From Moritella sp. 5 (lineage in GTDB: Bacteria; Pseudomonadota; Gammaproteobacteria; Enterobacterales; Moritellaceae): a stretch of 64,000 nt of DNA. Position 1 is the first letter of the stretch. Each line of letters begins with the position of its first letter. Of the stretch, positions 1-64,000 are shown piece after piece. The position numbers and the translations under genes are program-made. A model generated the notes under the pieces. It saw only the letters and a list, made by a program, of their open reading frames with translations, did not search any database and was not told the DNA's origin. Location: NCBI RefSeq assembly GCF_018219455.1, contig NZ_CP056122.1, positions 1,116,001-1,180,000 on the forward strand. The letters are read 5' to 3'.

Positions 1-22
1 CTGAAAAGGTAGCGCCTTTTTT
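1..22 (+). terminator. 3' half of a terminator cut by the window edge
   Basis: The first bases are identical to the 3' arm and T-run of the complete hairpin at 401-430 that follows the first tRNA-Ser, and the identity runs on for several bases. The 5' arm lies outside the window. This suggests that another copy of the tRNA-Ser repeat unit ends just upstream. Confidence 0.6.
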
Positions 23-251
23 GCATTTTAGCATCCTCTCATTTATCTCATTCATCTCATTTTGGCTGTGAGTATCCTCACGAGCTTGGTATTAGTCGAA
101 CTTATTGCTTTACTCGCATATTGTTCCGTTTTACTAGCACAACGTATATCTATTCATATCCACTCGCATCCTCTCTTTGTTGAATTACAGTGCGAAGCGA
201 GTGAAAAGTAAACGGTTAGCTCGTTGAACGTGTTTTTTTAGCTTCTAGATA

Positions 252-280
252 TTTACAACGCTCAATCATATCTCTATTAT
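252..280 (+). promoter_or_regulatory. Promoter of first tRNA-Ser
   Basis: A -35-like TTTACA (252-257) and a -10-like TATTAT (275-280) are separated by 17 bases. The same pair with the same spacing recurs before the second tRNA-Ser (637-665) although the sequence between them differs, which supports real selection on the two boxes. Confidence 0.6.
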
Positions 281-295
281 ACGCCTCATTGCTGC

Positions 296-386
296 GGAGG
301 GGTGGCAGAGTGGCCGAATGCACTGGTCTTGAAAACCAGCAGGGGTTAATAGCTCCTCGAGAGTTCAAATCTCTCCTCCTCCGCCA
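296..386 (+). tRNA. tRNA-Ser(UGA)
   Basis: A 91-base class II tRNA with encoded CCA. The acceptor arm GGAGGGG pairs with the 3' CUCCUCC before discriminator G. The anticodon stem-loop CTGGTCTTGAAAACCAG carries anticodon TGA, and a long variable arm is present, as expected for tRNA-Ser. It is identical to the copy at 681-771. Confidence 0.97.
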
Positions 387-400
387 TCTATATAGAGAAA

Positions 401-430
401 GGCGCTATCTGAAAAGGTAGCGCCTTTTTT
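401..430 (+). terminator. Rho-independent terminator after tRNA-Ser
   Basis: Arms GGCGCTATC and GGTAGCGCC flank a TGAAAA loop and are followed by six T. It starts 14 bases after the tRNA. Confidence 0.85.
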
Positions 431-636
431 GCATCTTAAGCCTTATTTTTCTTTCCTCACGCCACTGCTTCTTTGCCATCTTAGCGATTACTCTTCAGCG
501 TAGTTTATCATTCCCGTTATTTTGTTGATAAATATATCGAATCTGATGTTTTTTAAACACTTGCTTTAGACTGTCGCTAGAAAGTTGATCGAGTTGGTTT
601 TATTTTGTGCGAAGTTTGAAGGTTTGGTCTTTTTAC

Positions 637-665
637 TTTACAACTGGACGCTGTATCTCTATTAT
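637..665 (+). promoter_or_regulatory. Promoter of second tRNA-Ser
   Basis: TTTACA (637-642), a 17-base spacer and TATTAT (660-665) repeat the layout seen upstream of the first copy. The segment from the -10 box to the tRNA is nearly identical between the two copies. Confidence 0.6.
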
Positions 666-680
666 ACGCTCCATTGCTGC

Positions 681-771
681 GGAGGGGTGGCAGAGTGGCC
701 GAATGCACTGGTCTTGAAAACCAGCAGGGGTTAATAGCTCCTCGAGAGTTCAAATCTCTCCTCCTCCGCCA
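681..771 (+). tRNA. tRNA-Ser(UGA), second copy
   Basis: Identical in all 91 bases to the tRNA at 296-386, with anticodon TGA, a long variable arm and encoded CCA. The repeat period between copies is 385 bases. Confidence 0.97.
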
Positions 772-782
772 TCTATATAGAG

Positions 783-817
783 AAGCCGGTACTTATTTAT
801 TTAAGTACCGGCTTTTT
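783..817 (+). terminator. Rho-independent terminator after second tRNA-Ser
   Basis: Arms AAGCCGGTACTT and AAGTACCGGCTT enclose an 8-base loop and end in a T-run. It differs in sequence from the terminator of the first copy, so the repeat unit ends soon after the tRNA. Confidence 0.85.
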
Positions 818-864
818 GCTATCTGGTATTATTTAATCTCTCTAATTTATTCATCTAGTCAGTT

Positions 865-1026
865 TTATTCAGTTTCTTCAAGTAATGCGGCACGTTGTGC
901 ATTCCATCGTTTTCGTTGTTCGTAGTAATAATCCCAAACACAAGGGCAGCAAGCGCCGCCACCACAACAATCGTCATCTGCGGGTGGGTAGGGTTTTTCT
1001 ATTAACTGTGGTTGCGGTTTTTCCAT
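865..1026 (-). CDS. Small Cys-rich oxidoreductase-like domain protein
   Basis: A 53-residue protein with a Pro-rich N-terminus followed by CCGGGACCPCVWDYYYEQ and a basic/acidic helix. The CCGxGCxxC-like cluster followed by VWDxYxEQ is the signature I associate with the oxidoreductase-like N-terminal family (PF09791). Family function is unknown, but the Cys cluster suggests metal or redox binding. I chose the ATG at 1026 because AAGGA lies 8-9 bases upstream; an upstream ATG at 1080 would add 18 unsupported residues. It points away from uvrY and towards the tRNA-Ser terminator. Confidence 0.75.
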   Translation of the reverse strand: MEKPQPQLIEKPYPPADDDCCGGGACCPCVWDYYYEQRKRWNAQRAALLEETE

Positions 1027-1132
1027 TGATTTATCCTTTTCGCTAGCGTTAGGCAAAATGTAACATATTTTGAATGGCATTGATCAAATCAGTGGTGGTT
1101 AATTAATAAGCTGTATTATCAATAATAAAAAC

Positions 1133-1170
1133 GTATAAGGCCTTTATATATCTATATAAAGGCCTTGTAT
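1133..1170. repeat. Large near-perfect palindrome in the divergent intergenic region
   Basis: AAGGCCTTTATA (1137-1148) and TATAAAGGCCTT (1155-1166) form a perfect 12-bp inverted repeat around TATCTA, and outer G-U/A-U pairs extend it to 1133-1170. It lies between the divergently read 53-residue gene and uvrY, so it is not at the 3' end of either. The rest of 1027-1400 is AT-rich with no recognised gene. Confidence 0.6.
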
Positions 1171-1400
1171 ATAGCTTTATATTTCACATTTTTTTAGTAA
1201 CTATATTTATTTTGCTAACTGAACCGCATTTTAGCTTTAAAGTAATATAGTTATTAAATTATTGATATATAATGGCATATTATTATTTGGCATAAATATA
1301 TTATCTTCTATGGTTAACTTAAGCGTAAAAATAACAACCTATTTTTGGCCATCTAATGTATTATGTTCTTTAGAAATTATGTGTATGCGGAGATATTCTT

Positions 1401-2045
1401 TTGATTAATGTATTCCTTGTCGATGATCACGAATTAGTCCGTACCGGGATTCGCCGAATTCTTGAAGATGTACGTGGTATTAAAGTCGTGGGTGAAGTTT
1501 CATGCGGAGAGGATGCCGTTCAGTTTTGTCGAGAAAATCAGCCAGATGTGATCTTGATGGATATGAACATGCCAGGTATTGGCGGATTAGAAGCGACTCG
1601 CAAAATTTTACGGAACAATGCTGATATTAAAATTATCGTATTAACGATACACACGGAAGAACCATTTCCAAGCAAAGTAATGCAAGCAGGCGGTGCAGGC
1701 TATTTAACTAAAAGTGCAGCACCTGACGAAGTGTTAAGTGCAATTCGTAAAGTACATAGTGGGCAGCGTTATATTGCGCCTGAAATTGCACAACAGATGG
1801 CATTAAGTCAATTTTCGTCTGCAGATGAAAACCCTTTCCAAACTCTGTCAGAGCGTGAATTACAAATCATGATGATGATCACGAAAGGGCAGAGAGTGGT
1901 CGATATTGCCGAACAATTACACCTTAACTCTAAGACGGTTAATGCTTATCGCTATCGCCTATTCAGTAAGCTTAATATTAATGGTGACGTAGAACTGACT
2001 CACCTTGCGATCAGACACGGTATCTTAGATGCAGATACACTATAA
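1401..2045 (+). CDS. uvrY: UvrY/GacA/SirA-type response regulator
   Basis: A 214-residue response regulator of the NarL/FixJ group. The receiver domain has the acidic pair DD (8-9), phospho-acceptor D54 in ILMDMNMPG and a conserved Lys near 104. A LuxR-type helix-turn-helix follows at about 146-195 (TLSEREL to SKTVNAYRYRLFSKL). In gammaproteobacteria this protein is activated by the hybrid kinase BarA and drives the CsrB/C small RNAs that titrate CsrA. The start is TTG with GCGGAGA about 8 bases upstream; no ATG fits the family N-terminus. It lies directly upstream of uvrC, as in E. coli. BarA is not in this window. Confidence 0.95.
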   Translation: MINVFLVDDHELVRTGIRRILEDVRGIKVVGEVSCGEDAVQFCRENQPDVILMDMNMPGIGGLEATRKILRNNADIKIIVLTIHTEEPFPSKVMQAGGAGYLTKSAAPDEVLSAIRKVHSGQRYIAPEIAQQMALSQFSSADENPFQTLSERELQIMMMITKGQRVVDIAEQLHLNSKTVNAYRYRLFSKLNINGDVELTHLAIRHGILDADTL

Positions 2046-2077
2046 TTAAGCATGACCTTACTTAATTTCAATTGAGA

Positions 2078-2100
2078 AAGATGCCTTCGGGCGTCTTTTA
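2078..2100 (+). terminator. UUCG-loop hairpin between uvrY and uvrC
   Basis: AAAGATGCC, a TTCG tetraloop and GGCGTCTTTTA form a stable hairpin ending in a T-rich tract 33 bases after the uvrY stop and only a few bases before the uvrC ATG. It has terminator form. It may attenuate read-through into uvrC or occlude its ribosome binding site. Confidence 0.6.
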
Positions 2101-2104
2101 TTTT

Positions 2105-3958
2105 ATGCCTTCAAAAGAACAATTCAATTATCAAGATTTCTTGAAAACCGTTTCACACCAACCCGGTGTTTACCGTATGTATGACCATAAAGATGTGGTT
2201 ATTTATGTCGGTAAAGCGAAAGATCTACATAAACGCCTAAGCAGTTACTTTCGAAAAACCGTCGATCGTGAAAAAACGCGTGTATTAGTCACCCATATAA
2301 CGGGTATTGATGTAACAGTTACGCATTCTGAAACCGAAGCGTTAGTGCTTGAGCATACTTATATTAAACGCTATCAGCCACGTTATAATGTTTCATTGCG
2401 TGATGATAAGTCTTACCCTTATATTTTGATAACCGATCATAAACATCCGCAATTAACGTCTATTCGTAATAAGAATAAGCGTAAAGGCCAATATTTTGGT
2501 CCCTATCCAAGTGGTAGTGCTGTACGAGAAAGTTTGCATTTAATGCAAAAGCTATTTCCTGTGCGTCAGTGTGAAGATAGCTATTATCAAAATCGTTCAC
2601 GTCCGTGTTTACAATTCCAACTTAAGCGGTGTTTAGGTCCTTGTGTGAAAATGGATAATCCAGAGGAATATCAACAACAGGTTGATCTTGCTGCGCTATT
2701 TTTGAAGGGTAAAAATATTGACGTGATTAATGAATTAGTGATTAAGATGGAGAAAGCCAGCCAACTGTTAGCATTTGAAGAGGCTGCACGCTATCGCGAT
2801 CAGATACAAGCATTAAGAACGATTCAAGAGCAGCAGTATGTGACATCTGATTTAGGTGAGATGGACGTTATCGGATTTGCCTTTAAAAATGGTATAGCCT
2901 GTGTACATTTGTTATTCGTACGCTCGGGTAAGGTGTTTGGTAGTCGTAGTTATTTTCCTAAAGTGCCTGCAAATACAGAAATGAGTGAAGTGATTCAGGC
3001 GTTTTTATTACAGTACTACCTGAATAAAGAGACTGAACAGGCGATCCCTAAGGAAATATTGTTAACGGAATTTGCTGAAGATAATGACTTGATTGAATCA
3101 AGTTTAAGTCAACTTGCGGGTCGTAAAATAAAGCTAACTAGCCCTAAGCGAGGAGACAAGTCTAAGTTTTTAAGGTTGGCGCTTACTAACGCTGAAACGG
3201 CATTAACAACGAAGCTAGCAACGAAAAGCACGGTACTTAATCGTTTTAAAGAATTAGAAAAAGTATTAAAATTTGATAGTAAAATCCAACGTATGGAATG
3301 TTTTGACATTAGTCATACTGGCGGCGAACAGACGGTTGCTTCATGTGTTGTATTTAATCGAGATGGACCCAATAAAGCAGATTATCGACACTTTAATATC
3401 ACTGGGATCACGGGCGGGGATGATTATGCCGCGATGGCGCAAGTATTGGATCGCCGCTTTAAGAAGGTTACAGAAATAGACAAAATACCTGATATTCTAT
3501 TTATCGATGGTGGTAAAGGGCAAATGACACAGGCGGAGCGAGTGCTAACTCAATACGCTGATAATTTTACTGTTAAACGGCCCAAAATCATTGGTATTGC
3601 TAAAGGTGTGACACGTAAAGCAGGTTTGGAGACGCTAATCTTGTCGGGTGCGTTGGATAATGTACCTGATATAGAATTCTACTTACCAAGTGATTCAGCA
3701 GCTTTACATCTTGTTCAACATATTCGTGATGAATCTCATCGTTTTGCGATTACTGGCCATCGCGCTCGTCGTAATAAAATTAAACGTAGCAGCTCTTTAG
3801 AAAATATTGCTGGTGTTGGACCGAAGCGCCGCCAAGTATTACTTAAATTTATGGGGGGATTACAGCAGTTACGTAGTGCGAGTAGGGAAGAAATAGCAAA
3901 AGTACCAGGTATAAGTATTGATTTAGCAGAAAAAATTTATGATTCATTGCATCAATAA
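2105..3958 (+). CDS. uvrC: Excinuclease ABC subunit C
   Basis: A 617-residue UvrC, near the usual 610. It cuts on both sides of bulky DNA lesions within UvrABC nucleotide excision repair. The GIY-YIG nuclease is at 21-100 ([15 protein letters not shown]). A UVR motif for UvrB contact sits near 210-240 ([19 protein letters not shown]). The RNase H-like second nuclease contains ECFDISH and [12 protein letters not shown]. Tandem helix-hairpin-helix motifs end the protein ([31 protein letters not shown]). I chose ATG 2105 because it matches the family start; an open frame extends up to a TTG at 2072 through the preceding hairpin. No clear Shine-Dalgarno is visible. Confidence 0.95.
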
Positions 3959-4007
3959 GCAAGATATAGGACTATAGGGATGTTTCAATTTCAAAAGCAT
4001 GAGAATA

Positions 4008-4586
4008 ATGAAAAACATACCAAATATTTTAACTTTGTTTCGCGTGATTTTAATTCCTTTTTTTGTTCTCGCGTTTTATTTACCAATTGAAAATTCGTTT
4101 TATATTGCTGCATGGATCTTTTTTGTAGCAGGTGCAACTGACTACCTTGATGGTTATTTAGCTCGACGTTGGAATGTATCAAGTAAACTGGGTGCTTTCC
4201 TTGATCCTGTCGCAGATAAAATAATGGTTATCACTGCATTGGTGATGGTTGCAGGTGATCACGACCGTATCGCGGCGAGTGTCGGCGAACACAGTGCATT
4301 GTGGATCATGATCCCAACACTTATCATGATTGGCCGAGAGTTGGCTATTTCTGGCTTACGTGAATGGATGGCTGACTTGGGCAAACGTGCTAATGTTGCT
4401 GTCGGTAATGCAGGTAAATGGAAAACAAGCTTTCAAATGATGGCGTTAGGCGGTTTTGTTTGGCAACAAGGCCCTTGGATGGTTTACCTTGCTTATATCG
4501 TGTTTTATGCCGCAATGGTGTTAACGGTTGTTTCTATGGTGCAGTACTTTTCTGCAGCATGGGGTGAGTTAACAAGCGAAGATTAG
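4008..4586 (+). CDS. pgsA: CDP-diacylglycerol-glycerol-3-phosphate 3-phosphatidyltransferase
   Basis: A 192-residue integral membrane enzyme that makes phosphatidylglycerol phosphate, the committed step to phosphatidylglycerol and cardiolipin. The complete CDP-alcohol phosphotransferase signature is visible: DYLDGYLARR then KLGAFLDPVADK, that is D-x2-DG-x2-AR-x8-G-x3-D-x3-D. Several hydrophobic helices surround it. The start is uncertain between ATG 3999 and ATG 4008; I prefer 4008 because MKNIPNILTLFRV aligns with the E. coli N-terminus. It lies 49 bases after uvrC, the common uvrY-uvrC-pgsA order, and is followed by tRNA genes, also as in E. coli. Confidence 0.93.
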   Translation: MKNIPNILTLFRVILIPFFVLAFYLPIENSFYIAAWIFFVAGATDYLDGYLARRWNVSSKLGAFLDPVADKIMVITALVMVAGDHDRIAASVGEHSALWIMIPTLIMIGRELAISGLREWMADLGKRANVAVGNAGKWKTSFQMMALGGFVWQQGPWMVYLAYIVFYAAMVLTVVSMVQYFSAAWGELTSED

Positions 4587-4720
4587 ACGTAACAGCTACG
4601 GGTCAGGTAGAATATTTTTTGGTTATCCCGTTATTCCGGTGATATTTAACCCCTTTTAGTTAAAAAACAGACTGTTTAGGTTGAAACGTAATCGTTTTGA
4701 TCGCGGAAGATAAAAGGGTG

Positions 4721-4748
4721 TTGACTCTATCTTTTAGGTCTGTAGAAT
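4721..4748 (+). promoter_or_regulatory. Promoter of the tRNA-Leu/tRNA-Cys array
   Basis: TTGACT (4721-4726), a 16-base spacer and TAGAAT (4743-4748) are followed by GCGTC, a GC-rich discriminator typical of stringently controlled stable-RNA promoters. It lies 64 bases before the first tRNA-Leu. Confidence 0.65.
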
Positions 4749-4812
4749 GCGTCAGCACATAGGGTCTACAGCGGTTTATATAAAGCAGCTTAGATGAAAT
4801 GTTAAAGAAATT

Positions 4813-4898
4813 GCCCGAGTGGTGAAATCGGTAGACACAAGGGATTTAAAATCCCTCGCTTAATAGGCGTGCCAGTTCAATTCTGGCCTCGGGCACCA
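4813..4898 (+). tRNA. tRNA-Leu(UAA), copy 1
   Basis: An 86-base class II tRNA with encoded CCA. The anticodon arm AGGGA-TTTAAAA-TCCCT gives anticodon TAA. Its T-stem reads CCAG/CTGG whereas the other four copies read CCGG/CCGG, a compensatory A-U versus G-C pair. The copy is therefore diverged but still structurally intact. Confidence 0.97.
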
Positions 4899-4936
4899 AT
4901 TTCTTTTTGTTAGATATAACATTAAACATATAATTT

Positions 4937-5010
4937 GGCGGGTTGGCAGAGTGGCTATGCAGCGGATTGCAAATCCGTGGACCTCGATTCGACTTCGGGA
5001 CCCGCCTCCA
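4937..5010 (+). tRNA. tRNA-Cys(GCA), copy 1
   Basis: A 74-base tRNA with encoded CCA and discriminator U. Anticodon loop TTGCAAA gives GCA. Identical copies lie at 5252 and 5567. Confidence 0.97.
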
Positions 5011-5077
5011 TGATTTAGCTTGTAAAGAGCAAGTTTATTGGTTCTGCACTGGAACGGATAAACTATAAAAATTCAGT

Positions 5078-5163
5078 GCCCGAGTGGTGAAATCGGTAGA
5101 CACAAGGGATTTAAAATCCCTCGCTTAATAGGCGTGCCGGTTCAATTCCGGCCTCGGGCACCA
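5078..5163 (+). tRNA. tRNA-Leu(UAA), copy 2
   Basis: An 86-base class II tRNA with anticodon TAA and encoded CCA. It is identical to copies 3, 4 and 5, with T-stem CCGG/CCGG. Confidence 0.97.
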
Positions 5164-5251
5164 ATTAATACTAATACTAGAAATAGTATATCTCGCTAAG
5201 ATGTAAAACTAGCACCCTGTATTAGCAACGAACGTTGTGATGGCAGGATAT

Positions 5252-5325
5252 GGCGGGTTGGCAGAGTGGCTATGCAGCGGATTGCAAATCCGTGGACCTC
5301 GATTCGACTTCGGGACCCGCCTCCA
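5252..5325 (+). tRNA. tRNA-Cys(GCA), copy 2
   Basis: Identical to copy 1 over 74 bases, with anticodon GCA and encoded CCA. Confidence 0.97.
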
Positions 5326-5393
5326 TGATTTAAGCTTGAAAGAGCAAGTTTTTTGGTTCTGCACTGGAACGAATAAACTATAAAAAATTCAGT

Positions 5394-5479
5394 GCCCGAG
5401 TGGTGAAATCGGTAGACACAAGGGATTTAAAATCCCTCGCTTAATAGGCGTGCCGGTTCAATTCCGGCCTCGGGCACCA
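5394..5479 (+). tRNA. tRNA-Leu(UAA), copy 3
   Basis: Identical to copy 2 over 86 bases, with anticodon TAA. Confidence 0.97.
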
Positions 5480-5566
5480 ATTAATACTAATACTAGAAAT
5501 AGTATATCTCGCTAAGATGTAAAATTAGCACTCTGTGTTAACAATTAATTTGTCATCGCAGTATAT

Positions 5567-5640
5567 GGCGGGTTGGCAGAGTGGCTATGCAGCGGATTGC
5601 AAATCCGTGGACCTCGATTCGACTTCGGGACCCGCCTCCA
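5567..5640 (+). tRNA. tRNA-Cys(GCA), copy 3
   Basis: Identical to copies 1 and 2 over 74 bases. A 61-codon open frame that runs through this tRNA and the next is a shadow. Confidence 0.97.
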
Positions 5641-5707
5641 TGATTTAGCTTGTAAAGAGCAAGTTTATTGGTTCTGCACTGGAACCAATAAATTATCAAA
5701 ATTCAGT

Positions 5708-5793
5708 GCCCGAGTGGTGAAATCGGTAGACACAAGGGATTTAAAATCCCTCGCTTAATAGGCGTGCCGGTTCAATTCCGGCCTCGGGCACCA
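5708..5793 (+). tRNA. tRNA-Leu(UAA), copy 4
   Basis: Identical to copy 2 over 86 bases and last in the contiguous array. It is followed directly by a strong terminator. Confidence 0.97.
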
Positions 5794-5802
5794 ACTTTTA
5801 TA

Positions 5803-5830
5803 AAAAAACCAGCTTATAGCTGGTTTTTTT
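5803..5830 (+). terminator. Terminator of the tRNA array
   Basis: AAACCAGCT, TATA and AGCTGGTTT form a tight hairpin with a run of seven T, 10 bases after the last tRNA-Leu of the array. The remaining bases up to 6096 are AT-rich, with a short tandem repeat of TACCGTCTATT and no gene. Confidence 0.9.
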
Positions 5831-6096
5831 ATGTCTAAAATTTACCTTTGTATAAAACTGGTTATTTATTTTTCGGATTATCTGAATTCATCAAAGCCGA
5901 CTTTATCGGGTAACATCTTATATTGTAAATAGTATCTCTGACAGTCGATTTTACAGCTGTGGTTAAAAGAAAGATGATTGATATTGTTTCTGAACTCTGG
6001 TTTATTTCAAGCTTACCGTCTATTACCGTCTATTATCGTTTATATGAAACTATGAAATATTTTATGGTTATTTAGGTTGCCGTTTAGTCAACTTGG

Positions 6097-6654
6097 GTGG
6101 TAAAAGTGAAAGCCAAAAGATATAAAGGTAGTAGCGGTCTTACATTAATAGAATTGGTCGTTGCCGTGATCATATTGGCTGCTTTAGCCGCGGTAGCGTT
6201 ATCTAGGTTCATGCACGTTCACCGCGATGCTAAGATAGTTGCATTATCTAGTATTGCTGCGCAATTGGAAGAGAAAAGTCAGATTGCGCATCTTAAGGCG
6301 CTGGTTGATAATATCCCAGCCGCAGGTGAGTGTACTTTTGGTTGTGATGAGCATGATAATTGGAGTGTCACTAAGGGATATTATTATATTTTCATGGCTG
6401 ATGGTTCAAAGCTGTTTATCCGCGATAGCTATCCATTTTATCAAGGTGAAGAAGATATTCATTTTAAACCTGCAATGGGTTTAAGTGATAGTCAGTTTGT
6501 TTTTGTTGAAGGAGCCACGTTGAAAATTATTCCTAGGAGTTGGAAAAATGAACGTTCTGAGATAACAAATCATAATGTTAAATGTTATGTCGAATATGAA
6601 AACGCGGCTGAAACACGTAAGAATATAATAACAGTACACAGTGTTGATTGTTAA
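6097..6654 (+). CDS. Type IV pilin-like (prepilin N-terminal methylation) protein
   Basis: A 185-residue protein with a short basic leader ending in SSG, then LTLIELVVAVIILAALAAVA, the class III signal cut by a prepilin peptidase, with Glu at mature position 5. The globular part has Cys pairs (ECTFGC and the C-terminal NVKCY...VDC) suited to a pseudopilin disulfide. It could be a minor pilin or a type II secretion-like pseudopilin; no assembly gene is nearby. The frame opens at GTG 6097. GTG 6106, preceded by GGGTGG, is an alternative start giving a 182-residue protein. It sits alone between the tRNA array terminator and a fifth tRNA-Leu, an unusual place that suggests insertion by transfer or duplication. 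Confidence 0.85.
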   Translation: MVKVKAKRYKGSSGLTLIELVVAVIILAALAAVALSRFMHVHRDAKIVALSSIAAQLEEKSQIAHLKALVDNIPAAGECTFGCDEHDNWSVTKGYYYIFMADGSKLFIRDSYPFYQGEEDIHFKPAMGLSDSQFVFVEGATLKIIPRSWKNERSEITNHNVKCYVEYENAAETRKNIITVHSVDC

Positions 6655-6719
6655 ATCGTTGTGATTATGAGCATATTGAATTTATTTTCAACCATCTGAT
6701 ATCTATGTAAAGGTTTTCA

Positions 6720-6747
6720 TTGACTCATATTTAGAATACGGTAAAGT
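6720..6747 (+). promoter_or_regulatory. Promoter of fifth tRNA-Leu
   Basis: TTGACT (6720-6725), a 16-base spacer and TAAAGT (6742-6747) mirror the layout at 4721-4748, 45 bases before the tRNA. The -10 box is a weaker match to consensus. Confidence 0.5.
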
Positions 6748-6791
6748 AAGCGCATATCCGGTTAGGCAGCAGCTTAACAGTTTATCACTCA

Positions 6792-6877
6792 GCCCGAGTG
6801 GTGAAATCGGTAGACACAAGGGATTTAAAATCCCTCGCTTAATAGGCGTGCCGGTTCAATTCCGGCCTCGGGCACCA
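6792..6877 (+). tRNA. tRNA-Leu(UAA), copy 5
   Basis: Identical to copies 2-4 but separated from them by about 1 kb containing the pilin-like gene. It has its own promoter and terminator. Confidence 0.97.
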
Positions 6878-6884
6878 AATTTAG

Positions 6885-6916
6885 AAAAAGGCTTACCTTA
6901 ACGGTAAGCCTTTTTT
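6885..6916 (+). terminator. Terminator after fifth tRNA-Leu
   Basis: AAAGGCTTACC and GGTAAGCCTTT flank a short loop and run into six T, starting 8 bases after the tRNA. Confidence 0.9.
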
Positions 6917-7001
6917 GCTTTCTGGCATTTAAAATAATCCTTGTATCTTTAAACTCGAGTGATTATGATATCTAATTATCCTTTACGGTTATTTATCTTC
7001 T

Positions 7002-7469
7002 ATGCTACTTCGGTTGATGCGCTATTTTACTCTGTTGTTTGTTATGGTTATGGGCTTTAATGCTCAGGCTGACACAGAATTAGCGATATCATCAAAACCG
7101 TTATTAGCGCCAGTCTCTTTACTTGTAAATGCAAATGAAGCGGGTATTGCTTACCAAGATCTCGGTGAATCAGAACAACCTTCTGTATCATTACCAATTC
7201 ATGCTTATGAATTTGCTTTAACGGAAACCTCTCGTTATACCAGTGCTGGTCGCTTACTGTTAAATAATCCTGAACCGGACTATCAGATAGAGATTGAATT
7301 ATCTATTCCACCATCGCCGTCTTTTGTGATTGGCTATGCGGTTAATATTAATTTTTATCAACATTGGTTGACTCAGATATCGTGTTCTAAGTCTCGACTA
7401 TCGGGCTGGAAAGACAGTAATCTTTTATATTCCCACCGTCAGTATCCTGCTGTTATTACATTTGTTTAG
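7002..7469 (+). CDS. vemP: VemP-like Sec-monitoring translation-arrest peptide
   Basis: A 155-residue protein with a cleavable signal peptide (hydrophobic run 8-20, AQA at 21-23). The mature part is short and matches no enzyme I know. Residues 132-143 read RLSGWKDSNLLY. As I recall it, the arrest core of Vibrio alginolyticus VemP reads RISGWKETNAMY, so eight of twelve positions are identical and the rest mostly conservative. VemP (159 residues) stalls ribosomes near its C-terminus when Sec export is slow, which turns on the downstream secDF2. Here length, signal peptide, C-terminal location of the motif and the secD-secF pair downstream all agree. The function is inferred. No strong Shine-Dalgarno is seen; ATG 7017 is an alternative start. 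Confidence 0.82.
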   Translation: MLLRLMRYFTLLFVMVMGFNAQADTELAISSKPLLAPVSLLVNANEAGIAYQDLGESEQPSVSLPIHAYEFALTETSRYTSAGRLLLNNPEPDYQIEIELSIPPSPSFVIGYAVNINFYQHWLTQISCSKSRLSGWKDSNLLYSHRQYPAVITFV

Positions 7470-7684
7470 ACAAAAATGTAAGTATTAAACACACTGCTTT
7501 TTTGTTGCCTTTATTATCTGCTTATATTCCCTAAAGAGTTCTATAAATAGCGCCGTATATGGTATTGCAAATAGTGCAAACGTACTGTAAATAGCGTTTT
7601 TAATGGTCCTATTGTCAGCGAGTTATAAGCGAGTTAATCACCTATATGCCACCGCTTTAATTTTATAAACGGTACTTATATAAC

Positions 7685-7720
7685 GCACTATTTATATACA
7701 GAAAACAGTATATAAATGGT
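7685..7720 (+). promoter_or_regulatory. Leader hairpin before secD, with a competing upstream pairing
   Basis: ACTATTTATATAC (7687-7699) and GTATATAAATGGT (7708-7720) form a 13-bp stem with one G-U pair and an 8-base loop, 22 bases before the preferred secD start. The left arm is also complementary over 9 bases (7685-7693) to AAATAGTGC at 7569-7577, so two structures exclude each other. In Vibrio, stalling on VemP remodels an mRNA hairpin that hides the secD2 ribosome binding site. Whether this one does so is inference. Confidence 0.5.
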
Positions 7721-7742
7721 CTTTATGTAAAGCTTGGCATTG

Positions 7743-9581
7743 ATGGACTGCTATCAAATGACAAAAATAACAAATTCAAAAGTTCAACGTAAACGGCTTA
7801 ACCATTATGCAGGTTGGAAGTATGTGGTTTTAATCTGTACTGTCTTAATTATGCTATTAAGTGCGATCCCTACTATATATGGTGAAGATCCTGCACTGCA
7901 AATTAACCATAAACAAGGTCAACAACCCGCTATTCACGTGCTTAAGCAGGCACTAGAAGAAAGTAATATTGCGGTAACACGTATCGATCAAGATATGGAT
8001 AAAACCACGATAGTGTTAACAGGCTCAAGCTCTCAAACACGTGCTAAGGCGATACTCGAAGCCACATTGCCAGCAGATGATGATATTACTTTAGCACTCG
8101 TTTCTGCCGCACCGTTTTGGTTACAGAGTATGGGATTGAAGCCAATCAAATTAGGCTTAGATCTACGTGGTGGTGTGCAGTTCTTGCTAGATGTTGATAT
8201 GGAACCTGTATTCAATATCAGATCACAGCAATTGGTAGATAGTTTACGTTCTGATTTTCGTGAGGAAGGGTTTCGAGGTGTTCGAATTAGCATTAATCAT
8301 AATAATAGTTTGCAACTGAACTTGCCCACCGATGAAGCAAAAGTCACATTATTGAAATTAATGCACAACAGTTATCCGCAATGGAAAGTAACTCAGAGTT
8401 CGGGGTTATTGGTTGAGGTGAGTATTCCGAAAACTGAAAAGACAGACATCATTAACCTGACAGTGCAGCAAAACTTGCAAACTATGCGCAGTCGTATCGC
8501 AGAGTTAGGTATTACTGAAGCGATGGTTCAGCGTCAAGGTGAGCATCGTATCCGTATTGAATTACCCGGTGTGCAAGATCCGGCGACGGCAAAAAATGTA
8601 ATAGGTGCAACCGCGAGCCTAGCATTCCACGAACTTGAAACCGTGCGCAATGGCAGCATGCTGGTTAACAATAACGATGGTATGCCAATCCGCATTGCGC
8701 GTGATGCTATTTTGGGTGGTGAACACATTATTGATGCTCGAGCCAGTGTTGGTGAAATAGGGGCGGCAGAGGTTAATATTACGTTAGATAATGCGGGGGG
8801 GAAAAAAATGTCGAGCTTTACCAAGCATAATATTGGTAAGCCGATGGCAACGCTCTACAGCGAGTACAGTCGTAACGCGGATGGTTCCACTAAAAAGACC
8901 AACAATATTATTAGTGTTGCTACTATTCAAGCCCAGCTAGGCAGTCAATTTAGAATCACGGGTGCAGGGAATATGGCTGATGCACAAGAGCTTGCATTGT
9001 TGCTACGTGCAGGGTCGTTAACTGCACCTGTGACGATTGTTGAAGAAAGAACGATAGGTCCTTCACTGGGGGCCGATAATATTCAAAATGGCTTCTCAGC
9101 ATTAGCGCTCGGGCTGGGTTTAACCTTGGTATTTATGGCGCTGTGGTATCGCCGTCTAGGCTGGGTTGCGAATATAGCACTCATTGCTAATATTATTATT
9201 TTATTTGGCCTATTAGCCCTGATTCCAGGTGCTGTATTAACGCTACCTGGTATTGCAGGGTTAGTACTGACTGTTGGTATGGCCGTCGATACAAATGTAC
9301 TAGTGTTTGAGCGTATTCGAGATAAATTACGAGAAGGACGTAGTTTTGCACAAGCCATTGACCGTGGTTTTGATAGTGCATTTGCTACGATTGTTGATGC
9401 CAATATCACCACCTTAATTATTGCGGTTGTACTGTATTCGATCGGCAGGGGACCCGTGCAAGGATTCGCTTTAACGCTGGGCTTAGGTATTTTAACCAGT
9501 ATGTTTACAGGCATCTTAGTATCACGTGCATTAATTAATAAATTATGGGGTCGTGATACTCGTCATGACTTGAAGGTATAA
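7743..9581 (+). CDS. secD: Protein-export membrane protein SecD (SecD2-like)
   Basis: A SecD of 612 residues. An N-terminal helix (about 27-46) is followed by the large periplasmic region, which starts with the conserved GLDLRGGVQFLLDVD. Five membrane helices at the C-terminus include TLPGIAGLVLTVGMAVDTNV with the family's cation-coupling region. SecDF uses the ion gradient to pull preproteins out of SecYEG. There is no yajC or tgt upstream, unlike the housekeeping operon. Together with the VemP-like gene this suggests the second, inducible SecDF2. Open frame starts at TTG 7734; ATG 7743 and ATG 7758 are candidates, and neither has a strong Shine-Dalgarno, consistent with a controlled start. 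Confidence 0.93.
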   Translation: MDCYQMTKITNSKVQRKRLNHYAGWKYVVLICTVLIMLLSAIPTIYGEDPALQINHKQGQQPAIHVLKQALEESNIAVTRIDQDMDKTTIVLTGSSSQTRAKAILEATLPADDDITLALVSAAPFWLQSMGLKPIKLGLDLRGGVQFLLDVDMEPVFNIRSQQLVDSLRSDFREEGFRGVRISINHNNSLQLNLPTDEAKVTLLKLMHNSYPQWKVTQSSGLLVEVSIPKTEKTDIINLTVQQNLQTMRSRIAELGITEAMVQRQGEHRIRIELPGVQDPATAKNVIGATASLAFHELETVRNGSMLVNNNDGMPIRIARDAILGGEHIIDARASVGEIGAAEVNITLDNAGGKKMSSFTKHNIGKPMATLYSEYSRNADGSTKKTNNIISVATIQAQLGSQFRITGAGNMADAQELALLLRAGSLTAPVTIVEERTIGPSLGADNIQNGFSALALGLGLTLVFMALWYRRLGWVANIALIANIIILFGLLALIPGAVLTLPGIAGLVLTVGMAVDTNVLVFERIRDKLREGRSFAQAIDRGFDSAFATIVDANITTLIIAVVLYSIGRGPVQGFALTLGLGILTSMFTGILVSRALINKLWGRDTRHDLKV

Positions 9582-9583
9582 TA

Positions 9584-10519
9584 ATGATGACTATCAATAT
9601 AAACAATAGTAACAAAAACAATAGTAATAACTACAGTCAATTACGTTATATCAGCAGTGCGATATCAGTGGTTTTTATGCTTGTTGCGATCGCATTTCTT
9701 AGTATTAATGGACTGAATTGGGGGGTAGACTTCACTGGTGGTGTTATTACTGAAGTGCAGATGGATCCAACGATCACAATGAGTGAGATTTCGCCTTTAT
9801 TACAATCGGCATTGAACCAAAATGTTAATGTTATTGAAGGGGGTGAGATGGGGCGGTGGATCTTACGCTACGCGGAACCAGCGAATGGTATGGGTATTCC
9901 GAATATCACAGAGGTACTCGCGCCATTATCAACAAATATTCAAGTACTAAACACCAGTATTGTCGGATCTCAAGTTGGACAAGAGTTAGCGGAACAAGGT
10001 GGCCTAGCGATCTTAGTCTCGATGTTGTGTATCATGGCGTATTTAAGTTATCGCTTTGAGTGGCGCCTAGCGTCGGGTGCATTATTTGCCTTGTTGCATG
10101 ATGTCTTATTTGTACTTGGGGTGTTTGCTGCATTACAACTCGAGTTTAACTTGACGGTATTTGCGGCGATATTGGCGATTATCGGTTATTCATTAAATGA
10201 TTCTATTATTATTGGGGATCGTATCCGCGAGTTACTTATTCTTAAGCCTAATTTAGCCATTGCTGATGTGAATAATGATGCGATTGGGTCAACTCTATCG
10301 CGCACAATGGTGACATCTGGAACAACCTTAATGACGGTCTCGGCATTGTGGTTACTTGGGGGCGAACCTTTGAATGGATTCTCTGTTGCGATGTTCATTG
10401 GTTTAATTGTCGGTACATGGTCATCGATTGCTGTTTCGACTACATTACCTGAATTCTGGGGGTTAAATGCCCGACATTATCAGGTCGTTGAGTTGAAAGA
10501 GGGGGGTTACGAAGACTAA
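9584..10519 (+). CDS. secF: Protein-export membrane protein SecF (SecF2-like)
   Basis: A 311-residue partner of SecD. The first helix (about 26-44) runs into LNWGVDFTGGVITEVQ, the SecF family signature, then a short periplasmic domain and five helices, with IIGYSLNDSIIIGDRIRE in the fourth. GAAGG sits 7 bases before the ATG and the gap to secD is 2 bases, so translation is coupled. It ends with an acidic tail. The 275 bases that follow hold a weak GC-rich hairpin near 10544-10571 and the flrA leader, but no gene. Confidence 0.94.
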   Translation: MMTININNSNKNNSNNYSQLRYISSAISVVFMLVAIAFLSINGLNWGVDFTGGVITEVQMDPTITMSEISPLLQSALNQNVNVIEGGEMGRWILRYAEPANGMGIPNITEVLAPLSTNIQVLNTSIVGSQVGQELAEQGGLAILVSMLCIMAYLSYRFEWRLASGALFALLHDVLFVLGVFAALQLEFNLTVFAAILAIIGYSLNDSIIIGDRIRELLILKPNLAIADVNNDAIGSTLSRTMVTSGTTLMTVSALWLLGGEPLNGFSVAMFIGLIVGTWSSIAVSTTLPEFWGLNARHYQVVELKEGGYED

Positions 10520-10794
10520 TACATTTATTATTGTAGGTAATTTGAGCGCGTGGGTTTGTTAATTCCGCGCGTTTATCTATGATAAACAGATCAATATGTA
10601 GATAATGTGATATAGCACAGACTATTTTTACTCTAACTTCTAATTAACCCCTACCGTTGTTTCATCTTGATTTAGGAATGTGTACTATAGCTATGTCAAT
10701 AAATTGGCGTTGGTTAGTTTTTGACACTATTTAACAGTAGGTTAACTGTGGTTTATTTATTTAAGTTTGAGTAAAGTTTAGCGTAGGCAGTAAT

Positions 10795-12264
10795 ATGGAT
10801 ACTACTAAGTCAGTTTTTGTAATTGATGAAAATATTGAACGGAGACAAAATTTAGAAACGATATTGTCCTTTCTTGGAGAAGGCTGGCAGAGTTATGACT
10901 CTCACATCGACATTAGTGCAAAGATCGATCTTGCTGCAAATAGTGTTATCGTTTCTTCAGATAGGTATTCAGAAAAGGAATTATTTGCGTTACTTGATGC
11001 TAACCCAATGAATCCATTTTTGACGTTTGGTACAGAGGAAACTGCATCAAAGCAAGGTAATTTAATTGGTCATATCGAGCATCCTTTTTCCTATCACCAG
11101 CTGACACTTTTACTTGGACGTTGTCAATCTTATCGCCAATGTGTTACGAGTAAGTTAGGTCAATCAACCTCGGCCTCAAAAGCATTAATTAAACAGTTAA
11201 TAGGGCGTGGTGATGCGATTCAAAGTGTTCGCCATTTGATTACTCAAGTTGCGACTAAGAGTGCTAATGTTTTAGTTCTCGGTGAGTCAGGAACAGGTAA
11301 AGAAGTGATTGCTCGTTCAATTCACGATGCTTCATCACGCAGTAAAGGTCCTTTTGTCCCCGTTAATTGTGGTGCTATTCCGGCTGAATTATTAGAAAGT
11401 GAGTTATTCGGTCATGAAAAAGGTGCATTTACCGGTGCGTTTTCAGCGCGTAAAGGTCGTTTTGAACTCGCAAGTGGTGGTACTTTATTTCTTGATGAAA
11501 TTGGTGATATGCCACAGCCAATGCAAGTGAAATTATTACGTGTTTTACAAGAACGTGTTTTTGAACGCGTGGGTGGCAGTAAAGCAATTAAAGCTGATGT
11601 CAGAATTATTGCGGCAACACACCGTAATTTAGAACAAATGATCCTTGATGGCGAATTCCGTGAAGATCTTTATTACCGATTAAATGTATTCCCAATTGAA
11701 AGTCCGGCATTACGTGCTCGTCCTGACGATATTCCATTATTGATCCAAGAGTTATTACGCCGACACGAAGCAGAGCATGATGCGACAATCTTGTTTACTC
11801 AACGGGCAATGGAATCGTTAATGCAACATTCATGGCCCGGTAATGTTCGTGAATTATCGAATTTGATCGAACGTTTACTGATCATGACGGCTGGTAATAT
11901 TGTTGATATTGGTGAGTTACCTGCTAAATACCGTTATAACGATGATGGTGAAAGTCAGATCATTAGTTCAGAGTTACCGAGTGAATTAGCTGAGCGCGAT
12001 GCAATATCTGCAATGTTTAATGATGATATTTTTGCCGATATAGAAGAAGAGTCACAAGAAGATGGTTTCTTCTCGATGCCAAATAGTTTGCCTGAACGCG
12101 GCGTTAATCTGAAAGAGATGCTGGCCGAATTCGAAATCGATATGATCAAACAAGCCCTTGATCAACAAGCGCACGTTGTCGCCCGAGCAGCAGATCAACT
12201 TGGCATGCGTAGAACGACATTGGTTGAAAAAATGCGTAAGTATGGATTACAGAAAGAAGCCTAA
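10795..12264 (+). CDS. flrA: Sigma-54-dependent master flagellar regulator FlrA/FleQ
   Basis: A 489-residue enhancer-binding protein at the top of the polar flagellar hierarchy. The N-terminal FleQ-type receiver-like domain lacks a clear phospho-acceptor Asp. The AAA+ domain has Walker A GESGTGKE (from about 163), GAFTGA (210-215, the sigma-54 contact loop) and Walker B GGTLFLDEIGDMP. The C-terminal Fis-type helix-turn-helix is at about 460-485 (ARAADQLGMRRTTLVEKMRKYG). In Vibrio, FlrA turns on flrBC, fliE and flhA operons; GG-N10-GC sites precede those genes here. FleQ proteins can bind cyclic-di-GMP, which is possible here but not shown. Confidence 0.95.
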   Translation: MDTTKSVFVIDENIERRQNLETILSFLGEGWQSYDSHIDISAKIDLAANSVIVSSDRYSEKELFALLDANPMNPFLTFGTEETASKQGNLIGHIEHPFSYHQLTLLLGRCQSYRQCVTSKLGQSTSASKALIKQLIGRGDAIQSVRHLITQVATKSANVLVLGESGTGKEVIARSIHDASSRSKGPFVPVNCGAIPAELLESELFGHEKGAFTGAFSARKGRFELASGGTLFLDEIGDMPQPMQVKLLRVLQERVFERVGGSKAIKADVRIIAATHRNLEQMILDGEFREDLYYRLNVFPIESPALRARPDDIPLLIQELLRRHEAEHDATILFTQRAMESLMQHSWPGNVRELSNLIERLLIMTAGNIVDIGELPAKYRYNDDGESQIISSELPSELAERDAISAMFNDDIFADIEEESQEDGFFSMPNSLPERGVNLKEMLAEFEIDMIKQALDQQAHVVARAADQLGMRRTTLVEKMRKYGLQKEA

Positions 12265-12313
12265 ATAAATGTAACCAAGTATAGATTTACTTATCGTTGA
12301 TAAAATAAACGAG

Positions 12314-12341
12314 AAAGCTCAACGTGAAATTGGGCTTTTTT
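12314..12341 (+). terminator. Terminator after flrA
   Basis: AAAGCTCAA and TTGGGCTTT (one G-U pair) enclose a 7-base loop and continue as a T-run. It separates flrA from flrBC, which then has its own sigma-54 promoter. Confidence 0.8.
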
Positions 12342-12375
12342 CATTTATATACAATAGCTTACACTGCTTAAATTG

Positions 12376-12393
12376 TTGGCACACTAAATGCAT
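12376..12393 (+). promoter_or_regulatory. Sigma-54 promoter of flrBC
   Basis: TTGGCACACTAAATGCAT has GG (12378-12379) and GC (12390-12391) exactly ten bases apart, with a good TGGCAC -24 box and an ATGC -12 box. It lies about 40 bases before flrB. In Vibrio cholerae flrBC is a class II operon driven by FlrA and sigma-54. Confidence 0.75.
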
Positions 12394-12430
12394 TATTAGG
12401 TGCGAGTCAATTTTTTAGCGGAGTGCTACC

Positions 12431-13486
12431 ATGGTACAAGAATCTTATCCCGGCGAATTAGCAGAACTACGAGCACACAAAGATCGTAGTGAAAAGTTAG
12501 TAGAAGCATTGCCGTCAGGGTTGGTTATTCTTGATGGCAACGGTATGGTCATTGAAGTCAATAAAGTTGCAGTGCAATTACTTGGCGAGCCATTGATCGA
12601 TTCACGTTGGATGGATGTCATTCAACGTGCGTTTACACCTAAAGAAGATGACGGACATGAAATTTCATTAAAGAATGGCTGTAAAGTTCAACTTTCGATC
12701 ACGACACTTGGCACGCAGCCTGGTCAGTTAATAATGTTGACAGACTTAACGTATACACGTCATTTACAAGAGCGTGTCAGTCATATGAAACAGTTGTCGT
12801 CATTGGGGCGAATGGTAGCGTCATTAGCACACCAGATCCGCACGCCATTATCAGCGGCATTATTATATGGCTCTAATCTCGCCAACCCGAATCTCCCGCC
12901 TGCATCAAAGAAACGTTTTCAAAGTAAACTTATTGAACGGCTTAATGATTTGGAAAACCAAGTTAATGACATGCTGCTATTTGCACGTACCGGCAAAGAT
13001 TTAGTGGTTGAAGAGATTTCACTGCAGAACTTATTAATTCAAGTGCAAGCGGGCAGCGAAGCTATGATGTTGCAGACTGGTAGCAACATGCAAGTGACAC
13101 TACCCGAACCCGATTTATTAATTTTAGCTAATCGTAATGCACTTTCTAGTGCGATTGGCAACTTGATACAAAATGCATTACACGCTTGTGGTCAAGGGGC
13201 TAACCTCGCTATTTCTGCGGTCCGATCCGGTGATGAAAAAGTCGCAATTGTGGTATCTGATGATGGTCCCGGGATCTCGAAACTCATGCAAGCAAAAATC
13301 TTAGAGCCTTTCTTTACCACCAAATTACAGGGCACGGGTCTTGGCCTTGCCGTTGTACAAAGTGTGGTGAAAGCGCACCATGGCAGTTTAGAGTTAAACT
13401 CAACTGTCGGTGAAGGAAGTCGTTTTAGTATAATCGTACCGCTACATCGCGTAGCAGAACCTCAACCAATGGTAATAGGTGGATAA
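12431..13486 (+). CDS. flrB: Flagellar sensor histidine kinase FlrB/FleS
   Basis: A 351-residue soluble kinase with no membrane segment. A PAS domain lies at about 20-105 (LPSGLVILDGNGMVIEVN). The dimerisation helix carries SLAHQIRTPLSAAL, with phospho-acceptor His near 134. The ATPase domain has N-box NLIQNALHA, VVSDDGPGI and TGLGLAVVQSV. It phosphorylates FlrC to switch on class III flagellar genes. The next start lies 4 bases after its stop. Confidence 0.94.
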   Translation: MVQESYPGELAELRAHKDRSEKLVEALPSGLVILDGNGMVIEVNKVAVQLLGEPLIDSRWMDVIQRAFTPKEDDGHEISLKNGCKVQLSITTLGTQPGQLIMLTDLTYTRHLQERVSHMKQLSSLGRMVASLAHQIRTPLSAALLYGSNLANPNLPPASKKRFQSKLIERLNDLENQVNDMLLFARTGKDLVVEEISLQNLLIQVQAGSEAMMLQTGSNMQVTLPEPDLLILANRNALSSAIGNLIQNALHACGQGANLAISAVRSGDEKVAIVVSDDGPGISKLMQAKILEPFFTTKLQGTGLGLAVVQSVVKAHHGSLELNSTVGEGSRFSIIVPLHRVAEPQPMVIGG

Positions 13487-13490
13487 TAGT

Positions 13491-14882
13491 ATGTCCCATT
13501 CTCAAATTCTTGTAGTTGAAGATGATTTAGGTCTTCGTGAAGCCTTGGTTGATACCTTATTAATGGCTGGTTATGAGTGCGATGAAGTTGATAGCGGTGA
13601 AAGCGCACTGATTGCATTAGGTAAAAAAACCTATGATATGGTCGTGAGTGATATTCAAATGGGTGGCATGACGGGATTAACTTTACTGCATAATATTAAA
13701 CAAAAACACCCCGATTTACCGGTATTGTTAATGACGGCTTATGCCAAAGTAGATGATGCGGTAACGGCAATGCGTAATGGTGCTGTTGACTACATTGGTA
13801 AACCTTTCTCTCCAGAAGTATTGATTAATCAGGTTGGTCGTTATGTACCACCACAAAAAATAGCTAAACGCACACCTTGTTACGGTGATGAGAAAACAGA
13901 GCAACTATTAAGTTTGGCGCGTAAAGTGGCTAAATCAGATGCAACGGTCATGGTGACAGGTCCAAGTGGAACGGGTAAAGAAGTGCTATCACGTTATATT
14001 CATGATAATTCACTGCGTTATGACGGGCCATTTGTGGCTATTAACTGTGCGGCGATCCCAGATAATATGTTAGAAGCAACTCTGTTTGGTTATGAAAAAG
14101 GTGCATTTACTGGCGCGATACAAGCATGTCCAGGGAAATTTGAACAAGCACAAAACGGTACCATTTTACTGGATGAAATCTCGGAAATGGATTTATCGTT
14201 GCAAGTTAAATTATTACGGGTATTGCAAGAGCGTGAAGTCGAGCGCTTAGGGAGCCGTAAAACCATTAAACTTAATATACGAGTCATTGCTACCAGTAAC
14301 CGTAATATGAAACAAGCTGTCTCGAATGGTGATTTCAGAGAAGATTTATATTATCGCTTAAATGTATTCCCATTAGCTTGGCTACCGTTAACTGAGCGTA
14401 AAGGTGATATCTTACCGATCGCGGAACATTTATTAAAATTACACTGCAAACAAAATAATATTCCAACGTTAGAGTTACTTAACTGCGCGAAGGCGAAGTT
14501 ACAGATTTATCATTGGCCGGGTAATGTACGTGAATTGGACAACGTGATCCAACGCGCGATGATTTTAGCTGTTGATGGAAAAATAAAAGATGCAGATCTT
14601 ATTTTAGAAGATTTTACCGCTGCAGATTTTCAAGTCATAGCACCGATTGCTCAAGCGCCGCCGCTGCATATTAAATCGGAAATCCCTGTGCGTAGTATTA
14701 ATCAACCCAACGAGCCATTAGGTAATGAATTACGTCAGCAAGAATATCAAATTATTTTGGAAACCTTGATTGGTTGTAATGGCGTGCGTAAAAACGTTTC
14801 AGAGAAATTGGGTATCAGTCCACGTACATTGCGCTATAAATTAGCGAAAATGCGAGAGCAAGGCATCGAAATACCTGCATAA
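13491..14882 (+). CDS. flrC: Sigma-54-dependent flagellar response regulator FlrC/FleR
   Basis: A 463-residue NtrC-type activator. The receiver domain has D54 (VVSDIQMGG) and a conserved Lys in YIGKPF. The AAA+ domain has Walker A GPSGTGKE (about 157), GAFTGA (204-209) and Walker B GTILLDEISEMD. A Fis-type DNA-binding helix ends the protein (VSEKLGISPRTLRYKLAKM). Phosphorylated by FlrB, it activates the hook, basal-body and flagellin promoters. I chose ATG 13491, with AGGTGG 8 bases upstream; the frame opens at GTG 13479, which would overlap flrB. Confidence 0.94.
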   Translation: MSHSQILVVEDDLGLREALVDTLLMAGYECDEVDSGESALIALGKKTYDMVVSDIQMGGMTGLTLLHNIKQKHPDLPVLLMTAYAKVDDAVTAMRNGAVDYIGKPFSPEVLINQVGRYVPPQKIAKRTPCYGDEKTEQLLSLARKVAKSDATVMVTGPSGTGKEVLSRYIHDNSLRYDGPFVAINCAAIPDNMLEATLFGYEKGAFTGAIQACPGKFEQAQNGTILLDEISEMDLSLQVKLLRVLQEREVERLGSRKTIKLNIRVIATSNRNMKQAVSNGDFREDLYYRLNVFPLAWLPLTERKGDILPIAEHLLKLHCKQNNIPTLELLNCAKAKLQIYHWPGNVRELDNVIQRAMILAVDGKIKDADLILEDFTAADFQVIAPIAQAPPLHIKSEIPVRSINQPNEPLGNELRQQEYQIILETLIGCNGVRKNVSEKLGISPRTLRYKLAKMREQGIEIPA

Positions 14883-14908
14883 CTATTTATAAAAATAACC
14901 GTTATAAT

Positions 14909-14944
14909 AAAGACCGTAATTAATTGAAATTACGGTCTTTTTTT
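14909..14944 (+). terminator. Terminator after flrC
   Basis: AAAGACCGTAATT and AATTACGGTCTTT pair perfectly around a short loop and run into T. It ends the flrBC unit just before the fliE promoter. Confidence 0.9.
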
Positions 14945-14945
14945 G

Positions 14946-14963
14946 TTGGCATGTTAATTGCTA
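14946..14963 (+). promoter_or_regulatory. Sigma-54 promoter of the fliE operon
   Basis: TTGGCATGTTAATTGCTA matches the consensus TGGCAY-N5-TTGCW without mismatch, with GG (14948-14949) and GC (14960-14961) ten bases apart. It lies 44 bases before fliE. Confidence 0.85.
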
Positions 14964-15004
14964 TCTTCATAGTAGGTCAAAAATATGACAATTTAGGATA
15001 ATCA

Positions 15005-15334
15005 ATGAATATCGCAGCCAATAATCTCTACTCCGAAATGCAAAGCATGTCGTTACAAGCGACTAAATTTGAAGCCGATCCTACCGCGGTAAAAGCGCCA
15101 GCCACTACATCTGCCAATTTTGGCGATATGTTGCAGCAAGCAATGGATAATGTTAGTGGATTACAGCAAAATACGGGTGATTTACGCACCCGTTTCGATC
15201 AAGGTGATCGCAGTGTGTCCCTAAGTGATGTTATGATAGCATCGCAAAAATCGGGGATAGCGTTCGATGCTACGGTACAGGTTCGTAACAAATTGATCGA
15301 ATCTTATAAAGAAATAATGAGTATGCCTGTTTAA
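15005..15334 (+). CDS. fliE: Flagellar hook-basal body protein FliE
   Basis: A 109-residue FliE, the adaptor that joins the MS ring to the proximal rod. The C-terminal half has the family pattern SLSDVMIASQKSGIAFDATVQVRNKLIESYKEIMSMPV. It opens the large fliEFGHIJ run. Translation follows TTAGGATAATCA before the ATG. Confidence 0.95.
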   Translation: MNIAANNLYSEMQSMSLQATKFEADPTAVKAPATTSANFGDMLQQAMDNVSGLQQNTGDLRTRFDQGDRSVSLSDVMIASQKSGIAFDATVQVRNKLIESYKEIMSMPV

Positions 15335-15356
15335 TCTTGGGTAAAGGAGTAACTCT

Positions 15357-17066
15357 GTGGCTGATATAGCTTCAAATACAGGTATCGTAAGTAATGACGA
15401 TATGGGTAATGATTTAGCGCAATTAGATGAAAATGAGCAAAAAAGTTCAGCATTTGGTTTTTTCACTAATGCCGATATCTTACGTCAAATTATTCTAATA
15501 TTAGCATTAGCGATCTCGCTAACCTTAGTGGTATTTATTCTACTCTGGGGTAAAGAGCCTGAAATGCGTCCTTTAGGCACGTATCAAACGGTTGAACTCA
15601 TTGAAACCCTCGAATTTTTAGACCAACAGAAAATAGAATATAAAATTAATGGTGATACGATCTCTGTTCCTGCTGAGCAGTATCAAGACATTAAATTAAG
15701 ATTACGTCGCTCAGGACTCATCACTGCTGAATTAGAAGGTGACGATATTTTGATGAACGATATGGGCTTTGGTGTCAGTCAGCGTGTCGAACGAGAACGT
15801 TTAAAACTGGGTCGTGAACGTCAAATATCACGGGCATTAACAGAATTTAAACATGTATCAAAGGCACAAGTATTATTAGCCATCCCAAAAGAAAATGTGT
15901 TTGCTAAGCGCGAGAAGAAGCCCAGCGCAACCGTTGTATTGACGGTACGTAACAGTAACGCAATCTCACAAGAAAATATTGATGCTATGGTGCAATTGGT
16001 TGCTTCTGCTGTTCAAGGCTTAGAGCCGACCCGCGTGACCTTGACTGATCAAAATGGCCGTTTATTGAACTCGGGCAGTCAAGACATGATGGCAGCAAAA
16101 GGTCGACGTGAATTTGAAATGGTACAAAATCATGAACGTGAGTACCGAGATAAAATAGATTCTATACTTATCCCTATCTTAGGTGTCAGTAATTATACCG
16201 CTGAAGTTGATGTATCAATGGACTTTAGTGTGACAGAGCAAACACAAAAACGTTTTAATCCCGATTTACCTGCAATACGCAGTGAAATGCTATTGGAGCG
16301 TCAATCTATTGGTAATTCTAGTCAAGGTATTCCGGGGGCATTAACCAATCAACCACCACTAGACGCGGATATACCTGAAGAGGCAGCTGGAGAGGATGTC
16401 GCAGCTCGTCCTATTGGTCAATCTCAAAAAGAATCAACGCGAAATTATGAACTTGATACAACAATCAGTCACACTAAATCACAAACGGGTGTTATTCGGC
16501 GCTTAAGTGTTTCTGTTGCAATAGATTATATTAATAGTACAGGTGCCGATGGAACACTGGTGAGGGAACCTCGTAGTCAAGCTGAACTCGCCAATATTCG
16601 TCGTGTTTTACAAGGTGGTGTGGGCTTTAATGTTAACCGAGGTGATGCTCTTGAGGTGGTTGCTATCCCATTTAATCGCCCTGAATTGGCTGCAATGGCT
16701 GAACTTCCAATTTGGGAAGAAGAATGGTTCTGGCGTGCCGTACGTATTGCAGCTAGTCTAATCGTGATTTTGATATTAATCATGGCCATTATTCGTCCTA
16801 TGATTAAACGCTTAATTAACAACGAACCGGAAGAAAAACTAGAAGATTTAGACTTAGGTATCAGTGCGATTGAAAATGACGAAGATATGCAATTGCTTAC
16901 TGCCGATACCGATGTGGATACCGACTTTGCAATGCGCAGAGGTCATTTACAATTACCGAACTTACACAAAGATGAAGATTTGTTAGAAGCGGTTCGCGCA
17001 CTGGTTGCTAACGAACCTGACTTAACTGCATTAGTAATTAAAGAATGGATGATAGAAGATGCCTGA
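15357..17066 (+). CDS. fliF: Flagellar MS-ring protein FliF
   Basis: A 569-residue MS-ring protein with two membrane segments, about 45-65 (IILILALAISLTLVVFILLW) and about 462-480, and a large periplasmic ring-building region between them. The cytoplasmic C-terminus (DLTALVIKEWMIEDA) is the part that binds FliG. The start is GTG with AAAGGAG 6 bases upstream. It overlaps fliG by 8 bases. Confidence 0.96.
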   Translation: MADIASNTGIVSNDDMGNDLAQLDENEQKSSAFGFFTNADILRQIILILALAISLTLVVFILLWGKEPEMRPLGTYQTVELIETLEFLDQQKIEYKINGDTISVPAEQYQDIKLRLRRSGLITAELEGDDILMNDMGFGVSQRVERERLKLGRERQISRALTEFKHVSKAQVLLAIPKENVFAKREKKPSATVVLTVRNSNAISQENIDAMVQLVASAVQGLEPTRVTLTDQNGRLLNSGSQDMMAAKGRREFEMVQNHEREYRDKIDSILIPILGVSNYTAEVDVSMDFSVTEQTQKRFNPDLPAIRSEMLLERQSIGNSSQGIPGALTNQPPLDADIPEEAAGEDVAARPIGQSQKESTRNYELDTTISHTKSQTGVIRRLSVSVAIDYINSTGADGTLVREPRSQAELANIRRVLQGGVGFNVNRGDALEVVAIPFNRPELAAMAELPIWEEEWFWRAVRIAASLIVILILIMAIIRPMIKRLINNEPEEKLEDLDLGISAIENDEDMQLLTADTDVDTDFAMRRGHLQLPNLHKDEDLLEAVRALVANEPDLTALVIKEWMIEDA

Positions 17067-18102
17067 TTCTAATAAACAAGTAGCCACAACGCCAAAGTTC
17101 GATGCAACAACCTTAACTGGTATCGAGCGTTCTGCGATCTTAATGTTGAGTTTAAATGAACAAGATGCTGCCATTATTTTCCGCCAGTTAGAGCCGAAAC
17201 AAGTGCAGCGCTTGGGTATGGCAATGGCATCTATGAAAGATTTTTCTCAGGTGAAAGTAGCGGGTGTGCACCGTGCGTTTATTGATGATATTCAAAAGTT
17301 CACTAATATTGGTGTGGGCAGCGAAGACTTCGTTCGAAATGCATTAACAGCCGCGTTGGGTGCTGACAAAGCTGGTAATCTGGTTGACCAAATTATTATG
17401 GGGAGTGGCGCTAAAGGTCTCGATTCATTGAAATGGATGGATGCACGTCAGGTAGCTAGTATCATTCATAATGAGCATCCGCAGATCCAAACTATTGTAT
17501 TATCTTATTTAGAACCTGAACAGTCAGCTGAAATTTTATCGCAATTCCCAGATAAGGTGCGTATTGATTTAATGATGCGTATTGCTAATCTAGAAGAAGT
17601 TCAGCCCGCAGCTCTGCATGAACTAAACGAGATCATGGAGAAACAGTTTGCTGGTCAATCTGGCGCTCAAGCCGCGAAGATGGGTGGTCTGAAAGCGGCC
17701 GCAAATATTATGAATTACCTCGATACCAATATCGAAGGCCAATTAATGGATGCTATTCGTGAGTCTGACGAAGAGATCAGTCAGCAGATCCAAGACCTCA
17801 TGTTTGTGTTTGAAAATCTGATTGATGTTGATGACCGTGGTATTCAAGCATTACTGCGTGAAGTGGCACAAGAGCAATTACAAAAAGCACTTAAAGGTGC
17901 CGACGATCAGCTTAAAGATAAGATCTTTAAGAATATGTCGAAACGCCAAGTTGAAATTCTGGAAGATGATCTGGAAGCTATGGGACCAATTCGAGTTAGC
18001 GAAGTGGAATCTGCGCAGAAAGAGATCTTATCAATCGCGCGTCGCTTAGCGGATAGTGGTGAAATTATGCTGGGCGGAGGCGGTGGTGATGACTTCTTAT
18101 AA
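17059..18102 (+). CDS. fliG: Flagellar motor switch protein FliG
   Basis: A 347-residue rotor protein that transmits stator torque. The middle domain has the EHPQ motif (NEHPQIQTIVLSYL, about 139). The C-terminal domain (DLMFVFENLIDVDDRGIQALLREV) contains the alternating charged residues that face the stator. The gene ends with a Gly-rich tail (GGGGGDDFL). The overlap with fliF indicates coupled translation. Confidence 0.96.
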   Translation: MPDSNKQVATTPKFDATTLTGIERSAILMLSLNEQDAAIIFRQLEPKQVQRLGMAMASMKDFSQVKVAGVHRAFIDDIQKFTNIGVGSEDFVRNALTAALGADKAGNLVDQIIMGSGAKGLDSLKWMDARQVASIIHNEHPQIQTIVLSYLEPEQSAEILSQFPDKVRIDLMMRIANLEEVQPAALHELNEIMEKQFAGQSGAQAAKMGGLKAAANIMNYLDTNIEGQLMDAIRESDEEISQQIQDLMFVFENLIDVDDRGIQALLREVAQEQLQKALKGADDQLKDKIFKNMSKRQVEILEDDLEAMGPIRVSEVESAQKEILSIARRLADSGEIMLGGGGGDDFL

Positions 18103-18129
18103 TCACATGATTGTTAATGGGCAAGTAGA

Positions 18130-18933
18130 ATGACAGAGTCTTTAAAACCAACGTTTTCACCACTTGATAGTAGTGGTGACCATCAAATTGAAGATTGGTA
18201 TTTACCGGATTTTGAAAAGACTCAAGCTGCCGCATTAAATACCAATGCGCTTGGTATGAAATCTGATTGGTATGAAGGTAAGTTTGCTACAGATGAACAG
18301 GTTGAAGACGTTGAACCTCAGCCTATGACGGCAGAAGAACTTGATGCAATACGCCAAGCTGCGTATGACGACGGTTACAATGAAGGTAAAGAACAGGGTT
18401 ATCAAGATGGACTGACGAGTGGTACAGCTGACGGTCTTAGCAAAGGCGAAACCGACGGTTTGGCGCAAGGTTTAGCGCAAGGCTTAGCTGATGGCCAGCA
18501 ACAAATTGTTGATAAGGCGTCGGCTTGGGAACAATTGCAAACGCAAATGCATACACCTCTTGCCTCGGTAAATAGTGAAGTTGAAAACGAATTAATTCGC
18601 GTGGCAACAGGTCTAGCAGAAGAGTTAATTAAGACCGAAGTGACGTTTAATCATGATATATTATTGCAGACATTAAAGCTCGCGTTGGATGCTTTACCTG
18701 TGCTTGAACAAAAAATTACCATTACATTACATCCTGATGATTTAGCGGTGATCAATGAATACTATTCTATTGAAGAGTGCGTAAAGCGTGATTGGGTATT
18801 AATTTCAGAACCTATGATGAAACAAGGTGACTTGGTTATTAATAACGACGTATCTTCGGTTGAATTGTTAATGGAACAACGTATAAAACAGATGATGCGT
18901 CAGTTCCTTATTGCCAATAAACCGGGTACATAA
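18130..18933 (+). CDS. fliH: Flagellar export ATPase regulator FliH
   Basis: A 267-residue peripheral stalk protein of the flagellar export ATPase. A Gly-repeat helix is clear at about 81-125 ([17 protein letters not shown] and onward, GxxxG spacing), the family hallmark. The C-terminal domain binds the N-terminus of FliI. Its stop shares one base with the fliI start. Confidence 0.93.
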
Positions 18934-20270
18934 TGACGGAAATACTGACTCGATTACAACAATTGAAAACTGACTCTTTGGCGAATAAACCAACCGTTGC
19001 AGGTAAGCTTACTCGCGTGGTTGGTTTAACACTGGAAGCGATTGGTTGCCGGGCTGCGATTGGCAGTTTGTGCTCTGTTGAAACTGACAATGGCCTGATG
19101 GATGCTGAGGTTGTCGGCTTTGATGGCGATAAATTATTTTTAATGCCCAGTGAGCAAGTGATAGGTATTATTCCTGGCGCAAAAGTGACGCCACTCAATG
19201 AGACGCAAGGTATTCCAGTTGGTATGGAACTACTTGGGCGTGTATTAGATGGTGTTGGTAAGCCGATTGACGGTAAAGGCGAGATCATTACCGGACAAAC
19301 TACGTCTTTTACTGCCAAGCGTATTAATCCGCTGGCGCGTAAAAAAATCTCACAACCACTTGATGTGGGTGTTAAAGCCATCAATGCGATGCTTACCGTT
19401 GGTCAAGGTCAGCGTATGGGGCTTTTCGCTGGTTCCGGTGTGGGTAAGAGTGTGCTGTTAGGTATGATGACTCGCGGTTCAACTGCGGATGTTGTAATCG
19501 TTGGCTTGATCGGTGAGCGTGGCCGAGAAGTAAAAGAATTTATTGAAGAGATCCTCGGTGAAGAAGGGCTTGCACGCTCTGTTGTCGTTGCTGCTCCAGC
19601 AGATGCCTCGCCGTTGATGCGTCTAAAAGGCTGTGAAACTTCATTGGCGTTAGCGGAATACTTCCGTGATCAGGGGTTGAACGTATTACTGTTAATGGAT
19701 TCATTGACTCGTTTTGCGCAAGCACAGCGTGAAATTGCTTTAGCGGTCGGTGAGCCACCGGCAACGAAGGGTTATCCACCGTCAGTATTTGCAAAATTGC
19801 CACAGCTGGTAGAGCGTGCTGGTAACGGTAGTGACGAGCAAGGTTCGATTACCGCATTCTTTACCGTATTAACCGAAGGTGATGATTTACAAGACCCTAT
19901 TGCAGATGCGTCACGCGCCATTCTTGATGGCCATATCGTATTGTCTCGAGAGTTAACAGATGCGGGACACTATCCTGCGATTGATATTGAAAAGTCTATT
20001 AGCCGTGTTATGCCGATGGTGACGACTGATTTTCATCAAGCCGCCGCTCGCGGATTCAAGCAAGCTTACTCGCTATATCAACAGAACAAAGACTTGGTTT
20101 CGATTGGTGCTTATAGCCAAGGTGCGGATGCAAAAATTGATCGCGCTATTCGTTTAAAACCAGCAATGGACCAATTCTTACAGCAAGGTATGAAAGAAGT
20201 TATTCCGTTCTCGCAATGTGAAGAAATGCTTGCTGCTATCGCGCCGCATCTCGGCGTGGCAACCTCATAA
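18933..20270 (+). CDS. fliI: Flagellum-specific export ATPase FliI
   Basis: A 445-residue F1-beta-like ATPase of the flagellar type III export apparatus. Walker A is [15 protein letters not shown] (about 165-180), Walker B is [15 protein letters not shown], and [20 protein letters not shown] is the ATPase signature. It forms a hexamer at the base of the export gate with FliH and FliJ. Confidence 0.97.
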
Positions 20271-20288
20271 TGAAACAGTGTCAATATA

Positions 20289-20735
20289 ATGTCTAATACA
20301 GCGCTACAACGGGTCTATCAGCAACTTGAAGAGCAAGAAAAACACGCCGCGAGAGCTTATGCGCTGATCCAACAAGATGCTGAGCGTTACCATAGTCAAA
20401 TGCAGCAATTAAGTGATTACCGTAAACAATATTTACAGCAATTCACTGAACGTGGGGAAGAAGGTATCTCAGGTAGTAGTTATGCGCATTATCATAACTT
20501 TATGAAAAAACTAGAATTAGCTGAATTTGAGCAGAAACAAGCACTTGATAATATCCAACAGACAGTTAAGAGCAAGCACTCGGATTGGATGGAAATTCGT
20601 AAGAAGCGTGATGCTTTGGGTTTATTATTAGATAAACGCAAAGTCGCTGCACAGCTTGTCGAACAGCGACGAGAGCAAAAAGATCTTGATGAATTTTCTA
20701 ACTTTCAATATTTCAAGCGTAAGAATAATCGATAA
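20289..20735 (+). CDS. fliJ: Flagellar export chaperone FliJ
   Basis: A 148-residue, highly charged, Gln-rich protein predicted to be almost wholly coiled coil, as expected for FliJ, the central stalk in the FliI hexamer. The position right after fliI supports the call more than sequence motifs do, since the family is poorly conserved. Confidence 0.9.
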   Translation: MSNTALQRVYQQLEEQEKHAARAYALIQQDAERYHSQMQQLSDYRKQYLQQFTERGEEGISGSSYAHYHNFMKKLELAEFEQKQALDNIQQTVKSKHSDWMEIRKKRDALGLLLDKRKVAAQLVEQRREQKDLDEFSNFQYFKRKNNR

Positions 20736-20745
20736 TACGATTAAT

Positions 20746-20763
20746 CTGGCGTGAATTTTGCAT
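20746..20763 (+). promoter_or_regulatory. Sigma-54 promoter before fliK
   Basis: CTGGCGTGAATTTTGCAT has GG (20748-20749) and GC (20760-20761) ten bases apart and a perfect TTGCA -12 box. It lies about 45 bases before fliK, in the only large gap of this part of the operon. Confidence 0.65.
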
Positions 20764-20805
20764 TGTTTCGCTATAACTTCAATTGATGACATTTAGGCTT
20801 GAACG

Positions 20806-22404
20806 ATGACTTTCTCTCTACATAAATCAACTGCGATGACTGATATACAGGCGGCTAATAATAAATCGCAAGCGCTTAATGTCAAAGGCGATACAGCTGA
20901 CGATATGGCGAGTGATGGAGAGTTGAATACGTCTGAAAGTAGCTTTTCTAAACTATTTTCTCTCTTTAGTAGCGATAATCAAACAGATGTTATCGTCGGG
21001 AAAACAGCCATTGGTAGCGCTGAGAATATAACGCTGAAGAGTGCGGCAGATAGTGCGGCAGATAGTGCGACAGATAGTTCTGTGCCGAGTGCTGAGCCTA
21101 GTTCTGCCGCTAATATCGATGATGGCTTTGTCGCAGGGCAAATGGATAACGCTGATAAAGTTGAAGCAATAGCTGGCGATGACTTAAATGTAATAAGCCA
21201 AGATGACAGCTTGCTGAAAAATGAAAGTAGTGATGACTTTTTGTCGCGTCTCGATCAATCATCTATGCTGTTGCAAAGTAATGCTGCGAGTGACGCTGGG
21301 ACATATGTTCAAGGTAAAGCTAACGGTAATATATTGCCTTTACAAGCAAAGGAGGGGAATATTGCCTCACCAGCCCCCGTTAGTATGACTGACTTCTCCA
21401 CGCCCGATAATCGCGTGGCTGGTACGATCGATATTAGTAATAATGAAGTGACACCAGTATTGCAAACGAGCGAACTATCTACAGAGCTAACAGGCTCAAT
21501 AGATTTAACAGGTTCAACAGATTCAATAATCTCAACAGATACTATCACAGCGTCAACGTTAGTCGGTATGTCGACAGTCGCAGGCCTTACTGACAATAAC
21601 CCTCGATTTACGAAAGGCGATTTATTCGCTACGGGTGATTTAGCTAATGGTGATGGGACACTTGACCGTGAACTCTTAGGTGGCGCTGGAAAAGCAAACT
21701 TAGCCACGGGTGTTAGCGAAATAGGGTTGGCGAAAAATACACCTTTTGGTCAAGCTAATGGCATAGTCGCAGGGAGCAGCAGTGCAGTTACAGAGAGTAA
21801 TAGTTCAGCACTCGAACAGCTGGATATGACATCACCTGAACCCATTGAGCAATTAGATTTTGCGCAAATTATGGAATCAGCACGTAAGCAAGAGCCGTTA
21901 GACCAAACCACACGAATCTTGGTAAAGACACCGGTATTAACGGACGCTGAACAACAAGTATTAGAGAAACGGGTTAATCTTAATAACAATCTAGCGACTT
22001 CGGAATTAAATGAAAAAATCGCTATCATGGCAGGTAAAGAATTACAAACAGCGACAATCCGATTAGACCCAGCAGAATTAGGCAGTATGAATGTTAAATT
22101 GGTTGTGCAAAACGATCAAATAAATGTGACAATTCAAGCGCAGAATAACCAAAGCCGTGATTTACTTGAACAGCAAATGCCGCGATTACGAGAAATGTTA
22201 CAGCAACAGGGCATGACATTAGGTGAGACGCAAGTGCAAGCAGACGGTGGGCAGCAGCAATCTGCATTTCAACAGTCAAGACAAGAAAATGGACAAAAAA
22301 ATAGCAATAACGAAGCGAATTATACGATAGATTCACAGACTGAAGTCCCTGTTACTACTCAGTATTGGCAAGACTCGGCTAAAGGGGTAGACTTTTACGC
22401 CTAA
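20806..22404 (+). CDS. fliK: Flagellar hook-length control protein FliK
   Basis: A 532-residue molecular ruler. The first 370 residues are low-complexity, rich in Ser, Asp, Ala and Thr, with short repeats (AADSAADSATDS at about 79-90). The C-terminal hook-length domain (about 390-480) contains TATIRLDPAELGSMNVKL and Gln-rich LLEQQMPRLREMLQQQGM, typical of the domain that contacts FlhB. It sets hook length and switches export specificity. The ATG at 20806 gives MTFSLHKST; a later Met at residue 11 is possible. Confidence 0.92.
   Translation: MTFSLHKSTAMTDIQAANNKSQALNVKGDTADDMASDGELNTSESSFSKLFSLFSSDNQTDVIVGKTAIGSAENITLKSAADSAADSATDSSVPSAEPSSAANIDDGFVAGQMDNADKVEAIAGDDLNVISQDDSLLKNESSDDFLSRLDQSSMLLQSNAASDAGTYVQGKANGNILPLQAKEGNIASPAPVSMTDFSTPDNRVAGTIDISNNEVTPVLQTSELSTELTGSIDLTGSTDSIISTDTITASTLVGMSTVAGLTDNNPRFTKGDLFATGDLANGDGTLDRELLGGAGKANLATGVSEIGLAKNTPFGQANGIVAGSSSAVTESNSSALEQLDMTSPEPIEQLDFAQIMESARKQEPLDQTTRILVKTPVLTDAEQQVLEKRVNLNNNLATSELNEKIAIMAGKELQTATIRLDPAELGSMNVKLVVQNDQINVTIQAQNNQSRDLLEQQMPRLREMLQQQGMTLGETQVQADGGQQQSAFQQSRQENGQKNSNNEANYTIDSQTEVPVTTQYWQDSAKGVDFYA
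21040..21075 (+). repeat. Three 12-base tandem repeats within fliK
   Basis: AGTGCGGCAGAT occurs twice and AGTGCGACAGAT once, head to tail, coding SAADSAADSATD. The array keeps frame, so copy changes would change ruler length without breaking the gene. Confidence 0.85.
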
Positions 22405-22458
22405 ACAGTTTGATTAGCATTTATTTAGCGTAATATAAAATTCGATTTAAGGACGATA

Positions 22459-22968
22459 ATGGCCGACGACAACGATTTGAAAATAGACGATAAAAGTAAA
22501 GGTAATAAAAAAATCATTATTATTGCGGTGATTTTAATATTAATGCTTGTAGGGGCTGGCGCGGCGTTTTTATTTTTAAGTGGTGATGATAGTACCCCCA
22601 CCGATAACGTAGAATCTGTGACTGAAAGTGTTGATAGAAGTGTAACTGAAACGGCATATTATGTTGCCATGCCACGCCCTTTTGTTTTTAATATTATAGG
22701 GTTAAAGCGCGAACGCTTAGTGCAGATTAAAGTTCAATTAATGGTCCGCGGTAGTGACAATCAAAAATTAGCGAAAACCAATGTTCCTTTAATTGAAAGT
22801 ACCTTGTTGCAAGTTTTTAGCGCAACAACAGAGCAGCAGCTCGCTACATATGAAGGCAAAGAATTATTGCGTTCAGATTCATTGGCGAGTGTGAATGAAA
22901 TTTTGATTAAATATACTGGAAAAGGGGTTGTTGAAAAGATCCTGTTTTCTGGTTTTGTAATGCAGTAG
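22459..22968 (+). CDS. fliL: Flagellar basal body-associated protein FliL
   Basis: A 169-residue protein with a basic N-terminal tail, one membrane helix (about 19-39, IIIIAVILILMLVGAGAAFLF) and a periplasmic stomatin-like domain ending in VVEKILFSGFVMQ. It assists stators at high load. It starts a fliLMNOPQR run. Confidence 0.94.
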   Translation: MADDNDLKIDDKSKGNKKIIIIAVILILMLVGAGAAFLFLSGDDSTPTDNVESVTESVDRSVTETAYYVAMPRPFVFNIIGLKRERLVQIKVQLMVRGSDNQKLAKTNVPLIESTLLQVFSATTEQQLATYEGKELLRSDSLASVNEILIKYTGKGVVEKILFSGFVMQ

Positions 22969-22975
22969 GTTATGT

Positions 22976-24022
22976 GTGAGTGATTTATTAAGCCAAGACG
23001 AGATTGATGCGCTATTACACGGTGTTGATGATGTTGAAGAAGATGAATTTGACACCGTAGAAGAGAGTGGCAATATTGTCGATTTTGACTTTTCATCGCA
23101 AGACCGTATTGTGCGTGGACGAATGCCTACGCTGGAGTTGGTTAATGAACGTTTCGCACGGCACATGCGGATCAGCCTATTTAATATGATGCGTCGTACA
23201 GCCGAAGTGTCCATTAATGGCGTACAGATGCTGAAGTTTGGTGAGTATGTTCACACATTATTCGTACCAACTAGTTTAAACATGGTACGTTTTCGTCCAT
23301 TAAAAGGAACTGCGTTAGTCACCATGGAAGCACGGTTAGTGTTTATTTTGGTTGAAAACTTTTTTGGTGGTGATGGCCGTTATCATGCCAAAATTGAAGG
23401 CCGTGAATTTACCCCAACCGAACGCCGTATTATTCAAATGCTATTAAAGATTGTCTTTGAAGATTATCACGAAGCATGGGCTCCGGTCATGGATGCGGAA
23501 TTTGAATATCTTGATTCTGAAGTCAACCCGGCAATGGCAAATATTGTAAGCCCAACCGAAGTAGTGGTGGTGAGTTCATTCCATATCGAGCTTGATGGCG
23601 GCGGCGGTGATTTCCATATTACCATGCCATATTCAATGCTCGAACCGATTCGTGAGTTGCTCGATGCGGGTGTGCAAAGTGATAAAGAGGATACTGATGA
23701 ACGTTGGAGCTCGGCATTACAAGAAGAAATTTTAGATGTTCCGGTAGAGTTAAGTACAAGATTGCTTGAAACTGAGCTTTCATTAAGGCAGATAATGGAA
23801 TTGAAAGCGGGGGATATCATCCCGGTTGATATGCCAGAAGACCTTACCGTTTTTATTGAAGATTTACCGAGTTATAAAGCCAAACTTGGCCGAAATAGAG
23901 ATAACGTTGCGGTTAAGATTAGTAAAAAGTTAAAAGTAAGTAATTTAACTAAATCAGAGATTGACCACGTTGCATTACGTGGTGGGCTATTGAATTTAGG
24001 TGATAAAAATGACGATAAATAA
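22976..24022 (+). CDS. fliM: Flagellar motor switch protein FliM
   Basis: A 348-residue C-ring protein. The N-terminus LLSQDEIDALLHG is the EIDALL motif that binds CheY-P. The middle CheC-like domain and a C-terminal SpoA domain follow. The start is GTG, 7 bases after the fliL stop, preceded by AGGT. Confidence 0.96.
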   Translation: MSDLLSQDEIDALLHGVDDVEEDEFDTVEESGNIVDFDFSSQDRIVRGRMPTLELVNERFARHMRISLFNMMRRTAEVSINGVQMLKFGEYVHTLFVPTSLNMVRFRPLKGTALVTMEARLVFILVENFFGGDGRYHAKIEGREFTPTERRIIQMLLKIVFEDYHEAWAPVMDAEFEYLDSEVNPAMANIVSPTEVVVVSSFHIELDGGGGDFHITMPYSMLEPIRELLDAGVQSDKEDTDERWSSALQEEILDVPVELSTRLLETELSLRQIMELKAGDIIPVDMPEDLTVFIEDLPSYKAKLGRNRDNVAVKISKKLKVSNLTKSEIDHVALRGGLLNLGDKNDDK

Positions 24023-24031
24023 GGTATTGAA

Positions 24032-24415
24032 ATGAGTACAGATCAAGATCAGATGGCGAATGATTGGGCTGCAGCGATGGCTGAACAAAGTACTGTTGAG
24101 GCCGCTGAATTAGAAGACTTTAACAATGATGAGGTTCCATTCTCGGCGGAACAACAACAAAAGCTAGATAGTATTCTTGATATTCCGGTTGTGATTTCAA
24201 TGGAAGTTGGTCGTAGTAAAATTAGTATTCGTAATTTATTACAGTTAAACCAAGGCTCTGTTGTTGAACTCGATCGCATTGCGGGTGAACCGCTCGATGT
24301 CATGGTTAACGGTACATTGATTGCCCACGGTGAAGTCGTTGTCGTCAATGATAAATTTGGTATTCGTTTAACTGACGTTATCAGTCAAACCGAACGAATT
24401 AAAAAGCTTAAATAA
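24032..24415 (+). CDS. fliN: Flagellar motor switch protein FliN
   Basis: A 127-residue protein with an acidic N-terminal extension and a SpoA domain (about 52-127; DIPVVISMEVGRSKISIRNL, LNQGSVVELDRIAGEPLDV). It forms the lower C-ring with FliM and docks FliH. Confidence 0.96.
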   Translation: MSTDQDQMANDWAAAMAEQSTVEAAELEDFNNDEVPFSAEQQQKLDSILDIPVVISMEVGRSKISIRNLLQLNQGSVVELDRIAGEPLDVMVNGTLIAHGEVVVVNDKFGIRLTDVISQTERIKKLK

Positions 24416-24416
24416 T

Positions 24417-24740
24417 ATGAACGATATCGATATGCTGCAATGGCTATTATCATTGTTTGTGGTTATTGCGGTTATCGTAATGCTCGCTTTCTTGGCTAAA
24501 AAGGCGCGTGTATTTGGCAGTAATCATCAACAACTAAACGTTGTAGCAACATTACCGTTAGGGCCTAAAGAACGTATCATCGTGGTACAAATTGGTACAG
24601 AACAAGTACTACTCGGCGTGACAGGGCAACAAATCAATCTGCTTAAAGAACTTGAAAAACCACTGGAAAATAGCCAACCAGAACTCAATCCATTTGCTAC
24701 TAAATTAGCCCAGATGATGAAACAGCATAATGAAAAATAA
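24417..24740 (+). CDS. fliO: Flagellar biosynthesis protein FliO
   Basis: A 107-residue protein with one membrane helix (about 9-28) and a cytoplasmic domain of FliO type ([19 protein letters not shown]). It helps assemble the FliP ring. It begins one base after the fliN stop and overlaps fliP by 11 bases. Confidence 0.92.
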
Positions 24741-25476
24741 GTTTACGGTATTACTGTCGTTGTTCCTGCTCTTCTTCACGTCTGTAGCGTGGGCTGATAA
24801 CTCCGTGATGTCGGCGGTGAAAGTGATCACAAACAGTGATGGCTCACAGGAATATTCGGTGTCATTGCAAATTTTAGCCATGATGACGGCGCTGAGTTTT
24901 ATACCCGCTGCGCTTATCATGATGACCTCTTTTACCCGCATCATCATTGTACTGTCTATTTTACGCCAAGCATTAGGGTTACAACAAAGCCCCTCTAATC
25001 AGGTATTAGTCGGTATCACTTTATTCCTGTCCTTTTTCATTATGACGCCAGTATTTGAGCGTATTAATGACAATGCGCTACAGCCTTATTTGAGCGAAGA
25101 ACTGACCTCGATGCAAGCTTTTGAACAGGCTAAGCTACCAATGCAACAATTCATGTTGGCACAAACCCGGGTGACCGATATTGATACCTTCATGCGGATA
25201 GCGAAAGTCGAAGCTAATTCTCCAGAAGAAGTCCCTTTCCGCGTATTGATCCCCGCATTTGTTACAAGCGAATTAAAAACAGCCTTTCAAATTGGATTTA
25301 TGGTGTTCATTCCATTTTTGATTATTGACTTGGTAGTGGCGAGTATTTTGATGGCGATGGGTATGATGATGTTATCTCCGATGATTATTTCATTACCTTT
25401 TAAGCTTATGCTGTTCGTGTTAGTCGATGGTTGGAGCTTAATTATGGGCACGCTTGCGGCTAGTTTTGGTTTATGA
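24730..25476 (+). CDS. fliP: Flagellar export gate protein FliP
   Basis: A 248-residue membrane protein with a cleavable signal peptide (hydrophobic 7-22, then AWADNS). The conserved block [20 protein letters not shown] and the C-terminal [20 protein letters not shown] are family signatures. With FliQ and FliR it builds the export gate. Confidence 0.96.
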
Positions 25477-25554
25477 CGACGCTCTTTATATACAAGACCT
25501 TATACAAGTTCATCAATCGGCTTATAAGCCTGTTAGTAAGCAATAGGGATCATC

Positions 25555-25824
25555 ATGGCACCTGAAGTCTTTGTAGATATATTTCGGCAAGCATTATGGA
25601 CAGTATTACTGCTGGTATGTGCGGTTGTTGTTCCTGGGTTATTAGTCGGTTTAGTGGTATCAGTCTTTCAGGCCGCGACCTCAATTAATGAGCAAACATT
25701 AAGTTTTTTACCACGTTTAATCGCGACCTTGTTGGCTCTCATTTATGGTGCGCATTGGGGCTTTGCTCGTTTGATGGAATTTTTTACCAACATGATGCTC
25801 CAAGTCCCACAAGTTGTAGGTTAA
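25555..25824 (+). CDS. fliQ: Flagellar export gate protein FliQ
   Basis: An 89-residue protein with two membrane helices and the family motif GLVVSVFQAATSINEQTLSF. AGGGA lies 6 bases before the ATG. The 78-base gap after fliP is the largest inside this run, with no promoter seen. Confidence 0.96.
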   Translation: MAPEVFVDIFRQALWTVLLLVCAVVVPGLLVGLVVSVFQAATSINEQTLSFLPRLIATLLALIYGAHWGFARLMEFFTNMMLQVPQVVG

Positions 25825-25827
25825 TTA

Positions 25828-26613
25828 GTGGAGATTCTATCGGCTGATATTATGACGTTTATGGCCAGTTATATTTGGCCGTTTGCACGCCTCTCTGGCA
25901 TGGTTATGGTCATGATAGTCAGTGGTGCGAAAACAACGCCACCCATGATCCGGTTATTTTACTGTCTTGCGCTTACCGCGATGGTCGCGCCTGTATTACC
26001 ACCTATGCCTAATGTCGAACTGTTCTCTTTGGGCAGTTTTATGATTATCCTGCAACAGAGTTTGATTGGTATTGCGATTGGCTTTGTCACCGTCATGCTG
26101 ATTCAGACATTTGTTATTGCGGGGCAAATTATTGCGATGCAAACCAGTTTAGGTTTCGCTGCGATGGCCGATCCTGCATCAGGTCAAACTTCACCTGTTA
26201 TTGGTCAAATCTATATTTTATTAGGCACTCTGGTTTATCTATCTGTGAATGGTCATTTATTTATGATCGAAACAGTCGTTAAATCTTTTGAGACACTCCC
26301 CGTGTCCGCGTCTGGTTTAATGGCAGTTCAGTACTATGAAATAGCGGGCTGGATGTCGGTAATGATTGCTGCTGCATTGAGTATGTCATTGTCTGCGGTT
26401 GTTGCTATGCTCGTGATTAACTTTTCATTTGGTGTGATGACCAAAGCAGCACCGCAACTAAACGTATTTAGCTTAGGTTTCGCGGTTGGTATGGTCGCAG
26501 GCTTATTTATTATTTACTTATCATTGAAAAGTTTTATGTTTCATTTTAATGCCCAATGGCAGAGAGCGGGTGAATTGATTTGTTCGCTGCTCAATAATGC
26601 TTGTGCGTATTAA
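25828..26613 (+). CDS. fliR: Flagellar export gate protein FliR
   Basis: A 261-residue protein with about six membrane helices. MQTSLGFAAMADPASGQTSP in the centre is the FliR family signature. The start is GTG, 3 bases after the fliQ stop, with TAGG upstream inside fliQ. Confidence 0.95.
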   Translation: MEILSADIMTFMASYIWPFARLSGMVMVMIVSGAKTTPPMIRLFYCLALTAMVAPVLPPMPNVELFSLGSFMIILQQSLIGIAIGFVTVMLIQTFVIAGQIIAMQTSLGFAAMADPASGQTSPVIGQIYILLGTLVYLSVNGHLFMIETVVKSFETLPVSASGLMAVQYYEIAGWMSVMIAAALSMSLSAVVAMLVINFSFGVMTKAAPQLNVFSLGFAVGMVAGLFIIYLSLKSFMFHFNAQWQRAGELICSLLNNACAY

Positions 26614-26648
26614 CGCCGCTCACCATATTAGGATAAAGGTATTTCCTC

Positions 26649-27779
26649 ATGGCTGAAAAAGACGGACAAGAACAAACCGAAGACGCCACCGAGAAAAAGC
26701 TCACCCAAGCCAGAGAGAAAGGTCAGGTAGTACGTTCGAAAGAACTTGCGACGACCTTAGTATTAACGGCAAGTGGTGCCGCTTTCCTTGCTTTTGGTGA
26801 TGCTCTCGCCCGCGCGCTTGAGGCTAACATGACGCGTTTATTTCAACTTGACCGTGAAGATGTATTCAATCCTTATGCCTTGCTCGAAATTGTTAGCGCG
26901 AGTGTTAAACCGTTATTTTGGCCGCTGTTCGGTATTATGATTGCGGGATTTTCTGCCGGAATTATTGGTAATATTATGATGGGGGGCATGGTTTTTAGTG
27001 GAGAATCTATTCGTCCGAAAGCATCAAAAATGTCACCTAAAGCGGGTCTTAAAAGAATGATGGGACCGCAAGCCATGGTTGAATTGATTAAATCAATTGC
27101 CAAGGTTACGGTTGTCGTGACGATTGCCTTGTTGGTGCTAAAAGTGCAATTTTTACAGATTATGGAGTTTAGTCTCCAGCCATTGCATATTTCGATTATC
27201 CAATCGCTGAGTCTTTTGACTGATATTTTTATTTGGTTGTGTGCGTCTTTGATTATTATTGTCGCGATTGATGTGCCTTACCAATACTGGAAACATGCCA
27301 AAGAATTACGGATGACCAAGCAAGAAGTTAAAGATGAAATGAAAGATGTGAATGGTAATCCACAGTTAAAAGGCAAGATCCGACAAATGCAGATGGAGGT
27401 ATCGCAACGTCGTATGATGGGTGATGTTCCTGACGCTGATGTGATTATTACCAACCCAACACATTATTCTGTGGCGTTAAAATATGAAAAAACCGGTAAC
27501 TCCGCCCCTAAAGTTGTGGCTAAAGGTGTTGATCAAGTGGCATTCCGTATTCGTGAAATGGCGAAAGAAAACAAAGTGCCAATCTTAGAGTCAGCGGCTT
27601 TAACACGTGCTATTTATCATACGACTGAGATTGATGATCCAATACCTGAAGGGTTATTTATCGCGGTAGCACAGATACTTGCCTATGTTTATCAGCTCGA
27701 ACAATTTAAACAACGTAAAGGTAATCGGCCTAAACCGTTACCAAAAACCATCGATATTCCTGATGACCTAAAATATTAG
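26649..27779 (+). CDS. flhB: Flagellar export switch protein FlhB
   Basis: A 376-residue protein. The N-terminus is DGQEQTEDATEKKLTQAREK, followed by four membrane helices and a cytoplasmic domain. The autocleavage site NPTH is intact, with Asn at about 269 (DVIITNPTHYSVALKY). Cleavage there allows the change from hook to filament export when FliK signals. Confidence 0.96.
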   Translation: MAEKDGQEQTEDATEKKLTQAREKGQVVRSKELATTLVLTASGAAFLAFGDALARALEANMTRLFQLDREDVFNPYALLEIVSASVKPLFWPLFGIMIAGFSAGIIGNIMMGGMVFSGESIRPKASKMSPKAGLKRMMGPQAMVELIKSIAKVTVVVTIALLVLKVQFLQIMEFSLQPLHISIIQSLSLLTDIFIWLCASLIIIVAIDVPYQYWKHAKELRMTKQEVKDEMKDVNGNPQLKGKIRQMQMEVSQRRMMGDVPDADVIITNPTHYSVALKYEKTGNSAPKVVAKGVDQVAFRIREMAKENKVPILESAALTRAIYHTTEIDDPIPEGLFIAVAQILAYVYQLEQFKQRKGNRPKPLPKTIDIPDDLKY

Positions 27780-27816
27780 TGTCATTTGTGGACTTCAACA
27801 CTGAATGATTTTGCCT

Positions 27817-27834
27817 TCGGTATGATTATTGCTT
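27817..27834 (+). promoter_or_regulatory. Sigma-54 promoter before flhA
   Basis: TCGGTATGATTATTGCTT has GG (27819-27820) and GC (27831-27832) ten bases apart and a perfect TTGCT -12 box; the -24 box is less good. It lies about 35 bases before flhA. The flhA operon is a class II, FlrA/sigma-54 unit in Vibrio cholerae. Confidence 0.6.
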
Positions 27835-27868
27835 TATACTATCAAGCATGAAATTTTGAGGTCTCGTA

Positions 27869-29968
27869 ATGCAAGTAGCAACAAATCTGTCAAAAATCTG
27901 GGGTAAAAGAGCGATTGCGCTAGAAAATATCGGCACCCCGATAGTTGTGTTAGCTACACTCGGCATGGTTGTATTACCGATACCTGCATTCCTATTAGAT
28001 GTATTCTTTTCTTTTAATATCGCTTTATCGTTATTAATTCTGCTTGTTTCGGTATACGTCAATAAACCACTTGATTTTGCTGCATTTCCGACTGTTTTGT
28101 TAATTGCAACATTACTACGCTTAGCCCTGAATGTCGCATCAACACGTGTGGTGTTGTTAGAAGGGCATAATGGCGGTGATGCTGCGGGACAAGTTATCGA
28201 TGCCTTTGGTTCTGTTGTGATCGGCGGGAATTTGGCGGTGGGTCTCATCGTGTTTATGATTTTAATGATTATTAACTTTGCCGTGGTGACCAAAGGTGCG
28301 GGACGTATTTCGGAAGTAAGTGCGCGTTTTACGCTCGATGCTATGCCGGGTAAACAGATGGCCATTGATGCCGATTTGAACGCCGGTATTATTGATCAAG
28401 AAAAAGCTAAATTGCGCCGAGAAGAAGTCACTCAAGAAGCTGATTTTTATGGTTCGATGGACGGTGCCAGTAAATTTGTAAAAGGTGATGCAGTTGCCGG
28501 CTTATTGATTTTATTTATTAATATTATCGGTGGCCTTATCATTGGTATTTCACAGCATGATTTAAGTTTTGCGGAAGCTGGTGAAATTTACACATTATTG
28601 ACCATTGGTGATGGTCTGGTTGCGCAGATACCGTCACTACTTTTATCGATTTCTGCAGCTATTATTGTTACCCGTCAAAATAAAGACGAAAAACTCGGCA
28701 CTCAAGTTACGAGCCAAATGGTGGCCAATCCAAAAGCATTGGCCGTTGTTGCTGTCATTATGACCGTGATGGGGTTAGTACCAGGTATGCCACACCTTGC
28801 TTTTATCGGCTTTGGTGTTATTACTGGTGGTTGGGCGTGGTGGTTAATGAAAACAGAAGCCAAACGTGAAGAAGAAAAAGACAACATTTCAGAAGATGCA
28901 GACATTAAAGCGAATTTGAATGATCAAAAAGATCTCGATTGGGACGATGTTAAACCCGTAGATACGATCGGTCTGGAAGTTGGCTACCGACTTATTCCCA
29001 TGGTTGATAAGAGCCAAGGTGGTGAGTTATTAAACCGTATTAAAGGTGTTCGTAAGAAGCTTTCTCAAGAATTAGGTTTTTTGGTGCCCGCAGTGCATAT
29101 TCGTGACAACCTCGAATTACCACCAAATTGTTATAGTATTAATATTATGGGAGTTTCAAATGGCGAAATTGAAATTTTCCATGATAAAGAGTTAGCCATT
29201 AATCCGGGTCAGGTATATGGCAAGATTGATGGTATTTCAACCATAGATCCCGCTTTTGGCCTACCTGCTTTATGGATCAATCCTCAACAGCGTGATCAAG
29301 CGCAAACCTTGGGTTATACAGCTGTTGACTCAGCTACAGTTGTTGCGACACACTTGAGTCAGTTACTACTGAACAATGCTGCGCAATTACTCGGTTATGA
29401 AGAAGTGCAGAATTTATTAGATGTATTAGCGAAAACACATCCTAAATTGGTCGAAAGTTTAGTCCCTGAAATTTTACCGTTAGGGGTTGTTGTGAAAGTG
29501 TTGAAAGGGTTATTACATGATAACGTGCCAATTCGAGATATTCGCACGATTGTTGAAACAATGGCTGAATATGGTACTAAAACGCAAGATCCAGAAGTGT
29601 TGATTTCTGCTTGCCGTGTAAGCTTACGCCGCATGATCGTTCAGGATATAAATGGTATCGATAGTGAATTACCTGTCGTGACACTTGCCCCCGAATTAGA
29701 ACAGATATTACACCAGTCTTTACAGGCTGCAGGCAGTGAAGGTGCGGGTATTGAACCTGGTTTAGCTGAACGGATGCAAACCTCATTAACAGAGGTTGCA
29801 CAAAATCAAGAATTAGCGGGACAACCGGCGATCTTACTTACCTCTGGGGTATTAAGGTCAACATTGGCGAAATTTGTGAAATACTCAATACCCTCATTAC
29901 GCGTATTATCATATCAAGAAGTACCTGATGATAAACAGATTCGAATTGTCAGTGTTGTTGGTCAATAA
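27869..29968 (+). CDS. flhA: Flagellar export gate protein FlhA
   Basis: A 699-residue protein. Eight membrane helices fill the first half, including the conserved loop RFTLDAMPGKQMAIDADLNAG (about 150). The large cytoplasmic C-terminal domain forms the nonameric docking ring for substrate-chaperone complexes. The gene opens the flhAFG-fliA-che segment. Confidence 0.97.
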   Translation: MQVATNLSKIWGKRAIALENIGTPIVVLATLGMVVLPIPAFLLDVFFSFNIALSLLILLVSVYVNKPLDFAAFPTVLLIATLLRLALNVASTRVVLLEGHNGGDAAGQVIDAFGSVVIGGNLAVGLIVFMILMIINFAVVTKGAGRISEVSARFTLDAMPGKQMAIDADLNAGIIDQEKAKLRREEVTQEADFYGSMDGASKFVKGDAVAGLLILFINIIGGLIIGISQHDLSFAEAGEIYTLLTIGDGLVAQIPSLLLSISAAIIVTRQNKDEKLGTQVTSQMVANPKALAVVAVIMTVMGLVPGMPHLAFIGFGVITGGWAWWLMKTEAKREEEKDNISEDADIKANLNDQKDLDWDDVKPVDTIGLEVGYRLIPMVDKSQGGELLNRIKGVRKKLSQELGFLVPAVHIRDNLELPPNCYSINIMGVSNGEIEIFHDKELAINPGQVYGKIDGISTIDPAFGLPALWINPQQRDQAQTLGYTAVDSATVVATHLSQLLLNNAAQLLGYEEVQNLLDVLAKTHPKLVESLVPEILPLGVVVKVLKGLLHDNVPIRDIRTIVETMAEYGTKTQDPEVLISACRVSLRRMIVQDINGIDSELPVVTLAPELEQILHQSLQAAGSEGAGIEPGLAERMQTSLTEVAQNQELAGQPAILLTSGVLRSTLAKFVKYSIPSLRVLSYQEVPDDKQIRIVSVVGQ

Positions 29969-30015
29969 TACGTAAATAAATAATTTAAGTAGCGAACAGA
30001 ACTAAGGATGTTAAG

Positions 30016-31512
30016 TTGAAAATAAAGCGCTTTTTTGCCAAAGATATGCGAGCGGCATTGGCTGAGGTCAAAGAGGTTCTTGGCCCCGACGCTGTTATTA
30101 TGTCTAACAAAAAGGTCACCGGCGGCATTGAAATAGTTGCTGCTGTGGATTTCTCTGAAAGTAAGCCTGTCGCACCTGAAAAAGTAAGCGAACCAAAAAC
30201 TGTAGCAAATAAATCAGAACGTCAACTTTCTGAAGACTCCGTCAATTTATCGGCATCTAAATTCAACTTCAAAAAATTAATGAATAATGAACTGTCACAG
30301 CAAGCAGAACCAGAGCGCCCTGTAGCGCCAAATGACTCATTAGCGAGCTTATTGGCACGTCAGCAAGAACATAAACAGCAAATGTCACAAGCAATCAATA
30401 ACGATGATAATACGCGTGAACAAAATAATTGGGATACCAGTTTTTTAAAGAAACCGGTCGCTCGTCGCTTTGCTGAACGTCCAAATACTGCTCCGGCGAC
30501 ACTCGCAGAGCAAAATGAAATGCGTGATGGTATGGCGCGCTCTTCTCAACAAAGTGGTTATAAGCAGTTTGAGTCGACTACGCCGAAAAGTGACAACCAA
30601 CAAGACATGAGTGCGATGAAGGCTGAGCTTGCCTCAATCCGAAAGTTGCTTGAGCACCAAGTCTCAGGATTACAGTGGCAGGAAGTTGAACGTAATGAAC
30701 CTATTCGTGCTATGTTGATCAAACATCTGGTTAAGATTGGCTTTACCGAAGAAGTTGCTGACCAACTAGCTAACTGTGTGGCTGAAAACTGTTCGATTGA
30801 GTCGGCTTGGGATCAGATCGAAGCGTTACTGACGGACAGCGTTCTCATTGCGCAAGATGATATTTTGGGTAAAGGTGGTGCTGTTGCATTAGTTGGCCCA
30901 ACCGGCGTGGGTAAAACGACAACTATCGCCAAATTAGCGGCAAAATTTGCCATGTTGCATGGCTCAGAGAATGTTGCGTTGATTACTACTGATACATATC
31001 GTATTGGTGCTCACGAACAATTAGCGACTTACGGCCGTATTATGGGGTGTGTTGTTAAGGTTGCCCGTGATGAAGCAGAATTGGCACAATACTTGTATCA
31101 GTTAAGAAGTAAACGTTTAGTCTTGATTGATACTGCCGGGATGGGACAGCGTGACAAGCGTTTATCCGAACAGTTAGATACATTAGTTAATAATGAAAAA
31201 GTCGTGATTCGTAACTATTTGGTTGTCCCTGCAACTGCACAGCGTAGGGTTGTACAAGAAACATTAGAGCATTTTCATCATATTCCGTTAGCGGGCTGTA
31301 TTTTAAGTAAAGTGGATGAAAGTTTAAGCTTAGGTGAGATTTTAAGTGTACTAATACAAAATGAACTACCGATTGCATATATAACAAATGGGCAAAGGGT
31401 TCCTGAAGATATAGATTCAGCCAATGCGCAGCAATTAGTTCGTACTGTATTTAACAGAGATACGCTAGAAGAACAAAACGATACGCATTTTTGGTTAGGC
31501 GATGATAAATAG
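30016..31512 (+). CDS. flhF: Flagellar positioning GTPase FlhF
   Basis: A 498-residue SRP-like GTPase that places the flagellum at the cell pole. The N-terminal 220 residues are variable and Gln-rich after a conserved start (KIKRFFAKDMRAALAEVKEV). The NG domain has G1 GPTGVGKTTTIAKLA (about 295), DTYRIGAHEQL and DTAGMGQRD. The start is TTG with AAGGATG upstream. Confidence 0.96.
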   Translation: MKIKRFFAKDMRAALAEVKEVLGPDAVIMSNKKVTGGIEIVAAVDFSESKPVAPEKVSEPKTVANKSERQLSEDSVNLSASKFNFKKLMNNELSQQAEPERPVAPNDSLASLLARQQEHKQQMSQAINNDDNTREQNNWDTSFLKKPVARRFAERPNTAPATLAEQNEMRDGMARSSQQSGYKQFESTTPKSDNQQDMSAMKAELASIRKLLEHQVSGLQWQEVERNEPIRAMLIKHLVKIGFTEEVADQLANCVAENCSIESAWDQIEALLTDSVLIAQDDILGKGGAVALVGPTGVGKTTTIAKLAAKFAMLHGSENVALITTDTYRIGAHEQLATYGRIMGCVVKVARDEAELAQYLYQLRSKRLVLIDTAGMGQRDKRLSEQLDTLVNNEKVVIRNYLVVPATAQRRVVQETLEHFHHIPLAGCILSKVDESLSLGEILSVLIQNELPIAYITNGQRVPEDIDSANAQQLVRTVFNRDTLEEQNDTHFWLGDDK

Positions 31513-31514
31513 TA

Positions 31515-32390
31515 ATGAATAAAAATATTTTTTTCGATCAAGCAAGTGGTCTAAGACAAATGAGTAATAACAAAAAAGTTAAAGTCATTGCCGTTTCAGG
31601 TGGTAAAGGTGGCGTAGGTAAAACTAACGTAACACTGAACATGGCAGTATCACTCGCGGCCCAAGGTAAGCGAGTCATGGTTTTAGATGCCGATCTTGGG
31701 TTGGCAAATGTGGATGTTTTACTCGGTTTACGCGTACATAAAAATATTTCTCACGTTATTTCGGGTGAATGTACATTAGATGATATTTTGATTGAAGGTC
31801 CGAATGGGATCTTAATCGCACCGGCAACATCTGGTACGCGTTCGATGGTTGAGTTATCAATACAAGAACATGCAGGCTTAATCCGTGCGTTTGCAGAATT
31901 GAAAACACCTATTGATGTGCTACTGGTTGATACTGCTGCGGGTATTTCGGAGATGGTGTTAAGTTTTTGCCGTGCTTCACAAGATATATTAATGGTGGTG
32001 TGTGATGAACCGACATCAATCACGGATGCTTACGCATTAATTAAGTTATTATCAAAAGAACACGGTGTACATCGTTTTAAAATTGTGGCTAATATGGTGC
32101 GTAGTTTACGTGAAGGCCAAGAATTATTTACTAAATTGACACGTGTAACGGACCGATTTTTAGATGCAACATTAGAGCTTGTTGCTTGTATTCCGTTTGA
32201 TAACAGTGTTCGTCAAGCCGTTCGTAAACAGAAAGTGGTTGTAGAAGCATTTCCAAAAGCGCCCGCTTCATTGGCGTTTAGAGCGTTAGCAAGTCGAGCT
32301 GCAACTTGGCCAGTACCGAATAAAGTCGGCGGCCATTTGGAGTTCTTCATTGAGAACCTGTTTGAAAACAAAGCTAGGGTAGAAGATTGA
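31515..32390 (+). CDS. flhG: MinD-like flagellar number regulator FlhG/FleN
   Basis: A 291-residue ATPase with deviant Walker A SGGKGGVGKTN (about 29-39), LDADLGLANVDVLLG and LLVDTAAGISEMV. It limits polar flagellum number by opposing FlhF and FlrA. It starts two bases after flhF and ends one base before fliA. Confidence 0.95.
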   Translation: MNKNIFFDQASGLRQMSNNKKVKVIAVSGGKGGVGKTNVTLNMAVSLAAQGKRVMVLDADLGLANVDVLLGLRVHKNISHVISGECTLDDILIEGPNGILIAPATSGTRSMVELSIQEHAGLIRAFAELKTPIDVLLVDTAAGISEMVLSFCRASQDILMVVCDEPTSITDAYALIKLLSKEHGVHRFKIVANMVRSLREGQELFTKLTRVTDRFLDATLELVACIPFDNSVRQAVRKQKVVVEAFPKAPASLAFRALASRAATWPVPNKVGGHLEFFIENLFENKARVED

Positions 32391-32391
32391 A

Positions 32392-33117
32392 GTGAATAAG
32401 GCATCCGCTTACAGTAACATCCAGTCGCAACAGAGTCATGCTGTTGAGCAATTTGGTTTTTTAGTAAAACGAATTGCCCATCACTTGCTTCTACGTTTGC
32501 CGCCGAGTGTTCAGTTAGATGATTTAATCCAGTCGGGTATGATTGGATTGCTGGATGCTGCGCGCAATTTTGATGGCTCTAAAGGCGCTAGCTTTGAAAC
32601 TTATGCTGGTATTCGTATCCGCGGCTCAATGATTGATGAAATGAGACGTGGGGATTGGGTCCCAAGATCGGTGCATAAAAATGGCCGTGATATTGCTGCT
32701 GCCATTGACCGTATCGAAAAACAAACGGGTACGGATGCAAAAGATACGGATGTTGCTGAAGAATTAGGCGTAAACCTGACTGACTACCATAGTATGTTGA
32801 TGGATGTTAATAGTGGGCATATATTGGCGGTCGAAGATTTGACCGCGAGTAATGAAGATGCCTATTCAATTTACGAAGGAAAATCAAGCACTCCTTGTGC
32901 TGATTTTTCTGAGCTACGTTTTCAGCAAGCATTAGCAAGCTGCATTAAAACACTACCCGAAAGAGAAAGCTTAGTCTTATCGCTTTATTACGATGAAGAG
33001 TTAAATCTAAGAGAGATCGGGGAAGTACTCAGTGTCAGCGAGTCTCGTGTGAGTCAAATACACAGCCAAGCGATGCATCGAGTGAAAGCGCGTATGCATG
33101 CTTGGTTAGATGACTAA
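32392..33117 (+). CDS. fliA: Flagellar sigma factor FliA (sigma-28)
   Basis: A 241-residue sigma factor. Region 2 includes DDLIQSGMIGLLDAARNFD and FETYAGIRIRGSMIDEMRRGDWVPR. Region 4 ends in LREIGEVLSVSESRVSQIHSQAMHRVKAR. It reads late flagellin, motor and chemotaxis genes. The start is GTG, one base after the flhG stop. Confidence 0.96.
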   Translation: MNKASAYSNIQSQQSHAVEQFGFLVKRIAHHLLLRLPPSVQLDDLIQSGMIGLLDAARNFDGSKGASFETYAGIRIRGSMIDEMRRGDWVPRSVHKNGRDIAAAIDRIEKQTGTDAKDTDVAEELGVNLTDYHSMLMDVNSGHILAVEDLTASNEDAYSIYEGKSSTPCADFSELRFQQALASCIKTLPERESLVLSLYYDEELNLREIGEVLSVSESRVSQIHSQAMHRVKARMHAWLDD

Positions 33118-33216
33118 GTTTAATTGGTACTATTTATCTAGTACTTGAATATTGAAGTAAGATATTTATGGGATCAGGGACTGTGAATATTGTAATTACT
33201 TATTTTGGAGAACAAC

Positions 33217-33600
33217 TTGAAAAAGCAAATTAAAATTCTTATTGTCGATGATTTTTCTACGATGAGACGCATCATTAAAAACTTACTTCGTGATCTTGGT
33301 TTTAGCAATACCTATGAGGCGGACGACGGCAACACGGCATTACCTATGCTAAAAAATGGCGATTATGATTTTGTTGTCACTGATTGGAATATGCCTGGTA
33401 TGCAAGGTATTGATCTACTTAAAGAGATCCGTAAAGACCAAGCGCTATGTCATATCCCAGTACTAATGGTTACGGCTGAAGCGAAGCGTGAACAGATTAT
33501 TGAAGCTGCTCAATCAGGTGTGAATGGTTACATTATTAAACCATTTACAGCGGCGACACTAAAAGAAAAATTAGAGAAGATCTTCGAACGAATTCAATAA
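33217..33600 (+). CDS. cheY: Chemotaxis response regulator CheY
   Basis: A 127-residue single receiver domain. Acidic pair DD (11-12), phospho-acceptor D56 ([12 protein letters not shown]), T86-region [10 protein letters not shown] and conserved Lys in [11 protein letters not shown] are all present. I chose the TTG at 33217, preceded by TTTGGAG; the frame opens at TTG 33205, inside that ribosome binding site. Confidence 0.95.
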
Positions 33601-33612
33601 GCAAGGATGCGC

Positions 33613-34365
33613 ATGAGTGAACAACAAGAATCGTTGATTTCATTAGAAGACGCTAAAGAACTGGTGACACTGCTAGAGTGTGGTCAGGTAGAAATGGCAA
33701 ATGAAATAATTACTAAAATTCAGAATACAAATTCAGATGCACTATTTGAAAAAGTGGGTGTGTTAACACGTCAATTACATGATTCATTAGAAGATTTCCA
33801 GTTAGATACACGTATTGAAAGCTTAGCTAACGATGAGTTTCCTGATGCTCGAGAGCGTTTGAATTATGTTATTGAGATGACGGATAAAGCGGCAAACAGA
33901 ACGATGGATGCAGTTGAATCCTGCTTACCAATTGCTGATAGTTTTAACGACCGCATTCAACAAGTGATGCCAAATTGGAAGAACTTGATGAGTCGTGATT
34001 TACAATTGGGTCAATTTAAAGAACTTTGTAAATTATTAGACGATTTTCTTCAAGTTTCAGTATCTGATGCCGATAGTTTAAGACAGTATTTAACTGAAAT
34101 TCTCATGGCGCAAGATTTTCAAGATTTGACTGGTCAAATGATCCGTCGCGTGATTAATTTAGTACAAGAAGTTGAAGTCAAATTAGTTGAAATGTTGACT
34201 ATGTTTGGTGAGGCTTCAAAACCACTAAATGTAATGACAGAATCAGTTAAAAGTGAAATAAGTGGCATTGAGGCGGAAGGTCCAATCATGAATGCGAGTG
34301 AACGCGTTGATGTACTAGACGGCCAAAATGATGTTGATGATTTATTATCAAGTTTAGGATTTTAA
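33613..34365 (+). CDS. cheZ: CheY-P phosphatase CheZ
   Basis: A 250-residue, mostly helical protein. AQDFQDLTGQMIRRV (about 165-180) carries the catalytic Gln that acts on CheY-P. The C-terminal DVDDLLSSLGF is the CheY-docking helix. I chose ATG 33613, spaced correctly from AAGGA; ATG 33607 overlaps that site. Confidence 0.95.
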   Translation: MSEQQESLISLEDAKELVTLLECGQVEMANEIITKIQNTNSDALFEKVGVLTRQLHDSLEDFQLDTRIESLANDEFPDARERLNYVIEMTDKAANRTMDAVESCLPIADSFNDRIQQVMPNWKNLMSRDLQLGQFKELCKLLDDFLQVSVSDADSLRQYLTEILMAQDFQDLTGQMIRRVINLVQEVEVKLVEMLTMFGEASKPLNVMTESVKSEISGIEAEGPIMNASERVDVLDGQNDVDDLLSSLGF

Positions 34366-34376
34366 GGGAGATATTG

Positions 34377-36539
34377 ATGAGCTTTGATGTTGATGAAGAT
34401 ATTCTACAGGACTTCCTGATTGAAGCATCTGAAATTCTGGAGCTACTCTCTGAACAACTCGTTGATTTAGAAAAAAGCCCAGAAGACGCTGAGTTACTTA
34501 ATGCAATTTTTAGGGGCTTTCATACCGTTAAAGGTGGCGCAGGATTTTTAGCATTATCAGAATTGGTTGATATTTGCCATGGTGCAGAAAATGTGTTCGA
34601 TAGCCTGCGTAATGGCTTAAGAACAGTAACACCAGAGCTCATGGATGTCATTCTTAAATCATTGGATTGTGTCAATGTGATGTTTGTAGCGATTCAAGAG
34701 CGTGAACCATTAATTGCTGCAGATGCGGAATTAATTCATCAACTTCATTTGCTTACCCAACCTGAAGCGACTCCAGCAGCAGTGATAGAAACTGTTGTTG
34801 AAGCCCCGAAGGTTGAAGCTCCGAAGGTCGCAGCACCTGCCGTATCAGCAAATAGTTCTGATATCGATGGTATGTCAGAACTTGAATTTGAACAATTGCT
34901 TGATGAACTACACGGTAAAGGTACAGCTCCTACAGCAATAAATACTGCTGATTCGAAGCCTACGACTGCAACTGTCGCGACCAGTTCCAATTCAGATTTT
35001 ACAGATGATGAATTTGAAAAACTACTTGATGATCTGCATGGTGTTGGTCAGCATGCTAGCGCGACGAATATAAAAGCAACGTCAGCGCCTGTTGTTGCTA
35101 CGCCGGCTGCTAGTAGCGGTGAACTCAATGACGATGATTTTGAAAACTTACTGGATGAATTATACGGTAAGGGTAATGCACCGAGTGCAGCTGCAACAAT
35201 CAAGAATGTGGTTAATGCTGCAGACTCTGTTGCTGCTATCAAGCCCGAACCAGTTGAACAAGCTGCAACTGCGGTTGCTACACCTGTTGCAAAAGTGGCT
35301 CCAGCCGCAAAAACATCGACTGAAACGGTGGCTGTAAAAGCAGAGAAAAAAGCGAAACCACAAGTTGATTCAACAGTGCGTGTAGATACTCGCACCCTTG
35401 ATGAAATAATGAATATGGTAGGTGAGTTAGTACTTGTTCGTAATCGTTTGGTGAGTTTAGGTATTTCAAGTAATGATGAAGACATGACTAAAGCTGTGTC
35501 TAATCTTGATGTTGTTACTGCCGACTTACAAGGTGCGGTAATGAAAACACGTATGCAGCCAATCAAAAAAGTGTTTGGTCGTTTCCCGCGTGTTGTACGT
35601 GATTTAGCGCGTAGTTTATCAAAAGACATTAATCTTGAAATGATTGGTGAAGAAACCGATTTAGATAAGAACTTAGTGGAAGCACTTGCTGATCCACTGG
35701 TTCACTTAGTGAGAAACTCGGTAGATCATGGTATTGAAATGCCAGATTTACGTGAGAAAAATGGCAAATCACGACAAGGGAAGATTACCTTATCAGCATC
35801 GCAAGAAGGCGATCATATTCGTCTCAAAATTCTAGATGATGGTGCGGGTATGGACCCTGAACGATTAAAAGACATTGCGGTTAAGCGTGGGGTACTTGAT
35901 GCTGATGCAGCAGCAAGGATCTCAGATAACGAAGCATACAACCTTATTTTTGCGCCTGGTTTCTCAACCAAAGATCAGATATCAGACATTTCTGGTCGTG
36001 GTGTTGGTATGGATGTGGTTAAGACGGGTATCAGTAAACTTAATGGTACAATTTCGATCGACTCAAAACTGGGTACTGGTACAACGATTGAAATTAAAGT
36101 GCCGTTAACACTGGCTATTTTACCAACCTTGATGGTTGAGGTAGGTAAGCAAATCTTTGCTTTACCATTGACGAGTGTGAATGAAATCTTCCACTTGGAT
36201 TTAAATAAAACCCATGTCGTTGATAACCAATTGACCATTATTGTCAGAGAAAAAGCGATCCCATTATTTTATCTGCAGGATTGGTTAACTAAAATGGATC
36301 CACAAGCCACTACGCGTAATAATCGTGGATTAGGGCATGTGGTTATTGTTCAGCTTGGTATTAAGCAAGTTGGCTTTGTTGTCGATAGCCTTATTGGGCA
36401 AGAAGAAGTTGTTATTAAAGCGTTAGATAACTTATTGCAAGGCACGCCGGGTATGGCGGGAGCTACAATCACCAGTGACGGTGGTATTGCACTGATTTTA
36501 GATATTCCAAGTCTCTTAAATCATTACGCAAAACGCTAA
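34377..36539 (+). CDS. cheA: Chemotaxis histidine kinase CheA
   Basis: A 720-residue kinase. The P1 domain has AIFRGFHTVKGGAGF with phospho-acceptor His49. A long Ala/Thr-rich linker replaces a clear P2 and holds three copies of a DDxFExLLDxLHGxG motif (about 166, 209 and 250). Dimerisation P3 begins near 331 (VDTRTLDEIMNMVGELVLVR). P4 has LVHLVRNSVDHG, DDGAGMD and GRGVGMDVVK. P5 is CheW-like. ATG 34377 has AAGGGAG upstream; a TTG 3 bases earlier is less likely. The linker is where Vibrio CheA carries the ParP-binding LID region. Confidence 0.95.
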   Translation: MSFDVDEDILQDFLIEASEILELLSEQLVDLEKSPEDAELLNAIFRGFHTVKGGAGFLALSELVDICHGAENVFDSLRNGLRTVTPELMDVILKSLDCVNVMFVAIQEREPLIAADAELIHQLHLLTQPEATPAAVIETVVEAPKVEAPKVAAPAVSANSSDIDGMSELEFEQLLDELHGKGTAPTAINTADSKPTTATVATSSNSDFTDDEFEKLLDDLHGVGQHASATNIKATSAPVVATPAASSGELNDDDFENLLDELYGKGNAPSAAATIKNVVNAADSVAAIKPEPVEQAATAVATPVAKVAPAAKTSTETVAVKAEKKAKPQVDSTVRVDTRTLDEIMNMVGELVLVRNRLVSLGISSNDEDMTKAVSNLDVVTADLQGAVMKTRMQPIKKVFGRFPRVVRDLARSLSKDINLEMIGEETDLDKNLVEALADPLVHLVRNSVDHGIEMPDLREKNGKSRQGKITLSASQEGDHIRLKILDDGAGMDPERLKDIAVKRGVLDADAAARISDNEAYNLIFAPGFSTKDQISDISGRGVGMDVVKTGISKLNGTISIDSKLGTGTTIEIKVPLTLAILPTLMVEVGKQIFALPLTSVNEIFHLDLNKTHVVDNQLTIIVREKAIPLFYLQDWLTKMDPQATTRNNRGLGHVVIVQLGIKQVGFVVDSLIGQEEVVIKALDNLLQGTPGMAGATITSDGGIALILDIPSLLNHYAKR

Positions 36540-36549
36540 TTTGTTGATG

Positions 36550-36565
36550 CAGGGGGAAACCCCTG
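36550..36565 (+). other. Hairpin in the cheA-cheB gap
   Basis: CAGGGG-GAAA-CCCCTG is a GC-rich GNRA-type hairpin, followed by TGTGCTTTT. A direct repeat ACATTGAAGTA follows at 36575-36585 and 36589-36599. It could be a weak terminator or an mRNA-processing or stability element. Confidence 0.5.
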
Positions 36566-36609
36566 TGTGCTTTTACATTGAAGTAAACACATTGAAGTAG
36601 ATAGATTAG

Positions 36610-37818
36610 ATGAAAATAAAAGTTTTAGTCGTTGATGATTCCAGTTTTTTCAGACGTAGAGTAAGTGAAATCATTAATGCAGATCCTGAAATGGAAGTGA
36701 TTGATACTGCTAAAAATGGTGAAGAGGCTATTACTAAAGCGAAGTCTTTACGTCCTGACGTCATAACCATGGATATTGAAATGCCGGTTCTTGATGGTAT
36801 TTCCGCTGTTAAAGCGATCATGAAAGACACACCTACACCAATTTTAATGTTTTCGTCATTGACGCATCAAGGTGCGAAGTCAACGATTGCTGCATTAGAA
36901 GCGGGAGCGGCTAACTTCTTACCGAAAAAATTTGAAGATATAGCCAAAGACAAAGCGGAAGCGGTTCGATTACTACAACAAAACATTAAAGAAATCAGTA
37001 AACGCAGAAGTTTATTGAGAACACCGCGTATTTCACCAGCAACGGCACCAGTTCGCAGCGCGACTGTCGCAGCTGACAGCCGCATAAATACAGCAACGTT
37101 GCAGCGTAAAAATACAGATGCAAGTCGATTACATACGGCGAATTCGGTGAATGTGAGGCATGTTGCTCATGTCGATAACGCGGCTGTTGAAGCTCGAACG
37201 CCAGTTATTGCAAGCCGTGTAAGAAAACGTGCATCAGGTAAAAAATACAGTTTAATGGCTATCGGTGCTTCGACCGGCGGTCCTGTGGCATTACAAAATG
37301 TATTAACGCCTTTGCGCAGCGATTTTCCTCTGCCTATTTTGTTAATTCAACATATGCCCGCTACCTTTACTGCTGCATTTGCTGCACGACTGAACACCTT
37401 ATGCCAAATTAAAGTAAAAGAAGCTGAGCATGGTGATCGTTTACAGCCTGGGGTTGCCTATTTAGCGCCTGGTGGTAAGCAGGTGCTGATTGAAAGCAAA
37501 TCGGGTGGTTTTACTTTAAAGGTAATGGAAAGTCCTGCGGGGATTAATTATAAACCGAGTGTTGATATTTCATTTGGTTCTGCAGCTCAGTCATATCACG
37601 ATAAAGTATTAGCGATTGTACTCACGGGTATGGGCGCAGATGGACGTGATGGTGCTAAATTACTAAAACAAAAAGGCAGTACGATATGGGCGCAAGATGC
37701 ACAGTCTTGTGTTGTTTATGGTATGCCACAAGCAATTGTGAACGCTGGTTTAGCTGATGATCAGGTGAACCTGCAACAAATTGCAGAGCGTATTAATATT
37801 GAAGTTGGCTGTCGATAA
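36610..37818 (+). CDS. cheB: Protein-glutamate methylesterase CheB
   Basis: A 402-residue enzyme. The receiver domain has D55 (VITMDIEMPVLDG). A basic, variable linker spans about 135-205. The methylesterase domain has the catalytic Ser221 (AIGASTGGP), His248 (IQHMPATFT) and Asp344 (GMGADGRDG). It removes methyl groups from chemoreceptors. cheR is not in the window. Confidence 0.95.
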   Translation: MKIKVLVVDDSSFFRRRVSEIINADPEMEVIDTAKNGEEAITKAKSLRPDVITMDIEMPVLDGISAVKAIMKDTPTPILMFSSLTHQGAKSTIAALEAGAANFLPKKFEDIAKDKAEAVRLLQQNIKEISKRRSLLRTPRISPATAPVRSATVAADSRINTATLQRKNTDASRLHTANSVNVRHVAHVDNAAVEARTPVIASRVRKRASGKKYSLMAIGASTGGPVALQNVLTPLRSDFPLPILLIQHMPATFTAAFAARLNTLCQIKVKEAEHGDRLQPGVAYLAPGGKQVLIESKSGGFTLKVMESPAGINYKPSVDISFGSAAQSYHDKVLAIVLTGMGADGRDGAKLLKQKGSTIWAQDAQSCVVYGMPQAIVNAGLADDQVNLQQIAERINIEVGCR

Positions 37819-37844
37819 CGACAAGCAGACAAGGTAGGGTAAAG

Positions 37845-38633
37845 TTGAAAGTTTGGACTGTTGCTAATCAAAAAGGTGGTGTTGGTAAAACGACAACTGC
37901 AATCTCTTTAGCAGGCTTACTGGCAGAACAGGGGCAGCGAGTATTATTGATTGATACGGATCCGCATGCATCATTAACCAGTTATCTAAATTATGATAGT
38001 GATGATTTAACTGTCGGATTGTTTGACCTTTTTGTCGCAGCCAAACTGGATGCAGAGCTGGTTCATAATGCGATAATAGAAACGCCTTATAGCGGCATTA
38101 ATTTATTACCTGCCACAATGTCACTGGCCACGTTAGATAGAACATTAGGGCATCGTGATGGTATGGGACTTATTCTTAAGAATATTGTTACTTTAGTTAC
38201 CGATGATTATGATTTTGTACTTATCGATTGCCCGCCTGTATTGGGCGTGATGATGGTCAATGCACTCGCCAGTTGTGATCGTATTTTAGTGCCAGTACAG
38301 ACCGAATTTTTAGCATTAAAGGGCTTAGATCGCATGGTGAAAACCTTTGAAATTATGCAGCGTAGTTGTGCTAATAAATTTCAGTATACGGTCATTCCCA
38401 CCATGTTTGATCGGCGTACTAAAGCATCGTTGATATCGTTACAAACCTTGCAGAAAAATTATAGCAGCAATGTTTGGCGAGCTGTGATCCCTGTAGATAC
38501 ACAATTTAGAAATGCTAGCTTAAAACATATGCCACCATCTATGTATACTCGAAGTAGCCGAGGTGTCGCAGCTTATGCCGCATTACTACAAGATTTACTG
38601 ATTGAGGCAGAACAGGACCGAATGTATGGATAA
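37845..38633 (+). CDS. parC: ParA-like ATPase ParC of the polar chemotaxis system
   Basis: A 262-residue ParA/MinD ATPase with deviant Walker A NQKGGVGKTTT (about 8-18), IDTDPHASLTSYL and LIDCPPVLG. In Vibrio the ParC in this spot, between cheB and cheW, recruits chemotaxis arrays to the cell pole. Older annotations call it Soj; it is not topoisomerase IV. TTG start with AGGTAGGG upstream. It overlaps parP by 8 bases. Confidence 0.9.
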   Translation: MKVWTVANQKGGVGKTTTAISLAGLLAEQGQRVLLIDTDPHASLTSYLNYDSDDLTVGLFDLFVAAKLDAELVHNAIIETPYSGINLLPATMSLATLDRTLGHRDGMGLILKNIVTLVTDDYDFVLIDCPPVLGVMMVNALASCDRILVPVQTEFLALKGLDRMVKTFEIMQRSCANKFQYTVIPTMFDRRTKASLISLQTLQKNYSSNVWRAVIPVDTQFRNASLKHMPPSMYTRSSRGVAAYAALLQDLLIEAEQDRMYG

Positions 38634-39567
38634 GCACACAAAGCATTCTGCGTTGGATGATTATTTTACATCCATGCTATCTGAGCCTGTTGTTGAAAAT
38701 ACACAGGATGCTAAGGCTGCTGTAGAACAAACGGTAGTGCTCAAACCCGCATTAAAAAAAGAGTTAACAAAAGAGTCGCAGAAAGTATTAACACCCTTAT
38801 TTTCTGAAATAGAGCCAACGATAAAAAGTGACTTTAAAATACCTGAACCAGATGGTTCGGGGTCATTAAGCGATTTAGATCAGTTGTTAGGCTCTGTCAT
38901 TGATATTGACTTGGCGGATATTGATTTATCGGTATTAGATAATATTGACGTGACAACAACGCAGTCGACTTCTGAAGTTGAAGCTACTGATACTATGATA
39001 ACGATCACACCTACAGATATTATCGTTAGTGAAACAGCGCTAGCCATTGAGCCTGCAGAAAATGTGTCAGTATCGGATGTTGAGCGAGTACAGGAATCTG
39101 AACCTGTTGAACAATGGAAAAATATTGAGTTAGAAGAGCACTTTCAAGCGCTGTTCTTTGAAGTCGCAGGTGTTATTTTTGCGGTGCCATTGACCGAGCT
39201 TGGTGGTATTCATCAAACCGAAACAATAAACAGCTTATTTGGTAAACCGGATTGGTATTTAGGTCTTATGCAGCACCGAGAGCAGAAATTGAGTGTTGTC
39301 GATACTGCACAATGGGTTATGCCAGAGCAAAATATGGGCGAGATAGATTATAAATATCAGATCCAATTAAGTCAGTCGAATTGGGTACTAGGCTGCGAAA
39401 GCCTGCATGGTACTGAAACTTTAAACAGTAATGATATTAAATGGCGAAGTACACCTGGTAGTCGACCTTGGTTAGCTGGCATGGTTAAATCCCGCATGTG
39501 CGTATTATTACACGTAACCGAAATGATTAAATTGCTGGATAATGGCATCAATATTCATGGGCAATAG
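38626..39567 (+). CDS. parP: CheW-domain array-anchoring protein ParP
   Basis: A 313-residue protein. The first 165 residues are acidic, disordered-looking and probably the ParC-binding part. The C-terminal CheW-like domain runs from about 178 (FQALFFEVAGVIFAVPLTELGGI) to the end. In Vibrio this domain inserts into arrays and binds CheA LID. I chose ATG 38626, with AGGA 8-9 bases upstream; the frame opens at TTG 38602. Confidence 0.88.
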   Translation: MDKHTKHSALDDYFTSMLSEPVVENTQDAKAAVEQTVVLKPALKKELTKESQKVLTPLFSEIEPTIKSDFKIPEPDGSGSLSDLDQLLGSVIDIDLADIDLSVLDNIDVTTTQSTSEVEATDTMITITPTDIIVSETALAIEPAENVSVSDVERVQESEPVEQWKNIELEEHFQALFFEVAGVIFAVPLTELGGIHQTETINSLFGKPDWYLGLMQHREQKLSVVDTAQWVMPEQNMGEIDYKYQIQLSQSNWVLGCESLHGTETLNSNDIKWRSTPGSRPWLAGMVKSRMCVLLHVTEMIKLLDNGINIHGQ

Positions 39568-39583
39568 TAGAAGGAAATAAAAC

Positions 39584-40072
39584 ATGAGTCAGTCTCGAAA
39601 CCTAGTGGAAAATGTAGCTGAAGATGAAGTACTACAATGGGTTACATTCAAGTTAGAGAATGAAATCTACGGTATTAATGTAATGCAAGTACAAGAAGTA
39701 TTACGTTATACAGAAATTGCCCCAGTGCCTGGTGCGCCAAACTATGTGATTGGTATTATTAATTTACGTGGTAATGTTGTCACTGTGATTGATACACGTG
39801 TACGTTTTGGTTTGATGCCATCAGAAGTGAGTGAAAACTCACGTATTGTTATCATCGAAGCTGAAAAACAAGTGATTGGTATACTCGTTGACGGTGTTGC
39901 TGAAGTAGTATATCTACGTTCTTCAGAAATCGATATGGCACCTAATGTGGGTACTGATGAAAGTGCTAAATTCATCCAAGGTGTATCGAACCGTGACGGT
40001 GAGTTACTCATCCTTGTTGATTTGAATAAATTTTTAAGTGATGACGAATGGGAGGAATTAAGCGGTATGTAA
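39584..40072 (+). CDS. cheW: Chemotaxis coupling protein CheW
   Basis: A 162-residue CheW that couples CheA to receptors. Typical blocks are VTFKLENEIYGINVMQVQEV, APNYVIGIINLRGNVVTVID and the C-terminal VDLNKFLSDDEW. GAAGGAAATAAAAC precedes the ATG. It ends the che segment, followed by a strong terminator. Confidence 0.96.
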   Translation: MSQSRNLVENVAEDEVLQWVTFKLENEIYGINVMQVQEVLRYTEIAPVPGAPNYVIGIINLRGNVVTVIDTRVRFGLMPSEVSENSRIVIIEAEKQVIGILVDGVAEVVYLRSSEIDMAPNVGTDESAKFIQGVSNRDGELLILVDLNKFLSDDEWEELSGM

Positions 40073-40097
40073 GCTTAATTCCTTATTCCTATCTAGA

Positions 40098-40130
40098 AAA
40101 GCACTGTAATGATTGTTACAGTGCTTTTTT
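40098..40130 (+). terminator. Terminator after cheW
   Basis: AAAGCACTGTAA and TTACAGTGCTTT form a 12-bp stem with a short loop and a T-run. It closes the flagellar/chemotaxis locus. Confidence 0.92.
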
Positions 40131-40157
40131 AATTGCTATTTTATTGAAGGACTCAAT

Positions 40158-40571
40158 ATGCTTGCTTTGATTTTGTCTGGCGTTGCGCTTACAGCAGCTG
40201 TTGCTGCGGTTATTGGCTACGTTTTATTGCTTCGTAAGTTAACCAAACTACAGGCAACGCATAATTTATTGCTCAAAGATTTATCTAAATCAAGAGACTC
40301 TCTTCAAAAGCGTATCATTGAGTTAAGTACTTCAAATATTAATCTTGGTGGTGCAATTCAAGGCATGGCTTCGGAATTACAGCAAACTAAATACCAGCAA
40401 GATGAAATGAAAGAAGAGATGACTACACACGAACAACAAGACCCTGATAGCCGTTTTTATACGCGCGCTGTGAAGCTTGTTGAACTTGGCGCGACTCTTG
40501 AAGAAATCATGCGTGAGTGCGAACTTCCACGCGCTGAAGCCGAATTATTATTAAGTTTCCATAAAAAGTAG
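40158..40571 (+). CDS. DUF2802 family protein
   Basis: A 137-residue protein with one N-terminal membrane helix (2-21), a coiled-coil region (about 27-90) and a C-terminal helix-turn-helix-like part (AVKLVELGATLEEIMRECELPRAEAELLLSFHKK), the pattern I know as DUF2802. The same gene follows cheW in vibrios; function unknown. I chose ATG 40158, with GAAGGA upstream; the frame runs back to 40113 but that lies inside the cheW terminator. Confidence 0.85.
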   Translation: MLALILSGVALTAAVAAVIGYVLLLRKLTKLQATHNLLLKDLSKSRDSLQKRIIELSTSNINLGGAIQGMASELQQTKYQQDEMKEEMTTHEQQDPDSRFYTRAVKLVELGATLEEIMRECELPRAEAELLLSFHKK

Positions 40572-40674
40572 CTTTAATTGATTATATTTGACCGGTTATT
40601 GATATAGCTTAATTATGCTTAAAGCAGGAATATGTTAATATTCGCTCAGATTGATGCTGAAAGAATAAAAAAGT

Positions 40675-41307
40675 ATGTTGGAAGTTGTTAAGTTAAGCTG
40701 TATACGTGAAGATAATGTGTTGTTTTCTGATCTTAGTTTCACCGTTTCTAGTGGTGAAATAATTCAAATAGAAGGCCCTAATGGCGTAGGTAAAACCAGT
40801 TTACTGCGTTTATTAGCCGGACTTTCATCGCCAGCAGATGGCCATATTCTTTGGCAGAAAAGCAATACCTTAGAAGATCGTGAGAGCTATCATCAAGACT
40901 TACTCTACCTTGGTCATTTACCCGGTGTAAAAGCAGAGCTGACCGCATTCGAAAATCTATTCTTTTACCATGCCATGCATAAAGCTGTCGCCAAAGATAA
41001 AATTTGGGAAGCGCTTGCACAAGTCGGCCTTGCTGGTTATGAAGATCAATTAGCGTGTCACCTTTCAGCAGGACAGCAACGTCGTATTGCTTTAGCACGC
41101 CTATGGCTGTCGGATAAAAAGTTATGGATCCTTGATGAGCCTTTTACTGCTATTGATAAAAATGGCGTGAAAGTATTAGAGCGTTTATTTTTAGCCCATG
41201 CCGATAAAGGTGGCTGCGTTATTCTAACAACACACCAAGATTTACAATTTTCTGCGGGACGTTTACGTAAGATCACCTTAACCCGTCACAACTTAACTGA
41301 GTATTAA
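40675..41307 (+). CDS. ccmA: Heme exporter ATP-binding protein CcmA
   Basis: A 210-residue ABC ATPase with Walker [17 protein letters not shown], signature [15 protein letters not shown] and Walker [13 protein letters not shown]. With CcmB, CcmC and CcmD it releases holo-CcmE. It opens the ccm operon; no terminator or strong promoter was recognised in the 103 bases upstream. Confidence 0.95.
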
Positions 41308-41308
41308 T

Positions 41309-41977
41309 ATGTTTGCTGTTTTTATACAGGTGATAAAGCGTGAATTAATCACGGCTTTTCGTCGTAAATCAGATATTTTAAATCCACTCTGGTTCTTTAT
41401 TATTGTGATCACCCTTTTTCCGCTAGGAATAGGCCCTGAGCCAAACTTATTATTACGTATTGCTCCTGGCGTTATCTGGGTCGCGGCATTATTATCGGCG
41501 CTATTGTCGATGGAACGTTTATTTCGAGATGACTTCCTCGATGGTTCATTAGAGCAGTTGATGCTAACGGAGACCCCGTTAGGAGTCATTGTGACGGCAA
41601 AAGTGGTTGCACATTGGTTACTGACTGGCTTACCTATATTATTTGTATCGCCTTTGTTGGCAGTATTTTTGTCATTAGATGCGAATACTTTCATGGCCAC
41701 TTTTATTACCCTGTTACTCGGTACGCCGGTGTTGAGCTTTGTAGGTGCGATAGGCGTCGCATTGACTGTTGGTTTACGTAAGGGAGGGGTATTACTGAGC
41801 TTGCTCATTTTACCGTTATTTATTCCGGTATTGATTTTTGCAACCAGTGCCATTGATGCGGCGAGTTTTGGTGTTTCCTATTCTGGACCTGTGGCGATTT
41901 TAGGGGCGATGCTTGCTGCATCAGTTACTTTATCACCGTTTGCAATTGCCGCGTCATTACGGGTTAGTTTGAGTTAA
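41309..41977 (+). CDS. ccmB: Heme exporter membrane protein CcmB
   Basis: A 222-residue protein with six hydrophobic helices. FRRKSDILNPLWFFIIVITLFPLGIGPEPNLL is the CcmB family N-terminal pattern (written here in part as FRRKSDILNPLWFF). It starts one base after ccmA. Confidence 0.95.
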   Translation: MFAVFIQVIKRELITAFRRKSDILNPLWFFIIVITLFPLGIGPEPNLLLRIAPGVIWVAALLSALLSMERLFRDDFLDGSLEQLMLTETPLGVIVTAKVVAHWLLTGLPILFVSPLLAVFLSLDANTFMATFITLLLGTPVLSFVGAIGVALTVGLRKGGVLLSLLILPLFIPVLIFATSAIDAASFGVSYSGPVAILGAMLAASVTLSPFAIAASLRVSLS

Positions 41978-42062
41978 ATTGTTAGTTAAAGATAAGTAAA
42001 GTTAGTTTCAATCACTGTTTAGGTTCATATAATTGGGCCGTAATTAATGTAGAGAGTTTAAT

Positions 42063-42803
42063 ATGTGGAAATGGCTCCATCCTTATGCGAAACCAGAAAA
42101 AAGTTATAACTTAGCCGGTAAAATGCTGCCTTGGTTTGCATTATTCAGTGCTGTATCACTGACAATCGGAATGATTTGGGGTTTTGCATTCGCGCCCGCT
42201 GATTATCAACAAGGCGATAGTTTCCGTATTATCTATCTACATGTACCTGCCGCATCACTATCCATGGGTGCATACTTAAGTATGGCAATCGCTGCTTTTA
42301 TTGGTCTGGTCTGGCAATTAAAAATGGCAGACATGGCTGTGGCTGCGATTGCACCAATTGGTGCGGTATTTACTGCAATCGCATTATTCACTGGCGCTGT
42401 ATGGGGTAAACCTATGTGGGGCGCTTGGTGGGTATGGGATGCACGTTTAACATCTGAACTTATTCTATTATTTTTATACCTTGGCGTAATCGCAATTTAT
42501 GGTGCGTTTAGCGACAAAATATTAGCAGGTCGTGCTGCGGGCATTCTTGCCTTAGTGGGGGTAATTAATCTGCCTATCATTCATTATTCTGTTGAATGGT
42601 GGAACACCCTACATCAAAAAGCCACTATCAGTAAATTCGATAAACCGTCGATGGATACCGATATGCTGTGGCCATTACTGATTAACTTATTAGGCTTCGG
42701 TTTACTGTTTGGTACCTTGACCTTGATGCGCTTTAGAAATGAGTTAATTACCCGTGAGTCGCATAGACCTTGGGTGAAAAAATTATTTATCGAGGACAAG
42801 TAA
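42063..42803 (+). CDS. ccmC: Heme handling protein CcmC
   Basis: A 246-residue membrane protein with the WWD heme-binding motif MWGAWWVWDARLTSELIL and six membrane helices. Two conserved periplasmic His are present (YLHVPAASL and PIIHYSVEWW). It loads heme onto CcmE. Confidence 0.96.
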   Translation: MWKWLHPYAKPEKSYNLAGKMLPWFALFSAVSLTIGMIWGFAFAPADYQQGDSFRIIYLHVPAASLSMGAYLSMAIAAFIGLVWQLKMADMAVAAIAPIGAVFTAIALFTGAVWGKPMWGAWWVWDARLTSELILLFLYLGVIAIYGAFSDKILAGRAAGILALVGVINLPIIHYSVEWWNTLHQKATISKFDKPSMDTDMLWPLLINLLGFGLLFGTLTLMRFRNELITRESHRPWVKKLFIEDK

Positions 42804-42804
42804 C

Positions 42805-43011
42805 ATGCAATTTGATAGCTTTTCTGCTTTTTTAGCGATGGGTGGTTACGGCTTTTATGTCTGGCTAGCTGTAGCTTTTAGCGTATTGACCTTAGGCGCA
42901 TTAACGGTAAGTACTATTGTCAAACGTCGCCAAATTATTAACGAAATTAAAAATAAGCATCAACGTATTCAGCGAATGCGTGCAGCTGAAAAAATGGAGA
43001 ATACTCTATGA
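42805..43011 (+). CDS. ccmD: Heme exporter small subunit CcmD
   Basis: A 68-residue protein with one membrane helix (about 17-38), the pattern [18 protein letters not shown] and a basic cytoplasmic tail. It keeps holo-CcmE in the CcmABC complex. It overlaps ccmE by 4 bases (ATGA). Confidence 0.92.
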
Positions 43012-43487
43012 ATCCAAGACGTAAAAAACGCTTATCTATTGCTCTGGTGATTATCATTGGTTTAGGTAGTATGACAGGCCTTGTTCTATACGCATTAAAA
43101 CAGAACATTGATTTATTTTACACGCCGACTCAACTTGTTGAAGGCTTAGGTGAAGATAAGGTCAAGCCTGAAATCGGTCAGCGTTTACGTATTGGTGGCT
43201 TAGTAATGCCTGGCACTGTTAAACGTAATATGGAAGATCTTAAAGTTAGCTTTGTCTTAAGTGATGACAGAGGTGGCTTGGTTACACTGGAATACGAAGG
43301 TATTTTGCCCGATTTATTCCGTGAAGGGCAAGGGATTGTTGCACAAGGTGTACTAAAGTCCGCGAATGTGATTAGCGCGTCTGAAGTACTTGCTAAACAT
43401 GACGAAGAATATATGCCACCCGAAGTTGCTGAAGCAATTAAAGGCATTAAGCATATGAAACCTGAATACGGTAACGAAACTAAATAA
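43008..43487 (+). CDS. ccmE: Cytochrome c heme chaperone CcmE
   Basis: A 159-residue membrane-anchored periplasmic protein with an N-terminal helix (about 8-28) and a beta-barrel. The covalent heme-binding His is H131 in [16 protein letters not shown], with the following Tyr intact. Confidence 0.96.
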
Positions 43488-43498
43488 GGTAGTTTGTA

Positions 43499-45463
43499 AT
43501 GATTCCTGAGATAGGACATTTTAGTTTAATTGTAGCGACGGCGTTGTCGTTCTTGCTGGCAATTTATCCACTTATAGGCGCAAAGATTAATCATCCTGGT
43601 ATGATTAATAGTGCTAAACCATTAGCCATTATGCAATTTTTGCTAATGAGTCTTTCATTTGCTGTTTTAGCTTACTCATTCGCGACTGATGATTTTTCAG
43701 TCGGTTATGTTGCAACTAACTCAAATTCATTATTACCGATACAGTATAAAATATCTGCTGTGTGGGGCGGTCATGAAGGGTCATTATTACTTTGGTCTTT
43801 AACGTTAGCTATTTGGACTGCTGCTGTGGCCGTGTTTAGCCGTGGTATTCCGAAGGTTGCACTCGCTCGCGTGCTTTCTGTGATGGGTATGATTGCGATT
43901 GGTTTTAACTTGTTTATTTTGTTAACGTCAAATCCATTTGATCGAACTTTGCCTTACTTACCGCTCGATGGTAATGACTTAAATCCATTGCTCCAAGATG
44001 TTGGCCTGATTTTCCATCCACCGATGTTATACATGGGTTATGTTGGCTTCTCTGTTGCTTTTTCTTTTGCGATTGCGGCATTGATGGCTGGTCGTCTTGA
44101 TTCGGCATGGGCGCGTTGGTCTCGTCCTTGGACATTAGTTGCTTGGGTATTTCTAACTGCTGGTATCGCATTGGGTAGTTGGTGGGCTTATTATGAACTC
44201 GGCTGGGGCGGTTGGTGGTTCTGGGATCCAGTAGAAAATTCATCATTTATGCCTTGGCTTGCAGGTACTGCGTTGATTCACTCACTTGCTGTAAGTGAAA
44301 AGCGTGGTGTGTTTAAATCATGGACTGTACTATTATCAATTGCGGCCTTTAGCTTGAGTCTATTAGGTACTTTCTTAGTACGCTCTGGTGTATTGGTATC
44401 TGTGCATGCATTTGCGTCAGATCCTGCGCGTGGTTTGTTTATTTTAGCCTTCTTAATTGCGGTTGTTGGTGGTTCATTACTGCTTTTCGCAGTAAAAGGT
44501 TCAGAGATTAAGAGTCGTGGTAAATACGGTCTGTTTTCTCGTGAAACTTTCTTGTTGGTGAATAACGTATTATTAATTGCAGCGCTATTAGTTGTACTGA
44601 TTGGTACTTTGTTACCACTGGTACATAAAGAGCTGGGTATGGGTTCGATTTCAATCGGTGTACCATTCTTTAATAATATTTTCTTCTACATGATAATTCC
44701 GTTTGCAATTGCCTTGGGTGTTGCTCCGTTATTACGTTGGAAGAAACAAGAAGCAGATTTACGTCCACTGTTTAAACAGTTAGCGGTAATTGCGGTAGCG
44801 AGTATCGTGTTAGCCGTTGCGTTACCGGCAATCTTTGCGGACAAAATTAAGATTGTTGCTGTTATTGGTTTTGCATTAGCTTTTTGGGTGATTATCACCA
44901 GTGCGCTAGAAGTGTATATCCGTGCAACGCATCGCCATAGTTTTGCGTCTGGTGTGGTCAAACTAGGTCGTAGCCATTGGGCGATGGTACTTGGCCACGT
45001 TGGTCTAGCGATGATGCTGATTGGTATTTCTGCAACTCAGAATTACAAAATCGAAAAAGACTTACGTATGCTACCGGGCGATGAAGTTGTCTTTGCGGAT
45101 TACTTATTCGAGTTCGAGCGTATTGCTGAATCAAATGGCGCGAACTACGAAGGCTATGAAGCGGTATTTAAGGTCAGTAAAAACGGTAAGTTTGAAACGG
45201 TATTACGCGCAGAGAAACGTAACTACTTAGCTCAGCGTGGTATGCCAATGACTGAAGCCGCGATTGATTGGGGTATAACTCGTGACCTTTATATCGCATT
45301 GGGTGAACAGTTAAAAGATGACTCATGGGCAATTCGTATCTATTACGAACCCTTCATTCGTTTCATCTGGTGGGGTGGCTTAGTCATGGCTATCGGTGGT
45401 TTATTAGCTGTATCTGATCGACGTTACCGTTTTGTGAATAAACGTGTAGCGAAAGCGCAATAA
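43499..45463 (+). CDS. ccmF: Cytochrome c heme lyase subunit CcmF
   Basis: A 654-residue protein with about 14-15 membrane helices. The WWD motif is WGGWWFWDPVENSSFMPWL, and the VWGGHEGSLLLW block is also typical. It transfers heme from CcmE to apocytochrome c with CcmH and CcmI. Confidence 0.96.
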   Translation: MIPEIGHFSLIVATALSFLLAIYPLIGAKINHPGMINSAKPLAIMQFLLMSLSFAVLAYSFATDDFSVGYVATNSNSLLPIQYKISAVWGGHEGSLLLWSLTLAIWTAAVAVFSRGIPKVALARVLSVMGMIAIGFNLFILLTSNPFDRTLPYLPLDGNDLNPLLQDVGLIFHPPMLYMGYVGFSVAFSFAIAALMAGRLDSAWARWSRPWTLVAWVFLTAGIALGSWWAYYELGWGGWWFWDPVENSSFMPWLAGTALIHSLAVSEKRGVFKSWTVLLSIAAFSLSLLGTFLVRSGVLVSVHAFASDPARGLFILAFLIAVVGGSLLLFAVKGSEIKSRGKYGLFSRETFLLVNNVLLIAALLVVLIGTLLPLVHKELGMGSISIGVPFFNNIFFYMIIPFAIALGVAPLLRWKKQEADLRPLFKQLAVIAVASIVLAVALPAIFADKIKIVAVIGFALAFWVIITSALEVYIRATHRHSFASGVVKLGRSHWAMVLGHVGLAMMLIGISATQNYKIEKDLRMLPGDEVVFADYLFEFERIAESNGANYEGYEAVFKVSKNGKFETVLRAEKRNYLAQRGMPMTEAAIDWGITRDLYIALGEQLKDDSWAIRIYYEPFIRFIWWGGLVMAIGGLLAVSDRRYRFVNKRVAKAQ

Positions 45464-45477
45464 TTAGGACAAGAATA

Positions 45478-46026
45478 ATGACTAATGATGTGAAAAAAAA
45501 GAAACAGTTAATGACACGACTAATACCCTTAATCGTATTTTTATGTGTGTCTATATTCCTTTACATTGGCTTATTTCGTGACGCTACCGTTTTAGAGTCG
45601 ACCTTTATTGGTCGACCTGTTCCTGAGTTTGCATTAAACGATTTAGTTGAACCTGAGTTACAGCATGATAAAAGCGTGCTGTCAGGTAAACCTATGCTGT
45701 TAAACGTATGGGCAACGTGGTGTCCAACGTGTTACTCAGAGCATAAGTACTTAAATGAACTGGCTGAAGACGGTGTTTATATTGTTGGAATGAATTATAA
45801 AGACGAGCGTAAAAAAGCGTTGAAATGGTTAGACGAGTTAGATAATCCATACAAGATCAGTCTTTATGATCCTGATGGCATGCTTGGCCTTGATCTGGGT
45901 GTTTATGGCGCGCCTGAAACCTTTTTCATCGACAGCAAAGGCATTATCCAATATAAGCACGTAGGTGACATTAACCCGCGTAATTGGAATGGTGAATTGA
46001 AAGCTGTTTATGAGCAATTGAAATAA
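45478..46026 (+). CDS. ccmG: Thiol:disulfide interchange protein CcmG/DsbE
   Basis: A 182-residue membrane-anchored thioredoxin. N-terminal helix about 13-31; active site WATWCPTCYSEH; GVYGAPETFFID carries the cis-Pro. It keeps the cytochrome CXXCH cysteines reduced. Confidence 0.95.
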   Translation: MTNDVKKKKQLMTRLIPLIVFLCVSIFLYIGLFRDATVLESTFIGRPVPEFALNDLVEPELQHDKSVLSGKPMLLNVWATWCPTCYSEHKYLNELAEDGVYIVGMNYKDERKKALKWLDELDNPYKISLYDPDGMLGLDLGVYGAPETFFIDSKGIIQYKHVGDINPRNWNGELKAVYEQLK

Positions 46027-46035
46027 GGACTTAAG

Positions 46036-46503
46036 ATGAAAAAATTATTCGTATTAATGACTTTAATGCTCAGTTTCAGTGTTGCTGCGGTTATTGATGT
46101 CTATGACTTTGAGACTGAAGAGCAAGAAGCCTTGTTTAGAACATTAACGGCAGAGTTACGCTGTCCTAAATGTCAAAATAATAACCTTGCGGACTCGAAT
46201 GCCTCGATTGCTCAAGACATGCGTCAAAAAACTTACAACATGGTTGTTGATGGTAAGGAAGAAGATGAGATTGTTACTTATTGGATTGACCGATTTGGCA
46301 ACTTTGTTCTCTATAAGCCGCCAGTAACTTTAGGTACTGCCATTTTATGGGTTGGTCCAGGTTTGTTTATACTATTTGGTGGTCTGATTATTGTTCGTAA
46401 CAGCCGTCGTAAAGTCAGCGTTAAAACGGATGACCGCGACGAAGAGTTATCGAGTGCGGAGAAAGACCGTTTGGCCAAAATTTTAAAGGATAGCGAGAAA
46501 TAG
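46036..46503 (+). CDS. ccmH: Cytochrome c maturation protein CcmH
   Basis: A 155-residue protein with signal peptide (about 1-19), the redox motif LRCPKCQNNNLADSNA, and one membrane helix (about 101-122). It is the short CcmH form; the TPR part is a separate gene next to it. Confidence 0.94.
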   Translation: MKKLFVLMTLMLSFSVAAVIDVYDFETEEQEALFRTLTAELRCPKCQNNNLADSNASIAQDMRQKTYNMVVDGKEEDEIVTYWIDRFGNFVLYKPPVTLGTAILWVGPGLFILFGGLIIVRNSRRKVSVKTDDRDEELSSAEKDRLAKILKDSEK

Positions 46504-46504
46504 C

Positions 46505-47773
46505 ATGTTGTTATTTTGGATAGTAAGTATTGTATTGGTGATCGTTGCCGCGCTGGCATTTGTTATCCCTGTTACGGGTAAGAGCAAATTAACTGGCGCG
46601 ACACGAGACCAATTAAACAAAGACCTTTATAAAAGTCGAATTAGTGAATTGGTCGACGATGAAGATCAAGGTTTGTTAGACAAAAGCGAAGAGTTTATTG
46701 ATGAAATGCAACGTGGTCTATTGGACGACGTTCTTGATGAGAAAGTGGCAAAAGTAAATGCAGCTAACTCACCATTCATCTGGCTTGCTGGTGTTGTGTT
46801 TTTAGTTGTTTTCTCTGTGTCGATGTATCTGACATTAGGTGCACGTGACAAGGTAGCTAACTGGGAAGATGTATATTCACGTTTACCTGAGCTAACAAAT
46901 CGCGTAATGAATGAAGGTGATATAGTTACTGATCAAGAGATCTCAGACTTTAAGCTAGCATTGACTACTAAGATGATAGAAGAGCCGGACAATGAATTTG
47001 GTTGGTTATTATTGGGGCGCTTAAACGTTGCTTTAGGTGATCCAAACGCGGCATTCATTGCGATGGACCGTGCGTATAAACTCGCACCGATGAACACATC
47101 TATTGTGACAGGTTATGCGCAAGCATTAATGCTGAGTGATGATCCAGATAAAAATAACTTAGCACGTAAAATATTGATGGGTCTGAAAAAAGAAAAGCCT
47201 GGTGATATCGAAGTATTATCTACGTCTGCGTTCATGGCGTTAGAAAACCAAGATTACCTTGGCGCAATCGAGCAATGGCAACGTATGTTACCGTTACTTG
47301 CTGGTCAACCAGATCGTATCGAGATGATTAAAGGTAGTATTGAATACGCAAGAAAACAGATTGAAGCGAAAGGTGGTACAGCTCCAGCTATTGCTGATAC
47401 TGCAACTGATAGCCGACCTGCAGCACCCGCAAATGAAGCCGCGGCGGGTAATGAGCAAGTGACGATCACTATCACTTCTGACCAAGCGAAGCTTAAAGGT
47501 TACTTGTATATTTACGTGCAAGCGGCAGCTGGTCCTAAAGCGCCACTGGCTGTTAAACGTATCACGAACCCAACATTCCCATTAACTATCTCATTATCAG
47601 ATAGTGATGCGATGATGGCGCAAATGAAGATGTCACAATTCCCATCGATTAAAGTGAGCGCGAAGCTTTCTCAAGATGAGAATGTGATGACGAAAGATGA
47701 TGACATCAATAGTAATATTGTGATTGTTAATGAAGGCGATTCACGTTCAGTGACGCTTAATTTTAGTCGTTAA
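46505..47773 (+). CDS. ccmI: Cytochrome c maturation protein CcmI (TPR)
   Basis: A 422-residue protein with two membrane helices (about 2-22 and 96-116) and a periplasmic TPR region (about 150-275) that presents apocytochrome c. The C-terminal domain from about 310 is beta-rich. In E. coli this part is fused to CcmH. It starts one base after ccmH and ends the operon. Confidence 0.93.
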   Translation: MLLFWIVSIVLVIVAALAFVIPVTGKSKLTGATRDQLNKDLYKSRISELVDDEDQGLLDKSEEFIDEMQRGLLDDVLDEKVAKVNAANSPFIWLAGVVFLVVFSVSMYLTLGARDKVANWEDVYSRLPELTNRVMNEGDIVTDQEISDFKLALTTKMIEEPDNEFGWLLLGRLNVALGDPNAAFIAMDRAYKLAPMNTSIVTGYAQALMLSDDPDKNNLARKILMGLKKEKPGDIEVLSTSAFMALENQDYLGAIEQWQRMLPLLAGQPDRIEMIKGSIEYARKQIEAKGGTAPAIADTATDSRPAAPANEAAAGNEQVTITITSDQAKLKGYLYIYVQAAAGPKAPLAVKRITNPTFPLTISLSDSDAMMAQMKMSQFPSIKVSAKLSQDENVMTKDDDINSNIVIVNEGDSRSVTLNFSR

Positions 47774-47823
47774 TTTAATAAAGTGTTACTGATGTAGCAA
47801 CACCTTATTAACGTTTGTTAATC

Positions 47824-47865
47824 AGCCCCGCAGAAATTATTTATATAATATCCGCGGGGCTTTTT
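47824..47865 (+). terminator. Terminator of the ccm operon
   Basis: AGCCCCGC and GCGGGGCT flank a 22-base AT-rich loop that is itself partly self-complementary, followed by T. Confidence 0.8.
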
Positions 47866-47983
47866 AGTATCTGTTATCTGGTTTTTAAATTAAACAAAGA
47901 CAACAATGTTTATGATTAAATACCCAAAAATACCACGGTGCACGTCAGCAATAAGGCGTTAAACAGCATTGAAGGAGTTGTTA

Positions 47984-48733
47984 GTGTTAAAAGTAAGAGC
48001 GAACATTGCAGAGAAACAAGCGAAAAAGCTCATTTTCGATCTGGTGAAGTACAGTGACCATTCAAATCGAGAGTTGACTGATGGCCTGAAAAATAAAATC
48101 ATCGAGCAGTGGTTCGAGCAGAATAAATATCCGTTTAAGCGTTTAGTTTCAGATACGCGAGATTGGGGATATACGGTACCATTTGTCGAAAATACGATGG
48201 ATAGCAAGGTCTACATCAGCGGTGCTGGCATTATCAATGTAAGTGATTATCAAGGTGAGTTTGAATCAGCACTGGAATACCGTGATGCATCTATTAACAA
48301 CGCCGATACTGAAGCGTACTACGCATGTATTGCGAAACTATTCGCATCTTTAGCATCATATTTATTGCTTAAAGCTGAATGCTACAATGCTGAGAATGAA
48401 AACAAGTTAGAAGACGCTCAAGGAAGCCCTGTTTCTTTAGAAGACAAAATGAAATTGTGGGTTCCAATATTATCTGGCGGCAAAGAACTAGATAGTAGTA
48501 AGAAATCTTGGGAGCTGTTCCAAGCACAATTGGCTCAGTATAATGAGGACGCTATCAATCCTAAATGCTCAGTTCAAGATTTATCATGTGTAGAACTTGC
48601 TGAAAAAGTGAATGACTTGCGAGGTGGTATTATCAATATAATGTATGAGCTCCATGTATTGTTGAATGATGAAATTAAATCTCAGTTGGTCAGGGCTGTC
48701 TATTTTCCCGATGTCTATGTATCCGAGTACTAA
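47984..48733 (+). CDS. Unrecognised 249-residue cytoplasmic protein
   Basis: I do not recognise this protein. It has no signal peptide, membrane helix or nucleotide motif. It is acidic and mostly helical, with a Tyr/Ala/Leu-rich central stretch (about 117-138) and three scattered Cys. I chose GTG 47984, 6 bases after GAAGGAG; the open frame starts at TTG 47969, upstream of that site. It stands alone between the ccm terminator and a palindromic repeat. Confidence 0.75.
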   Translation: MLKVRANIAEKQAKKLIFDLVKYSDHSNRELTDGLKNKIIEQWFEQNKYPFKRLVSDTRDWGYTVPFVENTMDSKVYISGAGIINVSDYQGEFESALEYRDASINNADTEAYYACIAKLFASLASYLLLKAECYNAENENKLEDAQGSPVSLEDKMKLWVPILSGGKELDSSKKSWELFQAQLAQYNEDAINPKCSVQDLSCVELAEKVNDLRGGIINIMYELHVLLNDEIKSQLVRAVYFPDVYVSEY

Positions 48734-48756
48734 GCCAATCCTGTAGGACTTAAATA

Positions 48757-48789
48757 TATACCCAAGCATCTTGAAGTAGCTTGGGTATA
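48757..48789. repeat. Dispersed palindromic element
   Basis: TATACCCAAGC and GCTTGGGTATA form an 11-bp inverted repeat around ATCTTGAAGTA. From memory, very similar ACCCAAGC...CTTGAAG...GCTTGGGTA palindromes are scattered through many Vibrio- and Moritella-like genomes. It lies between convergent genes, where it could also act as a bidirectional terminator. Confidence 0.65.
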
Positions 48790-48835
48790 CCGAGCCGTTC
48801 GCTTCGCTGTATTTAGCCCTCAGCCTTCTACATAA

Positions 48836-49762
48836 TTAGTACATATCAATCCCTTGGTAAGATTGTAAAAATTGCCGACCACAATCAAGTCCTTGTTGAT
48901 AATCATAATCAAGCGATGTCTTTTTGCTACCAATCAATTTTGATTTTAATAACTGAGTTGGATGCAGTTCGTATATGGAAACATCTTCTGGTGGACTCTC
49001 TAAAAACATCTGAGCTCTGATATACGATTCTTCATGATCGATTAAGTTATTCACTATCTCTTTGGTTTTTGAATTTTTAATATACGGTGTTAACTTAGCT
49101 AAAAATTTATGTTCACTTTTGACCTCTGGCGGAGCAGTTCTAATCACAACAATATGCTTATAGCCTCGTCTATGTACCTCTTCTAAAGGTATTGGCGCCT
49201 GCACACCACCATCTAACCAGTGATATTTATTGAGTGTGGCAGGCGTATTATAAATGCCTGGAATAGAACAACTTGCTTTTAATGCCAGCTCCCAGCCAGC
49301 CCCAAATAAGTCAAAATAATCCACCTGGTTATTATCTGCTTGAGTCGCCGCTACTAACACTTCACGGTTTTTCATGTTTTCATCACCACGGTTCCAATCA
49401 AGCGGTATCTTTGTTTTTGTTTGTTCAATCAACCAATCAAGATCCATACCTTTATGATCGAATAAAAAAGAGCGCATGTTAAAGAAGTCTTTATGCATTG
49501 TGGCTTCTGTAATCACACGATAGGCGTGTCGATATTGTCCACAAATATAGGAGGCAAGATTTAATGCGCCTGCCGATGTACCAATTAATAATGAAAACGG
49601 ATTAAATTTTTCTTTAAGAAAAGCATCTAGCACCCCCGCAGTGAAAATACCTTTTTGACCGCCACCTTCGACAACAAGCGCAATGGAATTGGATTTATTA
49701 ATACTGTAATCTCGGTTTTCTTGGGAACGAATTGCTGAATAGTAGTGGTGCTTACCTGGCAT
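48836..49762 (-). CDS. Patatin-like phospholipase (YjjU/RssA type)
   Basis: A 308-residue Ser-Asp dyad lipid hydrolase. Near residue 31 VVEGGGQKGIFTAGVLDAF gives the oxyanion hole; LLIGTSAGALNLAS has the nucleophile Ser in GTSAG; WLDGGVQAPIPLEE has the catalytic Asp in DGG. No signal peptide, so probably cytoplasmic or membrane-associated. I chose ATG 49762 with TTAGGAG 5-6 bases upstream; the frame extends to 49816. Substrate unknown. Confidence 0.9.
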   Translation of the reverse strand: MPGKHHYYSAIRSQENRDYSINKSNSIALVVEGGGQKGIFTAGVLDAFLKEKFNPFSLLIGTSAGALNLASYICGQYRHAYRVITEATMHKDFFNMRSFLFDHKGMDLDWLIEQTKTKIPLDWNRGDENMKNREVLVAATQADNNQVDYFDLFGAGWELALKASCSIPGIYNTPATLNKYHWLDGGVQAPIPLEEVHRRGYKHIVVIRTAPPEVKSEHKFLAKLTPYIKNSKTKEIVNNLIDHEESYIRAQMFLESPPEDVSIYELHPTQLLKSKLIGSKKTSLDYDYQQGLDCGRQFLQSYQGIDMY

Positions 49763-50187
49763 TAAAACTCCTAAAGTCATCCTGTTCAAGGCTCGTAAAA
49801 ACACGCGACAATACACGAATTATTTGTTTAGATAAGTAATTACATCGAGGGCGTTATGCTATTTCAGCCACAATAAATGACCTTCAATAAGCTAATACTA
49901 CAGAATGTTTTCTTATGTGACTTTCGAGTTAGAGACATTATATATCTAAAAAAGGACAAGGTTAGCTACCGATAATTTGTGAGTGTAGATAATAAGTTCT
50001 GAATTGGAGTGTGACCAGTAACTCTTCTGGTCAGCAGGAGATTATTCAGTTTGAAAGTGAGACCGGTAAATCCTGACTTATTAACGGAGATTAGAATGAA
50101 TGTGAACTCAGATATACAAAATTGGTGGTTCAGGCTTTGGAGCAACGCGCGATAGAGGTTATAACGCTGTTATTAAAATATAACCTG
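49763..50187. other. Intergenic stretch without a recognised gene
   Basis: AT-rich gap between the two minus-strand accessory genes. It must hold the promoter of the patatin gene, but I see no convincing boxes, hairpin or ORF. Confidence 0.5.
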
Positions 50188-50844
50188 TTAGGTATGTATT
50201 AAGGTTGTGGTTAGTCTATCGCCAATTTTTGCACTTGGCCACTTTTTAGGCAGACATACCGACTTATAATTTGAAATGAAATTCGAGATATTGTTTGTTT
50301 CATTTAGCTTACCAGTTATTAAGTAGGAGCCAGCATTGGCATCGTAAAATGTTAATGTCCCCTGATCATAATAAAAGGCTATGCAATGGGCGGAGTCACC
50401 GACCGGGAAAGATACAAGAATACCAAATTTTCTTAATTCCATATTCGATGAACGCTGTAAGTAGCCAGCCAGCGACGAAAATGTAGCGCCCCTCCAGGCA
50501 AAGAGAGGCTTAGACTGTAAGTTCACGAGTCGAGCCAGTATTGCCATTTGTTGAGGGCCTGTGTAGTCAGGTTGTTGGCGTGATGTCTTCTGCAATAAAT
50601 TAGCTATCCCCGTAACCCGAGCAGCTCTTTTACTGTTCACGACATTTTTATGCGCTAGCCGGGGAAATTGCGTTCTTTGATAAAAACGATGAGTTAATTG
50701 CTCCTTCAACCAAATGATGGCTAAGTCGGAACAAAATCCGTTTGTATCTGTAATGTCTAATTTGTCAATCGTGTGACGCTGTTGTGACTTAGATAGTTTT
50801 GATGAGTAATTGTTTAAGCTATTGTAGAATTTATTTCCTGACAT
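50188..50844 (-). CDS. YopT-like (C58) cysteine protease-like protein
   Basis: A 218-residue protein with no signal peptide. Its candidate triad is Cys38 (NGFCSDLAIIWLKEQ), His153 (GDSAHCIAFYY) and Asp168 (TFYDANAGSYLI). Order, spacing (115 and 15 residues) and the surrounding pattern C...W, H.IA.., F.D.N.G match, from memory, the YopT/AvrPphB peptidase family (C58), whose members are often type III effectors or toxin domains. AAGGA lies 5 bases before the ATG. No secretion genes or chaperone are adjacent. Function inferred; the fold could also be another papain-like hydrolase. Confidence 0.65.
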   Translation of the reverse strand: MSGNKFYNSLNNYSSKLSKSQQRHTIDKLDITDTNGFCSDLAIIWLKEQLTHRFYQRTQFPRLAHKNVVNSKRAARVTGIANLLQKTSRQQPDYTGPQQMAILARLVNLQSKPLFAWRGATFSSLAGYLQRSSNMELRKFGILVSFPVGDSAHCIAFYYDQGTLTFYDANAGSYLITGKLNETNNISNFISNYKSVCLPKKWPSAKIGDRLTTTLIHT

Positions 50845-51153
50845 ATATCCTTCTGATATTTTTGATTATTCAATGTTATCTCGTGTGACGGAGATGTATG
50901 TAATATACCATATAATTAAATTTAACAAGAAATGGGTGTGTAAGTAAAAGTAAGGCTATGCTTTGCTAAATGATAATGCTGGGCTCATATGCTTTTAGTG
51001 TTAAGCGATCAGGATCTTGTTGTAAAATTCGCGCCTCAAATAAGCCAGTAATAAAATTAAAATGGCGACTGTAGATGAACGGGGACTTGCTATTATCGAT
51101 AAAATACCTATGATACGCGCTCTATTACTTCGATTATTGAATGCGGGTTGACT
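50845..51153. other. Divergent intergenic region
   Basis: AT-rich region between the YopT-like gene and roxA. It must contain promoters in both directions; I see no specific operator, hairpin or further ORF. Confidence 0.5.
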
Positions 51154-52293
51154 ATGTATAAATTAAATCTTGATATTGCTGATTTCATGGAAAATTATTG
51201 GCAGAAAAAACCACTGTTAATTAAAGCGGGATTCAAGGATTTTATCGATCCAATCAGCCCGGATGAAATTGCTGGTTTAGCGATGGAAGAAGAGATTACG
51301 TCACGTATGGTTTCACGTGAAGATGGTAAGTGGGAAGCTAAATGCGGTCCGTTTACTGACTTTGAGCGTATGGAAGCACCGGGCGCCGCTATCTTAGTAC
51401 AAGCGATTAATCACTGGCATGATCCTTCCGCTGAATTAGCAAATACCTTTAATTTTATTCCTAGCTGGCGCTTTGATGATCTGATGGTTTCTTATAGCAC
51501 AGATACAGGTGGTGTAGGTCCGCATATCGATCGTTACTGTGTATTCATCATTCAAGGTCTAGGAAAGCGTCACTGGCGTGTTGGCGCTCAGGATATGAAT
51601 CCTCAAGAGTTTGCTGCAAACGGCGCGTTGAAGCATTGTGAAGCGTTTGATGCCGTTATTGATACGGTATTAGAACCAGGTGATATTTTATATATCCCAC
51701 CTTATGCACCGCATGAAGGTTATGCTGTTGGCGAAGCGATTAACTACTCTGTTGGTTTCCGTGCACAAGACCAGAAAGAACTGTTAAATGACTTTGGTGA
51801 TTACCTATTACAACAGGACAAAGAGTTTGTTCGTTATAGCGATCCTAAGTTACAACCACGTGCACAGCATGGTTCTATCGAATCTGGTGAAGTGCAAGGT
51901 TTAACAGATATCATGACATCGTTAATGGCTGATAAAAGCGTTATGCATGATTTCCTTGGCCGTCATTACAGTGAATCTGCGCACGAATTAGATTTAGTAG
52001 CACCTGAAGGTGGTTACATTGCAGATTACGCGATTGTAGTAGATGAAATTGGCATGGAATCTTACTTACGTAAAGTGAATGGATTGAAGACATTATACTT
52101 CCCTGAAATGCCAACGAGTTGCTTTATTGATGGTGAGCGTTATGACTTTGACGCAAGCATTGCTGCAAGTGTACAGACGTTATGTAACACTACTGAGCAG
52201 TCAGCAAAAGAACTTGAAGTATTAATGGAAGATAAAGTATTTGGTCAACTGTTGATTGAATGGGTTAACTTAGGTTACTGGCACTTCGAGTAA
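51154..52293 (+). CDS. roxA: 50S ribosomal protein L16 arginine hydroxylase RoxA/YcfD
   Basis: A 379-residue JmjC-type 2-oxoglutarate/Fe(II) oxygenase that hydroxylates an Arg of ribosomal protein L16. N-terminus ADFMENYWQKKPLLIK is typical. The iron ligands are His and Asp of GVGPHIDRYCVF and the His of YAPHEGYAVG. The C-terminal part is a winged-helix/dimerisation region. I chose ATG 51154; a TTG two codons upstream opens the frame. Confidence 0.93.
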   Translation: MYKLNLDIADFMENYWQKKPLLIKAGFKDFIDPISPDEIAGLAMEEEITSRMVSREDGKWEAKCGPFTDFERMEAPGAAILVQAINHWHDPSAELANTFNFIPSWRFDDLMVSYSTDTGGVGPHIDRYCVFIIQGLGKRHWRVGAQDMNPQEFAANGALKHCEAFDAVIDTVLEPGDILYIPPYAPHEGYAVGEAINYSVGFRAQDQKELLNDFGDYLLQQDKEFVRYSDPKLQPRAQHGSIESGEVQGLTDIMTSLMADKSVMHDFLGRHYSESAHELDLVAPEGGYIADYAIVVDEIGMESYLRKVNGLKTLYFPEMPTSCFIDGERYDFDASIAASVQTLCNTTEQSAKELEVLMEDKVFGQLLIEWVNLGYWHFE

Positions 52294-52335
52294 CGGTTAA
52301 TACTCTGTTAGGTTAAGTTAATAAGCACAATAAAT

Positions 52336-52370
52336 AGCACTAAGGCTTGATGGTCTTGGTGCTTTTTTTT
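52336..52370 (+). terminator. Terminator after roxA
   Basis: AGCACTAAG and CTTGGTGCT (one G-U pair) flank a 10-base loop and run into eight T. Confidence 0.88.
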
Positions 52371-52500
52371 GTCTGTAATTTGGCAGTAATAGTAAAGCTA
52401 GCAGAGTAGAGGATAAGAAAAGATAAGATAAGAAAAAAAAGAGGTTAAATATTATCGGCTAAGCTGGAATCGGGTAGCAGGGCGTTCACTGTTTTTCAGG

Positions 52501-52537
52501 AAAAAAATAACCCCAGTTATTTGCATAACTGGGGTTA
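52501..52537 (-). terminator. Terminator of the EF-G gene
   Basis: TAACCCCAGTTAT and ATAACTGGGGTTA form a perfect 13-bp stem with a TTGC loop. Seven A on the plus strand give the T-run in the minus-strand direction, matching the gene that ends at 52562. Confidence 0.92.
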
Positions 52538-52561
52538 GGAAGATTAACTAAAAATAATTAC

Positions 52562-54649
52562 TTATTTTTTAGCGTTCTCTTCTTTAACTTTAGCGATAAC
52601 GCCTTCAGCTACGTTAGCTGGACAAGGGTTGTAGTGTGAGAACTCCATAGAGAACTGACCACGACCAGATGTCATAGTACGTAGTGAACCGATGTAACCA
52701 AACATTTCTGAAAGAGGTACGTCAGCTTTAATACGAACACCAGTATTACCAGCTTCTTGACCTGCGATCATACCACGACGACGGTTAAGATCACCAATTA
52801 CGTCACCAACATGATCGTCTGGCGTGAATACGTCAACTTTCATGATAGGTTCAATCAGCTGAGCACCCGCTTTAGGGATAGACTGACGGAATGCACCACG
52901 TGCAGCAAGTTCGAATGCTACTGCTGATGAATCCACTGCGTGGAAGCCACCATCGAATAGTTCGATTTCAACGTCTAGTACTGGGAAGCCAGCTAGAACA
53001 CCAGTGTCCATCAAGCTCTTGAAGCCTTTCTCAACAGCTGGGAAGAATTCTTTAGGAACGTTACCACCAACAACTGATGCTGTGAAAACGAAACCTGAAC
53101 CTGGTTCACCTGGCTTGATACGGTAATCGATTTTACCGAATTGACCACTACCACCAGATTGTTTCTTATGCGTGTAGCTATCTTCAATCGCTTGCGTAAT
53201 AGTTTCACGGTAAGCAACCTGAGGAGCACCAACAACTAGATCAACGCCGTATGTACGCTTAAGGATATCAACCTTAATGTCTAGGTGAAGTTCACCCATA
53301 CCTGAAAGGATTGTTTCACCTGAATCTTGGTCAGTTTCAACTTTGAATGTTGGATCTTCAGCAACCATTTTACCGATCGCAATACCCATTTTCTCAGTAG
53401 AACCTTTATCTTTAGGTGTTACAGAGATAGAGATTACTGGTTCAGGGAATACCATTGCTTCTAGAATGATAGGATCTTTCGGATCACATAAAGTGTGACC
53501 AGTTTGAACGTTACCTTTCATACCTACGATTGCAATGATGTCACCAGCTTGAGCGCTAGTTAATTCGTTACGATCGTCAGCTTGCATTTCACACATACGA
53601 CCAACACGCTCAGTTTTACCTGTTGCAGCGTTAAGGATCGTATCACCTTTTTTCAATGTACCTGAGTAGATACGAACGAAAGTAAGTGCACCAAAACGGT
53701 CATCTGAAATTTTAAATGCTAACGCTTTAAAAGTTTCATCAGTTGAAACAAGTGCAAATTTACCTGTTGCTTCGCCTTCTTCATCCGTAAGCGGTTGAGG
53801 ATCAACATCAGTTGGGCTAGGTAGGTAATCAACAACAGCATCAAGAATTAGTTGCATACCTTTGTTCTTGAATGCTGAACCACAGTAAGTTGGGAAGAAG
53901 TCCATTGTACGTGTACCTTTACGGATACAACGTTTGATTTCTTCGATAGAAGGTTCAGTACCTTCCATGTAAGCTTCCATTAGGTCATCGTCTTGCTCTA
54001 CAGCAGTTTCGATTAGCATTTCACGGTATTCTTCTACTTTGTCAGCCATGTCCGCAGGAACATCTTGAATTTCGTAGTTTTCTGGAAGACCAGTTTCATC
54101 CCAAACATATGCTTGACGAGTAAGAAGGTCAACAACACCAACGAAATCATCTTCGATACCGATTGGTAGAACCATAACTAGTGGGTTAGCATCTAGTACG
54201 TCTTGAGTTTGCTTAACAACACGGTAAAAATCAGCACCCATACGGTCTAATTTGTTTACGAAGATGATACGAGCAACTTCTGAGTCATTCGCATAACGCC
54301 AGTTAGTTTCTGATTGCGGTTCAACACCACCAGAACCACAGAAAACACCGATACCGCCATCAAGTACTTTAAGTGAACGGTAAACTTCTACTGTGAAGTC
54401 AACGTGTCCAGGAGTATCGATAACGTTAAAACGGTGATTATCCCAGAAGCAAGTTACAGCTGCTGACTGAATAGTAATACCGCGCTCAGCTTCCTGTTCC
54501 ATGAAATCTGTAGTTGATTCACCGTCATGAACTTCACCAGTTTTGTGGATCTGACCAGTAAGTTTTAGGATACGTTCAGTTGTTGTTGTTTTACCAGCAT
54601 CAACGTGAGCGAAGATACCGATATTTCTGTATTTAGATAAATCTGCCAT
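52562..54649 (-). CDS. fusA2: Elongation factor G (second, stand-alone copy)
   Basis: A 695-residue translocase GTPase. G1 [16 protein letters not shown]2 [11 protein letters not shown]3 DTPGHVDFT and G4 VNKLDRMG are complete, and domains II-V follow through [21 protein letters not shown]. It is not next to rpsL, rpsG or tuf, so it is not the str-operon copy but the extra fusA2-type paralogue seen in vibrios and relatives. Whether it serves elongation or ribosome recycling cannot be told from sequence here. Confidence 0.93.
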
Positions 54650-54886
54650 TATGTTCTCTATAATTTATTTATTTAAAGATTCGCGCGGAGTATATCACGT
54701 TTTTTTGAGAACAAAAAAGAGATAGGGGGCTATAAGATGCATTTACGGTGTTTTTTTCCATTTCGATATAATTAATTTACATTAAGGCTATAAAAATCGG
54801 ATTTCAGGCAAAATAGTTGGGTTTATATTCTAAAAAAAGGCGCAATTTTAGCCGAGCCTGTTTTTTATATACTGCCTATATATGAT

Positions 54887-55402
54887 TTAAAACTGTTTTA
54901 ATAAGCTTGAATTGTAGTCATCAAGGGTAATAGTTAAATTATTTTCTGCTATGAGGTTATCTAATATTGCTATGTCGGCGATTAAACTTTCCATCGTTAA
55001 TGTATTGTTGTCTAAATGGTATTGTTGCTTCGATGCCGTGTAATAGTAATTTAGGATGGTGATAGCATCGATATTGGTGTTGTTACTGTCCCTTAATGCC
55101 GTTTTTATATGGTGAAGTTTGCGGTAAATTTTATTGTTTGCTTGTTTTAGATCCCAGACATACATGACTTCAATTAAATAGGGATGAAGGCGGATAAACC
55201 TGAATGCTACCAACAAGCTAATCACCCCCAGAATTACGCCAGCTAAATTTAGTTTAAAATTGTTCTCGTCAGCGCCGCCAAAAAAATGGATTAACACTTG
55301 GCCATAAAATAATGCAAACACGATTAACACCGCTGTCGCGACAATACTCGCCATGTTTAAGTGTTTACGGTAACGAATTTTGTCTATTTGTTGTAATTTC
55401 AT
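54887..55402 (-). CDS. DUF3087 family membrane protein
   Basis: A 171-residue protein with a basic N-terminus (IDKIRYRKHLN), two membrane helices (about 17-39 and 50-68) and a cytoplasmic helical domain. The pattern fits DUF3087, of unknown function. It is monocistronic, with no recognised partner. Confidence 0.75.
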   Translation of the reverse strand: MKLQQIDKIRYRKHLNMASIVATAVLIVFALFYGQVLIHFFGGADENNFKLNLAGVILGVISLLVAFRFIRLHPYLIEVMYVWDLKQANNKIYRKLHHIKTALRDSNNTNIDAITILNYYYTASKQQYHLDNNTLTMESLIADIAILDNLIAENNLTITLDDYNSSLLKQF

Positions 55403-55559
55403 TTACTTTTCGCTCTTTAATGAAGAGTGAATATTCTAGCAAATACGGGCGTAAATAATAATATTAACTAAGGACAAATGATTAAATAAATGTAAAAAAA
55501 TTGCGAGTCGATTGAATTGGGGGGTGTCAAACTTGGCGTGTTAAAGGATTCTTAAAGAA

Positions 55560-55590
55560 GCACATTGCCTTGTGATTAAAGACAATGTGC
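55560..55590 (-). terminator. Probable terminator of rhlE
   Basis: GCACATTG (55560-55567) and CAATGTGC (55583-55590) pair around a 15-base loop. On the minus strand the hairpin is followed by TTCTTT. It lies 74 bases after the rhlE stop. Confidence 0.55.
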
Positions 55591-55663
55591 AATACGATTA
55601 TTTATTGATAAGCCACTGTAAAATAATAGCTAAGTCACTATAAATAAATCATGTTAGCTGCAA

Positions 55664-57010
55664 TTATTTCGCGCTATCGTTTGCAGAGCCAGCAGGACGA
55701 CGACGGTTGCCTTTATTTGCTGATGGATTTACTTCACTGCGTGGGCCGGTGTGACGACGGTTCTTACTTGCCGGCTTGTGACCACGTGAATTTTCACCTG
55801 AACGTTGACCATCTTGATGATCTCTCTTTGGCTTTTTCGCTTTTGGTGGACGAATACCCGGTGTAGTCGGGAATGAATCCATTGGTGCAAAACCGTCTAC
55901 AACAACACGCTCAAGGTGCTTCTGCGTTAATTGTTCAATCGCTACAAGCTCTTTAATTTCGTCATGACAAACTAATGAGATTGCAGTACCTTCAGCGCCA
56001 GCACGACCAGTACGACCGATACGGTGAACATAATCTTCTGGTACGTTTGGTAAATCGAAGTTAACTACTTGTGGTAGTTGCTCGATATCGATACCACGAG
56101 CGGCAATATCAGTCGCAATAAGTGCTCTTACTTCACCTGATTTGAAGTTCGCTAGTGCTTTAGTTCGTGCACTCTGGCTCTTGTTACCGTGAATAGCTGC
56201 AGCATTAATACCTTGCTCTTCTAGGTGTTTGGTTAACTTGTTCGCGCCGTGCTTAGTTTTAGTAAATACCAACACTTGCTTCCAGTCGTTTTCTTTAATT
56301 AGGTGTGTTAGAAGAAGTGGTTTTTTCTTCTTATCAACTGGGTGCATCCATTGTTCAACCGATTTAGCAGCTGCATTACGCGGCGTCACTGAAATTTCAA
56401 CTGGATCGTTGATTAAGCCTTTAGCAAGTTGGCGGATGTCATCTGAAAAGGTTGCTGAGAATAATAAGTTTTGACGTTTTTGTGGTAGCACCGCAAGGAC
56501 TTTACGGATATCACGTAAGAAACCCATATCAAGCATGCGATCGGCTTCATCTAATACCAAAATTTCTAATTGGTGAAAGCGAATAGCGTTTTGATTATAT
56601 AAATCTAATAAACGGCCAGGCGTTGCTACTAAGATATCTACACCACGACGTAAACGCGCCATTTGTGGGTTAATTTTAACGCCACCAAATACCACTGTCG
56701 AAGTTAAACGTAAATGCTTGCTATATACTTCAACGTTTTCTGCAATCTGTGCTGCGAGTTCACGTGTCGGCGTTAAGATTAATGTACGTGCTTGATTGGC
56801 ACGTGGACGTGGGCCTTGGCTTAACTTTTCTAAAATAGGTAGAGTAAAACCAGCTGTTTTACCTGTCCCTGTTTGTGCCGCAGCCATTACATCCCTACCT
56901 GACAGTACAGCTGGTATTGCTTGCGCCTGAATTGCCGATGGTGTGTCGTAGCCTTTTTCTGCTACAGCCTTTAGGATTGGTGCGGATAAACCGAGGTCGG
57001 TAAAACTCAT
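55664..57010 (-). CDS. rhlE: DEAD-box RNA helicase RhlE
   Basis: A 448-residue helicase. Q-motif [11 protein letters not shown], motif [13 protein letters not shown], motif [14 protein letters not shown], motif III FSATF, and motif [12 protein letters not shown] are intact. The core ends near 375 and is followed by a basic, disordered tail rich in Lys, Arg, Gly and Asn, as in RhlE. It remodels RNA in ribosome assembly and cold adaptation. Confidence 0.93.
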
Positions 57011-57327
57011 ATAGTGTCTCTTTATCTAGATGGTTGCTATTTAATGGATTGTGCTTAGTATAACAGCGGTGCTGCAGGGTACATGATAGACTGTCTAAGT
57101 GCAAACTAGATAATTATTGCTATCTATAGCGCAATGGTAAATAACTTTGTTGACAGCAAATTTTAAGTCTATATAATTCGCAGCAGCTTTAAGGTTAGTT
57201 TTATGAATGAATTCCATTTCGAAGTTTTTTTTAGTACCTCGTCCTGTTTGATCATAAGTAAGTAGTAACACTTCCAGCAACACCGGCTTTATGCCAATTA
57301 AATTACTCTGATAAATAGGATTCTATT
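57011..57327. other. Divergent region between rhlE and the cold-shock gene
   Basis: The region must hold the promoters of both genes. The part nearest the cold-shock gene is probably its long 5' untranslated leader, as is usual for cspA-type mRNAs; AGGA precedes the ATG. A minus-strand open frame at 57095-57283 has no family likeness and is not called. Confidence 0.5.
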
Positions 57328-57534
57328 ATGTCTACAATTACTGGTACAGTAAAATGGTTCAACGAAACTAAAGGTTTCGGTTTCATTCAACAAGAAAACG
57401 GCCCTGATGTGTTCGCACATTTCAGCGCTATCAAGAGCGACGGTTTCCGTACTCTTCTTGAAAACCAAAAAGTTGAATTCACTGTTGTTGACGGCCAAAA
57501 AGGTCCTCAAGCAGAAAACATCGTAGTACTTTAA
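57328..57534 (+). CDS. Cold-shock protein, CspA family
   Basis: A 68-residue OB-fold protein. The RNA-binding motifs RNP1 (KGFGFIQQ) and RNP2 (DVFAHFSAI) are intact, and the start [16 protein letters not shown] is typical. It melts RNA structure at low temperature. It lies between two RNA helicase genes, divergent from rhlE and upstream of dbpA. Confidence 0.96.
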
Positions 57535-57605
57535 TTCTTTTGAATTAATAGTCACTAAGATTGTTAACTTAAATGGATTGATGATAAATCAAAAAGTTTA
57601 AGTAT

Positions 57606-57637
57606 AAAGGGCATGTTCTTCGGAGCTTGCCCTTTTT
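57606..57637 (+). terminator. Terminator between the cold-shock gene and dbpA
   Basis: AAAGGGCA and TGCCCTTT form the base of a long hairpin closed by a TTCG loop, followed by T. It lies inside the open frame that extends upstream of dbpA, which argues against the longer dbpA start. Confidence 0.88.
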
Positions 57638-57669
57638 GTTTTATCTCCTATTCATTTAAGGTATGTACT

Positions 57670-59064
57670 GTGAGCCAAACTAATTTCTCTTCTCTAAATT
57701 TACGTCCAGAGCTTGTCTCTAATCTGGATACTCTCGGTTATGCCGAAATGACACCTATCCAAGCACAAAGCTTACCGAGTATTCTTGAAGGTAAAGATGT
57801 AATTGGCCAAGGTAAAACTGGTTCAGGTAAAACAGCTGCTTTTGGTTTAGGTTTACTTCAGCGTTTAGACGTTGAACGTTTCCGTATTCAAACGTTAGTG
57901 CTTTGTCCTACACGTGAGTTAGCAGACCAAGTTGCGAAAGAAATTCGTAAACTGGCACGTGCTATTCACAACATTAAAGTATTAACGCTGTGTGGTGGTA
58001 TGCCATTTGGCCCACAAATCGGTTCATTAGAACATGGAGCACATATTATTGTTGGTACACCAGGTCGTGTATTAGATCACTTAAACAAAGGCACGTTACG
58101 ATTAGATAATCTAACAACATTTGTGCTGGATGAAGCGGATCGAATGCTAGAAATGGGTTTCCAAGATGCACTTGACGCAATTGTCGAAAAAGCACCAAGT
58201 GATCGTCAAACATTATTATTCAGTGCTACTTTCCCGAAAAAAATCCAAGCGATTGCATCGAAAATAATGAACAACCCTGAAATGGTTGAAGTTGCAGCGA
58301 CGCATGACGATAGCTCAATCAAACAGCATTTCTACAAAGTGAAAAACTTTGGTGAACGTTTAGATACGGTTCGCGGATTATTACTACAGCACAAACCTGA
58401 ATCAACGGTTATTTTCTGTAATACCAAGAAAGATGTGCAAGATGTTGCTGATGAATTAGGCCATTTTGGCTTTAGTATCATTGCACTGCACGGTGATTTA
58501 GAACAACGTGATCGCGACCAAGCGTTAGTGCGTTTTTCTAATAAGAGTATTTCTATCATGGTAGCGACTGACGTTGCATCACGTGGTCTGGATATTGACT
58601 CTCTAGATGCTGTGATTAACTTCCAAGTTGCGCATGACAGTGAAGTACACGTTCACCGTATTGGCCGTACTGGTCGTGCGGGTAGTAAAGGTATTGCTTG
58701 TACTATATTTGATGATAAAGAAGCATATCAAGTTGCGTTATTAGAAGATCGTTTTGGTATGATTACGGCAGAAGCCCTACCACCAGAAAGTGTCTTAAAT
58801 GAATCACCAATGACACCTCCGATGGAATGTATCCGTATTGATGGTGGTAAAAAGCAGAAAGTACGTGCGGGTGATATTTTAGGTGCGTTAACAGGTAAAG
58901 ACGGTATTGATGGTAAGCTAGTTGGTAAAATTCAACTGTTTGATCACTGTGCGTATGTTGCTGTTGACACTAAAGTGGCTAAAGCTGCGGTACAGAAAAT
59001 TGGTAAAGGTAAACTGAAAGGCCGTACGTTCCGCGCTTGGATTGTACGTTCATTTAACGATTAA
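57670..59064 (+). CDS. dbpA: ATP-dependent RNA helicase DbpA
   Basis: A 464-residue DEAD-box helicase specific for 23S rRNA. Q-motif MTPIQAQSLP, motif I GQGKTGSGKTAAF, DEAD box [17 protein letters not shown] and [10 protein letters not shown] are present. The C-terminal DbpA RNA-binding domain (about 390-464) contains IRIDGGKKQKVRAGDILGAL and ends GRTFRAWIVRSF. I chose GTG 57670, with AAGG upstream; the frame opens at 57613 within a terminator. Confidence 0.95.
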   Translation: MSQTNFSSLNLRPELVSNLDTLGYAEMTPIQAQSLPSILEGKDVIGQGKTGSGKTAAFGLGLLQRLDVERFRIQTLVLCPTRELADQVAKEIRKLARAIHNIKVLTLCGGMPFGPQIGSLEHGAHIIVGTPGRVLDHLNKGTLRLDNLTTFVLDEADRMLEMGFQDALDAIVEKAPSDRQTLLFSATFPKKIQAIASKIMNNPEMVEVAATHDDSSIKQHFYKVKNFGERLDTVRGLLLQHKPESTVIFCNTKKDVQDVADELGHFGFSIIALHGDLEQRDRDQALVRFSNKSISIMVATDVASRGLDIDSLDAVINFQVAHDSEVHVHRIGRTGRAGSKGIACTIFDDKEAYQVALLEDRFGMITAEALPPESVLNESPMTPPMECIRIDGGKKQKVRAGDILGALTGKDGIDGKLVGKIQLFDHCAYVAVDTKVAKAAVQKIGKGKLKGRTFRAWIVRSFND

Positions 59065-59074
59065 TCGTTAATGT

Positions 59075-59110
59075 ATCTGTCAATAACGCTTTGCTTCGTT
59101 ATTGACAGAT
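59075..59110. terminator. Hairpin after dbpA
   Basis: ATCTGTCAATAACG and CGTTATTGACAGAT form a perfect 14-bp stem with an 8-base loop, 10 bases after the dbpA stop. The T-run is poor, so it may work as a bidirectional or protective 3' hairpin, also serving the small minus-strand ORF. Confidence 0.6.
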
Positions 59111-59117
59111 ATTATCA

Positions 59118-59213
59118 TCATAATTTATTATCGAGATTGTACAATTCTACAAATGAACGCCGATAAGCAGCCAAAATTTTTGCTATTACTTTTCTGATAG
59201 TTTGTGTTGCCAT
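59118..59213 (-). CDS. Small 31-residue protein, possibly DUF1127-like
   Basis: The protein starts MATQTIRKVIAKILAAYRRS and ends VELYNLDNKL. AAAGGTG lies 5-6 bases before the ATG, a good ribosome binding site. The Arg-rich amphipathic AYRRSFxELYNLDNK segment resembles the core of short DUF1127 proteins, which bind RNA in some bacteria. It is too short for certainty. The flanking region 59214-59497 is AT-rich with nothing else recognised. Confidence 0.45.
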   Translation of the reverse strand: MATQTIRKVIAKILAAYRRSFVELYNLDNKL

Positions 59214-59497
59214 GATAATCACCTTTCTGATTAGTTTATCTAAGAGTATAAGGTGGGGAGATATCATATCTAATTAGCTTTCCACCCTCTGTTTCAAGTG
59301 TATTATAACGCTGTGTAATTATATTTATAGCAAAGATTTTTCATTGTTTGGATTAGAAAATATAATGGGTTTTACGTGCTAAGTTAGAAGGTTATATAAT
59401 CATTTCTTGGGGTTTTGAGAGTGACGCTGACGGTTTGGGAAAGTATTTTATACGATAATTATTGGACGCCTATTTAACAAAGACGCCCTTTTAATGA

Positions 59498-60706
59498 CTA
59501 TTCAGGTAAGCACTGTGCTAATAAACTGACAGGGTGGATAGTTTCTAAATTACTGTTCTCTTCAATTTGCCATTTACAGGTCTCACAATCGGTAATCGCA
59601 AAGTCAGCATTCGCCTGTTTAATCTGTTCAAACAAACCTTTACCTATCTTCATCGACACCTCATAGTTTTCTTTCTTAAAACCATAAGTACCGGCAGACC
59701 CACAACATTCACTGTTCAGTACAATGACATTTAAGCCGGGAATAGTGCGTAACAGTTCGATAGTGAATATAGCCAAACCACTGCGCTCTAAATGACAGGG
59801 TGTATGGTAGACAATAGTTTTATTTACGGGTTTTAATTCTGGCATATTGCCATTCATAAATTCGCGTAATAAAAATGGCGTGATGAATTCAAGTTTATTG
59901 GAAATCTTGCTGTTATCGACTTTTAATACATGCGGGAATTCTTGTTTTAAGGTCAACGAGCAAGTTGATGATGTTGATAGAATAGGGGTATTAAACTGCT
60001 CGACAGCTTCGGTCATGTGTTTAACATTAAATTCTGCATTTTTACGAGCTTTGTCATGAAAGCCATTGGCGATCAGCGGCACACCACAGCATTTTTCTTT
60101 CTTCAATAATTTGACGCCGATATTCATGGCATTTAATACTTTAACTAAATCTTTGCCAAGCTGCGGATTGTTGTAGTTAACATAACAGCCGTGGAAATAG
60201 CTGATCTGGCGTTCAAACTGGATTTGTGTATTGGCTTGTTTTTTATACCAATGCCTAAACGAACCAAATGAATATTTAGGTAAGGATTTGTGCTTATCAA
60301 TCGCCACTGTTTTATCCATGATGGTTTTGATAATTTTCGAATCTGTGATCTTGTTTACCAAGGGTGCGACAGGTGTCGATAATGTACCGAATAAATCTGT
60401 GTGACTTAAAATGTAATCACGCATTAATTTTGGATTAAGTTTTTTCTTCTCAAACTTGCCGCGTGCCACCGCAATAATATCACCGACATTGACGTTGGAC
60501 GGACAAGCCGTTTCACAGCGCTTACAGTTAGTGCAAAGCTTTAATGCTTCATCATAATATTCTGGGCTTTTTATTCTTAATCGCTCACCATCTGGGCCCG
60601 ATTCTTTTGGCCCTGGATAATTTGGATTGGCTTTGGCAACAGGGCAATATACGGTGCAAATAGTACACTTGATGCATTTTTCAAAACGTGTTGATGCTAA
60701 ATTCAT
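59498..60706 (-). CDS. glpC: Anaerobic glycerol-3-phosphate dehydrogenase subunit C
   Basis: A 402-residue iron-sulfur protein. Two 4Fe-4S motifs lie near the N-terminus (CIKCTICTVYCP and CTNCKRCETACP). Two CCG domains follow (EKCCGVPLIANG and SECCGSAGTYG). It anchors the GlpAB dimer to the membrane and passes electrons to menaquinone. It is last in glpABC, 12 bases after glpB. Confidence 0.95.
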   Translation of the reverse strand: MNLASTRFEKCIKCTICTVYCPVAKANPNYPGPKESGPDGERLRIKSPEYYDEALKLCTNCKRCETACPSNVNVGDIIAVARGKFEKKKLNPKLMRDYILSHTDLFGTLSTPVAPLVNKITDSKIIKTIMDKTVAIDKHKSLPKYSFGSFRHWYKKQANTQIQFERQISYFHGCYVNYNNPQLGKDLVKVLNAMNIGVKLLKKEKCCGVPLIANGFHDKARKNAEFNVKHMTEAVEQFNTPILSTSSTCSLTLKQEFPHVLKVDNSKISNKLEFITPFLLREFMNGNMPELKPVNKTIVYHTPCHLERSGLAIFTIELLRTIPGLNVIVLNSECCGSAGTYGFKKENYEVSMKIGKGLFEQIKQANADFAITDCETCKWQIEENSNLETIHPVSLLAQCLPE

Positions 60707-60718
60707 TGTGTTATCCCC

Positions 60719-62062
60719 TTATGCCAAGCTGTTGCTGATTGGTTGTTGTGAATGAGCATTTACGCTACGTTGTTGTAATAACTGATTTACGGCGTGATAA
60801 GCAGTACTGATCGCGACACCGCTGCCACAGCCTTCGGCGATAGGATCGTAGCCACCTAAATTCGAACCTGCACAAAATAGATTATTGATTATTTTGCCTT
60901 TTAGCATGGGGTTAAATGCTTGGTTTGTTTTAATGCCGAGGGATAAAAATGGCTGTGAATTGGCCGCAAAAAATTGTGGGTTGTACCAGGTACTGCGTGC
61001 TTCAATGCTATTCATGTCTAAGTTAAATACAGGCTCCTGCAATTTGTCATGGTGAGCAATTAACCCTTTATTAAAAAAGCTACCAGATGCGAAAATATAG
61101 TTGTCTGCGGTTAATGGCATAGTTTCTAAGTTACGGGTGTAAATGCGCTTAAGGGTTAACATGTCGTTATCTTCTGCCATATCACCATGGGTGACTTGAT
61201 CGCCTTTTAACAGCATGCCGCCACGCTTGATGAATAAATCAATCATGGTTTCTTCAAGGCGGATCCCCAACATTGAAGGTGGCATAGTCGGTACTTCATG
61301 AAACGTCAGATTGGTTAATGCGTGTAATTTGTTAAGGACAGACAGCCCCATACCATTACCTGTAATTGCGGGGATGATCACCAAGTCATTAGATGTTGCG
61401 ATAGCCTTTAGCTTAGTTGCTAACGCTTCAATCTCACTTTCGTTACTTAAGATTCGGGCAATATCAATCGAACGCAGTTCACAAGCATTACGTTTCAGTC
61501 CTGAGAATCCATCAATCGAAATGCTGGTATTACTTATTTCCACGTCTTTAAATTCAGGTGTTTGGATCAAATTATCCGTCATCATTTTGGCATTGAAATC
61601 GCGGAAATCATTAATTTGCACGACTACAATTCGCGTGATGGTATGTTCCGTTAGGCGCATTGGTAGCTGCTGCACATAAGGTTGCGATAACCAGGTCGAT
61701 TTTAAGGTGCCTAGTGGGGTGATACGCAGATGATTGTCACCATTGTCTTGCTGCAGTAATGAAATTCCAGCGTTGGTGAGCAAGTTTTTATACCATTCAA
61801 GCGATTCAAATACGGTGTTTTTACCTACCTTACTATAAGGATGGCTAGGAAATTCATCGGTAAACTTGTCAAATATCGCTGCCGGATTACGAATGGCCTT
61901 GCCCGTTGGCGTATGCGAAAGTAGGTCGATAGAGCCTGATGAAAAGTGCAGGGCGCTTTGACCATTTGAAATGATAGCTGTTTTTAATCCAGCTTCGAGG
62001 CTGCGTAACCCCGCGGTATAGCCCGCAATACCACCGCCAATAATGATGCTATCAAACTTCAT
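60719..62062 (-). CDS. glpB: Anaerobic glycerol-3-phosphate dehydrogenase subunit B
   Basis: A 447-residue flavoprotein, slightly longer than E. coli GlpB. N-terminal FMN/FAD motif IIGGGIAGYTAGLRSLEAG and a C-terminal block LFCAGSNLGGYDPIAEGCGSG are the expected features. It overlaps glpA by 11 bases. Confidence 0.94.
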   Translation of the reverse strand: MKFDSIIIGGGIAGYTAGLRSLEAGLKTAIISNGQSALHFSSGSIDLLSHTPTGKAIRNPAAIFDKFTDEFPSHPYSKVGKNTVFESLEWYKNLLTNAGISLLQQDNGDNHLRITPLGTLKSTWLSQPYVQQLPMRLTEHTITRIVVVQINDFRDFNAKMMTDNLIQTPEFKDVEISNTSISIDGFSGLKRNACELRSIDIARILSNESEIEALATKLKAIATSNDLVIIPAITGNGMGLSVLNKLHALTNLTFHEVPTMPPSMLGIRLEETMIDLFIKRGGMLLKGDQVTHGDMAEDNDMLTLKRIYTRNLETMPLTADNYIFASGSFFNKGLIAHHDKLQEPVFNLDMNSIEARSTWYNPQFFAANSQPFLSLGIKTNQAFNPMLKGKIINNLFCAGSNLGGYDPIAEGCGSGVAISTAYHAVNQLLQQRSVNAHSQQPISNSLA

Positions 62063-63695
62063 AATATTCCTTATCTTCTTGTTTTTCGCCTAGCTTGTTA
62101 ATGTCTGTTGCGCCGAAAAGTCCTTCATACAGCCAATAGGTAAACTCGGCTTCTCGTAGTGCATCACCAAATAAAACCGGCTTAATGCCTTTCCAGCGTT
62201 CTTCAAAAAACTGCATTAATAATTTACTTGATTCATGACCGCTACAGTTGGCAAAATCACAAAATAGGCTGGAAGCACGATAGGTACACAGTTCACCCTG
62301 ACACGACCCCATCCCGAGGCGGGTACGTCTTCTTAAATCGACTAAGTTGGTGACATCGAGTTGTTTGATGGCGTATTCAATCTCACCAACAGACACCATT
62401 TCACACTCACAGACAATGGATTTACCTTTGGTGCTTTGGTCAAATGTGGCAACTGCATTTTCACCGTGACGGTGAGTGGCTGCTTTGGTTGTGAAGACTG
62501 TTTTTTGAGGTTTACTCTTTTTATTAACAACAGAACCGGGTAGTGACTGTAAATGGGTTGTACAACCGCTGGTATTTCCTAGTTTGCTGGCAATAAGATC
62601 GGTGGTCATTTCAGCCATTAAGCGACTGGTCATTAACTTACCACCAAGAATACTGTTAAATCCGGCTAAACCATCGCGTTGTTCATGATCTAATAATACG
62701 ATACCGCGACTGATGCTTCGGCCATCACCCCCCCCCACATCAACGAGAGGACGAACACCAGCATAAGCCCGTAAAACTCGGGTTTGTGCGAGTATTGGTG
62801 CCAGTTTTGCTCCTTCTTCAATTAAGATATTAACTTCTCTCTCACTGGTTTTGAGGGCGTCGATATCTTTGTAATCAATTTCTTCGGAAGTGGTGCCAAT
62901 TAACGAAATTGAATCACCGGGCACTAAAATATCGGCATCGGCAGGTTTACGGCAACGGTTGATAACTAGATCATTAATACGGTGTTCGAATACTAATAAC
63001 GATCCTTTAGCCGGTAACATTTGCACGTTTAGTTCTGCGTAGTGGCAAATGTTTTTACCCCAAATTCCCGCAGCATTGACAACTTCTTGGGCGTATACTT
63101 CAAACCGTTCATTGGTACGAGTATTAATACATTTTGCGCCAATGATCCGATCGCCAATACGGATTAAGGATTTTACCATCGAATAGGTAAGCAGTTTTGC
63201 ACCATGGATTTTTGCATCTAATACATTCGATGCACATAAACGGAATGGGTCAAGGGTGCCATCAGGGACTTTGACTGCGCCGAGTAGACTTCGGTTTACA
63301 TTCGGTTCAAGGTCGATAGCTTGTTGTGGGGTGAGTCTTTGTGTGTCGATACCAGCGCTACTGCATGCGTCAATGAAGGTAAGTTGAAAATCTAGATCAT
63401 CTTCTGGTAAGGTAATAAATAACCCGCTAGAGTCTTCGATACAGTGACTAGCGATAGCTTTGAGGATCTTGTTTTCTTGAATACATTCTCGTGCTGACTC
63501 GCTGTCTGTGACTGCATAACGCGCGCCGGAATGTAATAAACCATGATTACGGCCTGTTGTACCTGAGGCGATATCACCTTTATCAAGCAATATGCATGTT
63601 ATGCCACGTAATGCGCAATCGCGCATAATACTGGTGCCAGTCGCGCCACCACCAATGATCAATACTTCGGTATTGAAACGGGTTATCTTTCCCAT
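62052..63695 (-). CDS. glpA: Anaerobic glycerol-3-phosphate dehydrogenase subunit A
   Basis: A 547-residue catalytic subunit that oxidises glycerol-3-phosphate to dihydroxyacetone phosphate. FAD motif VLIIGGGATGTSIMRDCALRG, then GTTGRNHGLLHSGARY. The C-terminal BFD-like 2Fe-2S domain has CECEMVSVGEIEYAI and GMGSCQGELC. GGATGA lies before the ATG at 63695. A run of C on the plus strand near 62732-62740 codes Gly-rich VGGGDG and is a possible slippage site. Confidence 0.95.
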   Translation of the reverse strand: MGKITRFNTEVLIIGGGATGTSIMRDCALRGITCILLDKGDIASGTTGRNHGLLHSGARYAVTDSESARECIQENKILKAIASHCIEDSSGLFITLPEDDLDFQLTFIDACSSAGIDTQRLTPQQAIDLEPNVNRSLLGAVKVPDGTLDPFRLCASNVLDAKIHGAKLLTYSMVKSLIRIGDRIIGAKCINTRTNERFEVYAQEVVNAAGIWGKNICHYAELNVQMLPAKGSLLVFEHRINDLVINRCRKPADADILVPGDSISLIGTTSEEIDYKDIDALKTSEREVNILIEEGAKLAPILAQTRVLRAYAGVRPLVDVGGGDGRSISRGIVLLDHEQRDGLAGFNSILGGKLMTSRLMAEMTTDLIASKLGNTSGCTTHLQSLPGSVVNKKSKPQKTVFTTKAATHRHGENAVATFDQSTKGKSIVCECEMVSVGEIEYAIKQLDVTNLVDLRRRTRLGMGSCQGELCTYRASSLFCDFANCSGHESSKLLMQFFEERWKGIKPVLFGDALREAEFTYWLYEGLFGATDINKLGEKQEDKEYYEV

Positions 63696-63759
63696 GATTC
63701 ATCCATATATTCATGTCAATTAACTATTTATAAGTATGACTAATATAATTGTTGATGAA

Positions 63760-63814
63760 TTGATCTTAATCATCAATGTTCGAATGAATGGTTTAAGGTT
63801 CTTATTCGAACATT
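63760..63814 (-). promoter_or_regulatory. FNR-like box and GlpR-like inverted repeat before glpA
   Basis: TTGATCTTAATCAT (63760-63773) matches the FNR consensus TTGAT-N4-ATCAA at nine of ten positions. Next to it AATGTTCGAAT (63775-63785) and ATTCGAACATT (63804-63814) form a perfect 11-bp inverted repeat; each arm contains the ATGTTCG/CGAACAT half-site of GlpR operators. Both lie 65-120 bases upstream of glpA, as expected for an anaerobic, glycerol-3-phosphate-induced operon. Confidence 0.6.
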
Positions 63815-63863
63815 TATACGTAAAGCTGTTCTATTACGACTAATGCCCTGTTATTGTCAGGTT

Positions 63864-64000
63864 TTAAAATTGATTAAAGTGTTGGCAAATAAAATCAATT
63901 AATACTTTTAATCTAGCGGGTTGATAACGATTGCGATGATACAGCAGAAACAGCGGTACATTCGGTGAGTGCCATTGTTCTTCATGCGATGCTGATATTA
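63864..64000 (-). CDS. LysR-type regulator, C-terminal fragment
   Basis: Only the last 45 codons are in the window; the gene continues beyond the edge. The end VPLFLLYHRNRYQPARLKVL followed by IDFICQHF is typical of the effector domain end of LysR-type regulators (PLxxLYPxxRxxPxKxRxFIDF). It reads in the same direction as glpABC, 168 bases upstream of glpA. Its target cannot be told. Confidence 0.7.
   Translation of the reverse strand, partial: ISASHEEQWHSPNVPLFLLYHRNRYQPARLKVLIDFICQHFNQF

Follow-up and report, generated by a model that had tools for sequence, protein, structure and literature searches.

The gene ahead of secD and secF

In the window, by which we mean the whole 64-kb stretch of Moritella sp. 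5 DNA that was analyzed, an open reading frame of 155 codons lies directly before secD and secF (Table 1). Its product begins MLLRLMRYFTLLFVMVMGFNAQADT and ends SRLSGWKDSNLLYSHRQYPAVITFV, the last residues also being given as SHRQYPAVITFV. Residues 132–143, RLSGWKDSNLLY, carry the pattern R...WK..N..Y; the initial annotation had likened a C-terminal segment of this 155-residue protein to the arrest core of VemP. The span covered by that annotation, 7002..9581, ends with the end of secD. The pattern occurs once in the six frames of the window, and its probability per position is 2e-8 given the window composition, which rules out a chance motif. The signal peptide ascribed to the product could also be recognized by eye, in the form of R4 and R7, a hydrophobic stretch, and then NAQA/DT, with cleavage predicted at the slash. 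Residues N20-A21-Q22-A23 are invariant in all 11 Moritella sequences. No Pfam or NCBIfam family matched the protein at E ≤ 1. When PDB chains were searched with the single sequence, the best of four matches was the VemP nascent chain of 5nwy (E 0.17, residues 33–144), a match that on its own is suggestive only.

The 3′ end of a tRNA-Leu gene is found at the same place upstream of the vemP-like gene in 11/11 Moritella genomes. Between tRNA and vemP lies a terminator-like hairpin with a T run, seen by eye in all 11 genomes, and because this hairpin separates the two, vemP probably has its own promoter. A promoter-like element was noted by eye, with its TATGAT kept in all 11 genomes. The consensus scan reported no terminator at the position of the hairpin, the promoter scan did not list the promoter-like element, and promoters and terminators were not in excess over shuffles. 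By eye, no clear Shine-Dalgarno sequence was found before vemP. Rfam returned, for the leader, the tRNA and a match below the gathering score on the strand opposite the tRNA. The secD frame is open from TTG 7734, but ATG 7758 is the more likely start, since the NCBIfam model begins at residue 15 of the TTG frame and a one-base difference in the congener G007 throws ATG 7743 out of the secD frame.

Table 1. Features of the vemP-like locus and its flanks (positions within the window)
Feature	Position	Strand	Basis or remark
tRNA-Leu (taa)	6792..6877	+	ARAGORN, Rfam tRNA
Terminator-like hairpin with T run, between tRNA and vemP	6884..6916	+	fold −19.4 kcal/mol
Promoter-like TTGTAT, 17 nt, TATGAT	6941..6969	+	by eye; putative
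vemP-like gene	7002..7469	+	ATG start, 155 codons + stop
Putative signal peptide	7002..7070	+	by eye; predicted cleavage after A23
Q59-P60-S61, candidate counterpart of VemP QxP element	7176..7184	+	alignment in genus
R78, counterpart of VemP Arg-85	7233..7235	+	invariant 11/11 Moritella; aligned in profile comparison
Arrest core	7395..7430	+	residues 132–143
SHRQYP, PTC-adjacent segment	7431..7448	+	residues 144–149; pN/pS 0.09
P149, predicted P-site codon	7446–7448	+	unchanged in 11/11; predicted stall position
Codons 150–155	7449..7466	+	peptide weakly constrained (pN/pS 0.82), low pS
Helix P1	5′ arm 7451..7465, partner 7747–7763	+	RNAalifold; 90% of cells paired
Hairpin P3, just past vemP stop	7469..7506	+	RNAalifold; 97.2% of cells paired
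Helix P4	arms 7519–7525 and 7625–7631 (7519..7631)	+	RNAalifold; 93.5% of cells paired
Helix P2	arms 7641–7651 and 7735–7746 (7641..7746)	+	RNAalifold; 96.0% of cells paired
secD (SecD2-type)	7758..9581	+	NF009545, 982 bits, cut-off 728; frame open from TTG 7734
secF	9584..10519	+	TIGR00966, 260.9 bits, cut-off 160

Homology to VemP and linkage to a second SecD

A profile of Vibrio-type VemP was made from seven sequences with the VxLN tail. In the first of these (L109), P67, R85, R139, W143, K144, N147, Y150 and N154 stand at the VemP positions published in PMC5449182 and PMC11470409. Aligned against the 11 Moritella sequences, this profile scored a probability of 97.8 and an E value of 7.3e-13 over 73 columns. 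The alignment covers Moritella residues 70–144, beginning at the hydrophobic stretch ahead of Arg-85 and extending one residue past the core Tyr, and hence the likeness is not one of the core alone; the earlier view that there was little likeness outside the core was too pessimistic. Moritella R78 and R132 each stand seven positions before VemP R85 and R139. A short hydrophobic stretch, FAL (residues 71–73), precedes R78 and is shorter than the LALF of VemP. Q59 and P61 may correspond to VemP Q65 and P67, at distances to the Arg of 19 and 17 residues in Moritella and 20 and 18 in VemP; both are nearly invariant in the genus, and the window species has S61 in place of P61. In V. alginolyticus VemP, the QxP element described in PMC11470409, a short hydrophobic segment and Arg-85 are cis elements for release. 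Outside the core, the family diverges to about 20% identity, and the residues that are invariant across families are the core residues for which PMC5449182 describes contacts with the ribosome in VemP. The alignment supports the view that the Moritella gene is a VemP homologue beyond the core.

With the Moritella protein as query, a match was obtained in 18 of 59 genomes of the order, comprising all 11 Moritella genomes and seven of the 48 others. At E ≤ 1e-3, a profile of 17 sequences (A1) matched 82 of 394 genomes from the order, representing 19 of 115 genera, and a profile of 46 sequences (A2) matched 88 of 394 at E ≤ 1e-4. One of the 82 A1 genomes (G051, family f19) is likely a false match, because its stretch holds no core ORF and it has no A2 match. 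Intermediate sequences were found in at least 10 families of the order. A draw of 369 genomes across the class yielded nothing credible outside the order; three matched, namely the window's own genome, a genome of the same order (G015), and G642, where a match of E 6e-5 within a 685-residue frame was taken as chance. Named genomes were also scanned with the pattern, and 151 of the 308 matches were confirmed. The best 80 of these 151 came from Moritella, Photobacterium, Shewanella, Vibrio, Aliivibrio, Enterovibrio, Ferrimonas and Motilimonas, plus one 'Vibrionales bacterium' and one record labelled Marinobacter nauticus.

Conservation of the secDF neighbor was assessed in 84 stretches, of which 73 have the exact core, nine a near core, one a W→R change (L090) and one no core (L108). 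Of the 73 exact-core stretches, 65 have a secD gene immediately downstream, as do 73 of the best 80 (of 151) named loci; of the other seven named loci, two lack the core by pattern yet have a SecD match, and one sits at a contig end. We also counted SecDs in 50 genomes, chosen by hand rather than drawn at random. All 30 carriers with a secD-linked peptide have at least two SecDs (27 have two and three have three), and the six carriers in which the peptide is unlinked to secD have one each. Among 14 genomes without an A1 match, 10 have one SecD and four have two; in two of these four (G024 and G048), a weak A2 match lies beside the second secD.

A tree was built from 36 hand-chosen SecD sequences (L170 gave no SecD and was left out). 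In it, the 21 VemP-linked SecDs group together in a single clade (100/100). The remaining 15, among them the main Moritella SecD, Vibrio SecD1 and E. coli SecD, fall outside this clade. Long branches lead to Ferrimonas SecD2 (L133) and L045. The window genome has two SecDs, and these fall in different clades. Judging from this tree, the linked SecD of Moritella is orthologous to the SecD of Vibrio-type VemP loci. Thus, the likeness to VemP originally proposed is upheld by homology beyond the core, by the secD neighborhood, by the co-occurring second SecD and by the orthology of that SecD. Chance or convergence could be invoked for the core, given that a single-sequence search finds the VemP chain only weakly, but we find this barely conceivable in view of the 73-column profile alignment, the orthologous SecD, and the intermediates spread over the order.

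The Moritella peptide thus resembles V. alginolyticus VemP, which controls secD2F2, in its core, its Arg-85 counterpart, its putative signal peptide, its place before a second secDF with an orthologous SecD, and its length (155 versus 159 residues). A survey from 2024 (PMC10987492) describes a cluster of VemP-like uORFs in 339 genomes, with RxxxWKxxNxxY upstream of secDF. With that cluster, as it is described there, the Moritella gene shares homology to VemP beyond the motif, the consensus (at residues 132–143), its form as a same-strand small ORF directly before secDF, and, judged by eye, an N-terminal localization signal. Given this cluster, the presence of the gene in Moritella may not be new. 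Our literature search did not find VemP and Moritella together, or an arrest peptide and DedA together. VemP and Shewanella do co-occur, in two papers. SecM of E. coli has the same secretion-monitor logic but controls secA, and its motif as given in PMC10987492, FxxxxWIxxxxGIRAGP, is absent from the Moritella protein. The uDF_RQH arrest peptides of the same source are also secDF uORFs from the same order, with RAPP-like motifs; RAPP, RGPP, HAPP and QAPP are all absent from the Moritella protein.

Tail segment, leader RNA and the proposed control of secDF

VemP is an arrest peptide with a ribosome structure, and PMC5449182 holds a PTC-side helix with N154 to be the cause of the block. Its motif HRIxGWKETNAMYVxLNxx, as reported in PMC7897499, is matched in Moritella only up to the Tyr. 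Beyond that residue, SHRQYP stands in place of the VALNSQ of V. alginolyticus, VxLN followed by a Q156 stall is not found, and Q147 or L147 occupies the place of N154, a contact of 23S rRNA in VemP. Within the motif, VemP H138 corresponds to S131. Because the PTC-proximal segment differs, we classify the gene as VemP-like, using the term as PMC10987492 does, and not as V. alginolyticus-type.

Over the 11 Moritella genomes, pN/pS of the gene is 0.33 overall, 0.12 for the core (132–143) and 0.09 for residues 144–149. It is 0.18 for residues 80–121, outside the core, and 0.82 for residues 150–155, where pS is 0.249 as compared to 0.438 overall; these last codons may function as RNA. The consensus of residues 144–149 is SHR(Q/L)(Y/F)P, with YP or FP ending the constrained segment in 11/11. 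P149 is Tyr143+6, and by the VemP numbering of PMC5449182, Tyr150+6 is Gln156, the same register. As constraint ends at the VemP stall register, the letters near the PTC have changed but the place probably has not. The segment after Tyr143 does differ from that of Vibrio, as first noted; the shifted stall site suggested at the same time is disfavored by the constraint boundary at P149. A decayed or frameshifted tail is rejected on the pN/pS of 0.09. This value, together with the invariant P149, indicates that the changed segment is kept as peptide, and so we deem it highly improbable that Moritella has a VemP homologue whose arrest was lost, even though the tail is unlike the Vibrio type and the window species has lost P61, two points in favor of decay.

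In the order-wide set of 82 sequences, the strict core is present in 73. V.LN follows the core in seven, all of one genus (g21) of family f21. In 39, exactly eight residues follow the last core residue, and in 81 the protein ends 6–14 residues past the core. Tail classes, for example SHFRELLS, RFSQQAA, xxxxTYH and (I/L)PQQY, track clades. Six Aliivibrio peptides terminate soon beyond a similar segment (SQRLYPHS, SQRLYPHA, SHRLFPAA). What the family holds constant is the tunnel anchor; the portion closest to the PTC varies. A small secreted protein with a periplasmic function, whose motif and position before secDF had nothing to do with arrest, might explain why residues 80–121 are also constrained. 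We regard such a role as quite improbable, however, because the invariant residues are the ribosome-touching core of VemP (PMC5449182), the rest of the protein falls to about 20% identity, the end is held close to the core in nearly all sequences, and the gene stands before secD at most loci.

Between vemP and secD, the Moritella spacer is 265 nt (to the TTG) or 288 nt (to the ATG), with a leader sequence unlike that of V. alginolyticus. In the model put forward for VemP in PMC7793623, secD2 is masked by a structure until a stalled ribosome opens it. Across the 11 genomes, the aligned region between the end of vemP and the start of secD shows conserved islands within a fast-changing spacer, and RNAalifold predicted four helices (Table 1). 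Of these, P1 joins codons 150–155 of vemP to the secD ATG region, and P2 would occlude the stretch ahead of the secD start. Covariation of P2 is modest, its score being reached by 9/500 shuffles; P4 is weaker (24/500 shuffles for cells paired and 167/500 for score), and P1 and P3 show no covariation across the 11 Moritella genomes. Both-sided change occurs in 5 of 49 pairs, and the covariation term is +1.29, unfavorable overall. The z value of the single-sequence leader fold is −2.1. In a ribosome-edge scan at 37°C, the secD start became ∼0.1 freer at the predicted stall in two of the 11 genomes (the window species and G009), changed by ≤0.05 in eight, and changed by −0.06 in one (G001). These calculations lend partial support to a leader RNA that masks secD and would be opened by a stalled ribosome.

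We consider it highly probable, from comparative evidence, that the Moritella VemP-like peptide acts as an exported monitor that arrests the ribosome translating it and thereby controls the second secDF pair. Gene conservation, homology, linkage, SecD orthology and the constraint boundary are observed; arrest, an arrest site, release, an RNA switch and a sensed signal are inferred, and would operate as follows. The signal peptide would bring the chain to the Sec translocon, while R132, W136, K137, N140 and Y143 would anchor it in the tunnel, like their equivalents in VemP, and elongation would be blocked with about P149 in the P site. When export works, Sec pulling would free the chain, with R78 and the preceding short hydrophobic stretch as putative timing elements for release. 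When export fails, the ribosome would stay and block pairing of the vemP end with the secD start region, and under prolonged arrest secD2F2 would be translated. In V. alginolyticus, with a sodium-driven SecDF1 and a proton-driven SecDF2, the signal is low sodium, which is thus a candidate signal for Moritella too.

A variant of this model is that stalling persists in the homologue through a different block, or at a neighboring place, rather than through the PTC-silencing helix of VemP. One example would be a proline-type block in which Y148 occupies the P site and P149 the A site; another would be a block at other codons close to the end. The YP or FP that closes the constrained segment throughout Moritella fits this idea, as do the LYPH or LFPA found at the same distance from the Tyr in Aliivibrio and the tails other than VxLN in 75 of the 82 sequences. 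However, the constraint boundary fits the VemP register within one codon, and PMC7897499 reports that VemP with an A-site proline arrests less well. On balance, we take the variant to be a serious possibility, though one that we would not favor.

VemP-like cores before genes other than secDF

At some loci, the peptide precedes genes other than secDF. In four loci of family f18, it lies ∼140–330 nt before a DedA-family gene (the VTT domain was tested in L098 and L092), and in L098 the gene after dedA is MzrA (NCBIfam 155 bits, cut-off 89). The four f18 genomes have one SecD each, and the sole f18 SecD in the tree is sister to that of E. coli. In Vibrio comitans, V. inusitatus and G306, the peptide stands before a gene for a ChaA-like cation/proton antiporter. 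This gene has Pfam Na_Ca_ex in L170 and L073, and in L170 it scores 312 bits against NCBIfam ChaA, below the cut-off of 505; in L073, a DedA-family gene comes after the ChaA-like one. There are two loci in Photobacterium lutimaris: at one (L118) the peptide accompanies secD, and at the other (L142) it is followed by a 118-codon frame and a DedA-family gene. An S41 peptidase follows the peptide in two f16 genomes and in two of genus g28 (f5), as judged by Pfam in L100 and L102 and by eye in L097 and L104, L097 being split over two frames. Vibrio sp. D404a retains only a ChaA-like remnant after the peptide, and G342 has a core copy with W→R before no secD, as if peptide and target decay together. 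In the E. coli yqjA leader, no core was seen in yqiM or in the other frames.

The 2024 screen, as described in PMC10987492, covered only the regions upstream of secA, secDF and yidC, and would therefore have missed the dedA, chaA-like and S41 loci. In E. coli, loss of the DedA genes yqjA and yghB is reported to cause sensitivity to alkaline pH (PMC10846249), and on this account a sensor of energization before dedA would suit. That the peptide also occurs in front of dedA, chaA-like and S41 genes hints at a role wider than the control of secDF. Somewhat short of an even chance, in our estimate, VemP is one branch of an order-wide sensor family, with a fixed anchor and an interchangeable PTC segment (Moritella carrying one of the alternatives), that has moved before non-secDF genes and serves as a general gauge of how well the membrane is energized and export runs, with ion-homeostasis genes under its control in addition to secDF. 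Such a gauge could be general because VemP-type arrest is released by an ion-driven export motor.

VemP has been described as confined to Vibrio, in the accounts given in PMC8887479 and PMC11470409, and the spread of the anchor residues over the order goes against this description. With the anchor kept in at least 10 families and the last segment exchanged, the question of which part of VemP is needed becomes testable. In Moritella, the exchanged segment is strongly selected up to the same register, and whether one anchor may serve different PTC blocks can thus be tested as well.

Genes downstream of VemP-like peptides

Genes other than secD follow the VemP-like peptide at a number of loci (L-numbers). 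At L092, L098, L101 and L103, all from family f18 (genomes G295, G377, G257 and G323), secD is not the gene downstream of the peptide carrying R...WK..N..Y, the predicted arrest core. Instead, a DedA-family gene lies there with an MzrA-like gene after it, and some of these loci continue with a yqjC-like gene. Each of the four genomes encodes a single SecD. The corresponding place in E. coli K-12 holds only the 27-codon yqiM, which lacks the core. Photobacterium lutimaris JCM 13586 carries two VemP-like peptides within one strain, one (L118) with secD and the other (L142) as listed in the table.

A ChaA-like cation/proton antiporter gene is found downstream of the peptide at L170 and L180, in Vibrio comitans and V. 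inusitatus, and at L073, in genome G306, where a DedA-family gene comes after the ChaA-like gene. At L097 and L100 (family f16), and at L102 and L104 (family f5, genus g28), the gene immediately 3' of the peptide encodes an S41-family peptidase. The g28 peptides have WR in place of WK in the core, and the peptidase at L097 is split across two frames.

The region upstream of vemP

The hairpin with a T run that lies between the fourth tRNA-Leu and vemP is evident in the window, and is not among the entries of the consensus terminator scan. No Shine-Dalgarno sequence was evident by eye in the segment just ahead of the vemP start (6970–7001), and the same was true of the ten other Moritella genomes.

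Coordinates of features in the window and at L142
Feature	Position	Remarks
Tandem tRNA array (Leu-Cys-Leu-Cys-Leu), pilin-like gene, fourth tRNA-Leu (taa)	window 5078-6877	
Pilin-like gene	window 6097-6654	between tRNA array and fourth tRNA-Leu (taa)
Hairpin with T run	window 6884-6916	-19.4 kcal/mol
VemP-like peptide, 118-codon frame, DedA-family gene (in that order)	L142:3183-4785	Photobacterium lutimaris JCM 13586

Altered and possibly diverged copies

One VemP-like locus (L139) occurs in a record labelled Marinobacter nauticus DP3N21-5. This label may be wrong, because every other named match, among the best 80 of 151, falls in one order.

At L090 (G342), the core W is replaced by R and no secD lies downstream; at L136 (Vibrio sp. 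D404a), nothing but a ChaA-like remnant follows the VemP-like copy. These two copies may be decaying together with their target. Weak matches (E 6e-6 to 9e-5) were seen in three genomes of family f15 (G024, G048 and G100), adjoining a second secD in G024 and G048, and these are perhaps more diverged VemP-like members.
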